Assembly (NCBI GenBank): GCA_022824735.1 | Contig: JAJDZI010000063.1 | Location: 1-45,688, forward strand | DNA: 45,688 nucleotides | Origin: Nitrospirales bacterium | Lineage (GTDB): Bacteria > Nitrospirota > Nitrospiria > Nitrospirales > UBA8639 | Reading direction: 5' to 3' | The notes under the pieces: generated by a model | Told to the model about the DNA's origin: nothing | Seen by the model: only the letters and a program-made list of their open reading frames with translations | The model's database searches: none | In this document: positions 1-45,688 of the stretch, in pieces | Position numbering within the stretch: position 1 is the first letter of the stretch | Layout of the letters: the number at the start of each line of letters is the position of its first letter | Made by a program: the position numbers and the translations under genes

Positions 1-148
1 GTGGTACCTGGACCTGCGGCGCTACGGGTCCGTCCCCCATGCCGGGTTCGGCATGGGCATCGAACGCGCCGTAGCCTGGCTGTGCGGCATCGCGCACGTG
101 CGCGAAACCATCCCCTTCCCCCGCATGCTCTCCCGCCTGTATCCCTAG
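1..148 (+). CDS. asnS: Asparaginyl-tRNA synthetase, C-terminal end (5' truncated by window)
   Basis: Reading from base 2, the frame gives 48 residues ending in a TAG stop, too short for the ORF track in this frame. The peptide contains [19 protein letters not shown] followed by RETIPFPR, which is the motif 3 and C-terminal signature of class IIb asparaginyl-tRNA synthetases. The arginine in the GIER segment belongs to the ATP-binding motif 3. The enzyme charges tRNA-Asn with asparagine in the cytoplasm. AspRS and LysRS share the fold, but the RRYGSVPH...IPFPR combination points to AsnRS. The gene precedes the division cluster and ends about 200 bases before that cluster's own promoter, so it is probably a separate transcript. 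Confidence 0.85.
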
Positions 149-196
149 GTCTCCTCCGTCATCCTTGTCTGTGTTCACTCATTCGTTGACACATTT

Positions 197-239
197 CCCC
201 TCACCCCAACCCTCTCCCGCATTGGGGAGAGGGCTGGGA
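197..239. repeat. REP-like palindromic repeat, copy 1
   Basis: Perfect 9-bp arms CCCTCTCCC (210-218) and GGGAGAGGG (225-233) enclose a 6-base loop. They are flanked by CTCACCCCA on the left and CTGGG on the right. Related copies lie at 3499-3540, 38390-38482 and 40170-40206. The repeat sits just after asnS and could act as a transcript 3' end, though no T-run follows the stem. Confidence 0.7.
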
Positions 240-349
240 TTTCCGTTCTTCTGTTGGGCCCCTTCCCCGATTAAATCCGTGTAAATTTCTATGGTAGCAG
301 GACCAGCCTGACTTCTGGCTTGCCAGGATCAATAAGTGATTGATTTTGC

Positions 350-377
350 TTGACAAAATTATGAATACGAGTATATT
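350..377 (+). promoter_or_regulatory. Sigma70-type promoter of the division/cell-wall cluster
   Basis: A perfect TTGACA -35 box (350-355), a 16-base spacer and a TATATT -10 box (372-377) lie about 60 bases before the rsmH start. This is the best promoter-like sequence upstream of the cluster. Transcription would start near 384, just before the GTGG box array. The call rests on consensus match only. Confidence 0.65.
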
Positions 378-386
378 TCGCCCATT

Positions 387-416
387 AAGTGGAAAAAAGT
401 GGAATAAAGTGGGATG
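387..416 (+). promoter_or_regulatory. Three 10-bp-spaced GTGG boxes resembling MraZ operator repeats
   Basis: AAGTGG recurs at 387, 397 and 407 with an exact 10-base period (GTGGA, GTGGA, GTGGG). MraZ proteins of enterobacteria and Mollicutes are known to bind three such direct repeats (TGGG-type or AAAGTG-type, one helical turn apart) at the start of the dcw cluster. The array lies between the predicted promoter and the rsmH start, fitting autoregulatory control of the cluster. No mraZ gene is present here. Confidence 0.6.
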
Positions 417-439
417 AAATAGGAGTAATATAGGAATAA

Positions 440-1372
440 TTGGAAAATCTGAATCATGTTCCGGTGCTGTTAGAGGAGGTCTCGACCTGGTTACGGCCGC
501 GTAAACAAGGGTGTTACTTGGATTGCACGATAGGCATGGGAGGGACTGCCGAGCAGATCCTGGAGGTGAGCGCACCCGACGGCATCCTCATCGGGATCGA
601 CCGGGACCCTCAAGCGATAGCTCATGCGCAGACAAGGCTTCAAACCTATGGGGCCAGGATCCGGTTGTTTTGTGAAAATTTTCAACGCGTGAAATCGGTA
701 ATGAACAGAGCCGGCAGGGAATGCGCAGACGGTATTCTGTTTGACTTGGGTGTGTCGTCGGCGCAATTGGATCAGCCGGAGCGAGGGTTGAGCTTTCAGC
801 AGGACGGCCCCCTGGATATGCGAATGAATCCCACTTGCGGTCACACGGCCGAAAACCTCGTCAACACGCTGCCTGAAACGCAGTTGGCCCGGATCATTCA
901 TGAGTTCGGGGAAGAACGCTATTCCCGACGGATTGCGCGGGCCATCGTGCGGGTTCGCCGCCAATCCCCTTTGCGGAGCACGCTGGATTTGTCGCGCGTG
1001 ATCAGGGAATCCGTGCCGCGGTCTTACCGGTCCGGACGCCTTCATCCGGCGACACGGACCTTTCAAGCGTTTCGGATGGCGGTCAATGATGAATTGGGCT
1101 CGCTGCAAACCGGGCTCGACGAGGCGATCGACGTCCTGGCACCGGGAGGCCGGCTGTGCGTGATTTCGTTTCACTCGCTGGAAGATCGTGTGGTGAAACA
1201 CACGTTTCGCCGCCTGGCTCACGAGGCTCCGGATCAATGGACCATCCTGACGAAGAAACCCGTTTCTCCTTCCCTGCAAGAACGTCGGGCCAATCCCCGC
1301 GCGCGTAGCGCGAAGTTGCGGGTTCTTGAACGAAGGCCAGGGTGGGGAGACGGACAAAGAGGCCGCGCATGA
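440..1372 (+). CDS. rsmH: 16S rRNA (cytosine-1402-N4)-methyltransferase RsmH (MraW)
   Basis: RsmH methylates N4 of C1402 in 16S rRNA using S-adenosylmethionine, in the cytoplasm. The protein is 310 residues, normal for the family. It begins with the conserved HVPVLLEEV segment, followed by the SAM-binding DCTIGMGGTAEQIL motif, FDLGVSSAQLD, GGRLCVISFHSLEDRVVK near residue 240 and the C-terminal NPRARSAKLR block. The start is a TTG; an AGGAG lies 14 bases upstream and a closer TAGGA only 4 bases upstream, and no in-frame ATG precedes the conserved N terminus. It is the first gene of the cluster, taking the place normally held by mraZ-rsmH. Its TGA overlaps the ftsL ATG. Confidence 0.95.
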   Translation: MENLNHVPVLLEEVSTWLRPRKQGCYLDCTIGMGGTAEQILEVSAPDGILIGIDRDPQAIAHAQTRLQTYGARIRLFCENFQRVKSVMNRAGRECADGILFDLGVSSAQLDQPERGLSFQQDGPLDMRMNPTCGHTAENLVNTLPETQLARIIHEFGEERYSRRIARAIVRVRRQSPLRSTLDLSRVIRESVPRSYRSGRLHPATRTFQAFRMAVNDELGSLQTGLDEAIDVLAPGGRLCVISFHSLEDRVVKHTFRRLAHEAPDQWTILTKKPVSPSLQERRANPRARSAKLRVLERRPGWGDGQRGRA

Positions 1373-1701
1373 AGTGGGTGCTCTGGACCGTATTGGTTGC
1401 GAGCGTGAGCGGGATGCTTCTGTTTTACGTGTGGGGAAAGGTCGACGTCGTACGAGTCGGATATGAACTGGACGCCTTGTTGAAGAAAAAAGCCGCCCTG
1501 ACGCAGGAGCACGAACGATTGCAGGCCCGGTTGTCTCAATTGACGGCACCCGAGCGAATCGCCTCGGAGGCCGGCGAGACACTGGGCATGAAGCCGCCGG
1601 GCGCGCGGCAAGTGGTTTTGGTCCCGAGCCACCCTGAAGATGAAAATCCCGGCGATGAATCCGAACCTCCGCTTCGCCTGGCTCGGCAAACGGGAGAATG
1701 A
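1369..1701 (+). CDS. ftsL: Cell division protein FtsL
   Basis: A small bitopic division protein of 110 residues. One transmembrane helix near the N terminus (WVLWTVLVASVSGMLLFYVW) is followed by a predicted periplasmic coiled coil (YELDALLKKKAALTQEHERLQARLSQL) and an ERI/LGM motif typical of FtsL. FtsL bridges FtsB/FtsQ and activates FtsWI at the septum. The ATG at 1369 overlaps the rsmH stop as ATGA, which favours it over the GTG at 1342 used in the ORF track. FtsL diverges strongly between phyla, so the call rests on topology and on its position between rsmH and ftsI. Confidence 0.85.
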   Translation: MKWVLWTVLVASVSGMLLFYVWGKVDVVRVGYELDALLKKKAALTQEHERLQARLSQLTAPERIASEAGETLGMKPPGARQVVLVPSHPEDENPGDESEPPLRLARQTGE

Positions 1702-3449
1702 TGATGCTCCGGTCATTCACGAAAACAGAAACCAAATCAGCCGGAGAGGGAAACGGGCGACGGGCTTTCATTGGTCTGTGTTTCCTGTTCGGGTTCGCCA
1801 TTCTGTTCGTGCGTTTTGGCTACCTCCAGGTCTTTCAAGCGGAAACAATGAAACTGAAAGCCCGTCAGCAGCACGAGAAGCCTATCACCCTGGCTTCCAA
1901 TCGTGGCGTCATTGTGGACCGGCAAGGGAAACCGCTGGCCTTGAACCTGGACGTGTCGTCCGTCTATGCCACGCCGTCCTCCATTGATGATCCTGCCGGG
2001 GTTGCGCGCCGACTGACGCAAGCGCTGGGTGTTCCTCGCGAGTCCCTGGAAAAGCGGTTGCGGGCCAAACGTGACTTCGTGTGGGTTCAACGGAAAATCG
2101 AGGATGCGCAGGTCAAACGGCTGACCGACCTGGAACTTCCCGGGGTTGATGTCGTGGTGGAATCGCGTCGATTTTATCCCAAGGGAACGTTATTGGCTCA
2201 CGTCCTGGGATTCGCGGGGATCGACAGTCAGGGTCTTGAAGGACTCGAAAACGGATATGACGAGCACCTCCGAGGCCAAGTGCGCCAAGTGGTGTTGCAG
2301 CAGGACGCGCTGGGGCGAATCATTATTCCCGAAAGCCGGCGGAAACCTCAGGCGCTGTCCGGACATGCCATCTCCCTGACCATTGATGAGGTCATCCAGT
2401 ATATCGCGGAGCAGGCCCTGGATCAGGCCGTTGAAGCCACCAAGGCGCGAGGCGGGGCCGTCCTGGTCATGGCTCCCAAGACCGGCCAGATGTTGGCTTG
2501 GGCCCTTCGTCCGACGTTTGACCCGAATCATATCCTGCAGGCGTCCCCCGAGCAGTGGAGGAACCGCGGCGTGACCGATCCCTACGAACCAGGCTCGACC
2601 CTCAAGGTGGTGCTGGCCGCTGCCGCCCTGGAATTGGACCGCGTCAAACCCGACACCTTGCTGTATGCGGGCGATGGAGAGATCCCGATCAGTGGAACCA
2701 TCATCCATGATCATGAAAAAACCGGATGGGTGACGTTTCGTGAAGCCGTCCAACGATCCAGCAACGTGGCCTTTGTGAAGATGACGTGGGATTTGGGGAA
2801 AGAACAAGTTTATCAGTTCTTGCGCACGTTCGGCTTTGGCGAAAAAACGGGAATCGATCTTCCCGGAGAATCCATCGGCATCCTGAGTCGTCCGGACCAA
2901 TGGAGTCTCCGGACGCTCCCGTCTTTAGCCATCGGGCAGGAAATTGCCGTGACGCCGTTGCAACTCCTGACGGCCGTGTCGGCCATTGCCAACGAGGGCT
3001 GGCTCATGAGGCCGTTTCTGGTGCGCGAAATTTCCGATGACCAGGGAAGAAGCATCCGGGAGCGCGTCCCCCATATTCGCCGCCGGCCCATTGGTGCCGG
3101 GACTGCAAAAATCGTCACGGACCTGATGGTCGACGTGGTGGAGCGGGGGACGGGGAAGCGCGCGGCCGTTCCGGGCTACCGGGTGGCGGGCAAGACTGGA
3201 ACGGCCCAGAAGGTCGATCCTGAAACGGGCACGTATTCGTCAACCAAACTAGTGGGATCGTTCGTCGGCTTCGTTCCCGCGGAGGAGCCCCGGCTTTCCA
3301 TATTGGTGGTGATTGACGAACCGCAAGGCCCGGCTTGGGGAGGGGTGGTGGCGGCTCCGGTCTTTCGGAAGGTGGCGGAGCAGACGCTCAGGTATTTGAG
3401 CGTGGCTCCCGGCGATGAATCCCGGGTGGTGGCGGCGCGTTCTTCGTAG
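1698..3449 (+). CDS. ftsI: Peptidoglycan transpeptidase FtsI (PBP3-type, septal)
   Basis: Class B penicillin-binding protein of 583 residues that cross-links septal peptidoglycan together with FtsW. A signal-anchor helix (about residues 24-46, FIGLCFLFGFAILFVRFGYLQVF) is followed by the pedestal domain with the RGVIVDRQG motif. The transpeptidase domain carries the three catalytic motifs: STLK with nucleophile Ser300, SSN at 354-356 and KTG at 499-501. It starts at an ATG overlapping the ftsL stop (ATGA), with three ATG codons in a row. There is no C-terminal PASTA domain, so it is not a sporulation SpoVD type. Confidence 0.95.
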   Translation: MMMLRSFTKTETKSAGEGNGRRAFIGLCFLFGFAILFVRFGYLQVFQAETMKLKARQQHEKPITLASNRGVIVDRQGKPLALNLDVSSVYATPSSIDDPAGVARRLTQALGVPRESLEKRLRAKRDFVWVQRKIEDAQVKRLTDLELPGVDVVVESRRFYPKGTLLAHVLGFAGIDSQGLEGLENGYDEHLRGQVRQVVLQQDALGRIIIPESRRKPQALSGHAISLTIDEVIQYIAEQALDQAVEATKARGGAVLVMAPKTGQMLAWALRPTFDPNHILQASPEQWRNRGVTDPYEPGSTLKVVLAAAALELDRVKPDTLLYAGDGEIPISGTIIHDHEKTGWVTFREAVQRSSNVAFVKMTWDLGKEQVYQFLRTFGFGEKTGIDLPGESIGILSRPDQWSLRTLPSLAIGQEIAVTPLQLLTAVSAIANEGWLMRPFLVREISDDQGRSIRERVPHIRRRPIGAGTAKIVTDLMVDVVERGTGKRAAVPGYRVAGKTGTAQKVDPETGTYSSTKLVGSFVGFVPAEEPRLSILVVIDEPQGPAWGGVVAAPVFRKVAEQTLRYLSVAPGDESRVVAARSS

Positions 3450-3465
3450 CCTCTGCCTCCCCTTA

Positions 3466-3540
3466 CCCCTCCTTACAAAGGAGGGGAATGAAGGCGTGCC
3501 CCCTCTCCTCCACGAGGGAGAGGGCTGGGGTGAGGGGGAA
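3466..3540. repeat. Hairpin plus REP-like repeat, copy 2, in the ftsI-murE gap
   Basis: Seventeen bases after the ftsI stop a perfect 9-bp hairpin CCCCTCCTT-ACA-AAGGAGGGG occupies 3466-3486. It is followed at 3499-3540 by a copy of the CCCTCTCC...GGGAGAGGGCTGGGGTGAGGGGG repeat. The 144-base gap is the largest in the dcw cluster before ftsZ. It may attenuate or process the transcript, but no T-run marks a classical terminator. Confidence 0.65.
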
Positions 3541-3593
3541 ATTGTCAACGAATACCCGTCCTGGGCCCGTCGAAGGGACGGAACACGTACGGA

Positions 3594-5108
3594 ATGACGT
3601 TAGCGACGTTACTGTTGCCTATCGACGTGGTCAGCGCGACGGGCAATCTCGACGTGGAACTGTCCGGGATCACCGATGATTCACGGGAAGTCACACAAGG
3701 CAGCGTCTTTGTCGCTGTCAAAGGGCAACAGGTCGATGGTCATGCCTTTGTCGCCCAGGTCTCTAGACAACAGATAGGGGGCGTTGTGGTTCAAGCTCCG
3801 TTTCAAGCTCCATCCCACGTCAGGAAACAAGGCGGACCTGCCTGGATCGAAGTCGAGGATTCCAGGAGGGCGCTTGGTCAGTTGGCCGCGCGGTTTTTTC
3901 AGCACCCCTCCCAGGCCTTGTGTATGGTCGGCGTGACGGGAACAAACGGGAAAACCACGGTGGCGCACGCGAGTCAGGCGATCCTGGAGCATGGCGGCTA
4001 CCGGACGGGTCTCATGGGGACGGTGGGGTATCACGCCGGGGCAGAGCGTCAGGCGGCCAGTCACACGACACCGGGCGCGATTTCGCTACAGGCGTTCTTG
4101 CATCGTATGGTGGACGCTGGGCTGGATACCGCGGTCCTGGAAGTCTCCTCGCATGCCTTGGCTTTGGACCGGGTCGAAGGCTGTGAATTCGACGTAGCGG
4201 TCTTTACGAATCTGACCCAGGACCATTTGGATTTCCACGAGACGATGGAGTCCTATTATCACGCGAAATCACGCCTCTTCCGGGAGTTCGTCGTCCCCGC
4301 CGCCAAAGCGGGACCCAAACGGGCGATCATCAACGTCGATGATGTATGGGGCGTCCGGTTGCAAGCCGAGACCCCGGTGCCGGTCTGGACGTATTCGTTG
4401 CGCCGGCGCGCAGACCTGTACGCGACGAACGTGATCCTCTCGATGGAGGGAACCCGGTTTACCGCCCATACGCCCCACGGTTCTTTGGACATCGAAAGCG
4501 CCTTGGTCGGCGAACACAACGTGTCAAACTTGTTGGCGAGTATCGGTGTCGGTCTTGCCCGGGGCCTCACGCTCGAAGACGTCCGTCAGGCTGTCAGGTC
4601 CTTTCGAACGGTGCCGGGCCGGTTCGAACGGGTGGACGCGGGGCAGGCTTTTTCCGTGATCGTGGATTACGCCCATACGGAAGATGCGCTGGCCCGGCTC
4701 CTGGAAGCCGCCCGGCAACTGCAACGGGAACGGATCATCACGGTCTTTGGATGCGGTGGCGACCGGGACACGGGGAAACGGGCGAACATGGGGCGAATCG
4801 CGGCCCAGCGCAGTGACGTGGTGTTTCTGACCTCCGACAATCCTCGCACCGAAGATCCCGGGGCGATTCTGCGCGATATTGAACAAGGCGTGCAGGGTCT
4901 TGCGGCGTCGGAACGGGCCGTGTCGCACGTGATCCCTGATCGTCGAGCGGCCATTCGGGCGGCGCTTCTTGAAGCCCGGCCGGACGACCTGGTGTTGATC
5001 GCCGGCAAGGGGCATGAAGATTATCAGATCATCGGGACGACGCGGCATCGCTTTGATGATCGGGAAGTGGTTCGTGAACTGTTGGCCGGCCTGCCGGACG
5101 AGAAATAG
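3594..5108 (+). CDS. murE: UDP-MurNAc-L-Ala-D-Glu:meso-diaminopimelate ligase MurE
   Basis: MurE adds the third residue to the peptidoglycan stem peptide using ATP, in the cytoplasm. At 504 residues it has normal family length. The N-terminal UDP-binding domain contains GITDDSREVTQGSVFVAVKG. The ATP-binding loop GVTGTNGKTT spans residues 113-122. The substrate-selecting motif DNPR lies at 415-418; this form is established for meso-diaminopimelate rather than lysine enzymes. GKGHEDYQ is near the C terminus. The ATG at 3594 has only a weak GGA upstream, and the gene follows a repeat-bearing gap. murF begins 11 bases downstream. Confidence 0.95.
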   Translation: MTLATLLLPIDVVSATGNLDVELSGITDDSREVTQGSVFVAVKGQQVDGHAFVAQVSRQQIGGVVVQAPFQAPSHVRKQGGPAWIEVEDSRRALGQLAARFFQHPSQALCMVGVTGTNGKTTVAHASQAILEHGGYRTGLMGTVGYHAGAERQAASHTTPGAISLQAFLHRMVDAGLDTAVLEVSSHALALDRVEGCEFDVAVFTNLTQDHLDFHETMESYYHAKSRLFREFVVPAAKAGPKRAIINVDDVWGVRLQAETPVPVWTYSLRRRADLYATNVILSMEGTRFTAHTPHGSLDIESALVGEHNVSNLLASIGVGLARGLTLEDVRQAVRSFRTVPGRFERVDAGQAFSVIVDYAHTEDALARLLEAARQLQRERIITVFGCGGDRDTGKRANMGRIAAQRSDVVFLTSDNPRTEDPGAILRDIEQGVQGLAASERAVSHVIPDRRAAIRAALLEARPDDLVLIAGKGHEDYQIIGTTRHRFDDREVVRELLAGLPDEK

Positions 5109-5119
5109 GCTCTTCGGCA

Positions 5120-6532
5120 ATGGCGCTGTTTACGGGAGACGAAGTGCTGGCTGCAACTGGTGGAACATTACTGAAGGGCACGACGGGTCGTCCGGTTCAG
5201 CGGGTGTGTACCGATTCCCGGAAGGTCCGCAAAGGCGATTTGTTCGTCGCGTTGAAAGGCGCGCGGTTTGACGGGCACCGTTTTATTGATGAGGTTTTCA
5301 CCCGTGGAGCCAATGGGGTCGTGGTCGAAGCGTTCCCTCGCCGGACCAGAGGCTTCGAGCCTGTCCGGGCGCGGTCGGTTCCGTTTGTCGTCAAGGTCGC
5401 GGACTCCTTGAAGGCGTATCAGGACTTGGCGACGTTTCATCGAACCCGTTTCGACATTCCCGTTGTGGCGGTGACGGGAAGCAACGGCAAAACCACGACG
5501 AAGGAAATGGTTGCGAAAACGCTGTCGCAGTGCTGGCGTCTCAAGAAAACGGCGGGCAATGCGAACAATCGAATCGGCTTGCCGCAGACGGTGCTCGGCT
5601 TGACCGCAGACCACCAGGCGGCGGTGCTGGAATTGGGCGTGGATGCCGAAGGGCAAACCACGCGGTTGGCGGAAATCGCCCGTCCGACCGTCGGTCTCAT
5701 CACGAACGTCGGGAACGACCATTTGGAATTCTTCGGCAGCGTGGAGGGGTCCGCCCGGGCAAAAGCCGAATTGCTGGCCTGTCTCCCTCGAGACGGCGCC
5801 GTCGTGTTGAACGCGGATGATCCGTATTACGAGTTTTTCCGGCGCCGGGCCCGCTGTGCCGTGGTCTCGTTCGGATTCCGGGAGCAGGCTGACGTTCGCG
5901 GGAGCCACGTTCAGCGGAAAGGCGCGCGAACCGAATTTCGTTGCCACGTGGCCGGCCGCCGCCGGTCGCATCGATTGGCCCTCCACGTGCATGGAACGCA
6001 TAACGTGTCGAATGCCCTGGGCGCGGTTGGGGTCGGGCACGCACTCGGGCTGTCGGTTACGAACATGGCAACCGGCTTGAGCCGGTTTCGTCCCGTGGCC
6101 ATGCGGTCCCAGGTTTCCTCCTGGCAGGGGGTCACCGTGATCCAAGACTACTATAACGCGAACCCCGATTCCATGAAGGCGGCTGTGACGCTGTTACAGG
6201 AATTGGGCGCCGGTCGCCGGACCATTGCCGTGTTGGGAGACATGTCGGAGTTGGGAGCAGAGACGCGGACCCTGCACAGGGAAGTCGGCGACTTTCTCGC
6301 CGGTCGCCGCGTTTCATTGTTGGTGGCTTGCGGGGAATTGGGCAGGGAAGTGGCTCATGGGGCCTCCACTGGGGGCATGACGGCATCGCGGGTTTTCAAG
6401 GCCCGGGGAGTCAACGACGCAATCCGCATCCTCGAAAAGCTGGTCGAGCCCGGAGACGTGGTCTTGCTCAAAGCCTCGAGGGCCATGCAGTTCGAGCGCC
6501 TCGTGGACGTCTTTCACCAGGCGCAGGCATAA
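5120..6532 (+). CDS. murF: UDP-MurNAc-tripeptide:D-Ala-D-Ala ligase MurF
   Basis: MurF joins D-Ala-D-Ala to the UDP-MurNAc tripeptide, the last cytoplasmic nucleotide step of peptidoglycan precursor synthesis. The protein is 470 residues. It has the N-terminal CTDSRKVRKGDLFVALKG motif, the P-loop VTGSNGKTTTKEM (K124), NRIGLPQTVLGL, NVGNDHLEFF, and the C-terminal YYNANPDSMKAAV segment typical of MurF. It follows murE by 11 bases and precedes mraY by 15 bases, consistent with one operon. The ATG at 5120 agrees with the family N terminus. Confidence 0.95.
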   Translation: MALFTGDEVLAATGGTLLKGTTGRPVQRVCTDSRKVRKGDLFVALKGARFDGHRFIDEVFTRGANGVVVEAFPRRTRGFEPVRARSVPFVVKVADSLKAYQDLATFHRTRFDIPVVAVTGSNGKTTTKEMVAKTLSQCWRLKKTAGNANNRIGLPQTVLGLTADHQAAVLELGVDAEGQTTRLAEIARPTVGLITNVGNDHLEFFGSVEGSARAKAELLACLPRDGAVVLNADDPYYEFFRRRARCAVVSFGFREQADVRGSHVQRKGARTEFRCHVAGRRRSHRLALHVHGTHNVSNALGAVGVGHALGLSVTNMATGLSRFRPVAMRSQVSSWQGVTVIQDYYNANPDSMKAAVTLLQELGAGRRTIAVLGDMSELGAETRTLHREVGDFLAGRRVSLLVACGELGREVAHGASTGGMTASRVFKARGVNDAIRILEKLVEPGDVVLLKASRAMQFERLVDVFHQAQA

Positions 6533-6547
6533 GGACAAGAAACGCAT

Positions 6548-7624
6548 ATGTTGTACTGGTGGCTGTACCCGCTGCACACGGACGTCGCAATTTTCAACAT
6601 ATTCCGGTATTTGAGCTTTCGGATCATTTACGCGGCGCTGACTGCGTTTGTCATCGCGTTCTTCCTGGCTCCGCCCTTGATCAGGAAATTGCAGGAACTC
6701 CGGTTGGGACAACGGATCCGGGAAGAGGGGCCGCGTCATCACCAGGCCAAACAGGGAACTCCCACCATGGGAGGCATTCTCATTATTTTCGCCGTGTCGC
6801 TGTCGACGGTGCTGTGGGCGGACGTGCGCAATCCCTACGTGTGGATCGTCATGTTGTCCGTCGTGGGGTTCGGGCTCATCGGGTTCATGGACGACTACAT
6901 CAAAATTTCGCGTGCGCGTTCGGAAGGCTTGACGGTTCTCCAAAAGTTCGTGGCGCAGATCGCCATTGCCTTGAGCATCGGCCTGTTCTTCTACGCCTCT
7001 CCCGGGTATTCCACGGAACTCAGCGTTCCGTTTTTCAAAACGTTTACGCCCGACCTGGGCACACTCTACATCCCGTTTGCCATTCTGGTGATCGTAGGCT
7101 GCTCCAACGCCGTCAATTTGACGGACGGATTGGATGGGCTGGCGATCGGCCCGGTCATGGTGGCGTCGGTGGCGTATGCCGTCGTGGCCTATGCCGCCGG
7201 GAATAAAGTGGTGTCGGAGTATTTGCTGATCCCGTACATCGAAGGAGCCGGGGAACTGGCTGTTTTGATGGCGGCCGTCTTCGGCTCGAGTCTCGGATTT
7301 CTGTGGTTCAACACGTACCCGGCGTCGGTATTCATGGGGGACGTGGGGTCCTTGCCTCTCGGCGCGGCCCTGGGCACGGTCGCCGTGGTCAGCAAGCATG
7401 AGTTGCTGTTGATCCTGGTCGGCGGCGTGTTCGTTATGGAAGCGGTGTCGGTCATCTTTCAAGTGCTGTTCTATAAATCCCGCAGGAAACGGATTTTTCT
7501 GATGGCGCCCATCCATCATCATTTTGAAATGAAAGGGTGGGAGGAGCCCAAGGTCGTGGTTCGATTATGGATTGTAGCGATTCTCCTGAGCTTGTTGAGT
7601 CTCAGTACCTTAAAACTGCGTTAA
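6548..7624 (+). CDS. mraY: Phospho-MurNAc-pentapeptide translocase MraY
   Basis: A polytopic membrane enzyme that transfers phospho-MurNAc-pentapeptide to undecaprenyl phosphate, giving lipid I. At 358 residues it matches the family, with about ten hydrophobic helices. Diagnostic segments are MGGILI near residue 75, FMDDYIK near 115 (the aspartate pair), NLTDGLDGLAIGP near 195, and HHHFEMKGWEEPKVV near the C terminus, the histidine-rich motif of MraY. The start ATG lies shortly after AAGGACAAG and agrees with the family N terminus. It sits between murF and murD. Confidence 0.96.
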   Translation: MLYWWLYPLHTDVAIFNIFRYLSFRIIYAALTAFVIAFFLAPPLIRKLQELRLGQRIREEGPRHHQAKQGTPTMGGILIIFAVSLSTVLWADVRNPYVWIVMLSVVGFGLIGFMDDYIKISRARSEGLTVLQKFVAQIAIALSIGLFFYASPGYSTELSVPFFKTFTPDLGTLYIPFAILVIVGCSNAVNLTDGLDGLAIGPVMVASVAYAVVAYAAGNKVVSEYLLIPYIEGAGELAVLMAAVFGSSLGFLWFNTYPASVFMGDVGSLPLGAALGTVAVVSKHELLLILVGGVFVMEAVSVIFQVLFYKSRRKRIFLMAPIHHHFEMKGWEEPKVVVRLWIVAILLSLLSLSTLKLR

Positions 7625-7628
7625 CTGT

Positions 7629-9062
7629 ATGCCCGTGACAATGGAGAGAACACATCGCACGAATCCACGGTCCCGGATCCCCGGTTTGGCCGGGCAATCC
7701 GTGGCCGTGGTCGGAGCAGGCAAGAGCGGGGTGGCGGCGGCGCGGTTGCTGGTTGCGTTCGGAGCCGAGGTGTCGCTGGTCGATCACAAACCTGAGACGG
7801 AATGGGCCATGGAGGTCGCCGGCGTCCGGGGAGTTCGCCCGTTCGGCGCGGAACGTTTTGCGCAGGGGCTGGAGGCCGTTGACCTGGTGGTCGTGAGTCC
7901 GGGCGTGCCCCCGGTTCTGGATGCGTTTGATGCTGTCCGGCGGCAAGGTGTTCCCGTTATCGGCGAGGTCGAATTGGCCTCGTGGTTTTTGTCCGTTCCA
8001 ATCATCGGAGTCACCGGGACGAACGGCAAGAGTACGGTCGTGTCCCTGATCGGAACGCTCTTGCAGGAATGCGGGATCACGCCGTTCGTCGGCGGAAACC
8101 TGGGGACGCCGCTGACGGAAGCCGCGTTGGCCACGCGCCGGCGCGCCGGCCTGGGCACGGAGGAGCCGGCTCCCTTTCAGGAAATCGTCGCCGAATTGTC
8201 GAGTTTTCAATTGGAAACGATTGACCGGTTTCATCCACACGTGGCGGTGCTGCTCAATATCACCCCGGACCACCTGGATCGCCATCCGAGTTTTGCCGAC
8301 TACGCCAAGACCAAAGCCAACATGTTTCGCAATCAGACCGCGGAGGATTTTGCCGTGCTGAACGCCGACGAGGCCGAAGTTCTGTCCGTTCGGGATTCGC
8401 TACGCGGGCAACTCGTCGAATTCAGCGTGTCGAAGGAAGTGCCCCATGGTGCGTGGGTGGCCGGTGACGTGATCATGACCCGGTGGGAAGGACGGCAGGA
8501 TGCAGTGATGCCGGTTTGCGATATTCCTCTTCCGGGGACTCACAACGTCTCCAACGTGCTTGCCGCCCTGGCCGTCGGTTTGGTCAGGGGGTGTTCCCGG
8601 GAAGGGATGCGACGGGCCGTCCGATCGTTTCGAGGGCTGCCCCACGTTTGTGAAGTTGTGCGTGAACGGCGCGGCGTGACCTTCATCAACGATTCCAAGG
8701 GCACGAACGTCGATGCCACGCTGAAAGCCATCGACAGTCTTCGGCAGCCGTTCGTCATCATCCTGGGAGGACAAGAAAAGGGCACGACCGAGTTCGGCCG
8801 GTTGAAAGGCGCGCTCGAGTCGGGCGTCAAACATTGTATCGTGCTGGGAGAATCGGCAGAAGCCATTGCCCGGGCCATTACAGGCGTGGGGCCCACCAGC
8901 CGCGTGTCTTCCCTGGCCGAGGGGGTCGCCCTGGCCGCGGATCTTGCGGTGCCGGGCGACGCCGTGTTGTTTTCTCCGGCTTGTGCCAGTTTCGACATGT
9001 TTCGGGATTATCGCGATCGAGGTCAACAATTTTGCGATCTTGTGAAGGCCTTGGCCGATTGA
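7629..9062 (+). CDS. murD: UDP-MurNAc-L-alanine:D-glutamate ligase MurD
   Basis: MurD adds D-glutamate to UDP-MurNAc-L-Ala in the cytoplasm. The protein is 477 residues, slightly longer than usual because of an N-terminal extension (MPVTMERTHRTNPRSRIPGL) before the VAVVGAGKSGVAAARLL Rossmann-like motif. The P-loop VTGTNGKST begins at residue 128. NITPDHLDRH, PGTHNVSNVLAALAVG and INDSKGTNVDATLKAI are typical. The first ATG (7629) is 4 bases after the mraY stop; an in-frame ATG at 7641 would shorten the extension and is an alternative. Confidence 0.95.
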   Translation: MPVTMERTHRTNPRSRIPGLAGQSVAVVGAGKSGVAAARLLVAFGAEVSLVDHKPETEWAMEVAGVRGVRPFGAERFAQGLEAVDLVVVSPGVPPVLDAFDAVRRQGVPVIGEVELASWFLSVPIIGVTGTNGKSTVVSLIGTLLQECGITPFVGGNLGTPLTEAALATRRRAGLGTEEPAPFQEIVAELSSFQLETIDRFHPHVAVLLNITPDHLDRHPSFADYAKTKANMFRNQTAEDFAVLNADEAEVLSVRDSLRGQLVEFSVSKEVPHGAWVAGDVIMTRWEGRQDAVMPVCDIPLPGTHNVSNVLAALAVGLVRGCSREGMRRAVRSFRGLPHVCEVVRERRGVTFINDSKGTNVDATLKAIDSLRQPFVIILGGQEKGTTEFGRLKGALESGVKHCIVLGESAEAIARAITGVGPTSRVSSLAEGVALAADLAVPGDAVLFSPACASFDMFRDYRDRGQQFCDLVKALAD

Positions 9063-9080
9063 TGGATGAGGTGAGCGACG

Positions 9081-10268
9081 ATGCCCCGCGTTCGCGGCGA
9101 CAAGATTCAACTCCCCTTGACGTGGAATGCCGGCGCCGACAAGCAGGTTTCGCGTCCCATGGACCGGACCGTCCTGATCGTGACGTACCTGCTGACCTTC
9201 ATCGGGCTGATTATCATGTTCAGCGCGAGCGGCGTGATGGCGGAAACACGTTACGGAGATTCGACGTTTTTCTTGAAACGGCAGTGTCTTTGGCTGTTGT
9301 TCGGACTCGTGGCCCTGCATTGGGTGGCTCAACGGGATTACAACGTGTGGAAAACGCTCACACCCTATGGCTTGGCGTTGACGTTCGTGCTCCTGGTCCT
9401 GGTCCTGCTCCCTTTCCTGGGCACGCAAGTGAACGGCGCTCGCCGGTGGTTTCGCCTGGCGGGGCTCTCCATTCAACCCGGAGAAATTGCGAAACTGGCC
9501 GTTGTGTTGTACCTGGCGTCGTTTCTCGTCAGGAAAGAACAGGATCTCGCGTTTTTCACTCGTGGCGTGTTGGCTCCCATGGCGGTCGTCGGGTTGTTTG
9601 CAGGGTTGCTCTTGCTCGAACCCGATATGGGAACAGCCGTGGTCCTGACGCTGTTGTTGTTCGGCCTGCTGTTTTTGGGCGGGGCCAGGTTTCCCCATCT
9701 CCTTGGCCTGGGTCTGGTCCTGCTCGCCGTGGCCTATACGTTGATCATGCAGTCCGATTATCGCCGTCGCCGGTTGTTGAATTTTCTGGATCCCTGGAAG
9801 GACTCGGCGGACACGGGTTTTCAACTCACGCAATCGTTTGTCGCGTTGGGGAGCGGCGGGTGGTTCGGCGTGGGCTTGGGTGAAGGGCGGCAAAAGTTGT
9901 TTTTTCTGCCTGAAGCGCACACGGATTTTGTGCTGGCTCTTGTCGGGGAAGAACTCGGGTTTCTCGGGACGGGATTGTTGATCGTCTTATTCGCGATCCT
10001 GGTCGTCAAGGGGTTTAAAATTGCGGGACAGGCCTCCGATCCTTTTGGCCGTCACTTGGCCTGCGGCATCACCCTGCTGGTCGGGATACAAGTACTGATC
10101 AACATGAGCGTGGTGTCCGGTCTGCTGCCGACGAAAGGATTGACGTTACCGTTTGTGAGCTATGGAGGTTCTTCGTTGATCGTAAGTTTGGTGGCGATCG
10201 GCATTCTCTTGAGTATTTCCAGGGCGGGTCCATCGGACCGCCCCCTTTCTTCGTTCGGGATGGGATGA
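9081..10268 (+). CDS. ftsW: Septal peptidoglycan glycosyltransferase FtsW
   Basis: SEDS-family membrane protein of 395 residues that polymerises lipid II at the septum with its partner FtsI. About ten transmembrane segments are visible. Signature segments are NGARRWF in the first large loop, LEPDMGTAVV near residue 180, and LPTKGLTLPFVSYGGSSL near the C terminus. A GAGGTGA ribosome site 6 bases before the ATG supports the start. The charged N-terminal stretch (MPRVRGDKIQLPLTWN) is cytoplasmic. RodA is the paralogue, but the location between murD and murG marks this as FtsW. Confidence 0.95.
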   Translation: MPRVRGDKIQLPLTWNAGADKQVSRPMDRTVLIVTYLLTFIGLIIMFSASGVMAETRYGDSTFFLKRQCLWLLFGLVALHWVAQRDYNVWKTLTPYGLALTFVLLVLVLLPFLGTQVNGARRWFRLAGLSIQPGEIAKLAVVLYLASFLVRKEQDLAFFTRGVLAPMAVVGLFAGLLLLEPDMGTAVVLTLLLFGLLFLGGARFPHLLGLGLVLLAVAYTLIMQSDYRRRRLLNFLDPWKDSADTGFQLTQSFVALGSGGWFGVGLGEGRQKLFFLPEAHTDFVLALVGEELGFLGTGLLIVLFAILVVKGFKIAGQASDPFGRHLACGITLLVGIQVLINMSVVSGLLPTKGLTLPFVSYGGSSLIVSLVAIGILLSISRAGPSDRPLSSFGMG

Positions 10269-11374
10269 ACGTGGTGATTGCAGCAGGTGGTACGGGAGGA
10301 CATGTGTACCCGGCGTTGGCGTTGGCCGAAGAGTTTTGTCGTCAGGCGGCCGCGACCTCCGTGACATTGGTGGGGACGGGCCGCGCTCTCGAGCGGACGA
10401 TGCTGTCCGGCGCGCCGTGGCGGCTGGAATCCCTGCGGGTGCAGGGAGTGATGGGTCGGGGGATCTGGTCTTCGGTCAAGGCGCTGCTGTTGATCCCCGC
10501 GGCGGTGTGGCAATGCCTTCGCTTGTTGCGCGCGTCCAAGGCGGAACTCGTCGTCGGCACCGGCGGCTATACAAGCCCGCCGGTTGTTTTCGCGGCCTGG
10601 CTGCTGAGAATTCCGCGAGCCATCGTGGAATTAAACGCGATACCGGGCATCGCCAACCGTGTCCTGGGGGCCCTGGCCGATCGAATCTTCGTGTCGTTCG
10701 AACGCGCCATCCCCTATTTTCGAGCCGATAAGGTCGCCGTGGTGGGGACCCCGTTGCGACGGGCGTTTGTCGCTCCGCCTCCGAGCCCCGAGTCGGGCCG
10801 GATCGACACGCTCTTGATTTGTGGCGGCAGTCAAGGCGCCCGGACCATGAACTCCATTGTGCTCGAAGCGGTACGGAACTCTTCCCGGATTCGAGGCCGG
10901 CTTGCGGTGATTCACCAATCGGGATCGAACGACTTCGATCGTGTTGCTGAAGCCTATCGCCGCATGAACGCGAATGCGGAGGTGGTGCCGTTTGTCGAGG
11001 ATATGCCTGGGACGCTTCGCCGGGCGGATTTGGTCGTCTGTCGGTGTGGGGCCCTGACGTTATCGGAAATCGCCGCCTGCGCCAAGCCTTCCATCCTCAT
11101 TCCGTTTCCGCAGGCCACGCATCGTCACCAGGAAGCCAACGCCCGCGTCGTGGAGGAGGCAGGGGCAGGCATCGTCCTGTTGGAGCCCGCGCTGACCGGC
11201 GCGAAATTGGCTCGAGAGATTGAAGGGTTGCTGGACCACCCGGACCGCGTTCGACGCATGGCGGAACAAAGCCTGCGTTTGCGAAACACCGATTCGGCCG
11301 AGGCTATGGTCCGCGAGTGCTATCGACTGTTGGGGCAAAGTCCTCCTGAACGTACGATGACGAACGGTGTTTAG
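10265..11374 (+). CDS. murG: UDP-GlcNAc:undecaprenyl-PP-MurNAc-pentapeptide GlcNAc transferase MurG
   Basis: MurG adds GlcNAc to lipid I to make lipid II on the cytoplasmic face of the membrane. The protein is 369 residues. It begins directly with the glycine-rich motif IAAGGTGGHVYPALALAEE, followed by VGTGGYTSPPVVFAAWL, the second glycine motif CGGSQGARTMN and the UDP-GlcNAc-binding region ALTLSEIAACAKPSILIPFPQATHRHQEANA. The usual SRAG of that region reads CRCG here, a mild deviation. The ATG overlaps the ftsW stop as ATGA. Confidence 0.95.
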   Translation: MNVVIAAGGTGGHVYPALALAEEFCRQAAATSVTLVGTGRALERTMLSGAPWRLESLRVQGVMGRGIWSSVKALLLIPAAVWQCLRLLRASKAELVVGTGGYTSPPVVFAAWLLRIPRAIVELNAIPGIANRVLGALADRIFVSFERAIPYFRADKVAVVGTPLRRAFVAPPPSPESGRIDTLLICGGSQGARTMNSIVLEAVRNSSRIRGRLAVIHQSGSNDFDRVAEAYRRMNANAEVVPFVEDMPGTLRRADLVVCRCGALTLSEIAACAKPSILIPFPQATHRHQEANARVVEEAGAGIVLLEPALTGAKLAREIEGLLDHPDRVRRMAEQSLRLRNTDSAEAMVRECYRLLGQSPPERTMTNGV

Positions 11375-12743
11375 AAAGATTCGGCATATTCATCTCGTGG
11401 GGATTGGTGGAAGTGGGATGAGCGGTATCGCCGAAGTGTTGTTGACACTGGGGTATCACGTCACGGGGTCCGACGTGACGCCGTCGGAGAATACGCGTCG
11501 GTTGGAAAGCTTGGGGGGGCGTATTGCCATCGGGCATGACGCTTCCCACGTGGAAGGGGCGCAAGTGGTGGTGATCTCTTCAGCCGTTCAGGCATCGAAT
11601 CCGGAAGTGGTGGCTGCGAAACAGCAAGTTGTACCGGTGATCCCGCGAGCCGAAATGTTGGCGGAACTCATGCGACTCAAATTCGGCGTGGCGATTGCCG
11701 GGGCTCACGGGAAAACCACGACGACGTCCATTGTCGCGTCGGTGTTGGCGTATGCGGGCCTCGATCCGACGTTTGTTGTCGGGGGGAAGGTGAATGCCAT
11801 GGGGACCCACGCCAGGTTGGGTCGAAGTGACTTGCTCATTACCGAGGCCGATGAAAGTGACGGGTCGTTCCTTCGCCTGTCTCCCTCCATTGCGGTGGTG
11901 ACGAATCTCGACCGGGAGCATATCGACCATTATGGATCCATGGACCGGCTCAAGGCGGCCTTTTTGGAATTTATCAATAAAGTGCCGTTTTATGGCGTCG
12001 CCATTCTATGCGCGGATGACGCGCTCCTTCGAGAGATGCTGCCTCAGGTCCAGAAGCGATACGTGACCTATGGCCGGGAGGCGTCAGCCTCCTTCAAGCC
12101 GGATTTGCATGCCACGGATATCGAAGTCGAGGGACAAACCACGAATTTTCGCGTGCAGTTTCGCGAACAGAAATTGGGGCCGTTCCGGCTCATGATTCCG
12201 GGCGTCCACAACGTGTCCAATGCGCTGGCTGCGATCGGGGTAGGTTTGGAACTGGACGTCCCGCTCGACATGATTCGTGCCGGCGTGGCCTCGTTCTCCG
12301 GTGTCGAACGGCGATTTCATATTCGTGGAGAGAAACGGGGCATCGTGGTCGTGGACGATTACGGTCATCACCCGACGGAAATCCGGGTGACCCTGGAGGC
12401 GGCCAAATCCGTATGGCCGGGGCGGTTGGTGGTGATCTTCCAGCCTCACCGGTACAGCCGGACGCACGACCTGTTGGATGAATTTGAAAAAGCCTTTGAG
12501 CAAGCCGACGTCCTGTACGTGATGCCGATCTATGCGGCAGGCGAAACATCGATCGACGGCGTGTCCGGGGAAATCCTGGCCGAACGAATCCGCGCCATCG
12601 GGCGCCCCGCTGTCCATTGGGTTGAGAAACGGGACGAGTTGGTCGGCCGGTTGATCGCTGATCTTCAATCCGGTGATACGGTCCTCACGCTGGGCGCCGG
12701 AGACGTGTGGAAGGTGGGAGTCGAGTTGTTGGCGTCGGTGTGA
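11367..12743 (+). CDS. murC: UDP-N-acetylmuramate:L-alanine ligase MurC
   Basis: MurC attaches L-alanine to UDP-MurNAc, the first amino acid of the stem peptide. The protein is 458 residues. It shows the N-terminal HLVGIGGSGMSGIAEVL motif, the P-loop GAHGKTTTTS (K116), EADESDGSFLRL, NLDREHIDHYG and DDYGHHPTEI. The start is a GTG at 11367, eight bases inside the 3' end of murG; this gives the family N terminus MFRKIRHIHLVGIGG, and no in-frame ATG is near. Overlap with murG implies coupled translation. Confidence 0.95.
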   Translation: MFRKIRHIHLVGIGGSGMSGIAEVLLTLGYHVTGSDVTPSENTRRLESLGGRIAIGHDASHVEGAQVVVISSAVQASNPEVVAAKQQVVPVIPRAEMLAELMRLKFGVAIAGAHGKTTTTSIVASVLAYAGLDPTFVVGGKVNAMGTHARLGRSDLLITEADESDGSFLRLSPSIAVVTNLDREHIDHYGSMDRLKAAFLEFINKVPFYGVAILCADDALLREMLPQVQKRYVTYGREASASFKPDLHATDIEVEGQTTNFRVQFREQKLGPFRLMIPGVHNVSNALAAIGVGLELDVPLDMIRAGVASFSGVERRFHIRGEKRGIVVVDDYGHHPTEIRVTLEAAKSVWPGRLVVIFQPHRYSRTHDLLDEFEKAFEQADVLYVMPIYAAGETSIDGVSGEILAERIRAIGRPAVHWVEKRDELVGRLIADLQSGDTVLTLGAGDVWKVGVELLASV

Positions 12744-13688
12744 ATGTATGGAACGGACTGTCAGGGAGCGGGAGACGTGTTGACCGTGTCAACCCAGCAT
12801 GATTTGAAAACGGCCTTGTCGGGGATCCGTGGAGAAGTCGTGTTTGACGCGCCGTTGGCAGCATTGACGTCGTTGTGCATCGGGGGACCGGCCGACGCGT
12901 TGGTGAGCCCGGAAGACGTGCATGACGTGTGCCGGATCGTTCGTCAGGCGCAGGCGGCCCGGATTCCCATCATGGTGTTGGGGGGCACGAACCTGTTGGT
13001 GCAGGACGGCGGCATTCGAGGCATCGTCTTGAGTTTCGCCAATTTGACAGCCATTGAAAGAGAGGACGCCAGGCTCGTGTTTGCCGAAGCCGGCGCGCGG
13101 ATGCCGGTCCTGCTGGGTTTTGCCGTGCATCACGGATTGTCGGGTCTTGAGTGGGCGGCGGGCATACCCGGGACCGTTGGGGGCGCAGTCGTGATGAATG
13201 CCGGCACGAAGCTGGGAGCAATGCAAGATTGTTTGGACGCCATTCAAATGGTTGATCTCGAAGGCCGTTTAGTGACCCATGCCGCGGCGTCCGTCGGTTT
13301 TGCGTATCGTTCGGTCAGTTTACCCGACGGCGTTGTGGTGGGCGCGTGGCTTCGTCTCACCCCTGCCTCTCGGGAAACCATTGATTCACGCACCAAGTCG
13401 TACCTGCAATATCGAAAGCAATCGCAGCCCCTTTCGCAACCCAACGCCGGGTCGGTGTTCAAGAATCCTCAAGGGACCACGGCCGGCCGGCTGATCGAAG
13501 AAGCCGGTTTGAAGGGGTACCGGGTCGGGGACGCGCAAGTCTCAGCCAAACATGCGAATTTTATCGTCAACCTCGGACAGGCGCGTTCCGCGGACGTGCT
13601 CCGGCTTATCGAAACGATCCAACGGGACGTGTCGCAGCAAATGGGCATCATGTTGGAATTGGAATGGAAAGTAGTGGGCGAACCGTAA
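12744..13688 (+). CDS. murB: UDP-N-acetylenolpyruvoylglucosamine reductase MurB
   Basis: Flavoenzyme that reduces UDP-GlcNAc-enolpyruvate to UDP-MurNAc with NADPH. The FAD-binding signatures LGGTNLLVQDGGIRGIVL and GIPGTVGGAVVMNAGT are clear. YRSVSLPDGVVV, NAGSVFKNPQG and LIEEAGLKGYRVGDAQVSAKHANFIVN complete the family pattern, and the length of about 300 fits the short class. The tracked ATG directly abuts the murC stop, but an in-frame GTG at 12777 with AGGGAG eight bases upstream is a stronger start and would remove 11 residues. Confidence 0.94.
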   Translation: MYGTDCQGAGDVLTVSTQHDLKTALSGIRGEVVFDAPLAALTSLCIGGPADALVSPEDVHDVCRIVRQAQAARIPIMVLGGTNLLVQDGGIRGIVLSFANLTAIEREDARLVFAEAGARMPVLLGFAVHHGLSGLEWAAGIPGTVGGAVVMNAGTKLGAMQDCLDAIQMVDLEGRLVTHAAASVGFAYRSVSLPDGVVVGAWLRLTPASRETIDSRTKSYLQYRKQSQPLSQPNAGSVFKNPQGTTAGRLIEEAGLKGYRVGDAQVSAKHANFIVNLGQARSADVLRLIETIQRDVSQQMGIMLELEWKVVGEP

Positions 13689-13698
13689 ACGGCAGGAT

Positions 13699-14670
13699 GT
13701 GAATGCACTGATGCCTTTGACTTCAGCTCGTATAGGAGTCCTCATGGGAGGGCAATCGGCGGAACGCGAAATTTCCTTGAAGACCGGACAGGCGGTGTAT
13801 GCCGCGTTGGTTCGCAAGGGGTATCGCGCCACCCGCATCGACGTGGACGTCTCCCTGCCGCGCAAGCTGCGGGCCCGCAAGGTACAACTGGCCTTCCTCG
13901 CCCTGCATGGCCGGGGCGGAGAGGACGGCACGGTGCAGGGTTTGTTGGAGGTCATGGGCATTCCATACACCGGTTCGGGAGTCCAAGCCAGCGCCATGGG
14001 CATGAATAAAGCGGTGACCAAGGCCTTTGTGCGGATGCACGGGATTTCCGTCGCGCCCGGCGTCGTCATGCAGCGGACCGGTAACAGGGCCGTGCCGGTA
14101 CAACTCTCGTGGCCGCTGGTCGTCAAGCCCGCGAACGAAGGTTCCACGGTGGGCGTGTCGGTGGTGCGAAAGTCCTCGCAGTGGAAGGGCGCGCTGACGC
14201 GCGCGTTTGAACGCGATCAAGAAGTGCTCGTGGAATCGTTTATCGACGGTCGTGAACTTGCCGTGTCCGTGTTGGACGGCGAAGCCCTGCCCCCGGTCGA
14301 GATTGTCGCGCCCGATGCATTCTACGATTATGCCGCCAAATATGAGAAAACCGAAACACGGTACCTGTGTCCGGCCCCCGTGACTATTGGCCAGGAGCAA
14401 CAAGTGAAAACCTTGGCGATTCAGGCCTACCGGGTGTTGGGTTGTGAGGGCGCAGCCAGGGTTGACTTTCGGCTCAACCGCTTCGGCAGGCCCGTTTTTT
14501 TGGAAATCAACACGATTCCCGGGATGACCCGGAAAAGTTTGTTGCCCATGTCCGCGGCCCAGGCCGGTCTTGATTACGATTCGCTGACGGAACGGATTTT
14601 GCGGTCCGGTCTGGCACGGCAATCGAATTGGAGGACAACGCAAGAGGGGATGGACGGGCATGAGCCGTGA
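13699..14670 (+). CDS. ddl: D-alanine:D-alanine ligase Ddl
   Basis: ATP-grasp enzyme that makes the D-Ala-D-Ala dipeptide used by MurF. The protein is about 320 residues. It has the N-terminal VLMGGQSAEREISLKTGQ motif, LHGRGGEDGTVQGLLE, PYTGSGVQASAMGMNK and WPLVVKPANEGSTVGV of the ATP-grasp domain. The C-terminal metal and substrate loop VFLEINTIPGMTRKSLLP closes the family pattern. The start could be the GTG at 13699 or the in-frame ATG at 13711. The 3' end overlaps ftsQ by 11 bases. Confidence 0.95.
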   Translation: MNALMPLTSARIGVLMGGQSAEREISLKTGQAVYAALVRKGYRATRIDVDVSLPRKLRARKVQLAFLALHGRGGEDGTVQGLLEVMGIPYTGSGVQASAMGMNKAVTKAFVRMHGISVAPGVVMQRTGNRAVPVQLSWPLVVKPANEGSTVGVSVVRKSSQWKGALTRAFERDQEVLVESFIDGRELAVSVLDGEALPPVEIVAPDAFYDYAAKYEKTETRYLCPAPVTIGQEQQVKTLAIQAYRVLGCEGAARVDFRLNRFGRPVFLEINTIPGMTRKSLLPMSAAQAGLDYDSLTERILRSGLARQSNWRTTQEGMDGHEP

Positions 14671-15421
14671 ACATCGATCACTTCGGCCGGCGCCGGCGCG
14701 AAGGCGACGGACCCGCATGCTCCAGGGAGGGCTGGCCGGAATTCTGGTGGTCCTCGTCGTGCTGGGCTACCAGTGGCTCCCATCGGCCATGGCCGGTTTG
14801 TTGTCCATCGAGCGCGTGTCCATATCCGGTACCGACCGGCTCGATCGCCGAGTCGTGCTGTCGCTGCTGGATTTGCCCGATGATCGTTCGTTGCTTTCGG
14901 TGGATCTCTCAAGCCTGGAACAGAAAGTGGAGGCCCATCCTGCGGTGGCGTCCGCGTCGGTAGGCCGGGTCCTGCCTCACACCTTGACGGTGATCGTGGT
15001 CGAGCGAAAGCCAGCCGCGTTGTTTCAACACGCAGGAGAAACGTTGTTTTTGGATAAAGAAGGAGTGGTGCTGTCCCTTGCGCCTCACAGGCCGGCGGGG
15101 ACGTTGCCTGAACTGATGGGGCTTTCAGCGGTGAAGATTCTGGGCGGCGATCTCAAGATCCAGGCCCAGGTCCGGAAAGGGCTCCATTTCGCCAAACACT
15201 TGCAGGACCACGCCGGCCCCGCCGTAAGCGTCGGCTTGAGTGATCCACGGTTCATGGTCGGAAAAACCGATGGGCTGGTTTTTCGGGTGAAGAACGACTT
15301 CCAACACATGTGGGACCTGTACCTCGAACTGGAGCCGGGTTTGCGAGAACGTTTTCGTCAAGGACCGCATGAGATTGATCTGCGGTTTACCGGCAAGGTG
15401 ATCGTCCGAAAGGAAGGGTGA
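14660..15421 (+). CDS. ftsQ: Cell division protein FtsQ
   Basis: Bitopic division protein of 253 residues. A basic cytoplasmic tail (RPAPARRRRTR) precedes one transmembrane helix (GGLAGILVVLVVLGYQWLPSAM). A periplasmic POTRA domain (IERVSISGTDRLDRRVVLSLL...HPAVASASVGRVLPHTLTVIVVERKPAALFQ) and the FtsQ domain follow. FtsQ recruits FtsL/FtsB and controls septal synthesis. It overlaps ddl and precedes ftsA by 9 bases, the standard ddl-ftsQ-ftsA-ftsZ order. Confidence 0.93.
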   Translation: MSREHRSLRPAPARRRRTRMLQGGLAGILVVLVVLGYQWLPSAMAGLLSIERVSISGTDRLDRRVVLSLLDLPDDRSLLSVDLSSLEQKVEAHPAVASASVGRVLPHTLTVIVVERKPAALFQHAGETLFLDKEGVVLSLAPHRPAGTLPELMGLSAVKILGGDLKIQAQVRKGLHFAKHLQDHAGPAVSVGLSDPRFMVGKTDGLVFRVKNDFQHMWDLYLELEPGLRERFRQGPHEIDLRFTGKVIVRKEG

Positions 15422-15430
15422 GCAAGGCTC

Positions 15431-16672
15431 ATGGCCAAAAAAGAACACATCGTCGTCGGACTTGATATTGGCACAACCAAAATTTGCGCCATCGTGGCGC
15501 AGGTGACGCCTGATGAGGGGGTCAACATCATTGGCGTGGGCTCGAGCCCATCCCGTGGACTCCGAAAAGGCATCGTCGTCAACATCGACAGTACCGTGGA
15601 GTCGATAAAGAAGGCGGTGGAAGAAGCCGAGTTGATGGCTGCCGTCCAAATCAACTCGGTCTACATCGGCATTGCCGGCAGTCATATTGCCAGTCAGACC
15701 GTCAAGGGAGTGGTGGCGCTCAAGCGGAATGAGGTGTTTCGAGTCGACGTGCTTCGTGCCGTTGAGACGGCCAAGACATCGGCTGTCGTGCCGCCGGACC
15801 GGCAGGTGCTGCACGTATTGCCTCGAGAATTTATCGTGGATGACCAGGAAGGCATTCAAGAGCCGGTCGGCATTTCCGGGGCGAGGTTGGAAGTCGACGT
15901 GCATATCGTCACCGGGGCGATCTCGTCGGCCAAGAATCTCATGAAGTGCGTCAACCGCGCAGGGCTCGACGTGGTCGGCATCGTCTTGCAGCCGCTGGCC
16001 TCAAGTGAAGCCGTGCTCACGGATGAAGAGAAAGGGTTGGGGATTGCCATGGTCGATCTCGGGGGAGGGACGACCGATTTGGCTATTTTCTCTGATGGGA
16101 CGATTTGCCACTCGGCGGTGTTGCCGGTCGGCGGTCAGCATATTACGACCGACCTGCAGATCGGGTTGCGTACCTCGCTTGCCGGCGCGGAAGAAATCAA
16201 GGTCCGTTACGGATCGGCTCTTGTCGGCATGGTGAAAGAGACGGAAGTCGCCGAGGTCCCGAGCGTCGGTGGCCGGCCCCCGCATCACATGAACAGGCGG
16301 GAAATTGCCGAAATCATTCAACCGCGGGTGGAGGAAATCTTTGAATTGGTCCTGCGGGAAATTCATCGATCAGGCTATGAGGGCAAACTGGCCGCGGGCG
16401 TGGTGATCACCGGAGGGACGTCGATGCTGGAGGGAATGCCGGACGCGGCCGAACTCGTGCTGAACCTCCCGGGAAGACGCGGCGTCCCATACAATGTGGG
16501 CGGTTTGCTGGATATTGTGCGCAATCCCATGTTTTCCACGGGAGTCGGGCTTATTTTACAGGCGTGTCGCACGGACCATGAATTCGAGTTCGTCGGCGGG
16601 CGCAAGAAAGCCGGGAGTGGGTTGGGAGGCGCTTTTGGTCGTATGAAGAGTTGGGTCCTTAACTTCTTCTAA
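15431..16672 (+). CDS. ftsA: Cell division protein FtsA
   Basis: Actin-like ATPase that tethers FtsZ to the membrane. The protein is 413 residues. The phosphate 1 motif VVGLDIGTTKICAIVA, the phosphate 2 motif AMVDLGGGTTDLAIF and the adenosine motif GVVITGGTSMLEGM are present. The last residues (FGRMKSWVLNFF) form the short amphipathic membrane-targeting helix expected of FtsA. The ATG at 15431 lies nine bases after ftsQ. A 90-base gap then separates it from ftsZ. Confidence 0.96.
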   Translation: MAKKEHIVVGLDIGTTKICAIVAQVTPDEGVNIIGVGSSPSRGLRKGIVVNIDSTVESIKKAVEEAELMAAVQINSVYIGIAGSHIASQTVKGVVALKRNEVFRVDVLRAVETAKTSAVVPPDRQVLHVLPREFIVDDQEGIQEPVGISGARLEVDVHIVTGAISSAKNLMKCVNRAGLDVVGIVLQPLASSEAVLTDEEKGLGIAMVDLGGGTTDLAIFSDGTICHSAVLPVGGQHITTDLQIGLRTSLAGAEEIKVRYGSALVGMVKETEVAEVPSVGGRPPHHMNRREIAEIIQPRVEEIFELVLREIHRSGYEGKLAAGVVITGGTSMLEGMPDAAELVLNLPGRRGVPYNVGGLLDIVRNPMFSTGVGLILQACRTDHEFEFVGGRKKAGSGLGGAFGRMKSWVLNFF

Positions 16673-16762
16673 GACGTCATGAATAAAATGTTTGGACGCC
16701 ACGGTTGCGATGATTGATCCCATTGGGCGTGGAGTTCGGGTATCATAAAAAGGAGGCATTCC

Positions 16763-17965
16763 ATGTTTGCATTTCAAGAGGAAGAAATGGCTCCGATTCG
16801 AATTAAGGTAATCGGATTTGGTGGAGCAGGGTGCAACGCAGTCAATACCATGATTGCCGCCGGCCTGACTCGAGTGGAGTTCGTGGTGGCGAATACCGAT
16901 CTTCAATCGTTGAGCAAAGCCGCGACCCAGTACCGCATTCAGTTGGGTCCGGTGCGAACCAAAGGACTTGGGGCCGGCGCGAACCCCGAAGTGGGCAAGG
17001 AGTCCGCGCTGGAAAGTGAAGACGACATCCGGGCAGCCTTGGAAGATGCCGATATGGTCTTCGTCACAGCGGGCATGGGCGGCGGGACCGGAACGGGCGG
17101 CGCGCCTGTCGCGGCCAGACTGGCCAGGGATCTCGGTATTTTGACCGTTGGCGTGGTGACCAAACCCTTTCAACATGAAGGACAGCGCCGGATGGGGTAT
17201 GCTGAAGAGGGGGTGCGGGAACTCAGGCGGCACGTGGATTCGTTGCTCGTGGTCCCGAACCAGAACCTGCTGACCTTGGCGGATAAGAACACGCCCGTGC
17301 TGGAGGCGTTCAAAGTGGCTGATGACGTCCTGCGCCAAGCCGTTAAAGGCATCACTGACGTTATCATGACTCCCGGTTTGATTAATGTGGACTTTGCCGA
17401 CGTCAAAACGGTCATGTCCTACAAGGGAAGAGCCATAATGGGGGTGGGCGTGGCCAGTGGCCAGAATCGCGCCATAGAAGCCGTTCGGCAAGCGATTACC
17501 AGTCCGCTGTTGGAAGAGAGTGGCATCAAGGGAGCCAAAGGGTTGTTGGTCAACATCACCGGCAACACGGATCTGTCCCTGCATGAACTCGACGAAGCGT
17601 CAACGATTGCGAAAGAAGCCGCGGACCCCCAAGCCAATATTATCATCGGACACGTGGTCGATCCGGGATTGGGAGACAATGTCACCATCACCGTGATCGC
17701 AACCGGATTTGAAGAACAGCAAGACTCCCTTCGAGCAAAGCCGGTCGTGAATCCGGAAACACAAGAACCTCTGCATCTCCCTGTGCCTCCGGTTCGCCAA
17801 CCGGTCTTGACCACGGCAGGACCTTCCATGGACGGACCGGCCGACGACCTGGATCGTCCGGCATTTATACGACGGAGGGAATCGGATTCGAGAATCGAAC
17901 AGGGTAATTTGTTGGTGGATGAGGATTGGGAAGTTCCCACGTTTTTGCGCAGGAGAGCCGATTAA
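16763..17965 (+). CDS. ftsZ: Cell division GTPase FtsZ
   Basis: Tubulin-like GTPase that forms the Z-ring. The protein is 400 residues. It contains the N-terminal [14 protein letters not shown] motif, the tubulin signature GGGTGTG at residues 106-112, and the T7-loop region [18 protein letters not shown] variable linker follows, then the C-terminal peptide [12 protein letters not shown], which is the FtsA-binding tail. AAAAAGGAGG seven bases before the ATG is an unusually strong ribosome site, fitting the high expression of FtsZ. No clear promoter was found in the ftsA-ftsZ gap. Confidence 0.97.
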
Positions 17966-17993
17966 CGGGTTGGGAGAAAGGAGGACAGGAAAA

Positions 17994-18749
17994 ATGGTCT
18001 TGGTTGCGGAACCTCCGACACGTCAACCAATGCTTCCCTTTACAAGTTGGGCTTTTGGGCGGGTGAGCCGGCGCGCCTTGCATTTCTTCGGGACGCGGTA
18101 TGGGCCGGAATATGGACGTATGAACGGAGAGCAGGGGACGGTGAAGGCCGGAGATCCCGACTATCCGCTGGTCGTCTCCATCCGCCAGGTCCATGGGACG
18201 GACGTGTTGAGCATTGATCGTCCTTTGAAGGCGGGCCAAACGTTTTTCGGCGGCCATGACGCCGTACTCACCAATCAGGCCGACACGTTGTTGACCGTCC
18301 ACACCGCTGATTGTGTCCCTGTCTTGCTGGTGGATGCCTCACGCGGCGTGATTGGGGCCGTGCATGCGGGCTGGCGCGGGGCGGTGCATGGTATCGTGGC
18401 GAAAAGCGTGCGGAACATGGTGGAACGGTTCGGCGCCGGCTTGGCCTCGCTTCACGTGGCGATTGGGCCGTCGGCCGGGTCATGCTGCTATGCAGTCGAT
18501 ACGCCGGTGATGGACCAGTTGCCACCGGATGCGCTCGGGGACCCGGCCATTCTCAGGCGAACCGGTCCCGGGACCGGCTGCTTGGATTTAAAAAAATTCA
18601 TCCAGTGGCAAGCCGTGTCACTCGGTCTTGCCGAAGACCATATCCATATCGTGGATCTCTGCACGATCTGTCGTCCGGACCTGTTTTTCTCCTATCGCCG
18701 GGAGGGAGTCGTGCATGGGAGCATGGTCAGCGGAATCATGTTGAAATAG
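17994..18749 (+). CDS. pgeF: Peptidoglycan-editing/purine nucleoside phosphorylase family protein PgeF (YfiH)
   Basis: Member of the laccase-domain YfiH family, linked to removal of misincorporated serine from peptidoglycan precursors and to adenosine deaminase or phosphorylase activity. Metal-binding motifs are HTADCVPVLLVD, VHAGWRGAVHGIV and SCCYAVD; DLFFSYRREG lies near the C terminus. The tracked ORF starts inside ftsZ, but the ATG at 17994 with GAAAGGAGGACAGG before it is clearly the real start, giving 251 residues. The position right after ftsZ is common in bacteria. Confidence 0.9.
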   Translation: MVLVAEPPTRQPMLPFTSWAFGRVSRRALHFFGTRYGPEYGRMNGEQGTVKAGDPDYPLVVSIRQVHGTDVLSIDRPLKAGQTFFGGHDAVLTNQADTLLTVHTADCVPVLLVDASRGVIGAVHAGWRGAVHGIVAKSVRNMVERFGAGLASLHVAIGPSAGSCCYAVDTPVMDQLPPDALGDPAILRRTGPGTGCLDLKKFIQWQAVSLGLAEDHIHIVDLCTICRPDLFFSYRREGVVHGSMVSGIMLK

Positions 18750-18785
18750 ACATGTTCCCTGTATCCTTTTTTCAAGGACGTCGCG

Positions 18786-19490
18786 TTGGATGACCTCTCG
18801 ACGAAGATTCAGGCGACACGAGATCGAATTCGCCGGGCGGCGGAACGCGCGGGGAGGGACCCGGCCGGCGTGCGGTTGGTTGCGGCGACCAAATACGTCG
18901 AAGCCTCACGGGTCCTTGATGCCATCCGGGTCGGTCTGAGCATCTGTGGAGAAAACCGCTGGCAGGAAGCACGGGCCAAGATGCAAGCGGTGGGTGAACG
19001 GAGAGACGTCGAGTGGCACTTCATCGGCCGGCTTCAGCGGCGAAAACTCAAGTGGCTGGTGGGTCGATTCACCCTCATTCATTCCGTGGAATCCCTCGAG
19101 CAGGCTGAGGAGATTCAACGATGGGCCGACGAACGACGCACCTCCCAAGCTATCCTGCTCGAAGTCAACGCCGGGGGCGAAGAATCCAAGGGCGGGTTTT
19201 CGCCGGACGCGTTGCCGGAGGCCGTCTCGCAAATCGACGCGTTCCCGTCCGTGTGCGTGAACGGGCTCATGACGATTCCTCCGTGGAATCCGGACCCCGA
19301 ACTGGTACGACCGTATTTTCAACGACTCAAACAGTTGGCCGAGCGGATCGGCAGTCTGCCGTTGCAGCGCGTCCGGATGCGCGAACTCTCCATGGGCATG
19401 TCCAATGATTTTGAAGTCGCGGTCGAGGAAGGCGCAACGTTGGTTCGCGTCGGCACTGCGCTGTTCGGCCCTCGACGGGAACTCCGCTAA
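18786..19490 (+). CDS. yggS: Pyridoxal-phosphate homeostasis protein YggS/PLPBP
   Basis: PLP-binding protein of the YggS/PROSC family (alanine racemase-like N-terminal barrel, no known catalytic activity) that controls vitamin B6 and amino-acid pools. The protein is 234 residues. The PLP lysine lies in LVAATKYVEA; GENRWQEA, WHFIGRLQRRKLK, LEVNAGGEESKGG and LSMGMSNDFEVAVEEGATLVRVGTALFG are conserved family segments. The start is a TTG with AAGGA seven bases before it. A nearby ATG at 18790 is out of frame. It sits in the common pgeF-yggS-yggT order. Confidence 0.92.
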   Translation: MDDLSTKIQATRDRIRRAAERAGRDPAGVRLVAATKYVEASRVLDAIRVGLSICGENRWQEARAKMQAVGERRDVEWHFIGRLQRRKLKWLVGRFTLIHSVESLEQAEEIQRWADERRTSQAILLEVNAGGEESKGGFSPDALPEAVSQIDAFPSVCVNGLMTIPPWNPDPELVRPYFQRLKQLAERIGSLPLQRVRMRELSMGMSNDFEVAVEEGATLVRVGTALFGPRRELR

Positions 19491-19518
19491 CCGGCGTCCG
19501 TCATGAGGAGAAGAGACC

Positions 19519-19815
19519 ATGTTCGTCGCAGGTAATATTTTGCAGGGACTGGCCTATGTCCTGGATACGGTCCTGTTCCTGTATATGTGGCTGATTATCA
19601 TCCGGGCCCTGATTTCATGGGTGAATCCTGATCCGTGGAATCCGATCGTTCAGTTCCTCATGAGGGCAACCGACCCGGTCCTGATCGTCATCAGACGCAG
19701 GGTGGGTATGCTCGGAGGCATCGACGTCTCGCCCATTTTGGCTATTTTGCTGATTATGTTTTTGCAATATGCCGTGGTCCAAACGATTCGGGACATTGGT
19801 TTGAGGTTGCATTGA
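19519..19815 (+). CDS. yggT: YggT family integral membrane protein
   Basis: A 98-residue membrane protein with two hydrophobic segments (ILQGLAYVLDTVLFLYMWLIIIRALISW and VSPILAILLIMFLQYAVVQTI) separated by the conserved loop WVNPDPWNPIVQFLMRATDPVL. This matches the YggT/YlmG family, implicated in membrane and division-related functions, with no defined activity. GAGGAGAAGAGACC just before the ATG gives a clear ribosome site. It is adjacent to yggS as in many genomes. Confidence 0.88.
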   Translation: MFVAGNILQGLAYVLDTVLFLYMWLIIIRALISWVNPDPWNPIVQFLMRATDPVLIVIRRRVGMLGGIDVSPILAILLIMFLQYAVVQTIRDIGLRLH

Positions 19816-19853
19816 GGACAGGGGGTCGTCTCCATGCGCTCTCATGATGATGC

Positions 19854-21017
19854 TTGTCGCGCCACGCCGGCACGGAACTCGCAACCACGGCGGGACGGCC
19901 GTTGGTTCACGTTCGCGTGAGTGCCGTCCGCCGGGCCTTTCAACGGGCCGTCGATGAAAACGTGTTCCCGGGCGCGGTAGCCCTGGTGAGGTCTCGCGGA
20001 ACCGTCGTGTTTCACGAGGCCGTCGGAACGTACGGGGTTTCACCCAACGATCAGCCGGTCCACCTGGAGTCGATCTATGACTTGGCTTCCTTGACCAAAC
20101 CCCTGGCCACGGGCACGGCCATGTTGTGTTTAGTCCGGGATGAGTGCCTGCGCCTGGATCAGCCCGTGTCTCAATGGGCGGACGAGTTGCGGGGGAGCCC
20201 GTTTGCCGGCGTCGATCTCCGGCAACTGCTCTCGCATCAAGCGGGGCTGCCGGCGTGGCGACCCTATTATGAACAATTGGCGCCCGCGGGGTTGCCGCCC
20301 CGGAATGAAGAAGAACGACGACAACGCGCGCATACGTTGCTGGATGCCGTCGCGTCCGAACCAATCGCCTATCAGCCGGGGAGTCAAAGCCTGTACAGTG
20401 ACCTGGGGTTTATGGTGCTTGGCGAGATCGTCGAACGGTGCGCAGGGACGTCCTTGGCGAACTACTGCCGGCGGCGAATCCATGAGCCCCTGGGCATTTC
20501 GTCTTTGGCGTTTCCCGGTCGCGAGGAAGCGATAACGGAGGATCCGGCGCGCATCGTCCCCACGGAATGGGACCGTTGGAGAAATCGTTTGCTACGCGGA
20601 GAAGTGCATGATGAAAACGCGTACGCGTTGGGGGGCTGCGCCGGCCACGCCGGGCTGTTCGGAACGGCCCACGCCGTCGGCCAACTTTCCGCCGCATGGC
20701 TTCAGGCGGTACAAGGCCGTGATGGGGTCTTGAGTGCCGTGCTTGCGAAACAGTTTACTCGTCGCCAATCCGATACGTCTTCTTGGGGGCTGGGCTGGGA
20801 TACCCCTTCTGCCCCCTCATCCTCGGGCACGCGGTTTTCGTCACGGGCATTCGGGCACGTGGGGTTTACGGGCACGTCCCTCTGGATCGATCCATCCTGT
20901 GACCTTGAGGTGATTATTTTGTCCAACCGAGTGCATCCGACCCGAACGAACCCGGCCATCAAGACGTTCCGTCCGCAGATTCACGATGCGATCTATCAAG
21001 AATGGGGCGGGAGATGA
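19854..21017 (+). CDS. Serine hydrolase, beta-lactamase class C/penicillin-binding-like family
   Basis: A protein of up to 387 residues of the beta-lactamase-like serine hydrolase family (Pfam Beta-lactamase type). The nucleophile motif SxxK is SLTK in YDLASLTKPLATGTAM near residue 82. The tyrosine motif is YSDLGFMVLGEIVE. The third motif appears as HVGFTGTSLWIDP, the HxGxTG form seen in esterase and amidase-like members. No obvious signal peptide is visible. The start is uncertain: the tracked TTG at 19854 has no ribosome site, and a GTG at 19917 would remove 21 residues. Substrate cannot be told; a peptidoglycan or ester substrate is possible given the neighbourhood. Confidence 0.8.
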   Translation: MSRHAGTELATTAGRPLVHVRVSAVRRAFQRAVDENVFPGAVALVRSRGTVVFHEAVGTYGVSPNDQPVHLESIYDLASLTKPLATGTAMLCLVRDECLRLDQPVSQWADELRGSPFAGVDLRQLLSHQAGLPAWRPYYEQLAPAGLPPRNEEERRQRAHTLLDAVASEPIAYQPGSQSLYSDLGFMVLGEIVERCAGTSLANYCRRRIHEPLGISSLAFPGREEAITEDPARIVPTEWDRWRNRLLRGEVHDENAYALGGCAGHAGLFGTAHAVGQLSAAWLQAVQGRDGVLSAVLAKQFTRRQSDTSSWGLGWDTPSAPSSSGTRFSSRAFGHVGFTGTSLWIDPSCDLEVIILSNRVHPTRTNPAIKTFRPQIHDAIYQEWGGR

Positions 21018-21061
21018 GGGCCAGGGAATGCCGTGCGCGTTCCGTTCGAGAAGGAAACGGG

Positions 21062-21376
21062 TCAGTCGGGATACTCGACCCACGTTTCTTTTTCAGCGAG
21101 ATATTTTTGACCCTTGAAATTCAACCGCGTCCGCATGTGCGTGAAGCCCAGGTGACGAAGTTTATCCACGACGTCCGTGATGGCGCCGCCCACGGTTTGA
21201 TGAACGCCGCTTTCCGTGACCAGGGCTTCGTAGGTCATCATGGCCGTGTAGCCGCGATTCACGTGTTTGATCGGCACGAGACGGTTGAAATAGCGATCGC
21301 TGGGGTCGGTGCCTTCCAACTGGTGTTTCTCGATCACGGCGTTTCGTAACCGGAATGACAACGGCAAGGTACTCAT
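21062..21376 (-). CDS. Uncharacterised 104-residue protein
   Basis: Not recognised. The tracked ORF starts upstream at 21442, but the ATG at 21376 has GAAAGGATCCGT before it and a strong promoter (21414-21442) further up, so the 104-residue form is preferred. The protein begins STLPLSFRLRNAVIEKHQLEG, has mixed charge, no transmembrane segment, no cysteine and no signal peptide, and ends KYLAEKETWVEYPD. It is convergent with the serine hydrolase gene, which ends 45 bases away, and divergent from pgsA. A small cytoplasmic protein is likely. Base composition is like the flanking core genes. Confidence 0.7.
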   Translation of the reverse strand: MSTLPLSFRLRNAVIEKHQLEGTDPSDRYFNRLVPIKHVNRGYTAMMTYEALVTESGVHQTVGGAITDVVDKLRHLGFTHMRTRLNFKGQKYLAEKETWVEYPD

Positions 21377-21413
21377 ACGGATGGATCCTTTCGGTTCATT
21401 TCCATAGGCGATA

Positions 21414-21442
21414 ATTATAGGGGGGACAACCGGAACCTTCAA
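21414..21442 (-). promoter_or_regulatory. Sigma70-type promoter for the 104-residue gene
   Basis: On the minus strand TTGAAG (21442-21437), a 17-base spacer and a perfect TATAAT (21419-21414) lie about 40 bases before the ATG at 21376. This is one of the closest matches to consensus in the window. Confidence 0.65.
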
Positions 21443-21449
21443 CCTTCGG

Positions 21450-21478
21450 TTGACTTACTTACGTCTCACCCTTAGTCT
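21450..21478 (+). promoter_or_regulatory. Possible promoter for pgsA, divergent from the minus-strand promoter
   Basis: TTGACT (21450-21455), a 17-base spacer and TAGTCT (21473-21478) precede the pgsA ribosome site AAGGAGG by about 10 bases. The leader would be very short. It is back-to-back with the minus-strand promoter, whose -35 box ends 8 bases away. Confidence 0.4.
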
Positions 21479-21500
21479 TGTTTCACTAAGGAGGTTGCCC

Positions 21501-22109
21501 GTGATTGCCAAGCAAGGGCCCAATACGGATGTCATGGATGCACGCTTCTCCATTGGCGGCGTAGTTCCGCTGAACGTCCCCAATAGTCTGACCATACTCC
21601 GGATCCTGTTGATCCCGCTCATTGTCGGGTTATTGATCTACGAGCACGTGGAATATGCCTTGGTGACGTTGATCATCGCGGCCCTGACCGATGCCCTGGA
21701 CGGCACAATCGCTCGCATGGCGAACCAGAAAACGCGGTTCGGGGCCTACCTCGACCCGCTGGCGGATAAGCTGTTGCTCATGACGACGTTTGTGACGTTT
21801 TCGCTCTTGGGCATGGTGCCGGTGTGGAGCGTCATTTTAGTGGTGAGTCGTGATGCGATTTTACTCACCGGTACACTGCTGGCCCATCTCACCGGTACGG
21901 CCATCGATGCCTCGCCCACGGTGCTGGGTAAGGCCACGACCGTGTTTCAGGTCAGCTATATGATCCTGGTTCTCGCCTTGATTTCCCAAGGCCTGGATCC
22001 TGTTTTGCTGTTCCCCCTGTTGTTGTTGATGAGTCTGCTGACCGTTCTTTCCGGCATGCACTATATGTTCCGCGGTGTGAGTCAGTTGAACAACGCGGAG
22101 GATTCATAA
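21501..22109 (+). CDS. pgsA: CDP-alcohol phosphatidyltransferase, probably PgsA (phosphatidylglycerophosphate synthase)
   Basis: Membrane enzyme that moves a phosphatidyl group from CDP-diacylglycerol to glycerol-3-phosphate. The complete CDP-alcohol phosphotransferase signature is present: D64xxDGxxAR(8)GxxxD85xxxD89, read as DALDGTIARMANQKTRFGAYLDPLAD. About six hydrophobic segments follow the N-terminal NVPNSLTILRILLIP. The start is taken as GTG 21501 because AAGGAGG lies six bases before it; this removes 17 residues from the tracked ORF and gives 202. The TLxRILLIP N terminus favours PgsA over phosphatidylserine synthase. Confidence 0.88.
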   Translation: MIAKQGPNTDVMDARFSIGGVVPLNVPNSLTILRILLIPLIVGLLIYEHVEYALVTLIIAALTDALDGTIARMANQKTRFGAYLDPLADKLLLMTTFVTFSLLGMVPVWSVILVVSRDAILLTGTLLAHLTGTAIDASPTVLGKATTVFQVSYMILVLALISQGLDPVLLFPLLLLMSLLTVLSGMHYMFRGVSQLNNAEDS

Positions 22110-22135
22110 GGAACCTCGTTTCGTAGCGGAGTCTT

Positions 22136-23953
22136 ATGCTGCACACCCGGCTGGGCCAATTACTACTTGATGCCGGGTGTGTGACCGCTGCTCAATTGCG
22201 GGAAGCGTTGGCTCAACAAGAGGAGACTCGCCAGCCCCTCAGCCGAATCCTCTGTGAACGGCGGGTCATTTCCGAAGAAACGTTGCTGAAGTTTCTGGGC
22301 CAGCAATATGGGTTGGCTACGGCGTATCCCTTTCCTTCCGACGTCGCTCCGCAGCTTGCGAATTGCGTTCCCCTGGCCTGGGCCCAGCAACACGTGGCTG
22401 TCCCGGTGAAGCAATCCGGCCGCCGGTTGACGGTTGCCCTGGCTGATCCGGCCAACTTGCACGTGTTGGATGAAGTACGGTTTCGGACCGGATTGCAGGT
22501 GATTCCGGTGGTCGCGCTGGAATCGGATATTCGCCGATGCTTGCAGGTGTTGTACCAGGGGCAGGATGACGGTCGACACGACGGCTCTCCCGCGCCGGCG
22601 AACACGTATGATGACGCCGCTGCTCCTGCCCGCGACGCCTCTCATGTCAACGAGGGCGGGTTCCACGCCCATACCGTCGATTCAATCCTGCAATCCGAAG
22701 ACATGACGTCCTTGTTGGACAAGGCGTCGTCGAGCCTGCGGTACGCACAGCCGGAAGCCGGAACCGAGGCCGTGGTGGAAGAAGAGTCTCCGGTTGCCCG
22801 GTTGGTGCAGACGATTCTTGAACGCGCGGCCGGCACAGGCGTGAGCGACGTGCATTTGGAGCCCGATGAGGGCGGCGTGCGTGTGCGGTTCCGGCTGGAC
22901 GGCGTCCTGCATACGGTGATGACCTATTCCCTGGGACTGCGGAACGCCGTCATTTCTCGACTCAAAATCCTTTCGCACCTGGATATTGCCGAACGCCGTC
23001 TGCCGCAGGATGGGCGCATGACGTTGGAATTGGAAGGACAGCGGACCGTCGACGCGCGTCTTTCGGTCCTGCCCTCCTTGCACGGAGAGAAAGCCGTGCT
23101 TCGATTGCTGAACAGGGCGGGGCAACTGGTCGAACTGACGGCTTTGGGGTTGGATGCGACCGACACCGAAACCTTCCTCACGGCTTTGGAACGCCCGCAT
23201 GGGATGATCCTGGTGACCGGTCCGACGGGGAGTGGAAAGACCACGACGCTGTACGCGGCACTGCAAGTGTTGAACACGCCCGACGTGAACATCGTCACGG
23301 TTGAAGATCCGGTGGAATATCATTTCACCGGCATCACGCAAGTCCAGGTCAAGGAAGAGATCGGTTTGGGGTTTGCCCGGATCTTGCGGGCCTTCCTGAG
23401 GCAGGATCCGGATATCATGATGGTCGGCGAAATCCGGGACCTGGAGACCGCGCAAATAGCGATTCGGGCTGCGCTGACCGGGCACCGGGTGCTGTCCACG
23501 TTGCACACCCATGATGCGGTTCAGTCGGTGACGCGGTTACTCGATATGGGGGTTGAACCGTTTATGGTGGCGTCGTCGGTCAGTGTCATCGTGGCGCAGC
23601 GACTCGTGCGTCGAATCTGCCCGAACTGTCAAAGGCCTGACGACCGGTTTTCGATACAACAGCTTCGCGAGGCGGGGTTCACCGGCGCGGAGGCGACCTC
23701 CATCGCTCCGTTGCGCGGCCAAGGCTGTGTCGCGTGTCATGGGACGGGTTATAAAGGGCGCATCGGTCTGTTTGAGGTTTTGCCGGTCTCAGACCAGTTT
23801 CGATCCGGGATCCTTGAACGCCGGACCGCGGAGCAACTCAAGCAGCAAGCCCTGGCAGATGGCTTGAAAACCATTCGACGAAGCGGTTTGGATAAAATCA
23901 AGCAAGGGCTGACCACGATGGAAGAGGTGGTGAGCGTTTCCACCGAGGATTGA
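22136..23953 (+). CDS. Type II secretion/type IV pilus assembly ATPase (GspE/PilB family)
   Basis: Hexameric cytoplasmic ATPase that drives pseudopilus or pilus polymerisation. The protein is 605 residues. An N-terminal MshEN/GspE-N domain (LGQLLLDAGCVTAAQLREAL...) is followed by a variable linker and the ATPase domain. It has the Walker A motif GPTGSGKTTT (362-371), the Walker B region DPDIMMVGEIRDLETA, the His box LTGHRVLSTLHTHDA, and a four-cysteine zinc site (CPNC...CVACHG, about 495-540). The sequence does not separate GspE from PilB. A gspF/pilC homologue follows at once; no other secretion genes are nearby. Confidence 0.92.
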   Translation: MLHTRLGQLLLDAGCVTAAQLREALAQQEETRQPLSRILCERRVISEETLLKFLGQQYGLATAYPFPSDVAPQLANCVPLAWAQQHVAVPVKQSGRRLTVALADPANLHVLDEVRFRTGLQVIPVVALESDIRRCLQVLYQGQDDGRHDGSPAPANTYDDAAAPARDASHVNEGGFHAHTVDSILQSEDMTSLLDKASSSLRYAQPEAGTEAVVEEESPVARLVQTILERAAGTGVSDVHLEPDEGGVRVRFRLDGVLHTVMTYSLGLRNAVISRLKILSHLDIAERRLPQDGRMTLELEGQRTVDARLSVLPSLHGEKAVLRLLNRAGQLVELTALGLDATDTETFLTALERPHGMILVTGPTGSGKTTTLYAALQVLNTPDVNIVTVEDPVEYHFTGITQVQVKEEIGLGFARILRAFLRQDPDIMMVGEIRDLETAQIAIRAALTGHRVLSTLHTHDAVQSVTRLLDMGVEPFMVASSVSVIVAQRLVRRICPNCQRPDDRFSIQQLREAGFTGAEATSIAPLRGQGCVACHGTGYKGRIGLFEVLPVSDQFRSGILERRTAEQLKQQALADGLKTIRRSGLDKIKQGLTTMEEVVSVSTED

Positions 23954-23994
23954 ACCCGGGAGAAGAACTCCCGTTTCTTGAGCCATACCAGATC

Positions 23995-25206
23995 ATGCCG
24001 ACGTTCGTGTATCGCGTGAAAAACCGGCAGGGAGGAGTTCTGCGGGGAGAGTTGGAGGCCGTGGACCAAGGTGCCGCGCTGCGAGCGCTTCGCCAGCAGG
24101 ATCTCTTTGTGACCCGCATCCGGGAAAAGCCCGGTTTCTCTCCCGAAGGGTGGTCCTTTCCGGGGACGGCCCGCGTCTCTCAAAACGACTTGCTGGTGTT
24201 TACCTATCAACTCGAAGCCTTGATCAAAGCCGGGGTGCCCCTTGCGCAGAGTCTCGACATGCTGGAGACGCAAGCCCCGTCTTCGGCGTTGCAAGCCGTG
24301 CTCCGCGACGTCAAGCAGGAGGTCAAGTCGGGATCATCCCTGACCGATGCGCTTCAGGGGCACCCCACGGTGTTCACGTCCTGGTACGTCAGTATGGTCC
24401 AGGCCGGAGAGGAAAGCGGAACCTTGGACCGGACCTTCGGCCGGCTGGCCGAGCACCTGGACAAGGTCGTGCGGCTCAGGCAACAGGTGAAGCTGGCGTT
24501 GGCGTATCCCCTGTTGGTGGTCATCGTGGCTTTGCTCGTGCTCTGGGTGTTGCTCATTTGGGTGATCCCCATGTTCGCCACGATGTTTGCCGACTGGGGC
24601 GACGCGCTGCCTTGGCCCACGGCCGTCGTGCTGGGGCTGAGTCGATGGCTTCAGGAACAATGGGTGCCGGTACTCCTCGGCGTCACCGGTTTTGGGATAG
24701 GAGGACGCTTGTGGGCGAAGACCAAGTCCGGGCAACGGATAATCGAAGACGTCGCGCTTCGCGTGCCGTTGCTGGGGAAACTGTGGCGAAACGTGGCCGT
24801 GGTTCACGTCGCGCGCACGCTCAGTGTCCTCCTGGGCAGCGGCGTGCCGATTTTGCGCGGCCTGGAAATCGCTCAAAAGGTGTCCGGGTTGCAGCGCATG
24901 GTACGGGCATTGGAGGAAGCGCGATCGAGTATTCGCGAGGGACATACCCTGGCCGACCCGTTGGAGCGGTCCGGGATGTTTCCCCGCCTGGTCTCCAACA
25001 TGGTCGGGGTCGGCGAAGCCACGGGCAGTCTGGATACGGCCTTGGGAAACGTCGCGGACCTCTTCGAGCGTGAAGTGGACCGCGACGTTGCCGCGTTCAC
25101 CGCCATCCTGGAGCCGCTGATCATCGTGGTATTGGGGATCGGCATCGGGTTTATCGTGGTGGCCATGTACCTGCCGATTTTCTCGATGCCTTCCATGTTC
25201 GACTGA
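23995..25206 (+). CDS. Type II secretion/type IV pilus inner-membrane platform protein (GspF/PilC family)
   Basis: Polytopic platform protein partnering the upstream ATPase. The 403-residue form starts at ATG 23995 with MPTFVYRVKNRQGGVLRGELEA, the normal family N terminus. The tracked TTG at 23950 would add 15 residues and overlap the ATPase stop. Two GspF domains are visible: one around FTYQLEALIKAGVPLAQSLDML and one around HVARTLSVLLGSGVPILRGLEIA. Hydrophobic segments include LALAYPLLVVIVALLVLWVLLIWVIPMF and the C-terminal AILEPLIIVVLGIGIGFIVVAMYLPIF. Confidence 0.92.
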   Translation: MPTFVYRVKNRQGGVLRGELEAVDQGAALRALRQQDLFVTRIREKPGFSPEGWSFPGTARVSQNDLLVFTYQLEALIKAGVPLAQSLDMLETQAPSSALQAVLRDVKQEVKSGSSLTDALQGHPTVFTSWYVSMVQAGEESGTLDRTFGRLAEHLDKVVRLRQQVKLALAYPLLVVIVALLVLWVLLIWVIPMFATMFADWGDALPWPTAVVLGLSRWLQEQWVPVLLGVTGFGIGGRLWAKTKSGQRIIEDVALRVPLLGKLWRNVAVVHVARTLSVLLGSGVPILRGLEIAQKVSGLQRMVRALEEARSSIREGHTLADPLERSGMFPRLVSNMVGVGEATGSLDTALGNVADLFEREVDRDVAAFTAILEPLIIVVLGIGIGFIVVAMYLPIFSMPSMFD

Positions 25207-25270
25207 CTCCCCGGAGAAGGAGGCCGTCCCGTCGTTGCAGATGAGTCCGGCGGGTTGGTAAGAGTGCCTC

Positions 25271-26227
25271 ATGGGTAACGTGCTGCTGGTCCATCCGCCG
25301 GCCAAGGTCAACCTCATTCTCAAGATTTTCGATCGACTGCCCAATGGGTATCATGCCCTGTGGTCGTTCATGCAAACGGTCGGGGTGACTGATGAATTGA
25401 CGATTCGGGTCACGGACGAGTTTGAAGGGGTTCGTCTTGAATGTTCGGACACAACCCTGCCGGTCTCGACGGGGAACCTGGCATATCGTGCCGCCGAATT
25501 GGTGTTGGAACGGGCAGGCGTCTCCACGGGTGTGGCCTTGAAATTGGTCAAGGGGATTCCGGTCGAGGCTGGGCTTGGCGGCGGGAGCAGTGACGCCGCG
25601 GCGACGATCATGGGTCTCAATCGTCTATTGGATCTCGGCTGGACCAACGGCGACATGGCCGCCTTGGGACAGACCCTGGGCAGCGACGTGCCTTTTTTCA
25701 TGGAAGCGCCGGCGGCCGTGGTGCATGGCTGGGGTGAGCGGATCATTCCGAAAACCTTGGACGGTGTCCGGTGGATCGTGCTGGTGAATCCGGGGTTTCC
25801 GATCAACACGGCTCAGGCCTTCAGGCGTCTGGACGAGGTGCGGCAGACGGTCCCTGCCCTGCCCGAAGTCCTGGAATCGGTTGAATGTGCGTCGTCCGTA
25901 TCCTGGAGCGGAATCCTGGCCCGGATGGAGAATGATTTTGAGGCCGTTCTGATCGACGACTACCCCGTATTGGCCGACATCAAGCGCGCCTTATTGACCA
26001 TGGGAGCGGAGGGGGCGCTCTTATCCGGCAGTGGAGCCACCGTGTTCGGTGTGTTTCAAGAGCAGGCCGAGGCCATCCGCGCCAAAGCGGTCTTCTCCGA
26101 AACCTCGGAGTATCGGGTTGCCGCCGGCCCTTCTCTTCAGGGTGGTCTATTGGATCGGATCTCGAACGCCGGCGCGCCGTCTCCTGACGCGAACGGCAAG
26201 ACCGGGGCGAAACAGCCGGGTTGTTGA
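25271..26227 (+). CDS. ispE: 4-diphosphocytidyl-2-C-methyl-D-erythritol kinase IspE
   Basis: GHMP kinase of the non-mevalonate isoprenoid pathway, which phosphorylates CDP-methylerythritol. The protein is 318 residues. The N-terminal PAKVNLILKIFDRLPNGYHALWSFMQTV is diagnostic. The ATP-binding loop PVEAGLGGGSSDAAATI has GLGGGSS at 101-107, and the third GHMP motif appears as ALLSGSGATVFGVF. The last 20 residues (APSPDANGKTGAKQPGC) look like a low-complexity tail. An AGAAGGAGG at about 25214 is too far upstream of the ATG at 25271 to serve it, so initiation may be weak. ispE-prs adjacency is common in bacteria. Confidence 0.93.
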   Translation: MGNVLLVHPPAKVNLILKIFDRLPNGYHALWSFMQTVGVTDELTIRVTDEFEGVRLECSDTTLPVSTGNLAYRAAELVLERAGVSTGVALKLVKGIPVEAGLGGGSSDAAATIMGLNRLLDLGWTNGDMAALGQTLGSDVPFFMEAPAAVVHGWGERIIPKTLDGVRWIVLVNPGFPINTAQAFRRLDEVRQTVPALPEVLESVECASSVSWSGILARMENDFEAVLIDDYPVLADIKRALLTMGAEGALLSGSGATVFGVFQEQAEAIRAKAVFSETSEYRVAAGPSLQGGLLDRISNAGAPSPDANGKTGAKQPGC

Positions 26228-26252
26228 CAACCATGCGAGGATGCCCTAAATA
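26224..26252 (+). promoter_or_regulatory. Sigma70-type promoter for prs-rplY-pth
   Basis: A perfect TTGACA (26224-26229) overlaps the ispE stop codon. A 17-base spacer separates it from TAAATA (26247-26252). The first gene downstream is prs at 26338, leaving a leader of about 75 bases that contains one GGAACCTCTG motif. Confidence 0.6.
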
Positions 26253-26337
26253 AGGAACCTCTGGTTTTCTCCCGGTCCTCCCCTGACAGATCCCATTGCG
26301 ATCGCGGGGATACGCTTCCCACACTGGAATAGCGCCC

Positions 26338-27279
26338 ATGACCAATGACCTGAAATTGTTTGCCGGAAACTCCAATTCGCTTCTGACCAACGAGATCAGC
26401 GACTACATGGGCGTGCCGTTGTCTCAGTCGGTGGTTTCGACCTTCAGCGATGGCGAAATCCGCGTAAAAATCGAAGAAAACGTGCGAGGGGCGGACGTGT
26501 TCGTCATGCAGTCCTGCTGTCATCCGGTCAATACGTCCGTCATGGAACTGTTGATCATGTTGGATGCGTTGAAACGGTCGTCCGCCTACCGGATTACGGC
26601 CGTGATTCCGTACTTCGGCTATGCGCGCCAGGATCGAAAAGACCAGCCACGGGTGCCGATCAGCGCCAAGCTGATGGCTGACCTGATTACCACGGCAGGG
26701 GCACATCGAGTGCTGACCATGGATTTGCACGCCGGGCCCATTCAAGGATTTTTCAATATTCCGGTCGATCATCTCTATGCCAGGCCGGTCCTGTTGGACT
26801 ATGTCAAGAAAAGTCGTTTGCAGGACGTGGTCGTGGTTTCGCCTGATGCCGGTGGGGTCGAACGTGCCCGGGCGTTTGCCAAACGATTGGAGGCGAACCT
26901 GGCGATCGTCGATAAGCGCCGGGAAGGACCCAACCAGGCGCAAGTGATGAATATTATCGGAGACGTGCGGGACCGCCACGTCTTATTGCTGGACGACATG
27001 ATCGATACGGCCGGGACGATCGTGGAAACGGCCAATGCCTGCGTTGAGAAAGGGGCCTCCATGGTTTGGGGTGTGTGTACCCATCCGGTGCTGTCCGGTC
27101 CCGCGATCGAACGAATTGAACAATCCGCGCTGACGCAAGTGGTGGCCACGAATTCGATTGCCCTCCAGGGCAAAGATCAGGTATGTTCAAAAATTCGGAT
27201 TCTGTCGGTCGCTTCCCTTCTGGGTGAAGCGATCAAGCGGATCCATAAGGAGCAATCAGTCACCTCATTGTTCGACTGA
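26338..27279 (+). CDS. prs: Ribose-phosphate pyrophosphokinase (PRPP synthetase)
   Basis: Makes phosphoribosyl pyrophosphate from ribose-5-phosphate and ATP for nucleotide, histidine and tryptophan synthesis. The 313-residue form starting at ATG 26338 (MTNDLKLFAGNSNSLL) matches the family N terminus; the tracked ORF adds 14 unsupported residues. Motifs: FSDGEIRVKIEENVRGADVFV, YFGYARQDRK, the catalytic TMDLHAGPIQGFFNIPVDHL, SPDAGGVERARAFAKRL, and the PRPP-binding loop LLDDMIDTAGTIVE. It is followed 29 bases later by rplY. Confidence 0.96.
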   Translation: MTNDLKLFAGNSNSLLTNEISDYMGVPLSQSVVSTFSDGEIRVKIEENVRGADVFVMQSCCHPVNTSVMELLIMLDALKRSSAYRITAVIPYFGYARQDRKDQPRVPISAKLMADLITTAGAHRVLTMDLHAGPIQGFFNIPVDHLYARPVLLDYVKKSRLQDVVVVSPDAGGVERARAFAKRLEANLAIVDKRREGPNQAQVMNIIGDVRDRHVLLLDDMIDTAGTIVETANACVEKGASMVWGVCTHPVLSGPAIERIEQSALTQVVATNSIALQGKDQVCSKIRILSVASLLGEAIKRIHKEQSVTSLFD

Positions 27280-27308
27280 TCAAAGAAACCTCTAACCAAA
27301 GGAACAGT

Positions 27309-27995
27309 ATGGAGTTCGTCGCTGAGGCCACTATCAGAACGCAATCCGGAAAAGGGGCGGCCCGTCAAATCCGCCGGAACGGACAGGTCCCCGCCGTGCT
27401 GTACGGCCAGGGGACGTCACGGTTGATCCAACTGGACCCCAAGTCGATTCAGCATATCCTGGTGGCCCAGGCCGGGAGTACGGGGCTCATTTCCTTGACG
27501 ATTCAAGGGGACGAGCAGGCGCCACAGCGAACCGCCGTCATTCAGGACGTGCAACGGGATCCCCTGGATGGATCGCTGTTGCACGTGGATTTATTGGAAG
27601 TGTCGATGGATAAGCCTGTTCGCGTGACAGTCCCGGTCCACATGACGGGGGGCGTGCCCATTGGGGTCAAGCGTGACAAGGGCGTCATGCATCAATCGAT
27701 GAGAGAAGTCCATATCGAATGTCTGCCCAACGTCATTCCGGATCAGATCGACGTGGACGTATCGGCCCTGGAAATCAATCAGGGCATTCACGTCCGGGAC
27801 CTGCGGGTCGCCGAGGGCATCAGGATTCTTGACGATCCCGAGGGCATGGTCGTCAACGTGACCGTGCCGATTTCCGAGGAGAAATTGTCCGCCATGTTGA
27901 CGTCGGAGGCGGGGCCAACTGCCGAGGCTCCGGAACCCGAGCGTGCTGCCGAAGCACCTGCGGCCCCAGCCACACCCAGTGAACCTTCCAAATAA
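27309..27995 (+). CDS. rplY: Large ribosomal subunit protein bL25, long (Ctc) form
   Basis: Binds 5S rRNA in the large subunit. The protein is 228 residues. The N-terminal L25 domain (SGKGAARQIRRNGQVPAVLYGQG) is followed by the TL5/Ctc C-terminal beta domain (VPVHMTGGVPIGVKRDKGVMHQSMREVHIECLP...). A low-complexity Ala/Pro/Glu tail (TAEAPEPERAAEAPAAPATPSEPSK) ends the protein. prs-rplY-pth is a widespread conserved order. The start of pth lies inside its last codons. Confidence 0.95.
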   Translation: MEFVAEATIRTQSGKGAARQIRRNGQVPAVLYGQGTSRLIQLDPKSIQHILVAQAGSTGLISLTIQGDEQAPQRTAVIQDVQRDPLDGSLLHVDLLEVSMDKPVRVTVPVHMTGGVPIGVKRDKGVMHQSMREVHIECLPNVIPDQIDVDVSALEINQGIHVRDLRVAEGIRILDDPEGMVVNVTVPISEEKLSAMLTSEAGPTAEAPEPERAAEAPAAPATPSEPSK

Positions 27996-28566
27996 CCCGC
28001 GCGTTATTGTCGGACTCGGAAATCCCGGCGTTGAGTATGCGATCACTCGTCACAACGTCGGACAACGGGTCGTGGCTCAAGCGGCGGTCGAGTGGTCGAT
28101 TCCGTTACATGTCAACGGCCTCACGCAACGGGGTGCCGGCCGGCTTCACGGGCACTCCGTTGTGCTCGCATTGCCTGTGACGTTTATGAATATGTCTGGT
28201 GAAGCCGTGGAGGAACTCGTCACGGCGCATGACGTCCAAGCGGAGGACGTGATCGTGGTCCATGATGATTTGGACTTGCCCAGCGGGTGCCTGCGGATCA
28301 GGTCCGGAGGGGGAACGGGAGGGCATAGAGGCTTGCAATCCATCATAATGGCCTTGGGAACCGAATCCTTCGTTCGTCTGAAAATCGGGATCGGCCGTCC
28401 GGTCCCGGAGGTGGACCCCGCCGATTTTGTATTGGCCTCGTTTACGCCGGCAGAATGGGCAGACCTGCAACCCGTTCTGACGCGGGCGGTCGAAGGGTTG
28501 GCCTGTCTTGTCACGCACGACGTGCAGACAGCGATGAATGTTTTTAACCGCCGCTTGCCGGCGTAA
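27979..28566 (+). CDS. pth: Peptidyl-tRNA hydrolase
   Basis: Recycles tRNA from peptidyl-tRNAs released prematurely by ribosomes. Motifs: VGLGNPGVEYAITRHNVGQRVV with the catalytic histidine of RHN, MNMSGEAV, and VVHDDLDLPSGCLRIRSGGGTGGHRGLQSI with the conserved aspartate. The tracked ORF begins with a GTG deep in rplY; the in-frame GTG at 27979 gives 195 residues and the usual short N terminus, so it is preferred. Both overlap the rplY end, suggesting coupled translation. Confidence 0.94.
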   Translation: MNLPNNPRVIVGLGNPGVEYAITRHNVGQRVVAQAAVEWSIPLHVNGLTQRGAGRLHGHSVVLALPVTFMNMSGEAVEELVTAHDVQAEDVIVVHDDLDLPSGCLRIRSGGGTGGHRGLQSIIMALGTESFVRLKIGIGRPVPEVDPADFVLASFTPAEWADLQPVLTRAVEGLACLVTHDVQTAMNVFNRRLPA

Positions 28567-28602
28567 GGAACCTCTGCTTTATTGCACTAGAAGCGTCGCG
28601 GT

Positions 28603-28632
28603 TTGACAGTACATTTTCCCCTGTGGTACCGT
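28603..28632 (+). promoter_or_regulatory. Possible promoter for the rpsF-ssb-rpsR operon
   Basis: A perfect TTGACA (28603-28608), an 18-base spacer and TACCGT (28627-28632), preceded by TGTGG, lie about 70 bases before the rpsF ATG. The -10 box is a moderate match. The position after pth, at the start of a ribosomal-protein operon, supports it. Confidence 0.5.
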
Positions 28633-28702
28633 CCTTTCCCTTGTCACGAAGCTGGTGAAGGGCGATCAATCAGGATTCTTCGGAGAGAGGATAGGGTGCG
28701 GT

Positions 28703-29053
28703 ATGGCATGTTATGAATCCATATTTATTCTTCGTTCGTCGTTGGGGGATGAAGAAGCCGAGGCGGTGATCGAAAAGATGAAATCCGTGTTGACGAAACA
28801 CGGGGCGACGATCGTCAAAACCGAGAATTGGGGAAAAAAGAAACTCGCCTATGAAATCAAACATGACCGTCGCGGCACCTATATCCTTCTTCAATTTGAA
28901 TCGACGCAAGAAAACGTCGTGAGTGAACTGGAACGGCTCTATCGACTGGAAGATTCGGTCATCAAATTCTTGACCGTGCGGGTGGAAGAGGAAGCGTTGC
29001 AGGCGGTTGCAGCCGAAGAACAGGGAGAATCCGAAAGTGGTGGGATTCAATAA
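28703..29053 (+). CDS. rpsF: Small ribosomal subunit protein bS6
   Basis: Binds 16S rRNA with bS18 in the platform of the small subunit. The ATG at 28703 gives MACYESIFILRSSLGDEEAEAVIEKM and 116 residues, normal for bS6; the longer tracked start adds 16 residues with no homology. GKKKLAYEIKHDRRGTYILLQFE and LYRLEDSVIKFLTVR are conserved family segments. GAGAGGATAGGG precedes the ATG. The 3' end overlaps ssb. Confidence 0.95.
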   Translation: MACYESIFILRSSLGDEEAEAVIEKMKSVLTKHGATIVKTENWGKKKLAYEIKHDRRGTYILLQFESTQENVVSELERLYRLEDSVIKFLTVRVEEEALQAVAAEEQGESESGGIQ

Positions 29054-29444
29054 GATCATTCTCATCGGGAACCTGACGCGAAACCCTGAACTTCGATACA
29101 CTCCCAGTGGGACCCCCGTCGCCAATTTCGGACTGGCCGTCAACCGGCGGTTTCGACAAGCCGATGATCAAAAAGAGGAAGTGTGTTTCGTTGATATCGT
29201 GGTTTTTGGCAAGCAAGCCGAGCATTGCGGCCAATACCTGAGCAAGGGGGACGTCGCCATTATCGATGGCCGGCTCCAGCAGCGGCGGTGGGAAACGGAA
29301 GACGGACAACGCCGAAGCAAACATGAAGTGGTGGCGCAATCGGTCACCTTCGGTCCGAAAAAACAGAGTCACACCGGTGATCCCGGAAGCGGAGAAGAAG
29401 AATATCCGCACGATCATTCTTACGAGTCGGAAGAATACGCTTAA
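29037..29444 (+). CDS. ssb: Single-stranded DNA-binding protein
   Basis: OB-fold protein that coats single-stranded DNA. The 135-residue form starts at GTG 29037 ([39 protein letters not shown]), with AGGGAG nine bases before it. [35 protein letters not shown] completes the OB domain. The C-terminal tail is short and acidic ([17 protein letters not shown]) but lacks the usual DDDIPF-type tip that recruits partner proteins. It lies between rpsF and rpsR, the standard place for the housekeeping ssb. Confidence 0.94.
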
Positions 29445-29470
29445 ATTTTGCACGCGAGGAGAATGCGGAC

Positions 29471-29698
29471 GTGGAGCGAGGAAGGCTTTTTCAGCGACGG
29501 CGCGTTTGCCGGTTTTGTCACGAGAACACGCCCTTGGATTATAAGGATCTGAACCTGTTGCGTAATTTTTTGACGGAACGTGGGCGTATTATCCCGAGAC
29601 GAATATCGGGAAACTGTATGCGGTGCCAGCGAAAGCTCACGATCGCGATCAAGCGTGCCCGTAGTATCGCCCTGTTGGCTTTTGCCGAAGAGCGGTAA
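29471..29698 (+). CDS. rpsR: Small ribosomal subunit protein bS18
   Basis: Partner of bS6 on the ribosomal platform. The 75-residue protein has CRFC near the N terminus and CMRCQ in the middle, the zinc-binding (C+) form of bS18. [46 protein letters not shown] is typical. GTG start at 29471 with AGGAGA eight bases upstream. The zinc-free form is common in other bacteria, so the four cysteines are a notable feature. Confidence 0.95.
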
Positions 29699-29718
29699 GG
29701 GCGGGAGAGCCGGGGACC

Positions 29719-30276
29719 GTGGCCTCGCTCAGCTTCAGCGTGAAAGATGTGCCTCCGGAGGGCACGCGTGTCGCCTGCGTTGTCGGGAAAGAGGATTTGC
29801 AGTTGGACGACAACGATCCCGGCATACAAGACGTCCTTGCGTTGACGGCAACGATCCGGGCCGAAGAGGCAGATTTTCTGGTGGAGGGCGAGTTGAACGG
29901 CCTGCTCCTCCATGAATGTGTCCGTTGTCTTGAAACGTTTGCCGCGTCGGCGGACCTTTCGTTTCAGGCCGTGTACCGGGAGCCGGGACGCCGGGGGGCG
30001 AAAGAAGCGGAAGCTGCCCCCGGGGATTCGAGGGCTGAAGAGACGGACGCCCATTCGGTCATTGAACAACGGATTGAATTGCAAGAGATGCTTCGCGAAC
30101 AACTCATTCTTTCCATCCCGATGCAGCCCCTCTGTTCGGAGGGGTGTCAAGGCCTATGTCAGGTGTGCGGGCAAAATCTGAACGTGCAGCGGTGCGGGTG
30201 CAAGGAGGTCAACACGAGGTCTCCTTTTGCGATCCTGCAAGCGGCCTTCAAACAGTCACAGAAACCGTTGGCGTAA
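29719..30276 (+). CDS. yceD: YceD/DUF177 family protein (23S rRNA accumulation)
   Basis: Member of the DUF177/YceD family, linked to 23S rRNA accumulation and almost always found just before rpmF, as here. The protein is 185 residues. The conserved middle CVRCLETFAASADLSFQAVY is followed by a charged linker, then LREQLILSIPMQPLCSEGCQGLCQVCGQNLN and a final RCGC, a likely zinc site. It starts at GTG 29719. The gene lies 20 bases after rpsR and 54 before rpmF. Confidence 0.88.
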   Translation: MASLSFSVKDVPPEGTRVACVVGKEDLQLDDNDPGIQDVLALTATIRAEEADFLVEGELNGLLLHECVRCLETFAASADLSFQAVYREPGRRGAKEAEAAPGDSRAEETDAHSVIEQRIELQEMLREQLILSIPMQPLCSEGCQGLCQVCGQNLNVQRCGCKEVNTRSPFAILQAAFKQSQKPLA

Positions 30277-30330
30277 GTGACGCGCAGAACGGGCGGCCGC
30301 GGGCCGTTTCCGTGACGTGAGGAGAACACA

Positions 30331-30513
30331 ATGGCAAATCCCAAACATCGACATTCCAAGTCCAGGCGGGATAAACGGCGTACACACAAAAAACTCAGCA
30401 CGCCGAGTTTTTCCATTTGTCCGCAATGTCACGACCGTATGTTGCCTCATCGAACCTGCCTGTCGTGCGGTTACTACAAACGGATAGCGGTCATCGCGAT
30501 TCAGGAAAGCTAG
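30331..30513 (+). CDS. rpmF: Large ribosomal subunit protein bL32
   Basis: A 60-residue basic protein with the standard [22 protein letters not shown] start. The zinc ribbon is formed by [32 protein letters not shown] precedes the ATG. The order yceD-rpmF-plsX-fabH links ribosome and fatty-acid genes, as in many bacteria. Confidence 0.96.
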
Positions 30514-30576
30514 GGAAGCGCTGATCCCGGATCAGAGGTTCCTGTACCCTCCCGATTGGAGGCTGGCGCACAATCC

Positions 30577-31608
30577 ATGAAGATTGCCCTTGATGCCATG
30601 GGCGGGGACCATGGCCTGAGTCCCGTTGTCGAAGGCGCTCTCCAAGCCCTCAAAGAGCTTGACGTCGAATTCATCCTCGTCGGTGATGAAGACGCACTCC
30701 ACTCTGAATTGGAACGCGTGCAATGCACGGACCCGCGCGTGACGGTCCACCATGCTTCCCAGACTGTGGATATGCATGAATCTCCCGCGCAAGTGGCGAG
30801 GAAAAAACGCGACTCGTCCATCTGGGTGGCAACCAATCTGGTCAAGACCGGCGAAGCCCAGGCGGTGGTGAGCGCCGGCAACACGGGCGCCGCCATGGTG
30901 TCGGCCTTTTTTCTGCTCGGGACCATCAAGGGTGTTGAGCGACCGGCCATTGCGGCCACCTTGCCGACGATACGGGGCACGGCCATCATGTTGGACGTCG
31001 GGGCGACGGTCGATTGTTCCGCTCAACAGTTGCACCAGTTTGCCATGATGGGCCATGAGTATGCCAAACACCTCATGGATATCGCGCAGCCTCGCGTGGG
31101 GCTCCTCAGTATCGGGGAGGAAGCGACCAAAGGGAATGAAGTGACGAAAGAGGCGTTTCGCCTGCTCAAGGAAAGTTCCTTGAACTTCATCGGAAACGTC
31201 GAAGGCAAGGACGTCTACAGCGGAACGGCCGACGTGATTGTGTGTGACGGGTTCCTGGGCAACGTGTCGCTGAAAATCTCCGAAGGCCTGGCCGAAGCCA
31301 TGAAGAAAATCCTCATGAGTGAGGTCATGAATTCGACGCTGGGCCGCCTGTCGTTGGCCTTTATGACGGGTCCGCTCATGCGATTGAAACGACGGACGGA
31401 TTACGCCGAATTCGGCGGCGCCCCGCTCCTGGGCGTGAATGGGGTGTGCATGATTTGTCATGGCCGGTCTTCGGCCAAGGCCATTAAAAACGCGATCAGG
31501 CGAGCGAATGCCTTGGCCCAGGGCCGGCTGATCGACCTGATCCAACGTGATATTGCCGAAGGTCTGACCGCACCGATGACGCCCAGCCCGCAAATGGCCT
31601 GTGAATGA
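30577..31608 (+). CDS. plsX: Phosphate acyltransferase PlsX
   Basis: Converts acyl-ACP to acyl phosphate, the first donor for phosphatidic acid synthesis. The 343-residue form starts at ATG 30577 with MKIALDAMGGDHGLSPVVEGAL, the family N terminus. ESPAQVARKKRDSSIWVATNLVKTGEAQAVVSAGNTGAAM and IVCDGFLGNVSLKISEGLAE are conserved. The tracked start adds seven residues. Its last codons overlap fabH as ATGA. Confidence 0.95.
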   Translation: MKIALDAMGGDHGLSPVVEGALQALKELDVEFILVGDEDALHSELERVQCTDPRVTVHHASQTVDMHESPAQVARKKRDSSIWVATNLVKTGEAQAVVSAGNTGAAMVSAFFLLGTIKGVERPAIAATLPTIRGTAIMLDVGATVDCSAQQLHQFAMMGHEYAKHLMDIAQPRVGLLSIGEEATKGNEVTKEAFRLLKESSLNFIGNVEGKDVYSGTADVIVCDGFLGNVSLKISEGLAEAMKKILMSEVMNSTLGRLSLAFMTGPLMRLKRRTDYAEFGGAPLLGVNGVCMICHGRSSAKAIKNAIRRANALAQGRLIDLIQRDIAEGLTAPMTPSPQMACE

Positions 31609-32579
31609 GAAGCCGGATACTCGGGACGGGGTCCTATGCTCCCAAACAGGTGCTGACCAATGCCGACCTCGAAGCCATGGTGGAGACGTCGGATTCCTGG
31701 ATCGTCGAACGCACGGGTATTCGCGAGCGACGCATGGCCGCTCCCGGTGAAGCCTGTTCGGACCTCGGCGTGCTGGCGGCGCAGCAGGCGTTGGCAGACG
31801 CCAATGTCCGGCCGGCCCAACTCGATCTGATTCTGGTGGCGACCTGTACCGGGGATTCCCCTCTTCCGTCCACCGCGTCCTTGATTCAACACCGGCTTGG
31901 CGCCGGGAAGGCCGCGGCCTGCGATATTTCCGCAGCGTGTTGCGGATTTGTGTATGGCCTGTCAGTCGCCGATGCCTTCGTGAGGACGGGGCACCGGTAC
32001 GTACTGGTCATCGGGTCGGAAGTGATGTCGTCCATCACGGATTGGACGGACCGGAACACCTGTGTGCTCTTTGGGGATGGAGCGGGCGCCGTGGTGCTGG
32101 GACCGACGGAAGAGGACCGGGGCGTTCTCTCCCTCCATTTGCACGCGGATGGGCGGTTCTCCGATTTGATTTGCGTGCCGGGCGGCGGGTCGAGTCTCCC
32201 TCCGTCGGAACGCGTGTTGGCCGAACGCCTGCATTGCGTCAAAATGCGCGGCAATGAAACCTTCAAGATTGCCGTCAAGACCATGGAAGAGGCTATACGC
32301 GAGGCCGTCGCAGCGCATGGGCTCGGTGTTGACGATATTGATTGCCTGGTTCCCCACCAGGCCAACATCCGTATTTTGCGGGCCGTCGGGCAACGTATCG
32401 GGTTGCCGCCGGACCGGATCATGATCAACGTCGACCGGTACGGCAACACCTCTGCCGCGTCAATCCCGTTGGCGTTGGACGAAGCCGCCAAAAACGGAAC
32501 GATCAGGGAAGGAAGTCTGGTGGTCATGGCGGCGTTCGGGGCGGGTCTGACATGGGCCTCCGGGGTGATACGATGGTAG
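31605..32579 (+). CDS. fabH: Beta-ketoacyl-ACP synthase III FabH
   Basis: Starts fatty-acid synthesis by condensing an acyl-CoA primer with malonyl-ACP. The protein is 324 residues. The catalytic triad is Cys112 (in CDISAACCGFVYGL), His251 (VPHQANIRIL) and Asn281 (RYGNTSAAS). WIVERTGIRERR is the usual CoA-binding region. A second cysteine follows Cys112, where Escherichia has alanine. The ATG overlaps the plsX stop. Confidence 0.95.
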   Translation: MRSRILGTGSYAPKQVLTNADLEAMVETSDSWIVERTGIRERRMAAPGEACSDLGVLAAQQALADANVRPAQLDLILVATCTGDSPLPSTASLIQHRLGAGKAAACDISAACCGFVYGLSVADAFVRTGHRYVLVIGSEVMSSITDWTDRNTCVLFGDGAGAVVLGPTEEDRGVLSLHLHADGRFSDLICVPGGGSSLPPSERVLAERLHCVKMRGNETFKIAVKTMEEAIREAVAAHGLGVDDIDCLVPHQANIRILRAVGQRIGLPPDRIMINVDRYGNTSAASIPLALDEAAKNGTIREGSLVVMAAFGAGLTWASGVIRW

Positions 32580-32601
32580 AGGTTCCCAGAAAGGATCAGC
32601 T

Positions 32602-33411
32602 ATGACTACGGATGAAAGACCGGGAGAATGGGCGTTGGTCCTGGGCGCCTCGAGCGGATTCGGCAAGGCCGTTGCGCTGGAGTTGGCATCGCTCGGCATG
32701 AATATCGTGGGGGTGCATTTAGACCGGAAATCCACGCTCCCGGACGTGGATCGTCTCGTGGCGGAAATCCATGCCCGCGGCAGGGAAACCCTCTTTTTCA
32801 ACGTCAACGCCGCGGACGCGGAAAAGCGACGGGAAATTGTGGACGCCGTTGAAGCCAGGTTCCGGGCGCATCCCGAGCCGGCCACGATTCGTGTGTTCCT
32901 TCATTCCCTGGCTTTCGGAACGTTGCGACGGTTCGTCACGGAAACGCGTGCCGATGCCGTGAGTCAAGCCCAGGTCGAGATGACGCAGGACGTCATGGCC
33001 AACAGTTTGGTGTATTGGACGCAGGATTTGCTCGCGCATGGTCTCATGGGTCACGGCGGAAGAATTTTTGCGATGACCAGCGCGGGCGGCGCGCGGGTAT
33101 GGACAACCTATGGGGCAGTCTCCGCGGCAAAGGCGGCCCTGGAATCCCACGTTCGCCAACTCGCGCTCGAATTGGCTCCCATGGGGATTACGGCGAACGC
33201 GATCATGGCCGGCGTCACCGATACCCCGGCCTTGCGGAAAATTCCGGGGTCGGATGATATGATCGCCATGGCCCAACGGAAGAATCCATCGGGCCGCTTG
33301 ACCACGCCGCAGGACGTGGCGGAAGCCATCGGCTTGCTGAGCCATCCCAAGTCGCATTGGATGACCGGCAACGTCATCTGTGTGGATGGCGGCGAATTCA
33401 TCGTTGACTGA
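32602..33411 (+). CDS. Probable enoyl-ACP reductase of the FabL-like short-chain dehydrogenase type
   Basis: A 269-residue short-chain dehydrogenase/reductase. The cofactor loop is GASSGFG (15-21), the classical GxxxGxG form also found in FabL rather than the FabI form. The active site is Tyr170 with Lys177, a Y-x6-K spacing that is characteristic of enoyl-ACP reductases and not of ketoreductases (Y-x3-K). The C-terminal WMTGNVICVDGGEFI is typical of the superfamily. It lies between fabH and fabD, and no other enoyl reductase is in the operon. So it likely performs the last step of elongation, with NADPH or NADH. The exact subtype is inferred. Confidence 0.75.
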   Translation: MTTDERPGEWALVLGASSGFGKAVALELASLGMNIVGVHLDRKSTLPDVDRLVAEIHARGRETLFFNVNAADAEKRREIVDAVEARFRAHPEPATIRVFLHSLAFGTLRRFVTETRADAVSQAQVEMTQDVMANSLVYWTQDLLAHGLMGHGGRIFAMTSAGGARVWTTYGAVSAAKAALESHVRQLALELAPMGITANAIMAGVTDTPALRKIPGSDDMIAMAQRKNPSGRLTTPQDVAEAIGLLSHPKSHWMTGNVICVDGGEFIVD

Positions 33412-33417
33412 CTGTTG

Positions 33418-33435
33418 ACGCCCGCGGGCGTTTTT
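33418..33435 (+). terminator. Possible Rho-independent terminator after the enoyl reductase gene
   Basis: The palindrome ACGCCCGCGGGCGT (33418-33431) runs into TTTTT. The stem is short (5 bp with a 4-base loop), so termination may be partial. It lies just after the stop at 33411 and before the MITE-like element and fabD. Confidence 0.45.
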
Positions 33436-33481
33436 ATCCGTTGACTTTCCCGACGGTTTCACTCATACCTTCCCTATGGGA

Positions 33482-33616
33482 CCTCTGCTTGATTGTGATA
33501 GCGGGATGCAGGGCAAGGCGTCCCGGAGCGAAACCCGAGGCTTATCAAACGAGATAGGTGGGGGTTGAGCGAGGACACAACGCAGCCCTGCGCCCGATCG
33601 TGCAATCAATCAGAGG
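33482..33616. mobile_element. MITE-like 135-bp imperfect inverted-repeat element upstream of fabD
   Basis: The left end CCTCTGCTTGATTGTGATAGCGGGATGCAGGGC and the right end, read on the minus strand, CCTCTGATTGATTGCACGATCGGGCGCAGGGC match over about 33 bases with few mismatches. The centre has no coding capacity. GGGA/GGGAG flanks both ends. The size, long terminal inverted repeats and lack of genes fit a miniature inverted-repeat element, or a large structured RNA. It ends 10 bases before the fabD ATG, and its terminal AGAGG is the only ribosome-site-like sequence there. Confidence 0.6.
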
Positions 33617-33626
33617 CTCCCTGTCT

Positions 33627-34562
33627 ATGTCCGACCCAATCGCATTCCTATTCCCCGGTCAAGGTTCGCAGGCCGTCGGGATGGGGCAAGCGTGGCGTGA
33701 GGCATATCCGCAGCTCATGGCCTTGTTTGAGGAGGCCAACTCAATCCTGGGGTATGACCTTCAGGCCCTGTGTTTTGAGGGACCGGCAGAACAACTCAAT
33801 CGAACGGAATATACCCAACCCGCGTTGCTGGTAACCAGCCTTGTTGCTTGGCGGGCCTTGGGTCCGCGCCTCCAGCCTGCTGCGGTGGCGGGACATAGTT
33901 TGGGCGAATATTCGGCCATCGTGGCCGCGGGCGGGCTTTCGTTTCCGGACGCCGTCGCATTGGTCCACAAACGGGCGCGATACATGGAAGAGGCAGTCCC
34001 GTCAGGGAGCGGGTTGGTCGTGGCCCTGCTCGGGTTGGCAGGCGAAGTCGTCAAGGACATTTGTCGTGAGGCTCAATCCGTGGGCGTCGTGGGCGCGGCG
34101 AATTTCAACTCTCCGGGTCAGGTGGTGATCGCGGGCGAAAAAGCCGCGGTGGAACGGGCGATCGAATTGGCCAAAGTGCAAGGGTGCCGGAAATCCATGC
34201 CATTGCCCGTGAGCGTACCGGTTCATACGTCCTTGATGCAGCCGGCCGCGGACCGGCTGGCCCCGCACGTTCACGCGGTGCCACTCTCCGATTTGACCGT
34301 GCCGCTCTTTAACAACGTTGAGGCGCGTCCATTGGTCCGCGCCGAAGAAGTGCGCCGTTCCCTGATTCGCCAGCTCCCTTCCTCCGTGTTATGGGAGCAT
34401 ACGATTCGCGCGATGTGGGAGCAGGGGATTCGGGCGTTTATCGAGATCGGGCCGGGGATGGTGTTGACCCGTGTCGCCAAGCGTATTGTGCCGGAGGCGG
34501 AATTACATCATATTCAGGATCCGGGCTCCTTGGAAAAGACCTTGACGACCCTACGTCGTTGA
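33627..34562 (+). CDS. fabD: Malonyl-CoA:ACP transacylase FabD
   Basis: Loads malonyl groups onto ACP. ATG 33627 gives MSDPIAFLFPGQGSQAVGMGQAW and 311 residues; the longer tracked start reads through the inverted-repeat element and is rejected. The nucleophile elbow is GHSLGEYSA with Ser91. VPVHTSLMQPAA carries the catalytic histidine, and IEIGPGMVLTRVAKRI is near the C terminus. It is followed 41 bases later by fabG. Confidence 0.95.
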   Translation: MSDPIAFLFPGQGSQAVGMGQAWREAYPQLMALFEEANSILGYDLQALCFEGPAEQLNRTEYTQPALLVTSLVAWRALGPRLQPAAVAGHSLGEYSAIVAAGGLSFPDAVALVHKRARYMEEAVPSGSGLVVALLGLAGEVVKDICREAQSVGVVGAANFNSPGQVVIAGEKAAVERAIELAKVQGCRKSMPLPVSVPVHTSLMQPAADRLAPHVHAVPLSDLTVPLFNNVEARPLVRAEEVRRSLIRQLPSSVLWEHTIRAMWEQGIRAFIEIGPGMVLTRVAKRIVPEAELHHIQDPGSLEKTLTTLRR

Positions 34563-34603
34563 CGGTAAGAGGCAGTTCCCGAAGGACAAGGAACGAGGGA
34601 AGC

Positions 34604-35344
34604 ATGCTGGAAGGGAAAAAGGCCATTGTAACGGGCTCGGCGCAAGGCATCGGGCAAGCCATTGCGGAGTGCTTTGCGAAAGCCGGCGCCGACGTGGCCG
34701 TGGTCGATTTGGAAGCCGACCGGTGCGCCGACACGCTGCAATTGGTGGAATCCCAGCAGGGGCAAGGGCTGGCGTTGTCGGCCAACGTGGCCCAGTGGGA
34801 ATCCGTCAAGGGGATGGTCGATCGCGTGGTGAAGGAATGGGGGCGCGTGGACGTGTTGGTGAATAATGCGGGTATCACCCGTGACGGGTTGCTCATGCGC
34901 ATGAAAGAAGAGGATTGGAACGCCGTCCTCCAGGTCAATCTCACCGGGACGTTTTATTGCACCAAGGCGATTCTTGGTCCCATGACCAAACAGCGATCGG
35001 GACGGATTATTAACATGGCCTCGATCGTGGGAGCGATCGGGAACGCGGGACAGGCGAATTACGCTGCGTCGAAAGCCGCGGTCATCGGGTTCACGAAATC
35101 CGTCGCTCGTGAATATGCAAGCCGGAACATCACGGTGAACGCGGTGGCCCCGGGATTTATCGACACGGCAATGACCCGGGCCTTGAACCAGGAGGTCAGG
35201 GACACGTTGTTGCAACAGATTCCTCTTGGTCGATTGGGTCAACCCGCCGAGGTGGCGGAAGCCGTCCGCTTTTTGGCATCGGACGCTGCAGCATATATTA
35301 CCGGACAGGTATTTCACGTCAATGGTGGGATGCACATGGCGTAA
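34604..35344 (+). CDS. fabG: 3-oxoacyl-ACP reductase FabG
   Basis: NADPH-dependent ketoreductase of fatty-acid elongation. ATG 34604 gives MLEGKKAIVTGSAQGIGQAIAE and 246 residues; the tracked ORF includes 71 spurious residues from the fabD region. The cofactor loop is TGSAQGIG (9-16), and NNAG is present. The active site is Tyr153 and Lys157 (NYAASK). The C terminus YITGQVFHVNGGMHMA is typical. GAGGGA precedes the ATG. Confidence 0.95.
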   Translation: MLEGKKAIVTGSAQGIGQAIAECFAKAGADVAVVDLEADRCADTLQLVESQQGQGLALSANVAQWESVKGMVDRVVKEWGRVDVLVNNAGITRDGLLMRMKEEDWNAVLQVNLTGTFYCTKAILGPMTKQRSGRIINMASIVGAIGNAGQANYAASKAAVIGFTKSVAREYASRNITVNAVAPGFIDTAMTRALNQEVRDTLLQQIPLGRLGQPAEVAEAVRFLASDAAAYITGQVFHVNGGMHMA

Positions 35345-35388
35345 CAGGATGAATGACTGCTATTGTTTAACAGGAGGTGCGAAGGTCG

Positions 35389-35619
35389 ATGGCCGCTGAA
35401 GAACGTATTCGAAAGATCATTGCAGAACAATTGGGCGTGGAAGAAGAAGACGTCGTCCCCGACGCGTCCTTTGTCGAGGATTTAGGGGCCGACTCTTTGG
35501 ATACGGTCGAACTGGTGATGGCGCTTGAGGAAGAATTCGACGTGGAAATTCCCGATGAAGACGCAGAAAAAATTCAAAAAGTTTCCCAAGCCGTCGAATA
35601 TATCAAAGACAAAACTTGA
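35389..35619 (+). CDS. acpP: Acyl carrier protein
   Basis: A 76-residue acidic protein carrying the growing acyl chain on phosphopantetheine. The attachment serine is Ser36 in [18 protein letters not shown]. The ATG at 35389 ([25 protein letters not shown]) is preceded by AACAGGAGGTGC, the strongest ribosome site of the fab operon, fitting the abundance of ACP. The tracked GTG four codons earlier is unlikely. Confidence 0.96.
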
Positions 35620-35631
35620 TCCACGGCGCTC

Positions 35632-36897
35632 ATGACCGAGTACCCCCCCCGTCGGCGCGTGGTGATCACCGGCCTGGGAGCCGTGACGCCCTTGGGAGTC
35701 GGTGTCGAGAAGACTTGGCACGCGGTGTGTGCCGGAAAGTCGGGCATCGGCCCCGTCACGCGCTTTGATGCGTCCGGTTATCCCTGCCGGATTGCGGCCG
35801 AAGTCAAGGACTTTGACCCGTCCGATCACATCGAAAAAAAAGAAATCAAGAAAATGGATACGTTCATCCAGTACGCCATGGCCGCGAGTCAGGAGGCGGT
35901 GGATGACGCGGGAATCACGATCACGTCCGACGTGGCTGAACGGGTCGGGGTCTATATCGGGGCGGGCATCGGCGGCCTGCCGGCCATTGAGCAGTATCAC
36001 AAAGTACTCCAGGACAAAGGGCCGGGGCGCGTCAGCCCGTTCTTCATCCCAATGGTCATCGTCAATTTGGCTTCAGGCCAAGTGGCGATCCGGTTTGGAG
36101 CCAAGGGACCCAATTCATGTGCCGTGACGGCTTGCGCCACGGGGAATCACTGTATCGGAGACGCCTGCCGGATCATTCAGCGTGGGGAAGCGGACGTGAT
36201 GTTGGCCGGCGGAACCGAATCCACGATTTCCCCGTTGGCCCTTGCGGGTTTCGCCGCGGCCAAAGCGCTATCACGTCGTAACGACGACCCGCGACGGGCG
36301 AGTCGTCCGTTTGACCGTGACCGGGATGGATTCGTGATTGGAGAAGGCGCCGGCGTGCTGGTGTTGGAAGAATTGGAACACGCGCAACGGCGCGATGCCA
36401 AAATCTACGGAGAACTGGCCGGCTACGCTATGACCAGCGATGCCTTTCACATCACCGCGCCTCCGGATGACGGCGCCGGCGCCGTGGATTGTATCGAAAA
36501 GGCCATTCGTGACGCGGGGGTCCCAAAAACGACGATCGGGTACGTGAACGCACATGCGACCTCGACTTTTGCGGATACAGTCGAAACGCAGGCGATCAAG
36601 ACCGTATTCGGGAACCATGCCGCCCAATTGCCGGTGAGTTCCACGAAATCCATGCTCGGCCACCTCTTGGGCGCGGCCGGCGGGGTTGAAGCCGTGGTGA
36701 CCACCCTGGCGCTGTACCATGGCCTGTTGCCGCCGACGATCAACCTGGAGAATCCTGATCCCGAGTGCGATCTCGATTATATCCCCGGGCAAGCCCGTCA
36801 GGTTTCCATCGACGCCGCGCTTTCGAATGCCTTTGGCTTTGGCGGAGTGAATGCCTGCCTGGTCATCAAGTCCGCACGAGGGAACCGGGACGTTTAA
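35632..36897 (+). CDS. fabF: Beta-ketoacyl-ACP synthase II FabF
   Basis: Elongating condensing enzyme of 421 residues. The catalytic triad is Cys168 (VTACATGNH), His308 (VNAHATSTFADT) and His344 (KSMLGHLLGAAGGVEAV). RRVVITGLGAVTPLG at the N terminus and NAFGFGGVNACLV at the C terminus are typical. It lies 12 bases after acpP. The CHH triad separates it from FabH, which uses CHN. Confidence 0.96.
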   Translation: MTEYPPRRRVVITGLGAVTPLGVGVEKTWHAVCAGKSGIGPVTRFDASGYPCRIAAEVKDFDPSDHIEKKEIKKMDTFIQYAMAASQEAVDDAGITITSDVAERVGVYIGAGIGGLPAIEQYHKVLQDKGPGRVSPFFIPMVIVNLASGQVAIRFGAKGPNSCAVTACATGNHCIGDACRIIQRGEADVMLAGGTESTISPLALAGFAAAKALSRRNDDPRRASRPFDRDRDGFVIGEGAGVLVLEELEHAQRRDAKIYGELAGYAMTSDAFHITAPPDDGAGAVDCIEKAIRDAGVPKTTIGYVNAHATSTFADTVETQAIKTVFGNHAAQLPVSSTKSMLGHLLGAAGGVEAVVTTLALYHGLLPPTINLENPDPECDLDYIPGQARQVSIDAALSNAFGFGGVNACLVIKSARGNRDV

Positions 36898-36999
36898 ATT
36901 CGCCATCGCAGATCCAGACTCTACCGCCCCTCACCCCTCCTGATCCTTCGCTACGCGCAGGACAGGCAAAGGATGTGAAGGCGGGAACGGAACGGGGAT

Positions 37000-37710
37000 A
37001 TGTTCGAGGAGGCGCAGCAACGACTTCCGTATGAGTTTCGCGAACTCGCGTTATTGAAAGAGGCGTTGACGCATCGTTCCCACCTTCAAGACAAACCTGC
37101 TTCGGAGGACAAACAGAATGAACGCCTCGAGTTTTTGGGCGATGCGGTATTGGGATTGATCGTGAGTGAGTACGTGGCGGAAACCTTTCCCGAGTTGGAT
37201 GAAGGGGATTTGTCGCAAATCCGGGCCAGGCTTGTGGGACGGCCCGCGCTGGCGGAGGCCGCACGGCGCTTACGGCTCGGCGACGTGCTTCTTCTGGGTC
37301 GCGGAGAAGAACGCACCAAGGGCAGGGAGAAGGCGTCTCTGTTGGCAAACGCGTTGGAGGCCGTGATTGGGGCCGTGTATAGGGATGGCGGACTGACCGC
37401 GGCGAGGACGTTTACGTTGCAGGTCCTGGACGCGCAACTCGAGACCTTGCACCGGGATGATCTCGCGGGGTTCAGGCGGGATTATAAAAGTCAATTGCAG
37501 GAATGGTGTCAACGCCACGTCCACGGCCTGCCGGTGTACGTCGTGGTCGAAGAATCGGGGCCCGATCATCGAAAAACATTTGAAGTCACGGTGGAAATTG
37601 AACAACAATGCCGTGGGAGCGGGAAAGGGCATAGCAAGAAAACAGCGGAACAGCAAGCGGCGAAACAGGCACTCGAACAACTTCAGGCTGCGAGCGACGC
37701 GGGCGGGTAA
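37000..37710 (+). CDS. rnc: Ribonuclease III
   Basis: Double-strand-specific endoribonuclease that matures rRNA and cuts structured mRNA. The protein is 236 residues. The catalytic signature NERLEFLGDAVLGLIVSEY lies near residues 43-61, GREKASLLANALEAVIGAVYRDGG near 107-130, and a C-terminal double-stranded RNA-binding domain (DYKSQLQEWCQRH...GSGKGHSKKTAEQQAAKQAL) follows. The order acpP-fabF-rnc is common. The 102-base gap before it holds CCCCTCACCCCTCC and CGCTACGCGCAGGACAGG stretches like degenerate repeats. Confidence 0.95.
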   Translation: MFEEAQQRLPYEFRELALLKEALTHRSHLQDKPASEDKQNERLEFLGDAVLGLIVSEYVAETFPELDEGDLSQIRARLVGRPALAEAARRLRLGDVLLLGRGEERTKGREKASLLANALEAVIGAVYRDGGLTAARTFTLQVLDAQLETLHRDDLAGFRRDYKSQLQEWCQRHVHGLPVYVVVEESGPDHRKTFEVTVEIEQQCRGSGKGHSKKTAEQQAAKQALEQLQAASDAGG

Positions 37711-37755
37711 TATCTGAGAACACAAGTTTCACAACGTAATGAGGAGGACAAAGGA

Positions 37756-38358
37756 ATGATCGGACTACGTGCAGTAAGAAAAGTTTTATGGGTCATGGGA
37801 GTTGTGGCTTTCCTGGCTGGAGTCACCGGGGAACGTGTCCTGGCCGTGGATCCGCAGGCCCTGCCGGTCGCGGAGGGCAAGGCGCCTCGAGCGATCATCA
37901 CCACCAAGTTTGGTCAAATGGAATTGGTTTTTTTCCCGGAACTGGCGCCCAAGCACGTGGAAAGTTTTTTGAATTTGGCGAAGAAGGGATTTTATAACGG
38001 CACGATCTTTCACCGGGTGATCCCCGGTTTCATGATTCAAGGCGGCGATCCCAACACCAAAGATCCGAGCAAGCGACAGCTCTACGGCATGGGTGGCCCC
38101 GGCTATACCGTGCCGGCCGAGTTTAACAGGATTTCTCATGAACGGGGCATCGTGTCCGCGGCCCGAGCCGCCGATCCCGATAGCGCCGGATCTCAATTTT
38201 TCATCGTGGTGGACAAGGCCTCGTTTCTGGACGGCCAGTACACGGTATTTGGCGAAGTGGTGAGTGGCATGGAGGTGGCCGACAAAATCGTCAGTCAACC
38301 CCGGGATTCCAAAGACAATCCCCTGGAACGCATTGAAATCACCGTCGAGGTGCAATAG
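37756..38358 (+). CDS. Secreted cyclophilin-type peptidyl-prolyl isomerase
   Basis: A 200-residue protein with an N-terminal signal peptide (VLWVMGVVAFLAGVTGERVLA, cleavage likely near residue 30) and a cyclophilin domain. Motifs: FYNGTIFHRVIPGFMIQGGDP with the catalytic arginine, GSQFFIVV and FGEVVSGMEVADKI. It probably folds proline-containing proteins in the periplasm. GAGGAGGACAAAGG precedes the ATG. The region SAARAADPDSAGSQFF matches the prokaryotic type. It ends the plus-strand block before a repeat-rich gap. Confidence 0.92.
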   Translation: MIGLRAVRKVLWVMGVVAFLAGVTGERVLAVDPQALPVAEGKAPRAIITTKFGQMELVFFPELAPKHVESFLNLAKKGFYNGTIFHRVIPGFMIQGGDPNTKDPSKRQLYGMGGPGYTVPAEFNRISHERGIVSAARAADPDSAGSQFFIVVDKASFLDGQYTVFGEVVSGMEVADKIVSQPRDSKDNPLERIEITVEVQ

Positions 38359-38389
38359 AGCGAGACGGCATGAGGCCTCCACGTCTGTT

Positions 38390-38482
38390 CATCACCCTCA
38401 CCTTGATCCTCTCCCATCAAGGGAGAGGAAACGTTCTTGACTCCCTCGCCCCTGGCGGGAGAGGGCTGGGGTGAGGGGGAAA
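38390..38482. repeat. REP-like repeats, copy 3 (tandem pair)
   Basis: Two related hairpins lie in the gap between convergent genes. CCTCTCCC-ATCAA-GGGAGAGG occupies 38408-38428, and CCCTCGCCCCTGGCGGGAGAGGGCTGGGGTGAGGGGG follows at about 38443-38477. This is the only place in the window with a paired arrangement. It may terminate transcription from both sides. Confidence 0.7.
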
Positions 38483-38523
38483 CGGGAACGGTATGTCCCT
38501 GACTCCGAGCGGTGATGGTGCCG

Positions 38524-39189
38524 CTACATTCGCGGCGGGGCCGGCTGATCTTCCACGGGAGCGTTCCCCGGAAGGATGATGCGTCCGCCGGTTGTGCCGA
38601 GCTTGGTCAGCTTCTCGGCCACGTCGGGGTGACGGCTTTTGAGAAATCCGATCAGCCCGCTGAGAAAGCGGTTGGACCGAAGCCCGGTTCCCGAAAATTC
38701 GGAAATAAACGTCAGGCCGCGATCCAGCACCTCACTCACGAGTTGGGCGTCGGGTTTTTCTCCCTCCATGAAGGCGTCGTATTCTTTCTTGAGGGCTTGG
38801 GTAAAAGGAGGGGCCATCCCCTCAGGCACGTGGATCGGGCTGAAGGATCGACGCAACGCCTGGATGGCCGCGATGACCTCTCCATCCTGCGCGTCGCTCT
38901 TCGCGTGAAAGTGTTTGAACGTCACGGCTTCGAGAAAGTAAAACATCTCTGCGGCCTTGTCCCCGGATTGGTCCAGCAGGTCCTTGTAAAACGTACGCCG
39001 TTCCTGTTCAAACTGGTCACCGACGCGTTTTTGTTGATATTCCACGTTTGTATCCAGGTACGCGCAATCGGAATGGCACGCAATACTGACGACGCGGTAC
39101 GTCCCGCAGCATTGGCTGCAAATGACGCCGCCCAACGCCGGGCAGGGACGCTTGCCTTTGCGTTCGTGGCAGTACACACATTTGCTCAC
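38524..39189 (-). CDS. Uncharacterised protein with N-terminal Cys-rich zinc-binding region
   Basis: Not recognised as a named family. The first 50 residues contain CVYCHERKGKRPCPALGGVICSQCCGTYR and CHSDCAYLDTN, eight cysteines and histidines in a pattern that looks like a zinc-binding domain. The remaining 170 residues are mostly helical and charged (YQQKRVGDQFEQERRTFYKDLLDQ, AAIQALRRSF, GLIGFLKSRHPDVAEKL). No membrane segment is seen. The GTG at 39189 is preferred over the tracked start because GGAAGGAGACGAG precedes it, giving 221 residues. It overlaps the end of the upstream propeller gene as GTGA, so the two are probably co-translated. Confidence 0.75.
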   Translation of the reverse strand: MSKCVYCHERKGKRPCPALGGVICSQCCGTYRVVSIACHSDCAYLDTNVEYQQKRVGDQFEQERRTFYKDLLDQSGDKAAEMFYFLEAVTFKHFHAKSDAQDGEVIAAIQALRRSFSPIHVPEGMAPPFTQALKKEYDAFMEGEKPDAQLVSEVLDRGLTFISEFSGTGLRSNRFLSGLIGFLKSRHPDVAEKLTKLGTTGGRIILPGNAPVEDQPAPPRM

Positions 39190-40172
39190 GGTTTCTCGTC
39201 TCCTTCCAGCCACCCCAGTCCGTAATCCGAAAGCGTCCGCTTGCGTTTCCGTTGCGTGCCGGTATTGACCGGCTGTTCCAGGCCGTTGATCTCGGCCCCA
39301 TCGGCGTACAAATACGGGACCAGGATCATATGCTTCCGGCGGTCGATTTTGACGGAAGACGGCGAGATCAAAAACTCGGCAATGACCTGCATGGAACGGT
39401 CCGGTTGGACCCGCCAGATTTTCCCCGCTGTCACGTCGGATAGGTACAGGCTGCCGAATCGATCAAAATCGAGCCCGCTTAAATTACGAAATTTGCCGGT
39501 AAAAAACGAGTTGGAAATGACTTCGGTCATGGTGCGGTCTTCCGCAATCTCCATCACGTTCCCGTTGTCCAGGCTGGCAATCCAGAGCCGTCCCGACCTC
39601 GGGTGAACGGCCAGTCCGCGCGGCGACCCCATGTCCTCATCCTGGAGATACAGGGACACCTCGAAATCACGTTGAGGGTCGATCCGGTACACGGCGTTTC
39701 CGGCCGTGTCCAGGACGTAGAGTTGCCCGCTGCCGTCGGCAATCAGGTCCGTCAATGCTTCAACGTGAAACGGGTGCAGGGGAACGGTCACCGTGGGGAC
39801 TCCGGATTGCGCATGAAATCCGCGGATCACGGTGATATCAGCCACGTAGAGGGTGTCTCCGGCGATACCCATGCCGTGAGGCGAATGCAGGATCACGTCG
39901 CCTCGCCCGCCTTGAATGAAGTGCCGGTCCAGCAGGTTGCCGTCCTGATCGAGTTTCGAGATGAACCCGTTATTGTCGGCTGTGCCGGGTTCCCCATTGG
40001 CATTGGCGATAAAATAGCCCTCACCCGAAGGATGAGCGATAAAGGATTGAGGGCTGCTCAACTGGCTAATGGGATTGGCAAGCGCCGGCAGTGCCCAGGC
40101 ACTCAGAAGCAGAACCACGGGGACGGCGCGGAACAGTGTCCGGAACGAGCACGGTTGCCGGGCCTTCTTCAC
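39186..40172 (-). CDS. Secreted NHL/SMP-30-like beta-propeller protein
   Basis: A 328-residue exported protein. The N-terminal KKARQPCSFRTLFRAVPVVLLLSAWALPALA is a clear signal peptide. Repeated blades follow, such as SPHGMGIAGDTLYVADI, LTDLIADGSGQLYVLDTAGNAVYRIDP, GSPRGLAVHPRSGRLWIASLDNGNVMEI and LSGLDFDRFGSLYLSDVTAGKIWRV. These fit six-bladed NHL or SMP-30/gluconolactonase-like propellers. The tracked ATG at 40235 coincides with the predicted transcription start and would translate a palindromic repeat. The GTG at 40172, with GAGAGGGA just before it, is preferred. No catalytic site is evident; a binding role is possible. Confidence 0.75.
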   Translation of the reverse strand: MKKARQPCSFRTLFRAVPVVLLLSAWALPALANPISQLSSPQSFIAHPSGEGYFIANANGEPGTADNNGFISKLDQDGNLLDRHFIQGGRGDVILHSPHGMGIAGDTLYVADITVIRGFHAQSGVPTVTVPLHPFHVEALTDLIADGSGQLYVLDTAGNAVYRIDPQRDFEVSLYLQDEDMGSPRGLAVHPRSGRLWIASLDNGNVMEIAEDRTMTEVISNSFFTGKFRNLSGLDFDRFGSLYLSDVTAGKIWRVQPDRSMQVIAEFLISPSSVKIDRRKHMILVPYLYADGAEINGLEQPVNTGTQRKRKRTLSDYGLGWLEGDEKP

Positions 40173-40206
40173 TCCCTCTCCCTCTGGGAGAGGGTTGGGG
40201 TGAGGG
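40170..40206. repeat. REP-like palindromic repeat, copy 4, in the leader of the propeller gene
   Basis: CCCTCTCCC (40174-40182), TCT, GGGAGAGGG (40186-40194), then TTGGGGTGAGGGAG. Read on the minus strand it lies between the predicted promoter and the GTG start, and its GAGAGGGA arm serves as the apparent ribosome site. Confidence 0.7.
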
Positions 40207-40241
40207 AGATATTGGCGGGCAAAACGGTGTCTCACAACGGC

Positions 40242-40270
40242 ATGCTACGGAACCCTTTGGGAGGTGTCAA
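40242..40270 (-). promoter_or_regulatory. Sigma70-type promoter for the propeller/Cys-rich operon
   Basis: On the minus strand a perfect TTGACA (40270-40265), a 17-base spacer and TAGCAT (40247-40242). Transcription would start near 40235 and give a leader of about 60 bases containing the repeat hairpin. Confidence 0.6.
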
Positions 40271-40342
40271 GGCAGTGGATCAGTCACCATCTTTGCGCTT
40301 CTCCAGACCTCGAAGATCAGTCGAGAGAGGCGCTGTCCAGCA

Positions 40343-40762
40343 TCAATCCCAAGTCTTCAACAGGTTGTGAAACGGTTCCGTGTCCTTCCAACGATAGGTG
40401 TCGAAGTCGCGGCGGTCCGTGGAGAGGATGCGGCCTTCCCCAAGCTGAGTCGCTGCGAGGACAAGCGAGGCGTCTGCCAAATCCATCGGCAGACGCGCGT
40501 ATTGTTCCATCAACGCACGAATAGCGCTGAGGTGTTCATGTCCGATCTCATGGATACCCACGTGTTTCGACACTTGTTCGACGAAGCGCAACTCCGCGTT
40601 CACGCCTAGCCGCGTGAGCATGAGATAACAGGTTTCGGTCACGACCGGCCACGTGACAACGAGCGTCTCATTGAGTTGGCGTGTGGCCTTCACGGCGGCC
40701 TCGTGCCAGCGGTCCTGGGCATTGGCCAACGCAAGCCAGTAGCCGGTATCAGCCAGCACCAT
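40343..40762 (-). CDS. PIN-domain ribonuclease toxin (VapC-like)
   Basis: A 139-residue PIN-domain protein. The acidic metal-binding residues fit the family: Asp5 (VLADTGYWLAL), Glu43 (VVTETCY), Asp94/Asp97 (PMDLADASLVLAA) and Asp116 (LSTDRRDF). Such toxins cut tRNA or rRNA and are held inactive by a paired antitoxin. The ATG at 40762 overlaps the 3' end of the antitoxin gene by 14 bases, the usual antitoxin-first arrangement. Confidence 0.88.
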   Translation of the reverse strand: MVLADTGYWLALANAQDRWHEAAVKATRQLNETLVVTWPVVTETCYLMLTRLGVNAELRFVEQVSKHVGIHEIGHEHLSAIRALMEQYARLPMDLADASLVLAATQLGEGRILSTDRRDFDTYRWKDTEPFHNLLKTWD

Positions 40763-41009
40763 GTTTGCTCTCGATATCCTCTGTCAGGTATTGCTTGTAT
40801 CGGCCGGACAGGTCCTCAGGTCCTTCGGCGCAGCCCACGAAATCACTCGACAACAAGGCATCGAGCTTTTCCCGTGATCGTCCGTCCTGTTGGCAATACA
40901 AAAGATCAATGGCGCGTTTCACGATTTCACTCACGCCGAGCCGCGTCAGAGATTGGAGTTGCTTCAGTTTTTCAGCTCGGACATCATCCAGTCTGGCATT
41001 GATTCGCAT
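40749..41009 (-). CDS. Ribbon-helix-helix antitoxin (CopG/VapB-like)
   Basis: An 86-residue protein starting MRINARLDDVRAEKLKQLQSLTRLGVSEIVKRAIDLLY, a ribbon-helix-helix DNA-binding fold. The C-terminal half is charged and likely wraps the toxin. The ATG at 41009, with GGGAGG seven bases before it, is preferred over the tracked start. It would repress its own operon through the palindrome in the promoter. Confidence 0.82.
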   Translation of the reverse strand: MRINARLDDVRAEKLKQLQSLTRLGVSEIVKRAIDLLYCQQDGRSREKLDALLSSDFVGCAEGPEDLSGRYKQYLTEDIESKHGAG

Positions 41010-41033
41010 CAGGTAACCTCCCACCTTTTCTCT

Positions 41034-41062
41034 ATTCTAGCATGTATGACTATGTCATACAA
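41034..41062 (-). promoter_or_regulatory. Toxin-antitoxin promoter with palindromic operator
   Basis: On the minus strand TTGTAT (41062-41057), 17 bases and TAGAAT (41039-41034). Inside the spacer and the -35 box lies GTATGAC-ATA-GTCATAC (41060-41044), a perfect 7-bp inverted repeat. Binding there would block RNA polymerase, the expected mode of toxin-antitoxin autoregulation. Confidence 0.65.
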
Positions 41063-41182
41063 TTGGGTGATGTATCAGTCGACACTCTCTGAACCGTTAC
41101 CAGAAAGCGTGTAACCAATCGCGAGGTTTGTACTGTGAACTTGGTCGGAGTGGTGGAGCGTCCTGCCCTCTGTTTACCTCGA

Positions 41183-41212
41183 TTGACTAGAATTTTTAGC
41201 CCCTGTTATCGT
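41183..41212 (+). promoter_or_regulatory. Possible promoter for the folD operon
   Basis: TTGACT (41183-41188), an 18-base spacer and TATCGT (41207-41212) lie about 45 bases before the folD start. The rest of the gap between the toxin-antitoxin promoter and folD shows nothing else recognisable. Confidence 0.45.
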
Positions 41213-41256
41213 AGCATGATGCCTGAATGGTTTCCTTCCACGTTAAGGAGGACGAT

Positions 41257-42111
41257 GTGGCGGCTCAACGTATCGATGGGAAAAGTTTGGCACAGGACAT
41301 TCGGGACGGCATTGGCCGGGACGTGCAAGCGCTTGAAGCTCAAACCGGCGTTCGGCCCGGTTTGGCCGTGGTATTGGTCGGAGACGATCCGGCCTCCGCT
41401 GTCTATGTTCGCAATAAAAAGAAAGCCTGCGATACCGCCGGCCTGTACGTGGCCGACCACCATTTGTCCGCGGAAACCAGTCAAGCCGAGCTATTGAACC
41501 TCGTTCACCAGTTGAACGCGGACCCCAGGATCCACGGAATTTTGGTGCAGCTTCCCTTGCCGGCGCATATTGAGGGTCAGGCTGTTCTCAATGCTATCGC
41601 CCCCGAAAAGGACGTCGATGGCTTTCATCCATACAACGTCGGCCGGTTGGTCGCGGGGGAACCCGTGTTTGTCCCCTGTACGCCCAAAGGGGTAGTCCGC
41701 ATGATCGAATCCACCGGAGCATCCATCGCCGGGAAGAAGGCCGTTGTGGTCGGGCGCAGTAACATCGTGGGTAAGCCCGTGGCCATGCTTCTCCTGCATC
41801 AACATGCCACCGTGACCCTGTGTCATTCCCGGACCAGGGACCTGCCCGCGGTCTGCAGGGAAGCCGATATCTTGGTGGCCGCAATCGGCAAACCCCGGTT
41901 CATCACAAGCGACATGGTGAAAGACGGGGCCATTGTGCTCGACGTGGGCATCAATCGACTCGATGACGGCCGGTTGGTCGGCGACGTGGACTTTGAGCCG
42001 GTGCGTGAACGCGCCGGATGGATTTCCCCCGTGCCCGGAGGCGTGGGACCCATGACCATTGCCATGTTATTGGCGAACACGTTGGAAGGAGCCAGGCGAA
42101 CGGCTGCTTGA
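41257..42111 (+). CDS. folD: Methylenetetrahydrofolate dehydrogenase/methenyltetrahydrofolate cyclohydrolase FolD
   Basis: Bifunctional cytoplasmic enzyme interconverting 5,10-methylene-, methenyl- and 10-formyl-THF. The GTG at 41257 follows TTAAGGAGG by six bases and gives 284 residues; the tracked ATG ten codons upstream is rejected. Motifs: [16 protein letters not shown] with the catalytic lysine, [47 protein letters not shown], and [20 protein letters not shown] reductase of the same pathway follows. Confidence 0.95.
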
Positions 42112-42122
42112 AGGGAGCCGTT

Positions 42123-43019
42123 TTGATCCATGCCATGACGCCCCGCACGTTGCAACACACGTTGGCCCAAGGCCAATTTGCCGTGACCGTCGAGTTGAAC
42201 CCCCCCAAAGGGACGGACGTGTCGGAACTGATCGAGACCGCCAAGTCGTTGAGCGGGCGCGTGCACGGGATCAACGTGCCCGATAACGCGGCCGCAGTCC
42301 TGCGTGCGAGTCCGGTGGCCGTGGCCCGCCTGCTGTACGAACAGGGGCATGACCCCGTACTCCAACTCACGTGCCGGGATCGCAACCGGCTCGCCCTGCA
42401 ATCGGATCTCCTGGGCGCGCACGTTCTCGGAATCCGGAACGTGCTGTGTCTGACCGGCGATAGCCCGAGCGCCGGGGATCACAAGGATGCCAAGCCGGTG
42501 TTCGACCTGGATACCGTGCAACTCATGCGCGTAGCGCAGGAACTCAATGAGGGACGTGACCTGGCCGGCAACGCGTTGGAAGGACGGACCGCGTTCTTTA
42601 TCGGTGGAGCCGCAGCCCCCGGCGCCGACCCCACCGAACTCCTGCATAAGAAATTTGAGGCCAAGGTCAACGCCGGCGCGGAATTTTTTCAGACGCAACC
42701 GATCTTTTCGGCGAAGGTCATCCAACATTTCATGGACGCGGTGCATCCCTATTCCCGAAAAGTGTTAGCCGGAGTCCTGGTGCTCCGATCAATAAAAATG
42801 GCAGAATACGTCAACGCGCACGTGCCGGGCATCGACGTGCCCGACGAGATCGTGCAGGAACTGCGGAACGCCGGGGACGCGCATGGCTCCGAAGCCGGGA
42901 TTGAAATTGCGGTGCGAACCATTCGAGCCGTTCGTCCGTTCTGTGACGGCGTGCATCTCATGGCCGGGCGGTTGGCGCATCGATTGCCCGAGATTATTCG
43001 AAAGGCCGAGTTGAACTGA
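42123..43019 (+). CDS. Methylenetetrahydrofolate reductase family protein (MetF-like)
   Basis: TIM-barrel flavoprotein of the methylenetetrahydrofolate reductase family, about 298 residues. VTVELNPPKGTDVSELIETA at the N terminus, VLQLTCRDRNRLALQSDLLGAHVLGIRNVLCLTGDSP in the middle, and AEFFQTQPIFSAKVIQHFM are family segments. The start is likely TTG 42123, because AAGGGAG lies five bases before it; ATG 42135 is the alternative. It follows folD by 11 bases and overlaps panB. It could be the methionine-pathway MetF or a paralogue; the sequence alone does not separate them. Confidence 0.82.
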   Translation: MIHAMTPRTLQHTLAQGQFAVTVELNPPKGTDVSELIETAKSLSGRVHGINVPDNAAAVLRASPVAVARLLYEQGHDPVLQLTCRDRNRLALQSDLLGAHVLGIRNVLCLTGDSPSAGDHKDAKPVFDLDTVQLMRVAQELNEGRDLAGNALEGRTAFFIGGAAAPGADPTELLHKKFEAKVNAGAEFFQTQPIFSAKVIQHFMDAVHPYSRKVLAGVLVLRSIKMAEYVNAHVPGIDVPDEIVQELRNAGDAHGSEAGIEIAVRTIRAVRPFCDGVHLMAGRLAHRLPEIIRKAELN

Positions 43020-43804
43020 TGACGGTCCCGGAATTTCAAAACCAAAAAGGGAAGAAAAAACTGGTGGTCGTGACGGCCTATGATGCGCTGTTCACCCGCA
43101 TCATTGAACAGGCCGGCATCGACGTCATCCTGGTCGGCGATTCGCTGGGTGTCGTGGTCCAGGGAAAACCGGATACGTTGTCGGTCACCATGGACGAGAT
43201 GGTGTATCACACCCGGCTGGTGGCTCAAAGCCGGCGGCAGGCCCTGGTCATTGCCGACATGCCGTTCATGAGTTATCAGGTCAGCGAGGAAGGGGCCATT
43301 CACAATGCGGGTCGCTTGATCCAGGCGGGAGCCATGGCCGTCAAATTGGAGGGAGGCGGCGCCATGGTGGACCGGGTCCGCTCCCTGACCACCGTGGGCA
43401 TTCCGGTGATGGGGCATCTCGGCATGACGCCGCAGTCCGTGAACCGCTTCGGCGGTTACAAAGTACAAGGCAGAGAAACCACCCAAGCCGACGTGTTGCT
43501 CAACGATGCCAAGGCACTGGAAGCCGCCGGGGCATTTGCCCTGGTTCTGGAGGCGATGCCCGCGACCCTTGCACAATCCATGACCCAAGCGGTCTCCATT
43601 CCCACCATCGGGATCGGGGCGGGTCCCCACTGCGACGGCCAGGTGTTGGTCCTGTATGACCTGCTCGGCCTGTTCGACGAGTTCGTGCCGAAATTTGTCA
43701 AGCCCTACGCCCACCTCAAAGCCGACGCCCTCCAAGCCTTGCGCCGTTTCAAGGAAGAAGTGGAATGCCAGAAGTTTCCCACCGACCAGGAAAGCTACCA
43801 GTAG
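43019..43804 (+). CDS. panB: 3-methyl-2-oxobutanoate hydroxymethyltransferase PanB
   Basis: First step of pantothenate synthesis: adds a hydroxymethyl group from 5,10-methylene-THF to ketoisovalerate. The protein is 261 residues. VVTAYDALFTRIIEQAGIDVILVGDSLGVVVQG, HTRLVAQ, DMPFMSYQVSEEGAIHNAGRLIQAGAMAVKLEGG, GHLGMTPQSVNRFGGYKVQG and PTIGIGAGPHCDGQVLVLYDLLG are all typical. The ATG overlaps the previous stop as TGATG, so supply and use of methylene-THF are coded in one operon. Confidence 0.96.
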   Translation: MTVPEFQNQKGKKKLVVVTAYDALFTRIIEQAGIDVILVGDSLGVVVQGKPDTLSVTMDEMVYHTRLVAQSRRQALVIADMPFMSYQVSEEGAIHNAGRLIQAGAMAVKLEGGGAMVDRVRSLTTVGIPVMGHLGMTPQSVNRFGGYKVQGRETTQADVLLNDAKALEAAGAFALVLEAMPATLAQSMTQAVSIPTIGIGAGPHCDGQVLVLYDLLGLFDEFVPKFVKPYAHLKADALQALRRFKEEVECQKFPTDQESYQ

Positions 43805-43886
43805 ACGGTCTTGCGATGCATCCACGTATCCAGTCGTGAGCTTTGCGAAGGGAGTCCGTGAGCGCGAACGAGGCGAATCCGGATGC

Positions 43887-43915
43887 TTGCCCTTAGAGAG
43901 GAAGTATTTTAGAAT
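43887..43915 (+). promoter_or_regulatory. Promoter for the GrlR-like gene
   Basis: TTGCCC (43887-43892), a 17-base spacer and TAGAAT (43910-43915) lie about 25 bases before the start at 43940. The gap from panB otherwise shows no terminator. Confidence 0.5.
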
Positions 43916-43939
43916 GTTATGGCCGCAAAGGAAGGAACG

Positions 43940-44308
43940 ATGGCAGAAGAATTGCAAATGTTTCCCAACGCCATTTATGCGACTTACCTCACTGGCAAAG
44001 CGGGTACGACGGGAGCGTTGCTCGTCTTCCAGGACGGTGTCATTGCTGGCAGTGATGAAGGTTACAGTCAATACGATGGCGAATACAGGCTAGCGCCTGA
44101 CCACCAGAATATTGTTGGGTCGATCAAAATCAGCATACCAGCTGGTGTGCCAACGATTACGGGCGTCTTGTCCGCGGAGCGTCCCTTCACGTTTGATGTA
44201 CCCTTTCAGTTTCCAGTCGAGCTTGATCCCGATACCATCTATCGTATCGAAACCCCAACCGGTCCGGTCAACGCCAAATTCAAAAAGCTGCGAACCTTAG
44301 ACGTATGA
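43940..44308 (+). CDS. GrlR-like small regulatory-fold protein
   Basis: A 122-residue protein starting at ATG 43940 after AAGGAAGGAACG. IYATYLTGKAGTTGALLVFQDGVIAGSDEGYSQYDGEYRL resembles the lipocalin-like GrlR family, whose namesake is a negative regulator of a type III secretion system in enteropathogens. Here no type III genes are present, so the molecular role is unknown. No signal peptide or membrane segment is visible. Its stop overlaps the next ATG as ATGA, implying a shared function with the membrane protein downstream. Few ACGT tetramers and higher A+T set it apart from the core genes. Confidence 0.55.
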   Translation: MAEELQMFPNAIYATYLTGKAGTTGALLVFQDGVIAGSDEGYSQYDGEYRLAPDHQNIVGSIKISIPAGVPTITGVLSAERPFTFDVPFQFPVELDPDTIYRIETPTGPVNAKFKKLRTLDV

Positions 44309-44835
44309 GCGCCAATGAATGGCTGACGATAATTGCCATAATCACCGGACCGATTGTGGCAGTCTCGGTCACGCTTTGGCGGGACCGTCGGAATGAGGTC
44401 AGGCGACGGAGGACTGAAATTCTTGCGTCGTTGATGCGAACTCGCGCAGTCCGCCTCTCCGGCGAGCATGTTGGTGCGCTCAACCTTGTTCAACTCGAGT
44501 TTCATGGCCGACAGTCAATTATAGACGCGTACACACAGTACATCGAGCACTTGAATAAGCCACTTCCACCCGTGGGTGAGCAAAAATACTTCTTTGGAGA
44601 GAGAGAAGCCCGTTTTCTTAACCTACTCACTACGATTGCTACTGACCTCAAGTACAAGTTCGACAAAAAGGACCTTGAACGCCTTTCTTATACCCCACAG
44701 GGATGGCATGACGATGAAGGGGTCCAGCGTGGTAACATGTTGCTGCTTTCGCAGTTGTTGAGAGGTGAAAGATTCTTGCGTGTCAAGAGTGAAAGTCTCC
44801 AAGAATACGATCCGTTTCCTCCCCCTCCAGAATAA
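44305..44835 (+). CDS. Membrane-anchored uncharacterised protein, DUF6680-like
   Basis: A 176-residue protein. An N-terminal helix (EWLTIIAIITGPIVAVSVTLW) anchors it, followed by a basic RDRRNEVRRRRTEI patch and a cytoplasmic domain. ILASLMRTRAVRLSGEHVGALNLVQLEFHGRQSIIDAYTQYIEHLN resembles the DUF6680 family, recalled from memory and not checked. No function is known. The C terminus is proline-rich (DPFPPPPE). It is coupled to the GrlR-like gene by an ATGA overlap. Confidence 0.55.
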   Translation: MSANEWLTIIAIITGPIVAVSVTLWRDRRNEVRRRRTEILASLMRTRAVRLSGEHVGALNLVQLEFHGRQSIIDAYTQYIEHLNKPLPPVGEQKYFFGEREARFLNLLTTIATDLKYKFDKKDLERLSYTPQGWHDDEGVQRGNMLLLSQLLRGERFLRVKSESLQEYDPFPPPPE

Positions 44836-44981
44836 AACCATTGACCTCGTTCCTTTCTCCGCAAGTCATGCTGACTCGGCGTGCTGCATCCCGGTACACC
44901 CGTCAATCCTGCAGGTTGCGCTTGGTGTTACGTGTGCAAAATGCGGCTGAATGATGTTTTGACATTCGAAGAGAAATACTG

Positions 44982-45476
44982 ATGTGGCTGAATCTGTTTG
45001 GCAAAGAAGTGGAATCGGTTTTTGCACTGAAGGGTGACGATGAAAACAGTATAACCTACGCGTTGGGATGGTCGTTGTCACAGAGCTCCGCTCTCCTTGC
45101 AGCACTTGGTAAGGATCTGTTTGGTCGACAGATCGAATTTGACGATGCCCATGTTTATCTTCAGCGATCAAGCCGAGACAGGGGCTTTACTGATGTAGAG
45201 ATTTTCTCCCCATCTAAGCCGCATATCATCATTGAAGCGAAACGCAATTGGGAACTGCCTGGAACGGCACAACTAAAGAAATACGCTTCCAGAATCGGCA
45301 AAAAGACTGGACGCGGAGGTTTGATCGTATCGCTGAGTGCAGCATCGCGTGAATATGCTACTGACAAACTTCCGAACAAATTAGACGGCATTCGAGTCGA
45401 GCACCGCTCTTGGAGCGATCTGAGCAAAACCATCAGCGATGCGCGCGATGAAACGAGGAGAAGGCTGAAGGCCTAA
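44982..45476 (+). CDS. PD-(D/E)XK nuclease-like protein
   Basis: A 164-residue protein. FTDVEIFSPSKPHIIIEAKRNW has an aspartate followed by hydrophobic strand and E-A-K, the core pattern of PD-(D/E)XK nucleases. The N terminus DDENSITYALGWSLSQSSALLAAL is helical. RGGLIVSLSAASREYA is a likely further strand. Larger relatives would be expected to carry more C-terminal sequence, so a shortened gene is possible. No ribosome site stands out before the ATG beyond GAAGAGAAA. The surrounding accessory context suggests a defence or mobile-element role, which is inference. Confidence 0.55.
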   Translation: MWLNLFGKEVESVFALKGDDENSITYALGWSLSQSSALLAALGKDLFGRQIEFDDAHVYLQRSSRDRGFTDVEIFSPSKPHIIIEAKRNWELPGTAQLKKYASRIGKKTGRGGLIVSLSAASREYATDKLPNKLDGIRVEHRSWSDLSKTISDARDETRRRLKA

Positions 45477-45518
45477 GATAATATAATACGGCCTTCCGGA
45501 AGTGCCTTTCTCTTGCAA

Positions 45519-45553
45519 TTCACGACGTGAATGATTATCATTCACGTCGTGAA
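45519..45553. repeat. 35-bp perfect palindrome made of two TTCACGNCGTGAA sites
   Basis: TTCACGACGTGAATGAT, a central T and ATCATTCACGTCGTGAA form a perfect inverted repeat with 17-bp arms. Each end is itself a 13-bp palindrome, TTCACGNCGTGAA, so two operator-like half units face each other nine bases apart. It overlaps the ATPase start codon. Confidence 0.75.
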
Positions 45554-45688
45554 TAATAACGCGCTTCCCCGTTTGGTCTCGCGCAGTCTCCAGGACCGCT
45601 TGCGTGTCATGCCCGCGGTGGTGGTGACGGGTGCCCGACAGACCGGCAAGAGCACCTTGGTCCAGGACCTTACACCGGGCGGGCGGCG
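45531..45688 (+). CDS. AAA-type ATPase, N-terminal part (3' truncated by window)
   Basis: An open frame from ATG 45531 runs off the window end and is not in the ORF track. It reads MIIIHVVNNNALPRLVSRSLQDRL, then MPAVVVTGARQTGKSTLVQDLTPGG. The Walker A motif GARQTGKST and the preceding pattern match the DUF4143-associated AAA ATPase family, often found in mobile or toxin-like contexts. The start lies inside a palindrome and lacks a ribosome site; the downstream ATG at the MPAVVV position is an alternative. Confidence 0.65.
   Translation, partial: MIIIHVVNNNALPRLVSRSLQDRLRVMPAVVVTGARQTGKSTLVQDLTPGGR

Follow-up and report, generated by a model that had tools for sequence, protein, structure and literature searches.

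A genus-restricted MITE, probably moved by an IS5-family transposase, separates fabD from a promoter-like block in a Nitrospirales bacterium

Prokaryotic MITEs, including the Correia elements and QMITE2, are small and non-coding, with inverted ends and target duplications; they are extragenic, form hairpins in transcripts and in some cases lie immediately upstream of genes (PMC10969869), a description that also fits the element reported here. MITEAba12 of Acinetobacter is likewise an IS-derived, non-autonomous element present in many copies, and has been discussed for putative promoters in a text that deals with neither ribosome sites nor IS5 (PMC6382973). IS5-family insertion sequences (NF033581) resemble our element in their ends (GGAAYCTCTGATT) and in their 4-bp A/T-rich duplication; the IS5-family element in the same genome encodes a DDE transposase, whereas the MITE lacks such a gene and has a core unrelated to the IS. 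For bacterial leaderless genes, which become relevant through the gene next to the element, the published criterion is a TANNNT box some 12 bp ahead of the start codon together with the lack of a Shine-Dalgarno site (PMC3160421).

The window, that is, the whole 45,688-nucleotide stretch of DNA that was analysed, belongs to contig C118 of a Nitrospirales genome (G000; 2.3 Mb, 98% complete). Upstream of fabD it contains a 143-bp sequence that we read, with a probability of roughly 0.93, as one copy of a non-autonomous MITE from a mobile family. The Correia elements, QMITE2 and other MITEs differ from it in ends, sizes and transposase families; judged by sequence, the family appears to be new and its kind known, that of an IS5-driven MITE. 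Its parts are the following:

33474–33477, no strand: left 4-bp target duplication, CTAT (sequence, congener comparison)
33478–33620, no strand: whole MITE copy, 143 bp, without a transposase gene
33478–33495, + strand: left terminal inverted repeat, GGGACCTCTGCTTGATTG (alignment of copies)
33496–33602, no strand: element core, forming an imperfect hairpin and well conserved among family members (folding, copy alignment)
33603–33620, − strand: right terminal inverted repeat, reading GGAGCCTCTGATTGATTG on the − strand (alignment of copies)
33621–33624, no strand: right target duplication, CTGT (CTAT in G012; congener comparison)

An alignment of 30 copies in the source genome fixed the ends at 33478 and 33620. 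An earlier sequence-only reading had proposed a 135-bp MITE-like inverted repeat at 33482–33616; the location was right, and the true ends lie a few bases further out. Its description of the repeats as imperfect and about 33 bp long was fair, the terminal repeat proper being 18 bp and the complementarity of the arms running inward to ~40 bp. The inverted repeat itself is real: the strand preceding fabD folds at −77.2 kcal/mol, as against −54.6 ± 4 kcal/mol for shuffled sequences (z −5.6; none of 200 as good). The ends of the fabD-site copy read GGGACCTCTG...CAGAGGCTCC, where the family consensus has GGAACCTCTGAT...; the consensus derived from 108 copies with two short ends is 142 bp long and has perfect 18-bp ends, with GGAACCTCTGATTTATTG at both. 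Elements measure either 142–143 bp or, with one long end, 169–170 bp, a second end type with an additional 27 bp (GGAACCTCTGATCCCCGATTAAGAACGTCGAGGACATG) being found at the left or the right in some copies. Each end carries an outward-pointing AGAGG. By inspection the consensus core is G+C-rich, unlike MITEs in general, which are typically AT-rich (review PMC10969869); A-T richness is a common but not a defining trait of MITEs.

A search of the source genome returned at least 41 matches, the full-length ones at ~90% identity or more, and the core pattern occurs there in 28 + 22 copies (~50), with 0 for the reversed-pattern control. The element is present in 11 of the 14 genomes of the genus (G000 included), at 3–130 copies each with the maximum of 130 in G009, and the three element-free congeners group together in the fabD tree. 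None of the 382 other genomes of the phylum carries it, and none was found in plasmids, phages or viral contigs. The family is thus genus-restricted, dispersed and multicopy. Named records that bear it are Nitrospira or Nitrospirales MAGs, such as RHO3_bin_20, SB0677_bin_15, SB0662_bin_26 and bin75; going by isolate names alone, the element-bearing lineages look marine and host-associated. A search of the open literature found no paper linking the genus with MITEs. In G009 many contigs have matches at positions 30–55, and in these assemblies many contig ends fall inside or beside the element, so the repeat probably tends to break them. On another contig of the source genome (G000:C55), two copies stand almost head to tail (L012:3–61 and 70–214), one of them clipped by the contig end.

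Mobility is further indicated by the flanks. Exact 4-bp duplications border 72 of 148 distinct two-ended copies, where re-pairing of the flanks gives an expectation of 5.1 and a largest re-paired count of 11; 5-bp flank matches occur at a single copy of the 148. The duplicated target is TTAA-like, with T-T-A-A preferred. At the fabD site, CTAT/CTGT matches at three of four positions in G000, and CTAT/CTAT is perfect in G012. This site is filled in these two genomes only, at the same base and in the same orientation, and is empty in the other 12 of the 14. The locus therefore departs from the pattern named beforehand as telling against a MITE, a single copy conserved in place; the element is instead short, lacks a transposase gene, has inverted ends, and shows dispersed copies, a duplication of fixed length and empty sites, and the MITE interpretation of the sequence-only reading is borne out.

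Genes around the copies were called on extracted loci by a custom gene finder, which placed the fabD start wrongly inside the element, so that distances to starts are approximate. None of the 136 placeable copies lies inside an open reading frame; 75 occupy tandem, 38 convergent and 23 divergent gaps, at a median of 6 bp from the neighbouring stop and 38 bp from the neighbouring start. Ends that face a start are of two sorts. Some copies lie upstream of a native Shine-Dalgarno site that is still intact; others lie 2–12 nt from the ATG (starts approximate), and in these the element's own ...CAGAGGTTCC occupies the Shine-Dalgarno place.

Turning to the source of transposition, a single DDE_Tnp_1 gene was found in G000; it lies within an IS5-family element of 1.16 kb and encodes a transposase of 313 aa (NF033581, E 7e-95). 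This IS5-type element starts with GGAATCTCTGATTAAGTC and ends with GACTTAATCAGAGGTTCC, its ends also being given as GGAAYCTCTGATTAAGTC, and the terminal 13 bp, GGAACCTCTGATT, are common to it and the MITE. An intact copy in G009 has TTTA/TTTA flanks, and TTTA also recurs among the MITE duplications. In that genome, which combines the intact IS with the most MITEs, the element ends among those listed are mostly GGAACCTCTGATTAAGTG, identical to the IS end at 17 of 18 positions. Because of this shared terminal sequence and the same type of 4-bp duplication made by the intact congeneric copy, the MITE has probably been moved, now or formerly, by an IS5-family transposase. Only the ends match, however: in the own-genome search the core had no match on the contig carrying the IS5-type element (G000:C37), and the homologous interior of an internal-deletion derivative is missing. 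The transposase gene was found in two of the 11 element-bearing genomes (G000 and G009) and nowhere else in the genus, so in the others the source has been lost, is missing from the assembly or is a different one.

Several loci illustrate further rearrangements of these ends. At L056:1501–1696 (G000:C93:28041–28236), a MITE with two long ends borders an IS5-type copy that has decayed and contains in-frame stops; the MITE has apparently taken the place of that copy's left end. A 27-bp palindrome, GGAACCTCTGATTTAATCAGAGGTTCC, occurs at G000:C54:4856–4882 and at L098:2723–2749 (with GGGGTTCC at the right end of the L098 copy) and consists of two element ends fused without a core, possibly a minimal mobile hairpin. 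From L070:5847 onward, another type of element has the same long end (GGAACCTCTGATCCCCGATTAAGAA...) and a different inner sequence; several kinds of MITE may share these long ends.

The genes around the insertion encode FabH, a FabI/FabL-like SDR enoyl reductase, FabD (TIGR00128) and a FabG-like SDR, which upholds the identities first given for FabH, the enoyl reductase and FabD. Three features define the fabD site:

33422–33439 (approximate), + strand: terminator-like hairpin and T run (ACGCCCGCGGGCGTTTTT) after the enoyl-reductase gene (sequence)
33443–33471, + strand: fabD promoter-like block, TTGACT followed by CATACC after 17 nt or by TACCTT (33466–33471) after 19 nt
33627–34562, + strand: fabD, malonyl-CoA:ACP transacylase, 311 aa (gene and domain calls)

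The short terminator reported earlier is present and its hairpin is kept in congeners, with a two-sided change in G001 (CACCCGCGGGTG; CACCC/GGGTG), although it falls below threshold in a consensus scan. Since this hairpin and T run end the upstream gene, a separate fabD promoter is plausible. The promoter-like block is conserved in most congeners and recurs, as TTGAC...CATATCTTA, in several further genera of the family; in every case it lies shortly before the ATG. A strict sigma-70 scan found no promoter at the conserved block, and we infer from its conservation that it is fabD's own promoter. Both the TTGAC...CATA(C/T)CTTA block and its short distance from the ATG are conserved, and a Shine-Dalgarno site is lacking; a typical empty site, as in G005, reads TTGACTTTCCC(G)GCGGTTTCACTCATACCTTAACTGCCTATG. 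TACCTT or TATCTT lies 13–14 bp before the ATG, again with no Shine-Dalgarno site, in most of the congeners and in several genera besides. The empty sites thus match the published leaderless signature (PMC3160421) as a prediction, and because a TANNNT box stands just before an ATG that has no Shine-Dalgarno site, fabD is probably leaderless in these relatives.

In G000 the element is inserted exactly between the promoter-like block and the fabD ATG (33627), which lies 6 nt past the last element base; the separation of fabD from its own block had escaped the earlier reading. Two further features bear on how the gene might then be expressed:

33612–33616, + strand: AGAGG in the right end, 10 nt from the ATG and the sole Shine-Dalgarno-like stretch upstream of fabD
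33476–33568, + strand: speculative 30-codon open frame, not in frame with fabD, whose ATG is formed by the CTAT duplication and the first element base

A transcript starting from the conserved block would have its 5′ end near 33476 and include the entire element, so that the fabD mRNA would gain a ~150-nt leader folding into one long hairpin (predicted at −73 to −81 kcal/mol). Read-through from the upstream genes would also yield a fabD leader, and a consensus scan of the region found no outward promoter inside the element. The spacing of 10 bases to the ATG that had been assigned to the element end proves to be that of the GAGG in its right end. That the element supplies the ribosome site, as also claimed, is plausible, its AGAGG being the only Shine-Dalgarno-like stretch here and such a stretch being absent from most empty fabD sites; in the whole leader, however, every base of AGAGG is predicted to be paired (P(unpaired) 0.00, rising to 0.32 with the left arm removed). 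Ribosome loading would then depend on a site exposed only when the hairpin is open. We give about an even chance to the proposal, built on these predictions, that the insertion turns a leaderless fabD start into a hairpin-leadered one with a gated ribosome site. The same anatomy would also fit a buried Shine-Dalgarno site with reduced translation, or initiation by another route.

The open frame invites a more specific and improbable version of this proposal. Its new ATG at 33476, also present in G012, is 10 nt downstream of the T that opens TACCTT. A single insertion might have created a translation-gated leader, in which ribosomes starting on the new leaderless frame travel up the left arm and past the tip, open the hairpin and free AGAGG; fabD output would then track leaderless initiation at the 33476 frame. 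Coupled with this, and just as tentative, is the idea that copies landing 2–12 nt before a start codon bring their own ribosome site, since their ends point AGAGG outward.

Other accounts of the locus concern both its identity and its effect. One account makes the sequence a conserved structured RNA leader of the gene itself, a riboswitch or attenuator regulating fabD, and not a member of a mobile family. It would explain the very stable fold, and it gains from the covariation check suggested with the sequence-only reading, in which the arms do co-vary (37 paired two-sided changes, against a mean of 7.1 and a largest value of 16 in shuffles). We reject this account as very unlikely: the sequence is absent before fabD in 12 of the 14 genomes, ~50 other genomic sites carry the sequence, target duplications flank the copies, and an Rfam search of the element gave no family above the gathering score. 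Nor do we accept co-variation as proof of an RNA function, because part of it comes from subfamilies, for example in G009, that changed at both ends jointly. Across the 18-bp arms of the 108 copies, rare changes shared by both arms (for example, TTTCATG on both sides) are likewise above chance; subfamilies explain part of them, and arm-templated correction may account for the rest. Still less credible is a REP/BIME-type palindrome mobilised by a single-strand transposase of the TnpA-REP (RAYT) type, although such a repeat would share the hairpin, the extragenic placement and the high copy number. REP elements are not known for target duplications or long inverted ends, and here the duplications are exact 4-bp ones and the long inverted ends are common to an element with a DDE transposase.

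If the stretch is a MITE copy, as we hold, it might still be neutral at fabD, with expression driven mainly by read-through or by an initiation route indifferent to the element, and with control unchanged. We consider such neutrality conceivable but on balance doubtful. That no placeable copy interrupts an open reading frame suggests that tolerated positions survive, fabD lies within a fatty-acid gene cluster on one strand, and the right-end ribosome site could keep translation going; yet the insertion parts a block conserved across genera from the start codon, and a leader that folds this stably (−73 to −81 kcal/mol) probably has some effect. A separate question is whether G000 and G012 share one inherited insertion or acquired two at the same site. 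Two independent events are a possibility that we set somewhat below even, and they would suit the copies themselves, that of G012 differing from the family consensus at 2 positions beside a perfect duplication and that of G000 at 10 beside a decayed one, as well as a fabD tree that does not resolve the five closest species. Against them stand the identical base, orientation and CTAT left flank, and gene conversion of a single copy would look alike.

The repeat marks a genus of Nitrospira-like, apparently marine bacteria. With a dozen empty-site relatives for comparison, the fabD locus offers a clear natural case in which a mobile element has parted a conserved promoter-like block from the start codon that follows it, in a fatty-acid gene that is expected to be essential. 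Should fabD indeed be leaderless at the empty sites, the insertion would amount to a directly testable change, made in nature, from leaderless translation to translation with a leader.
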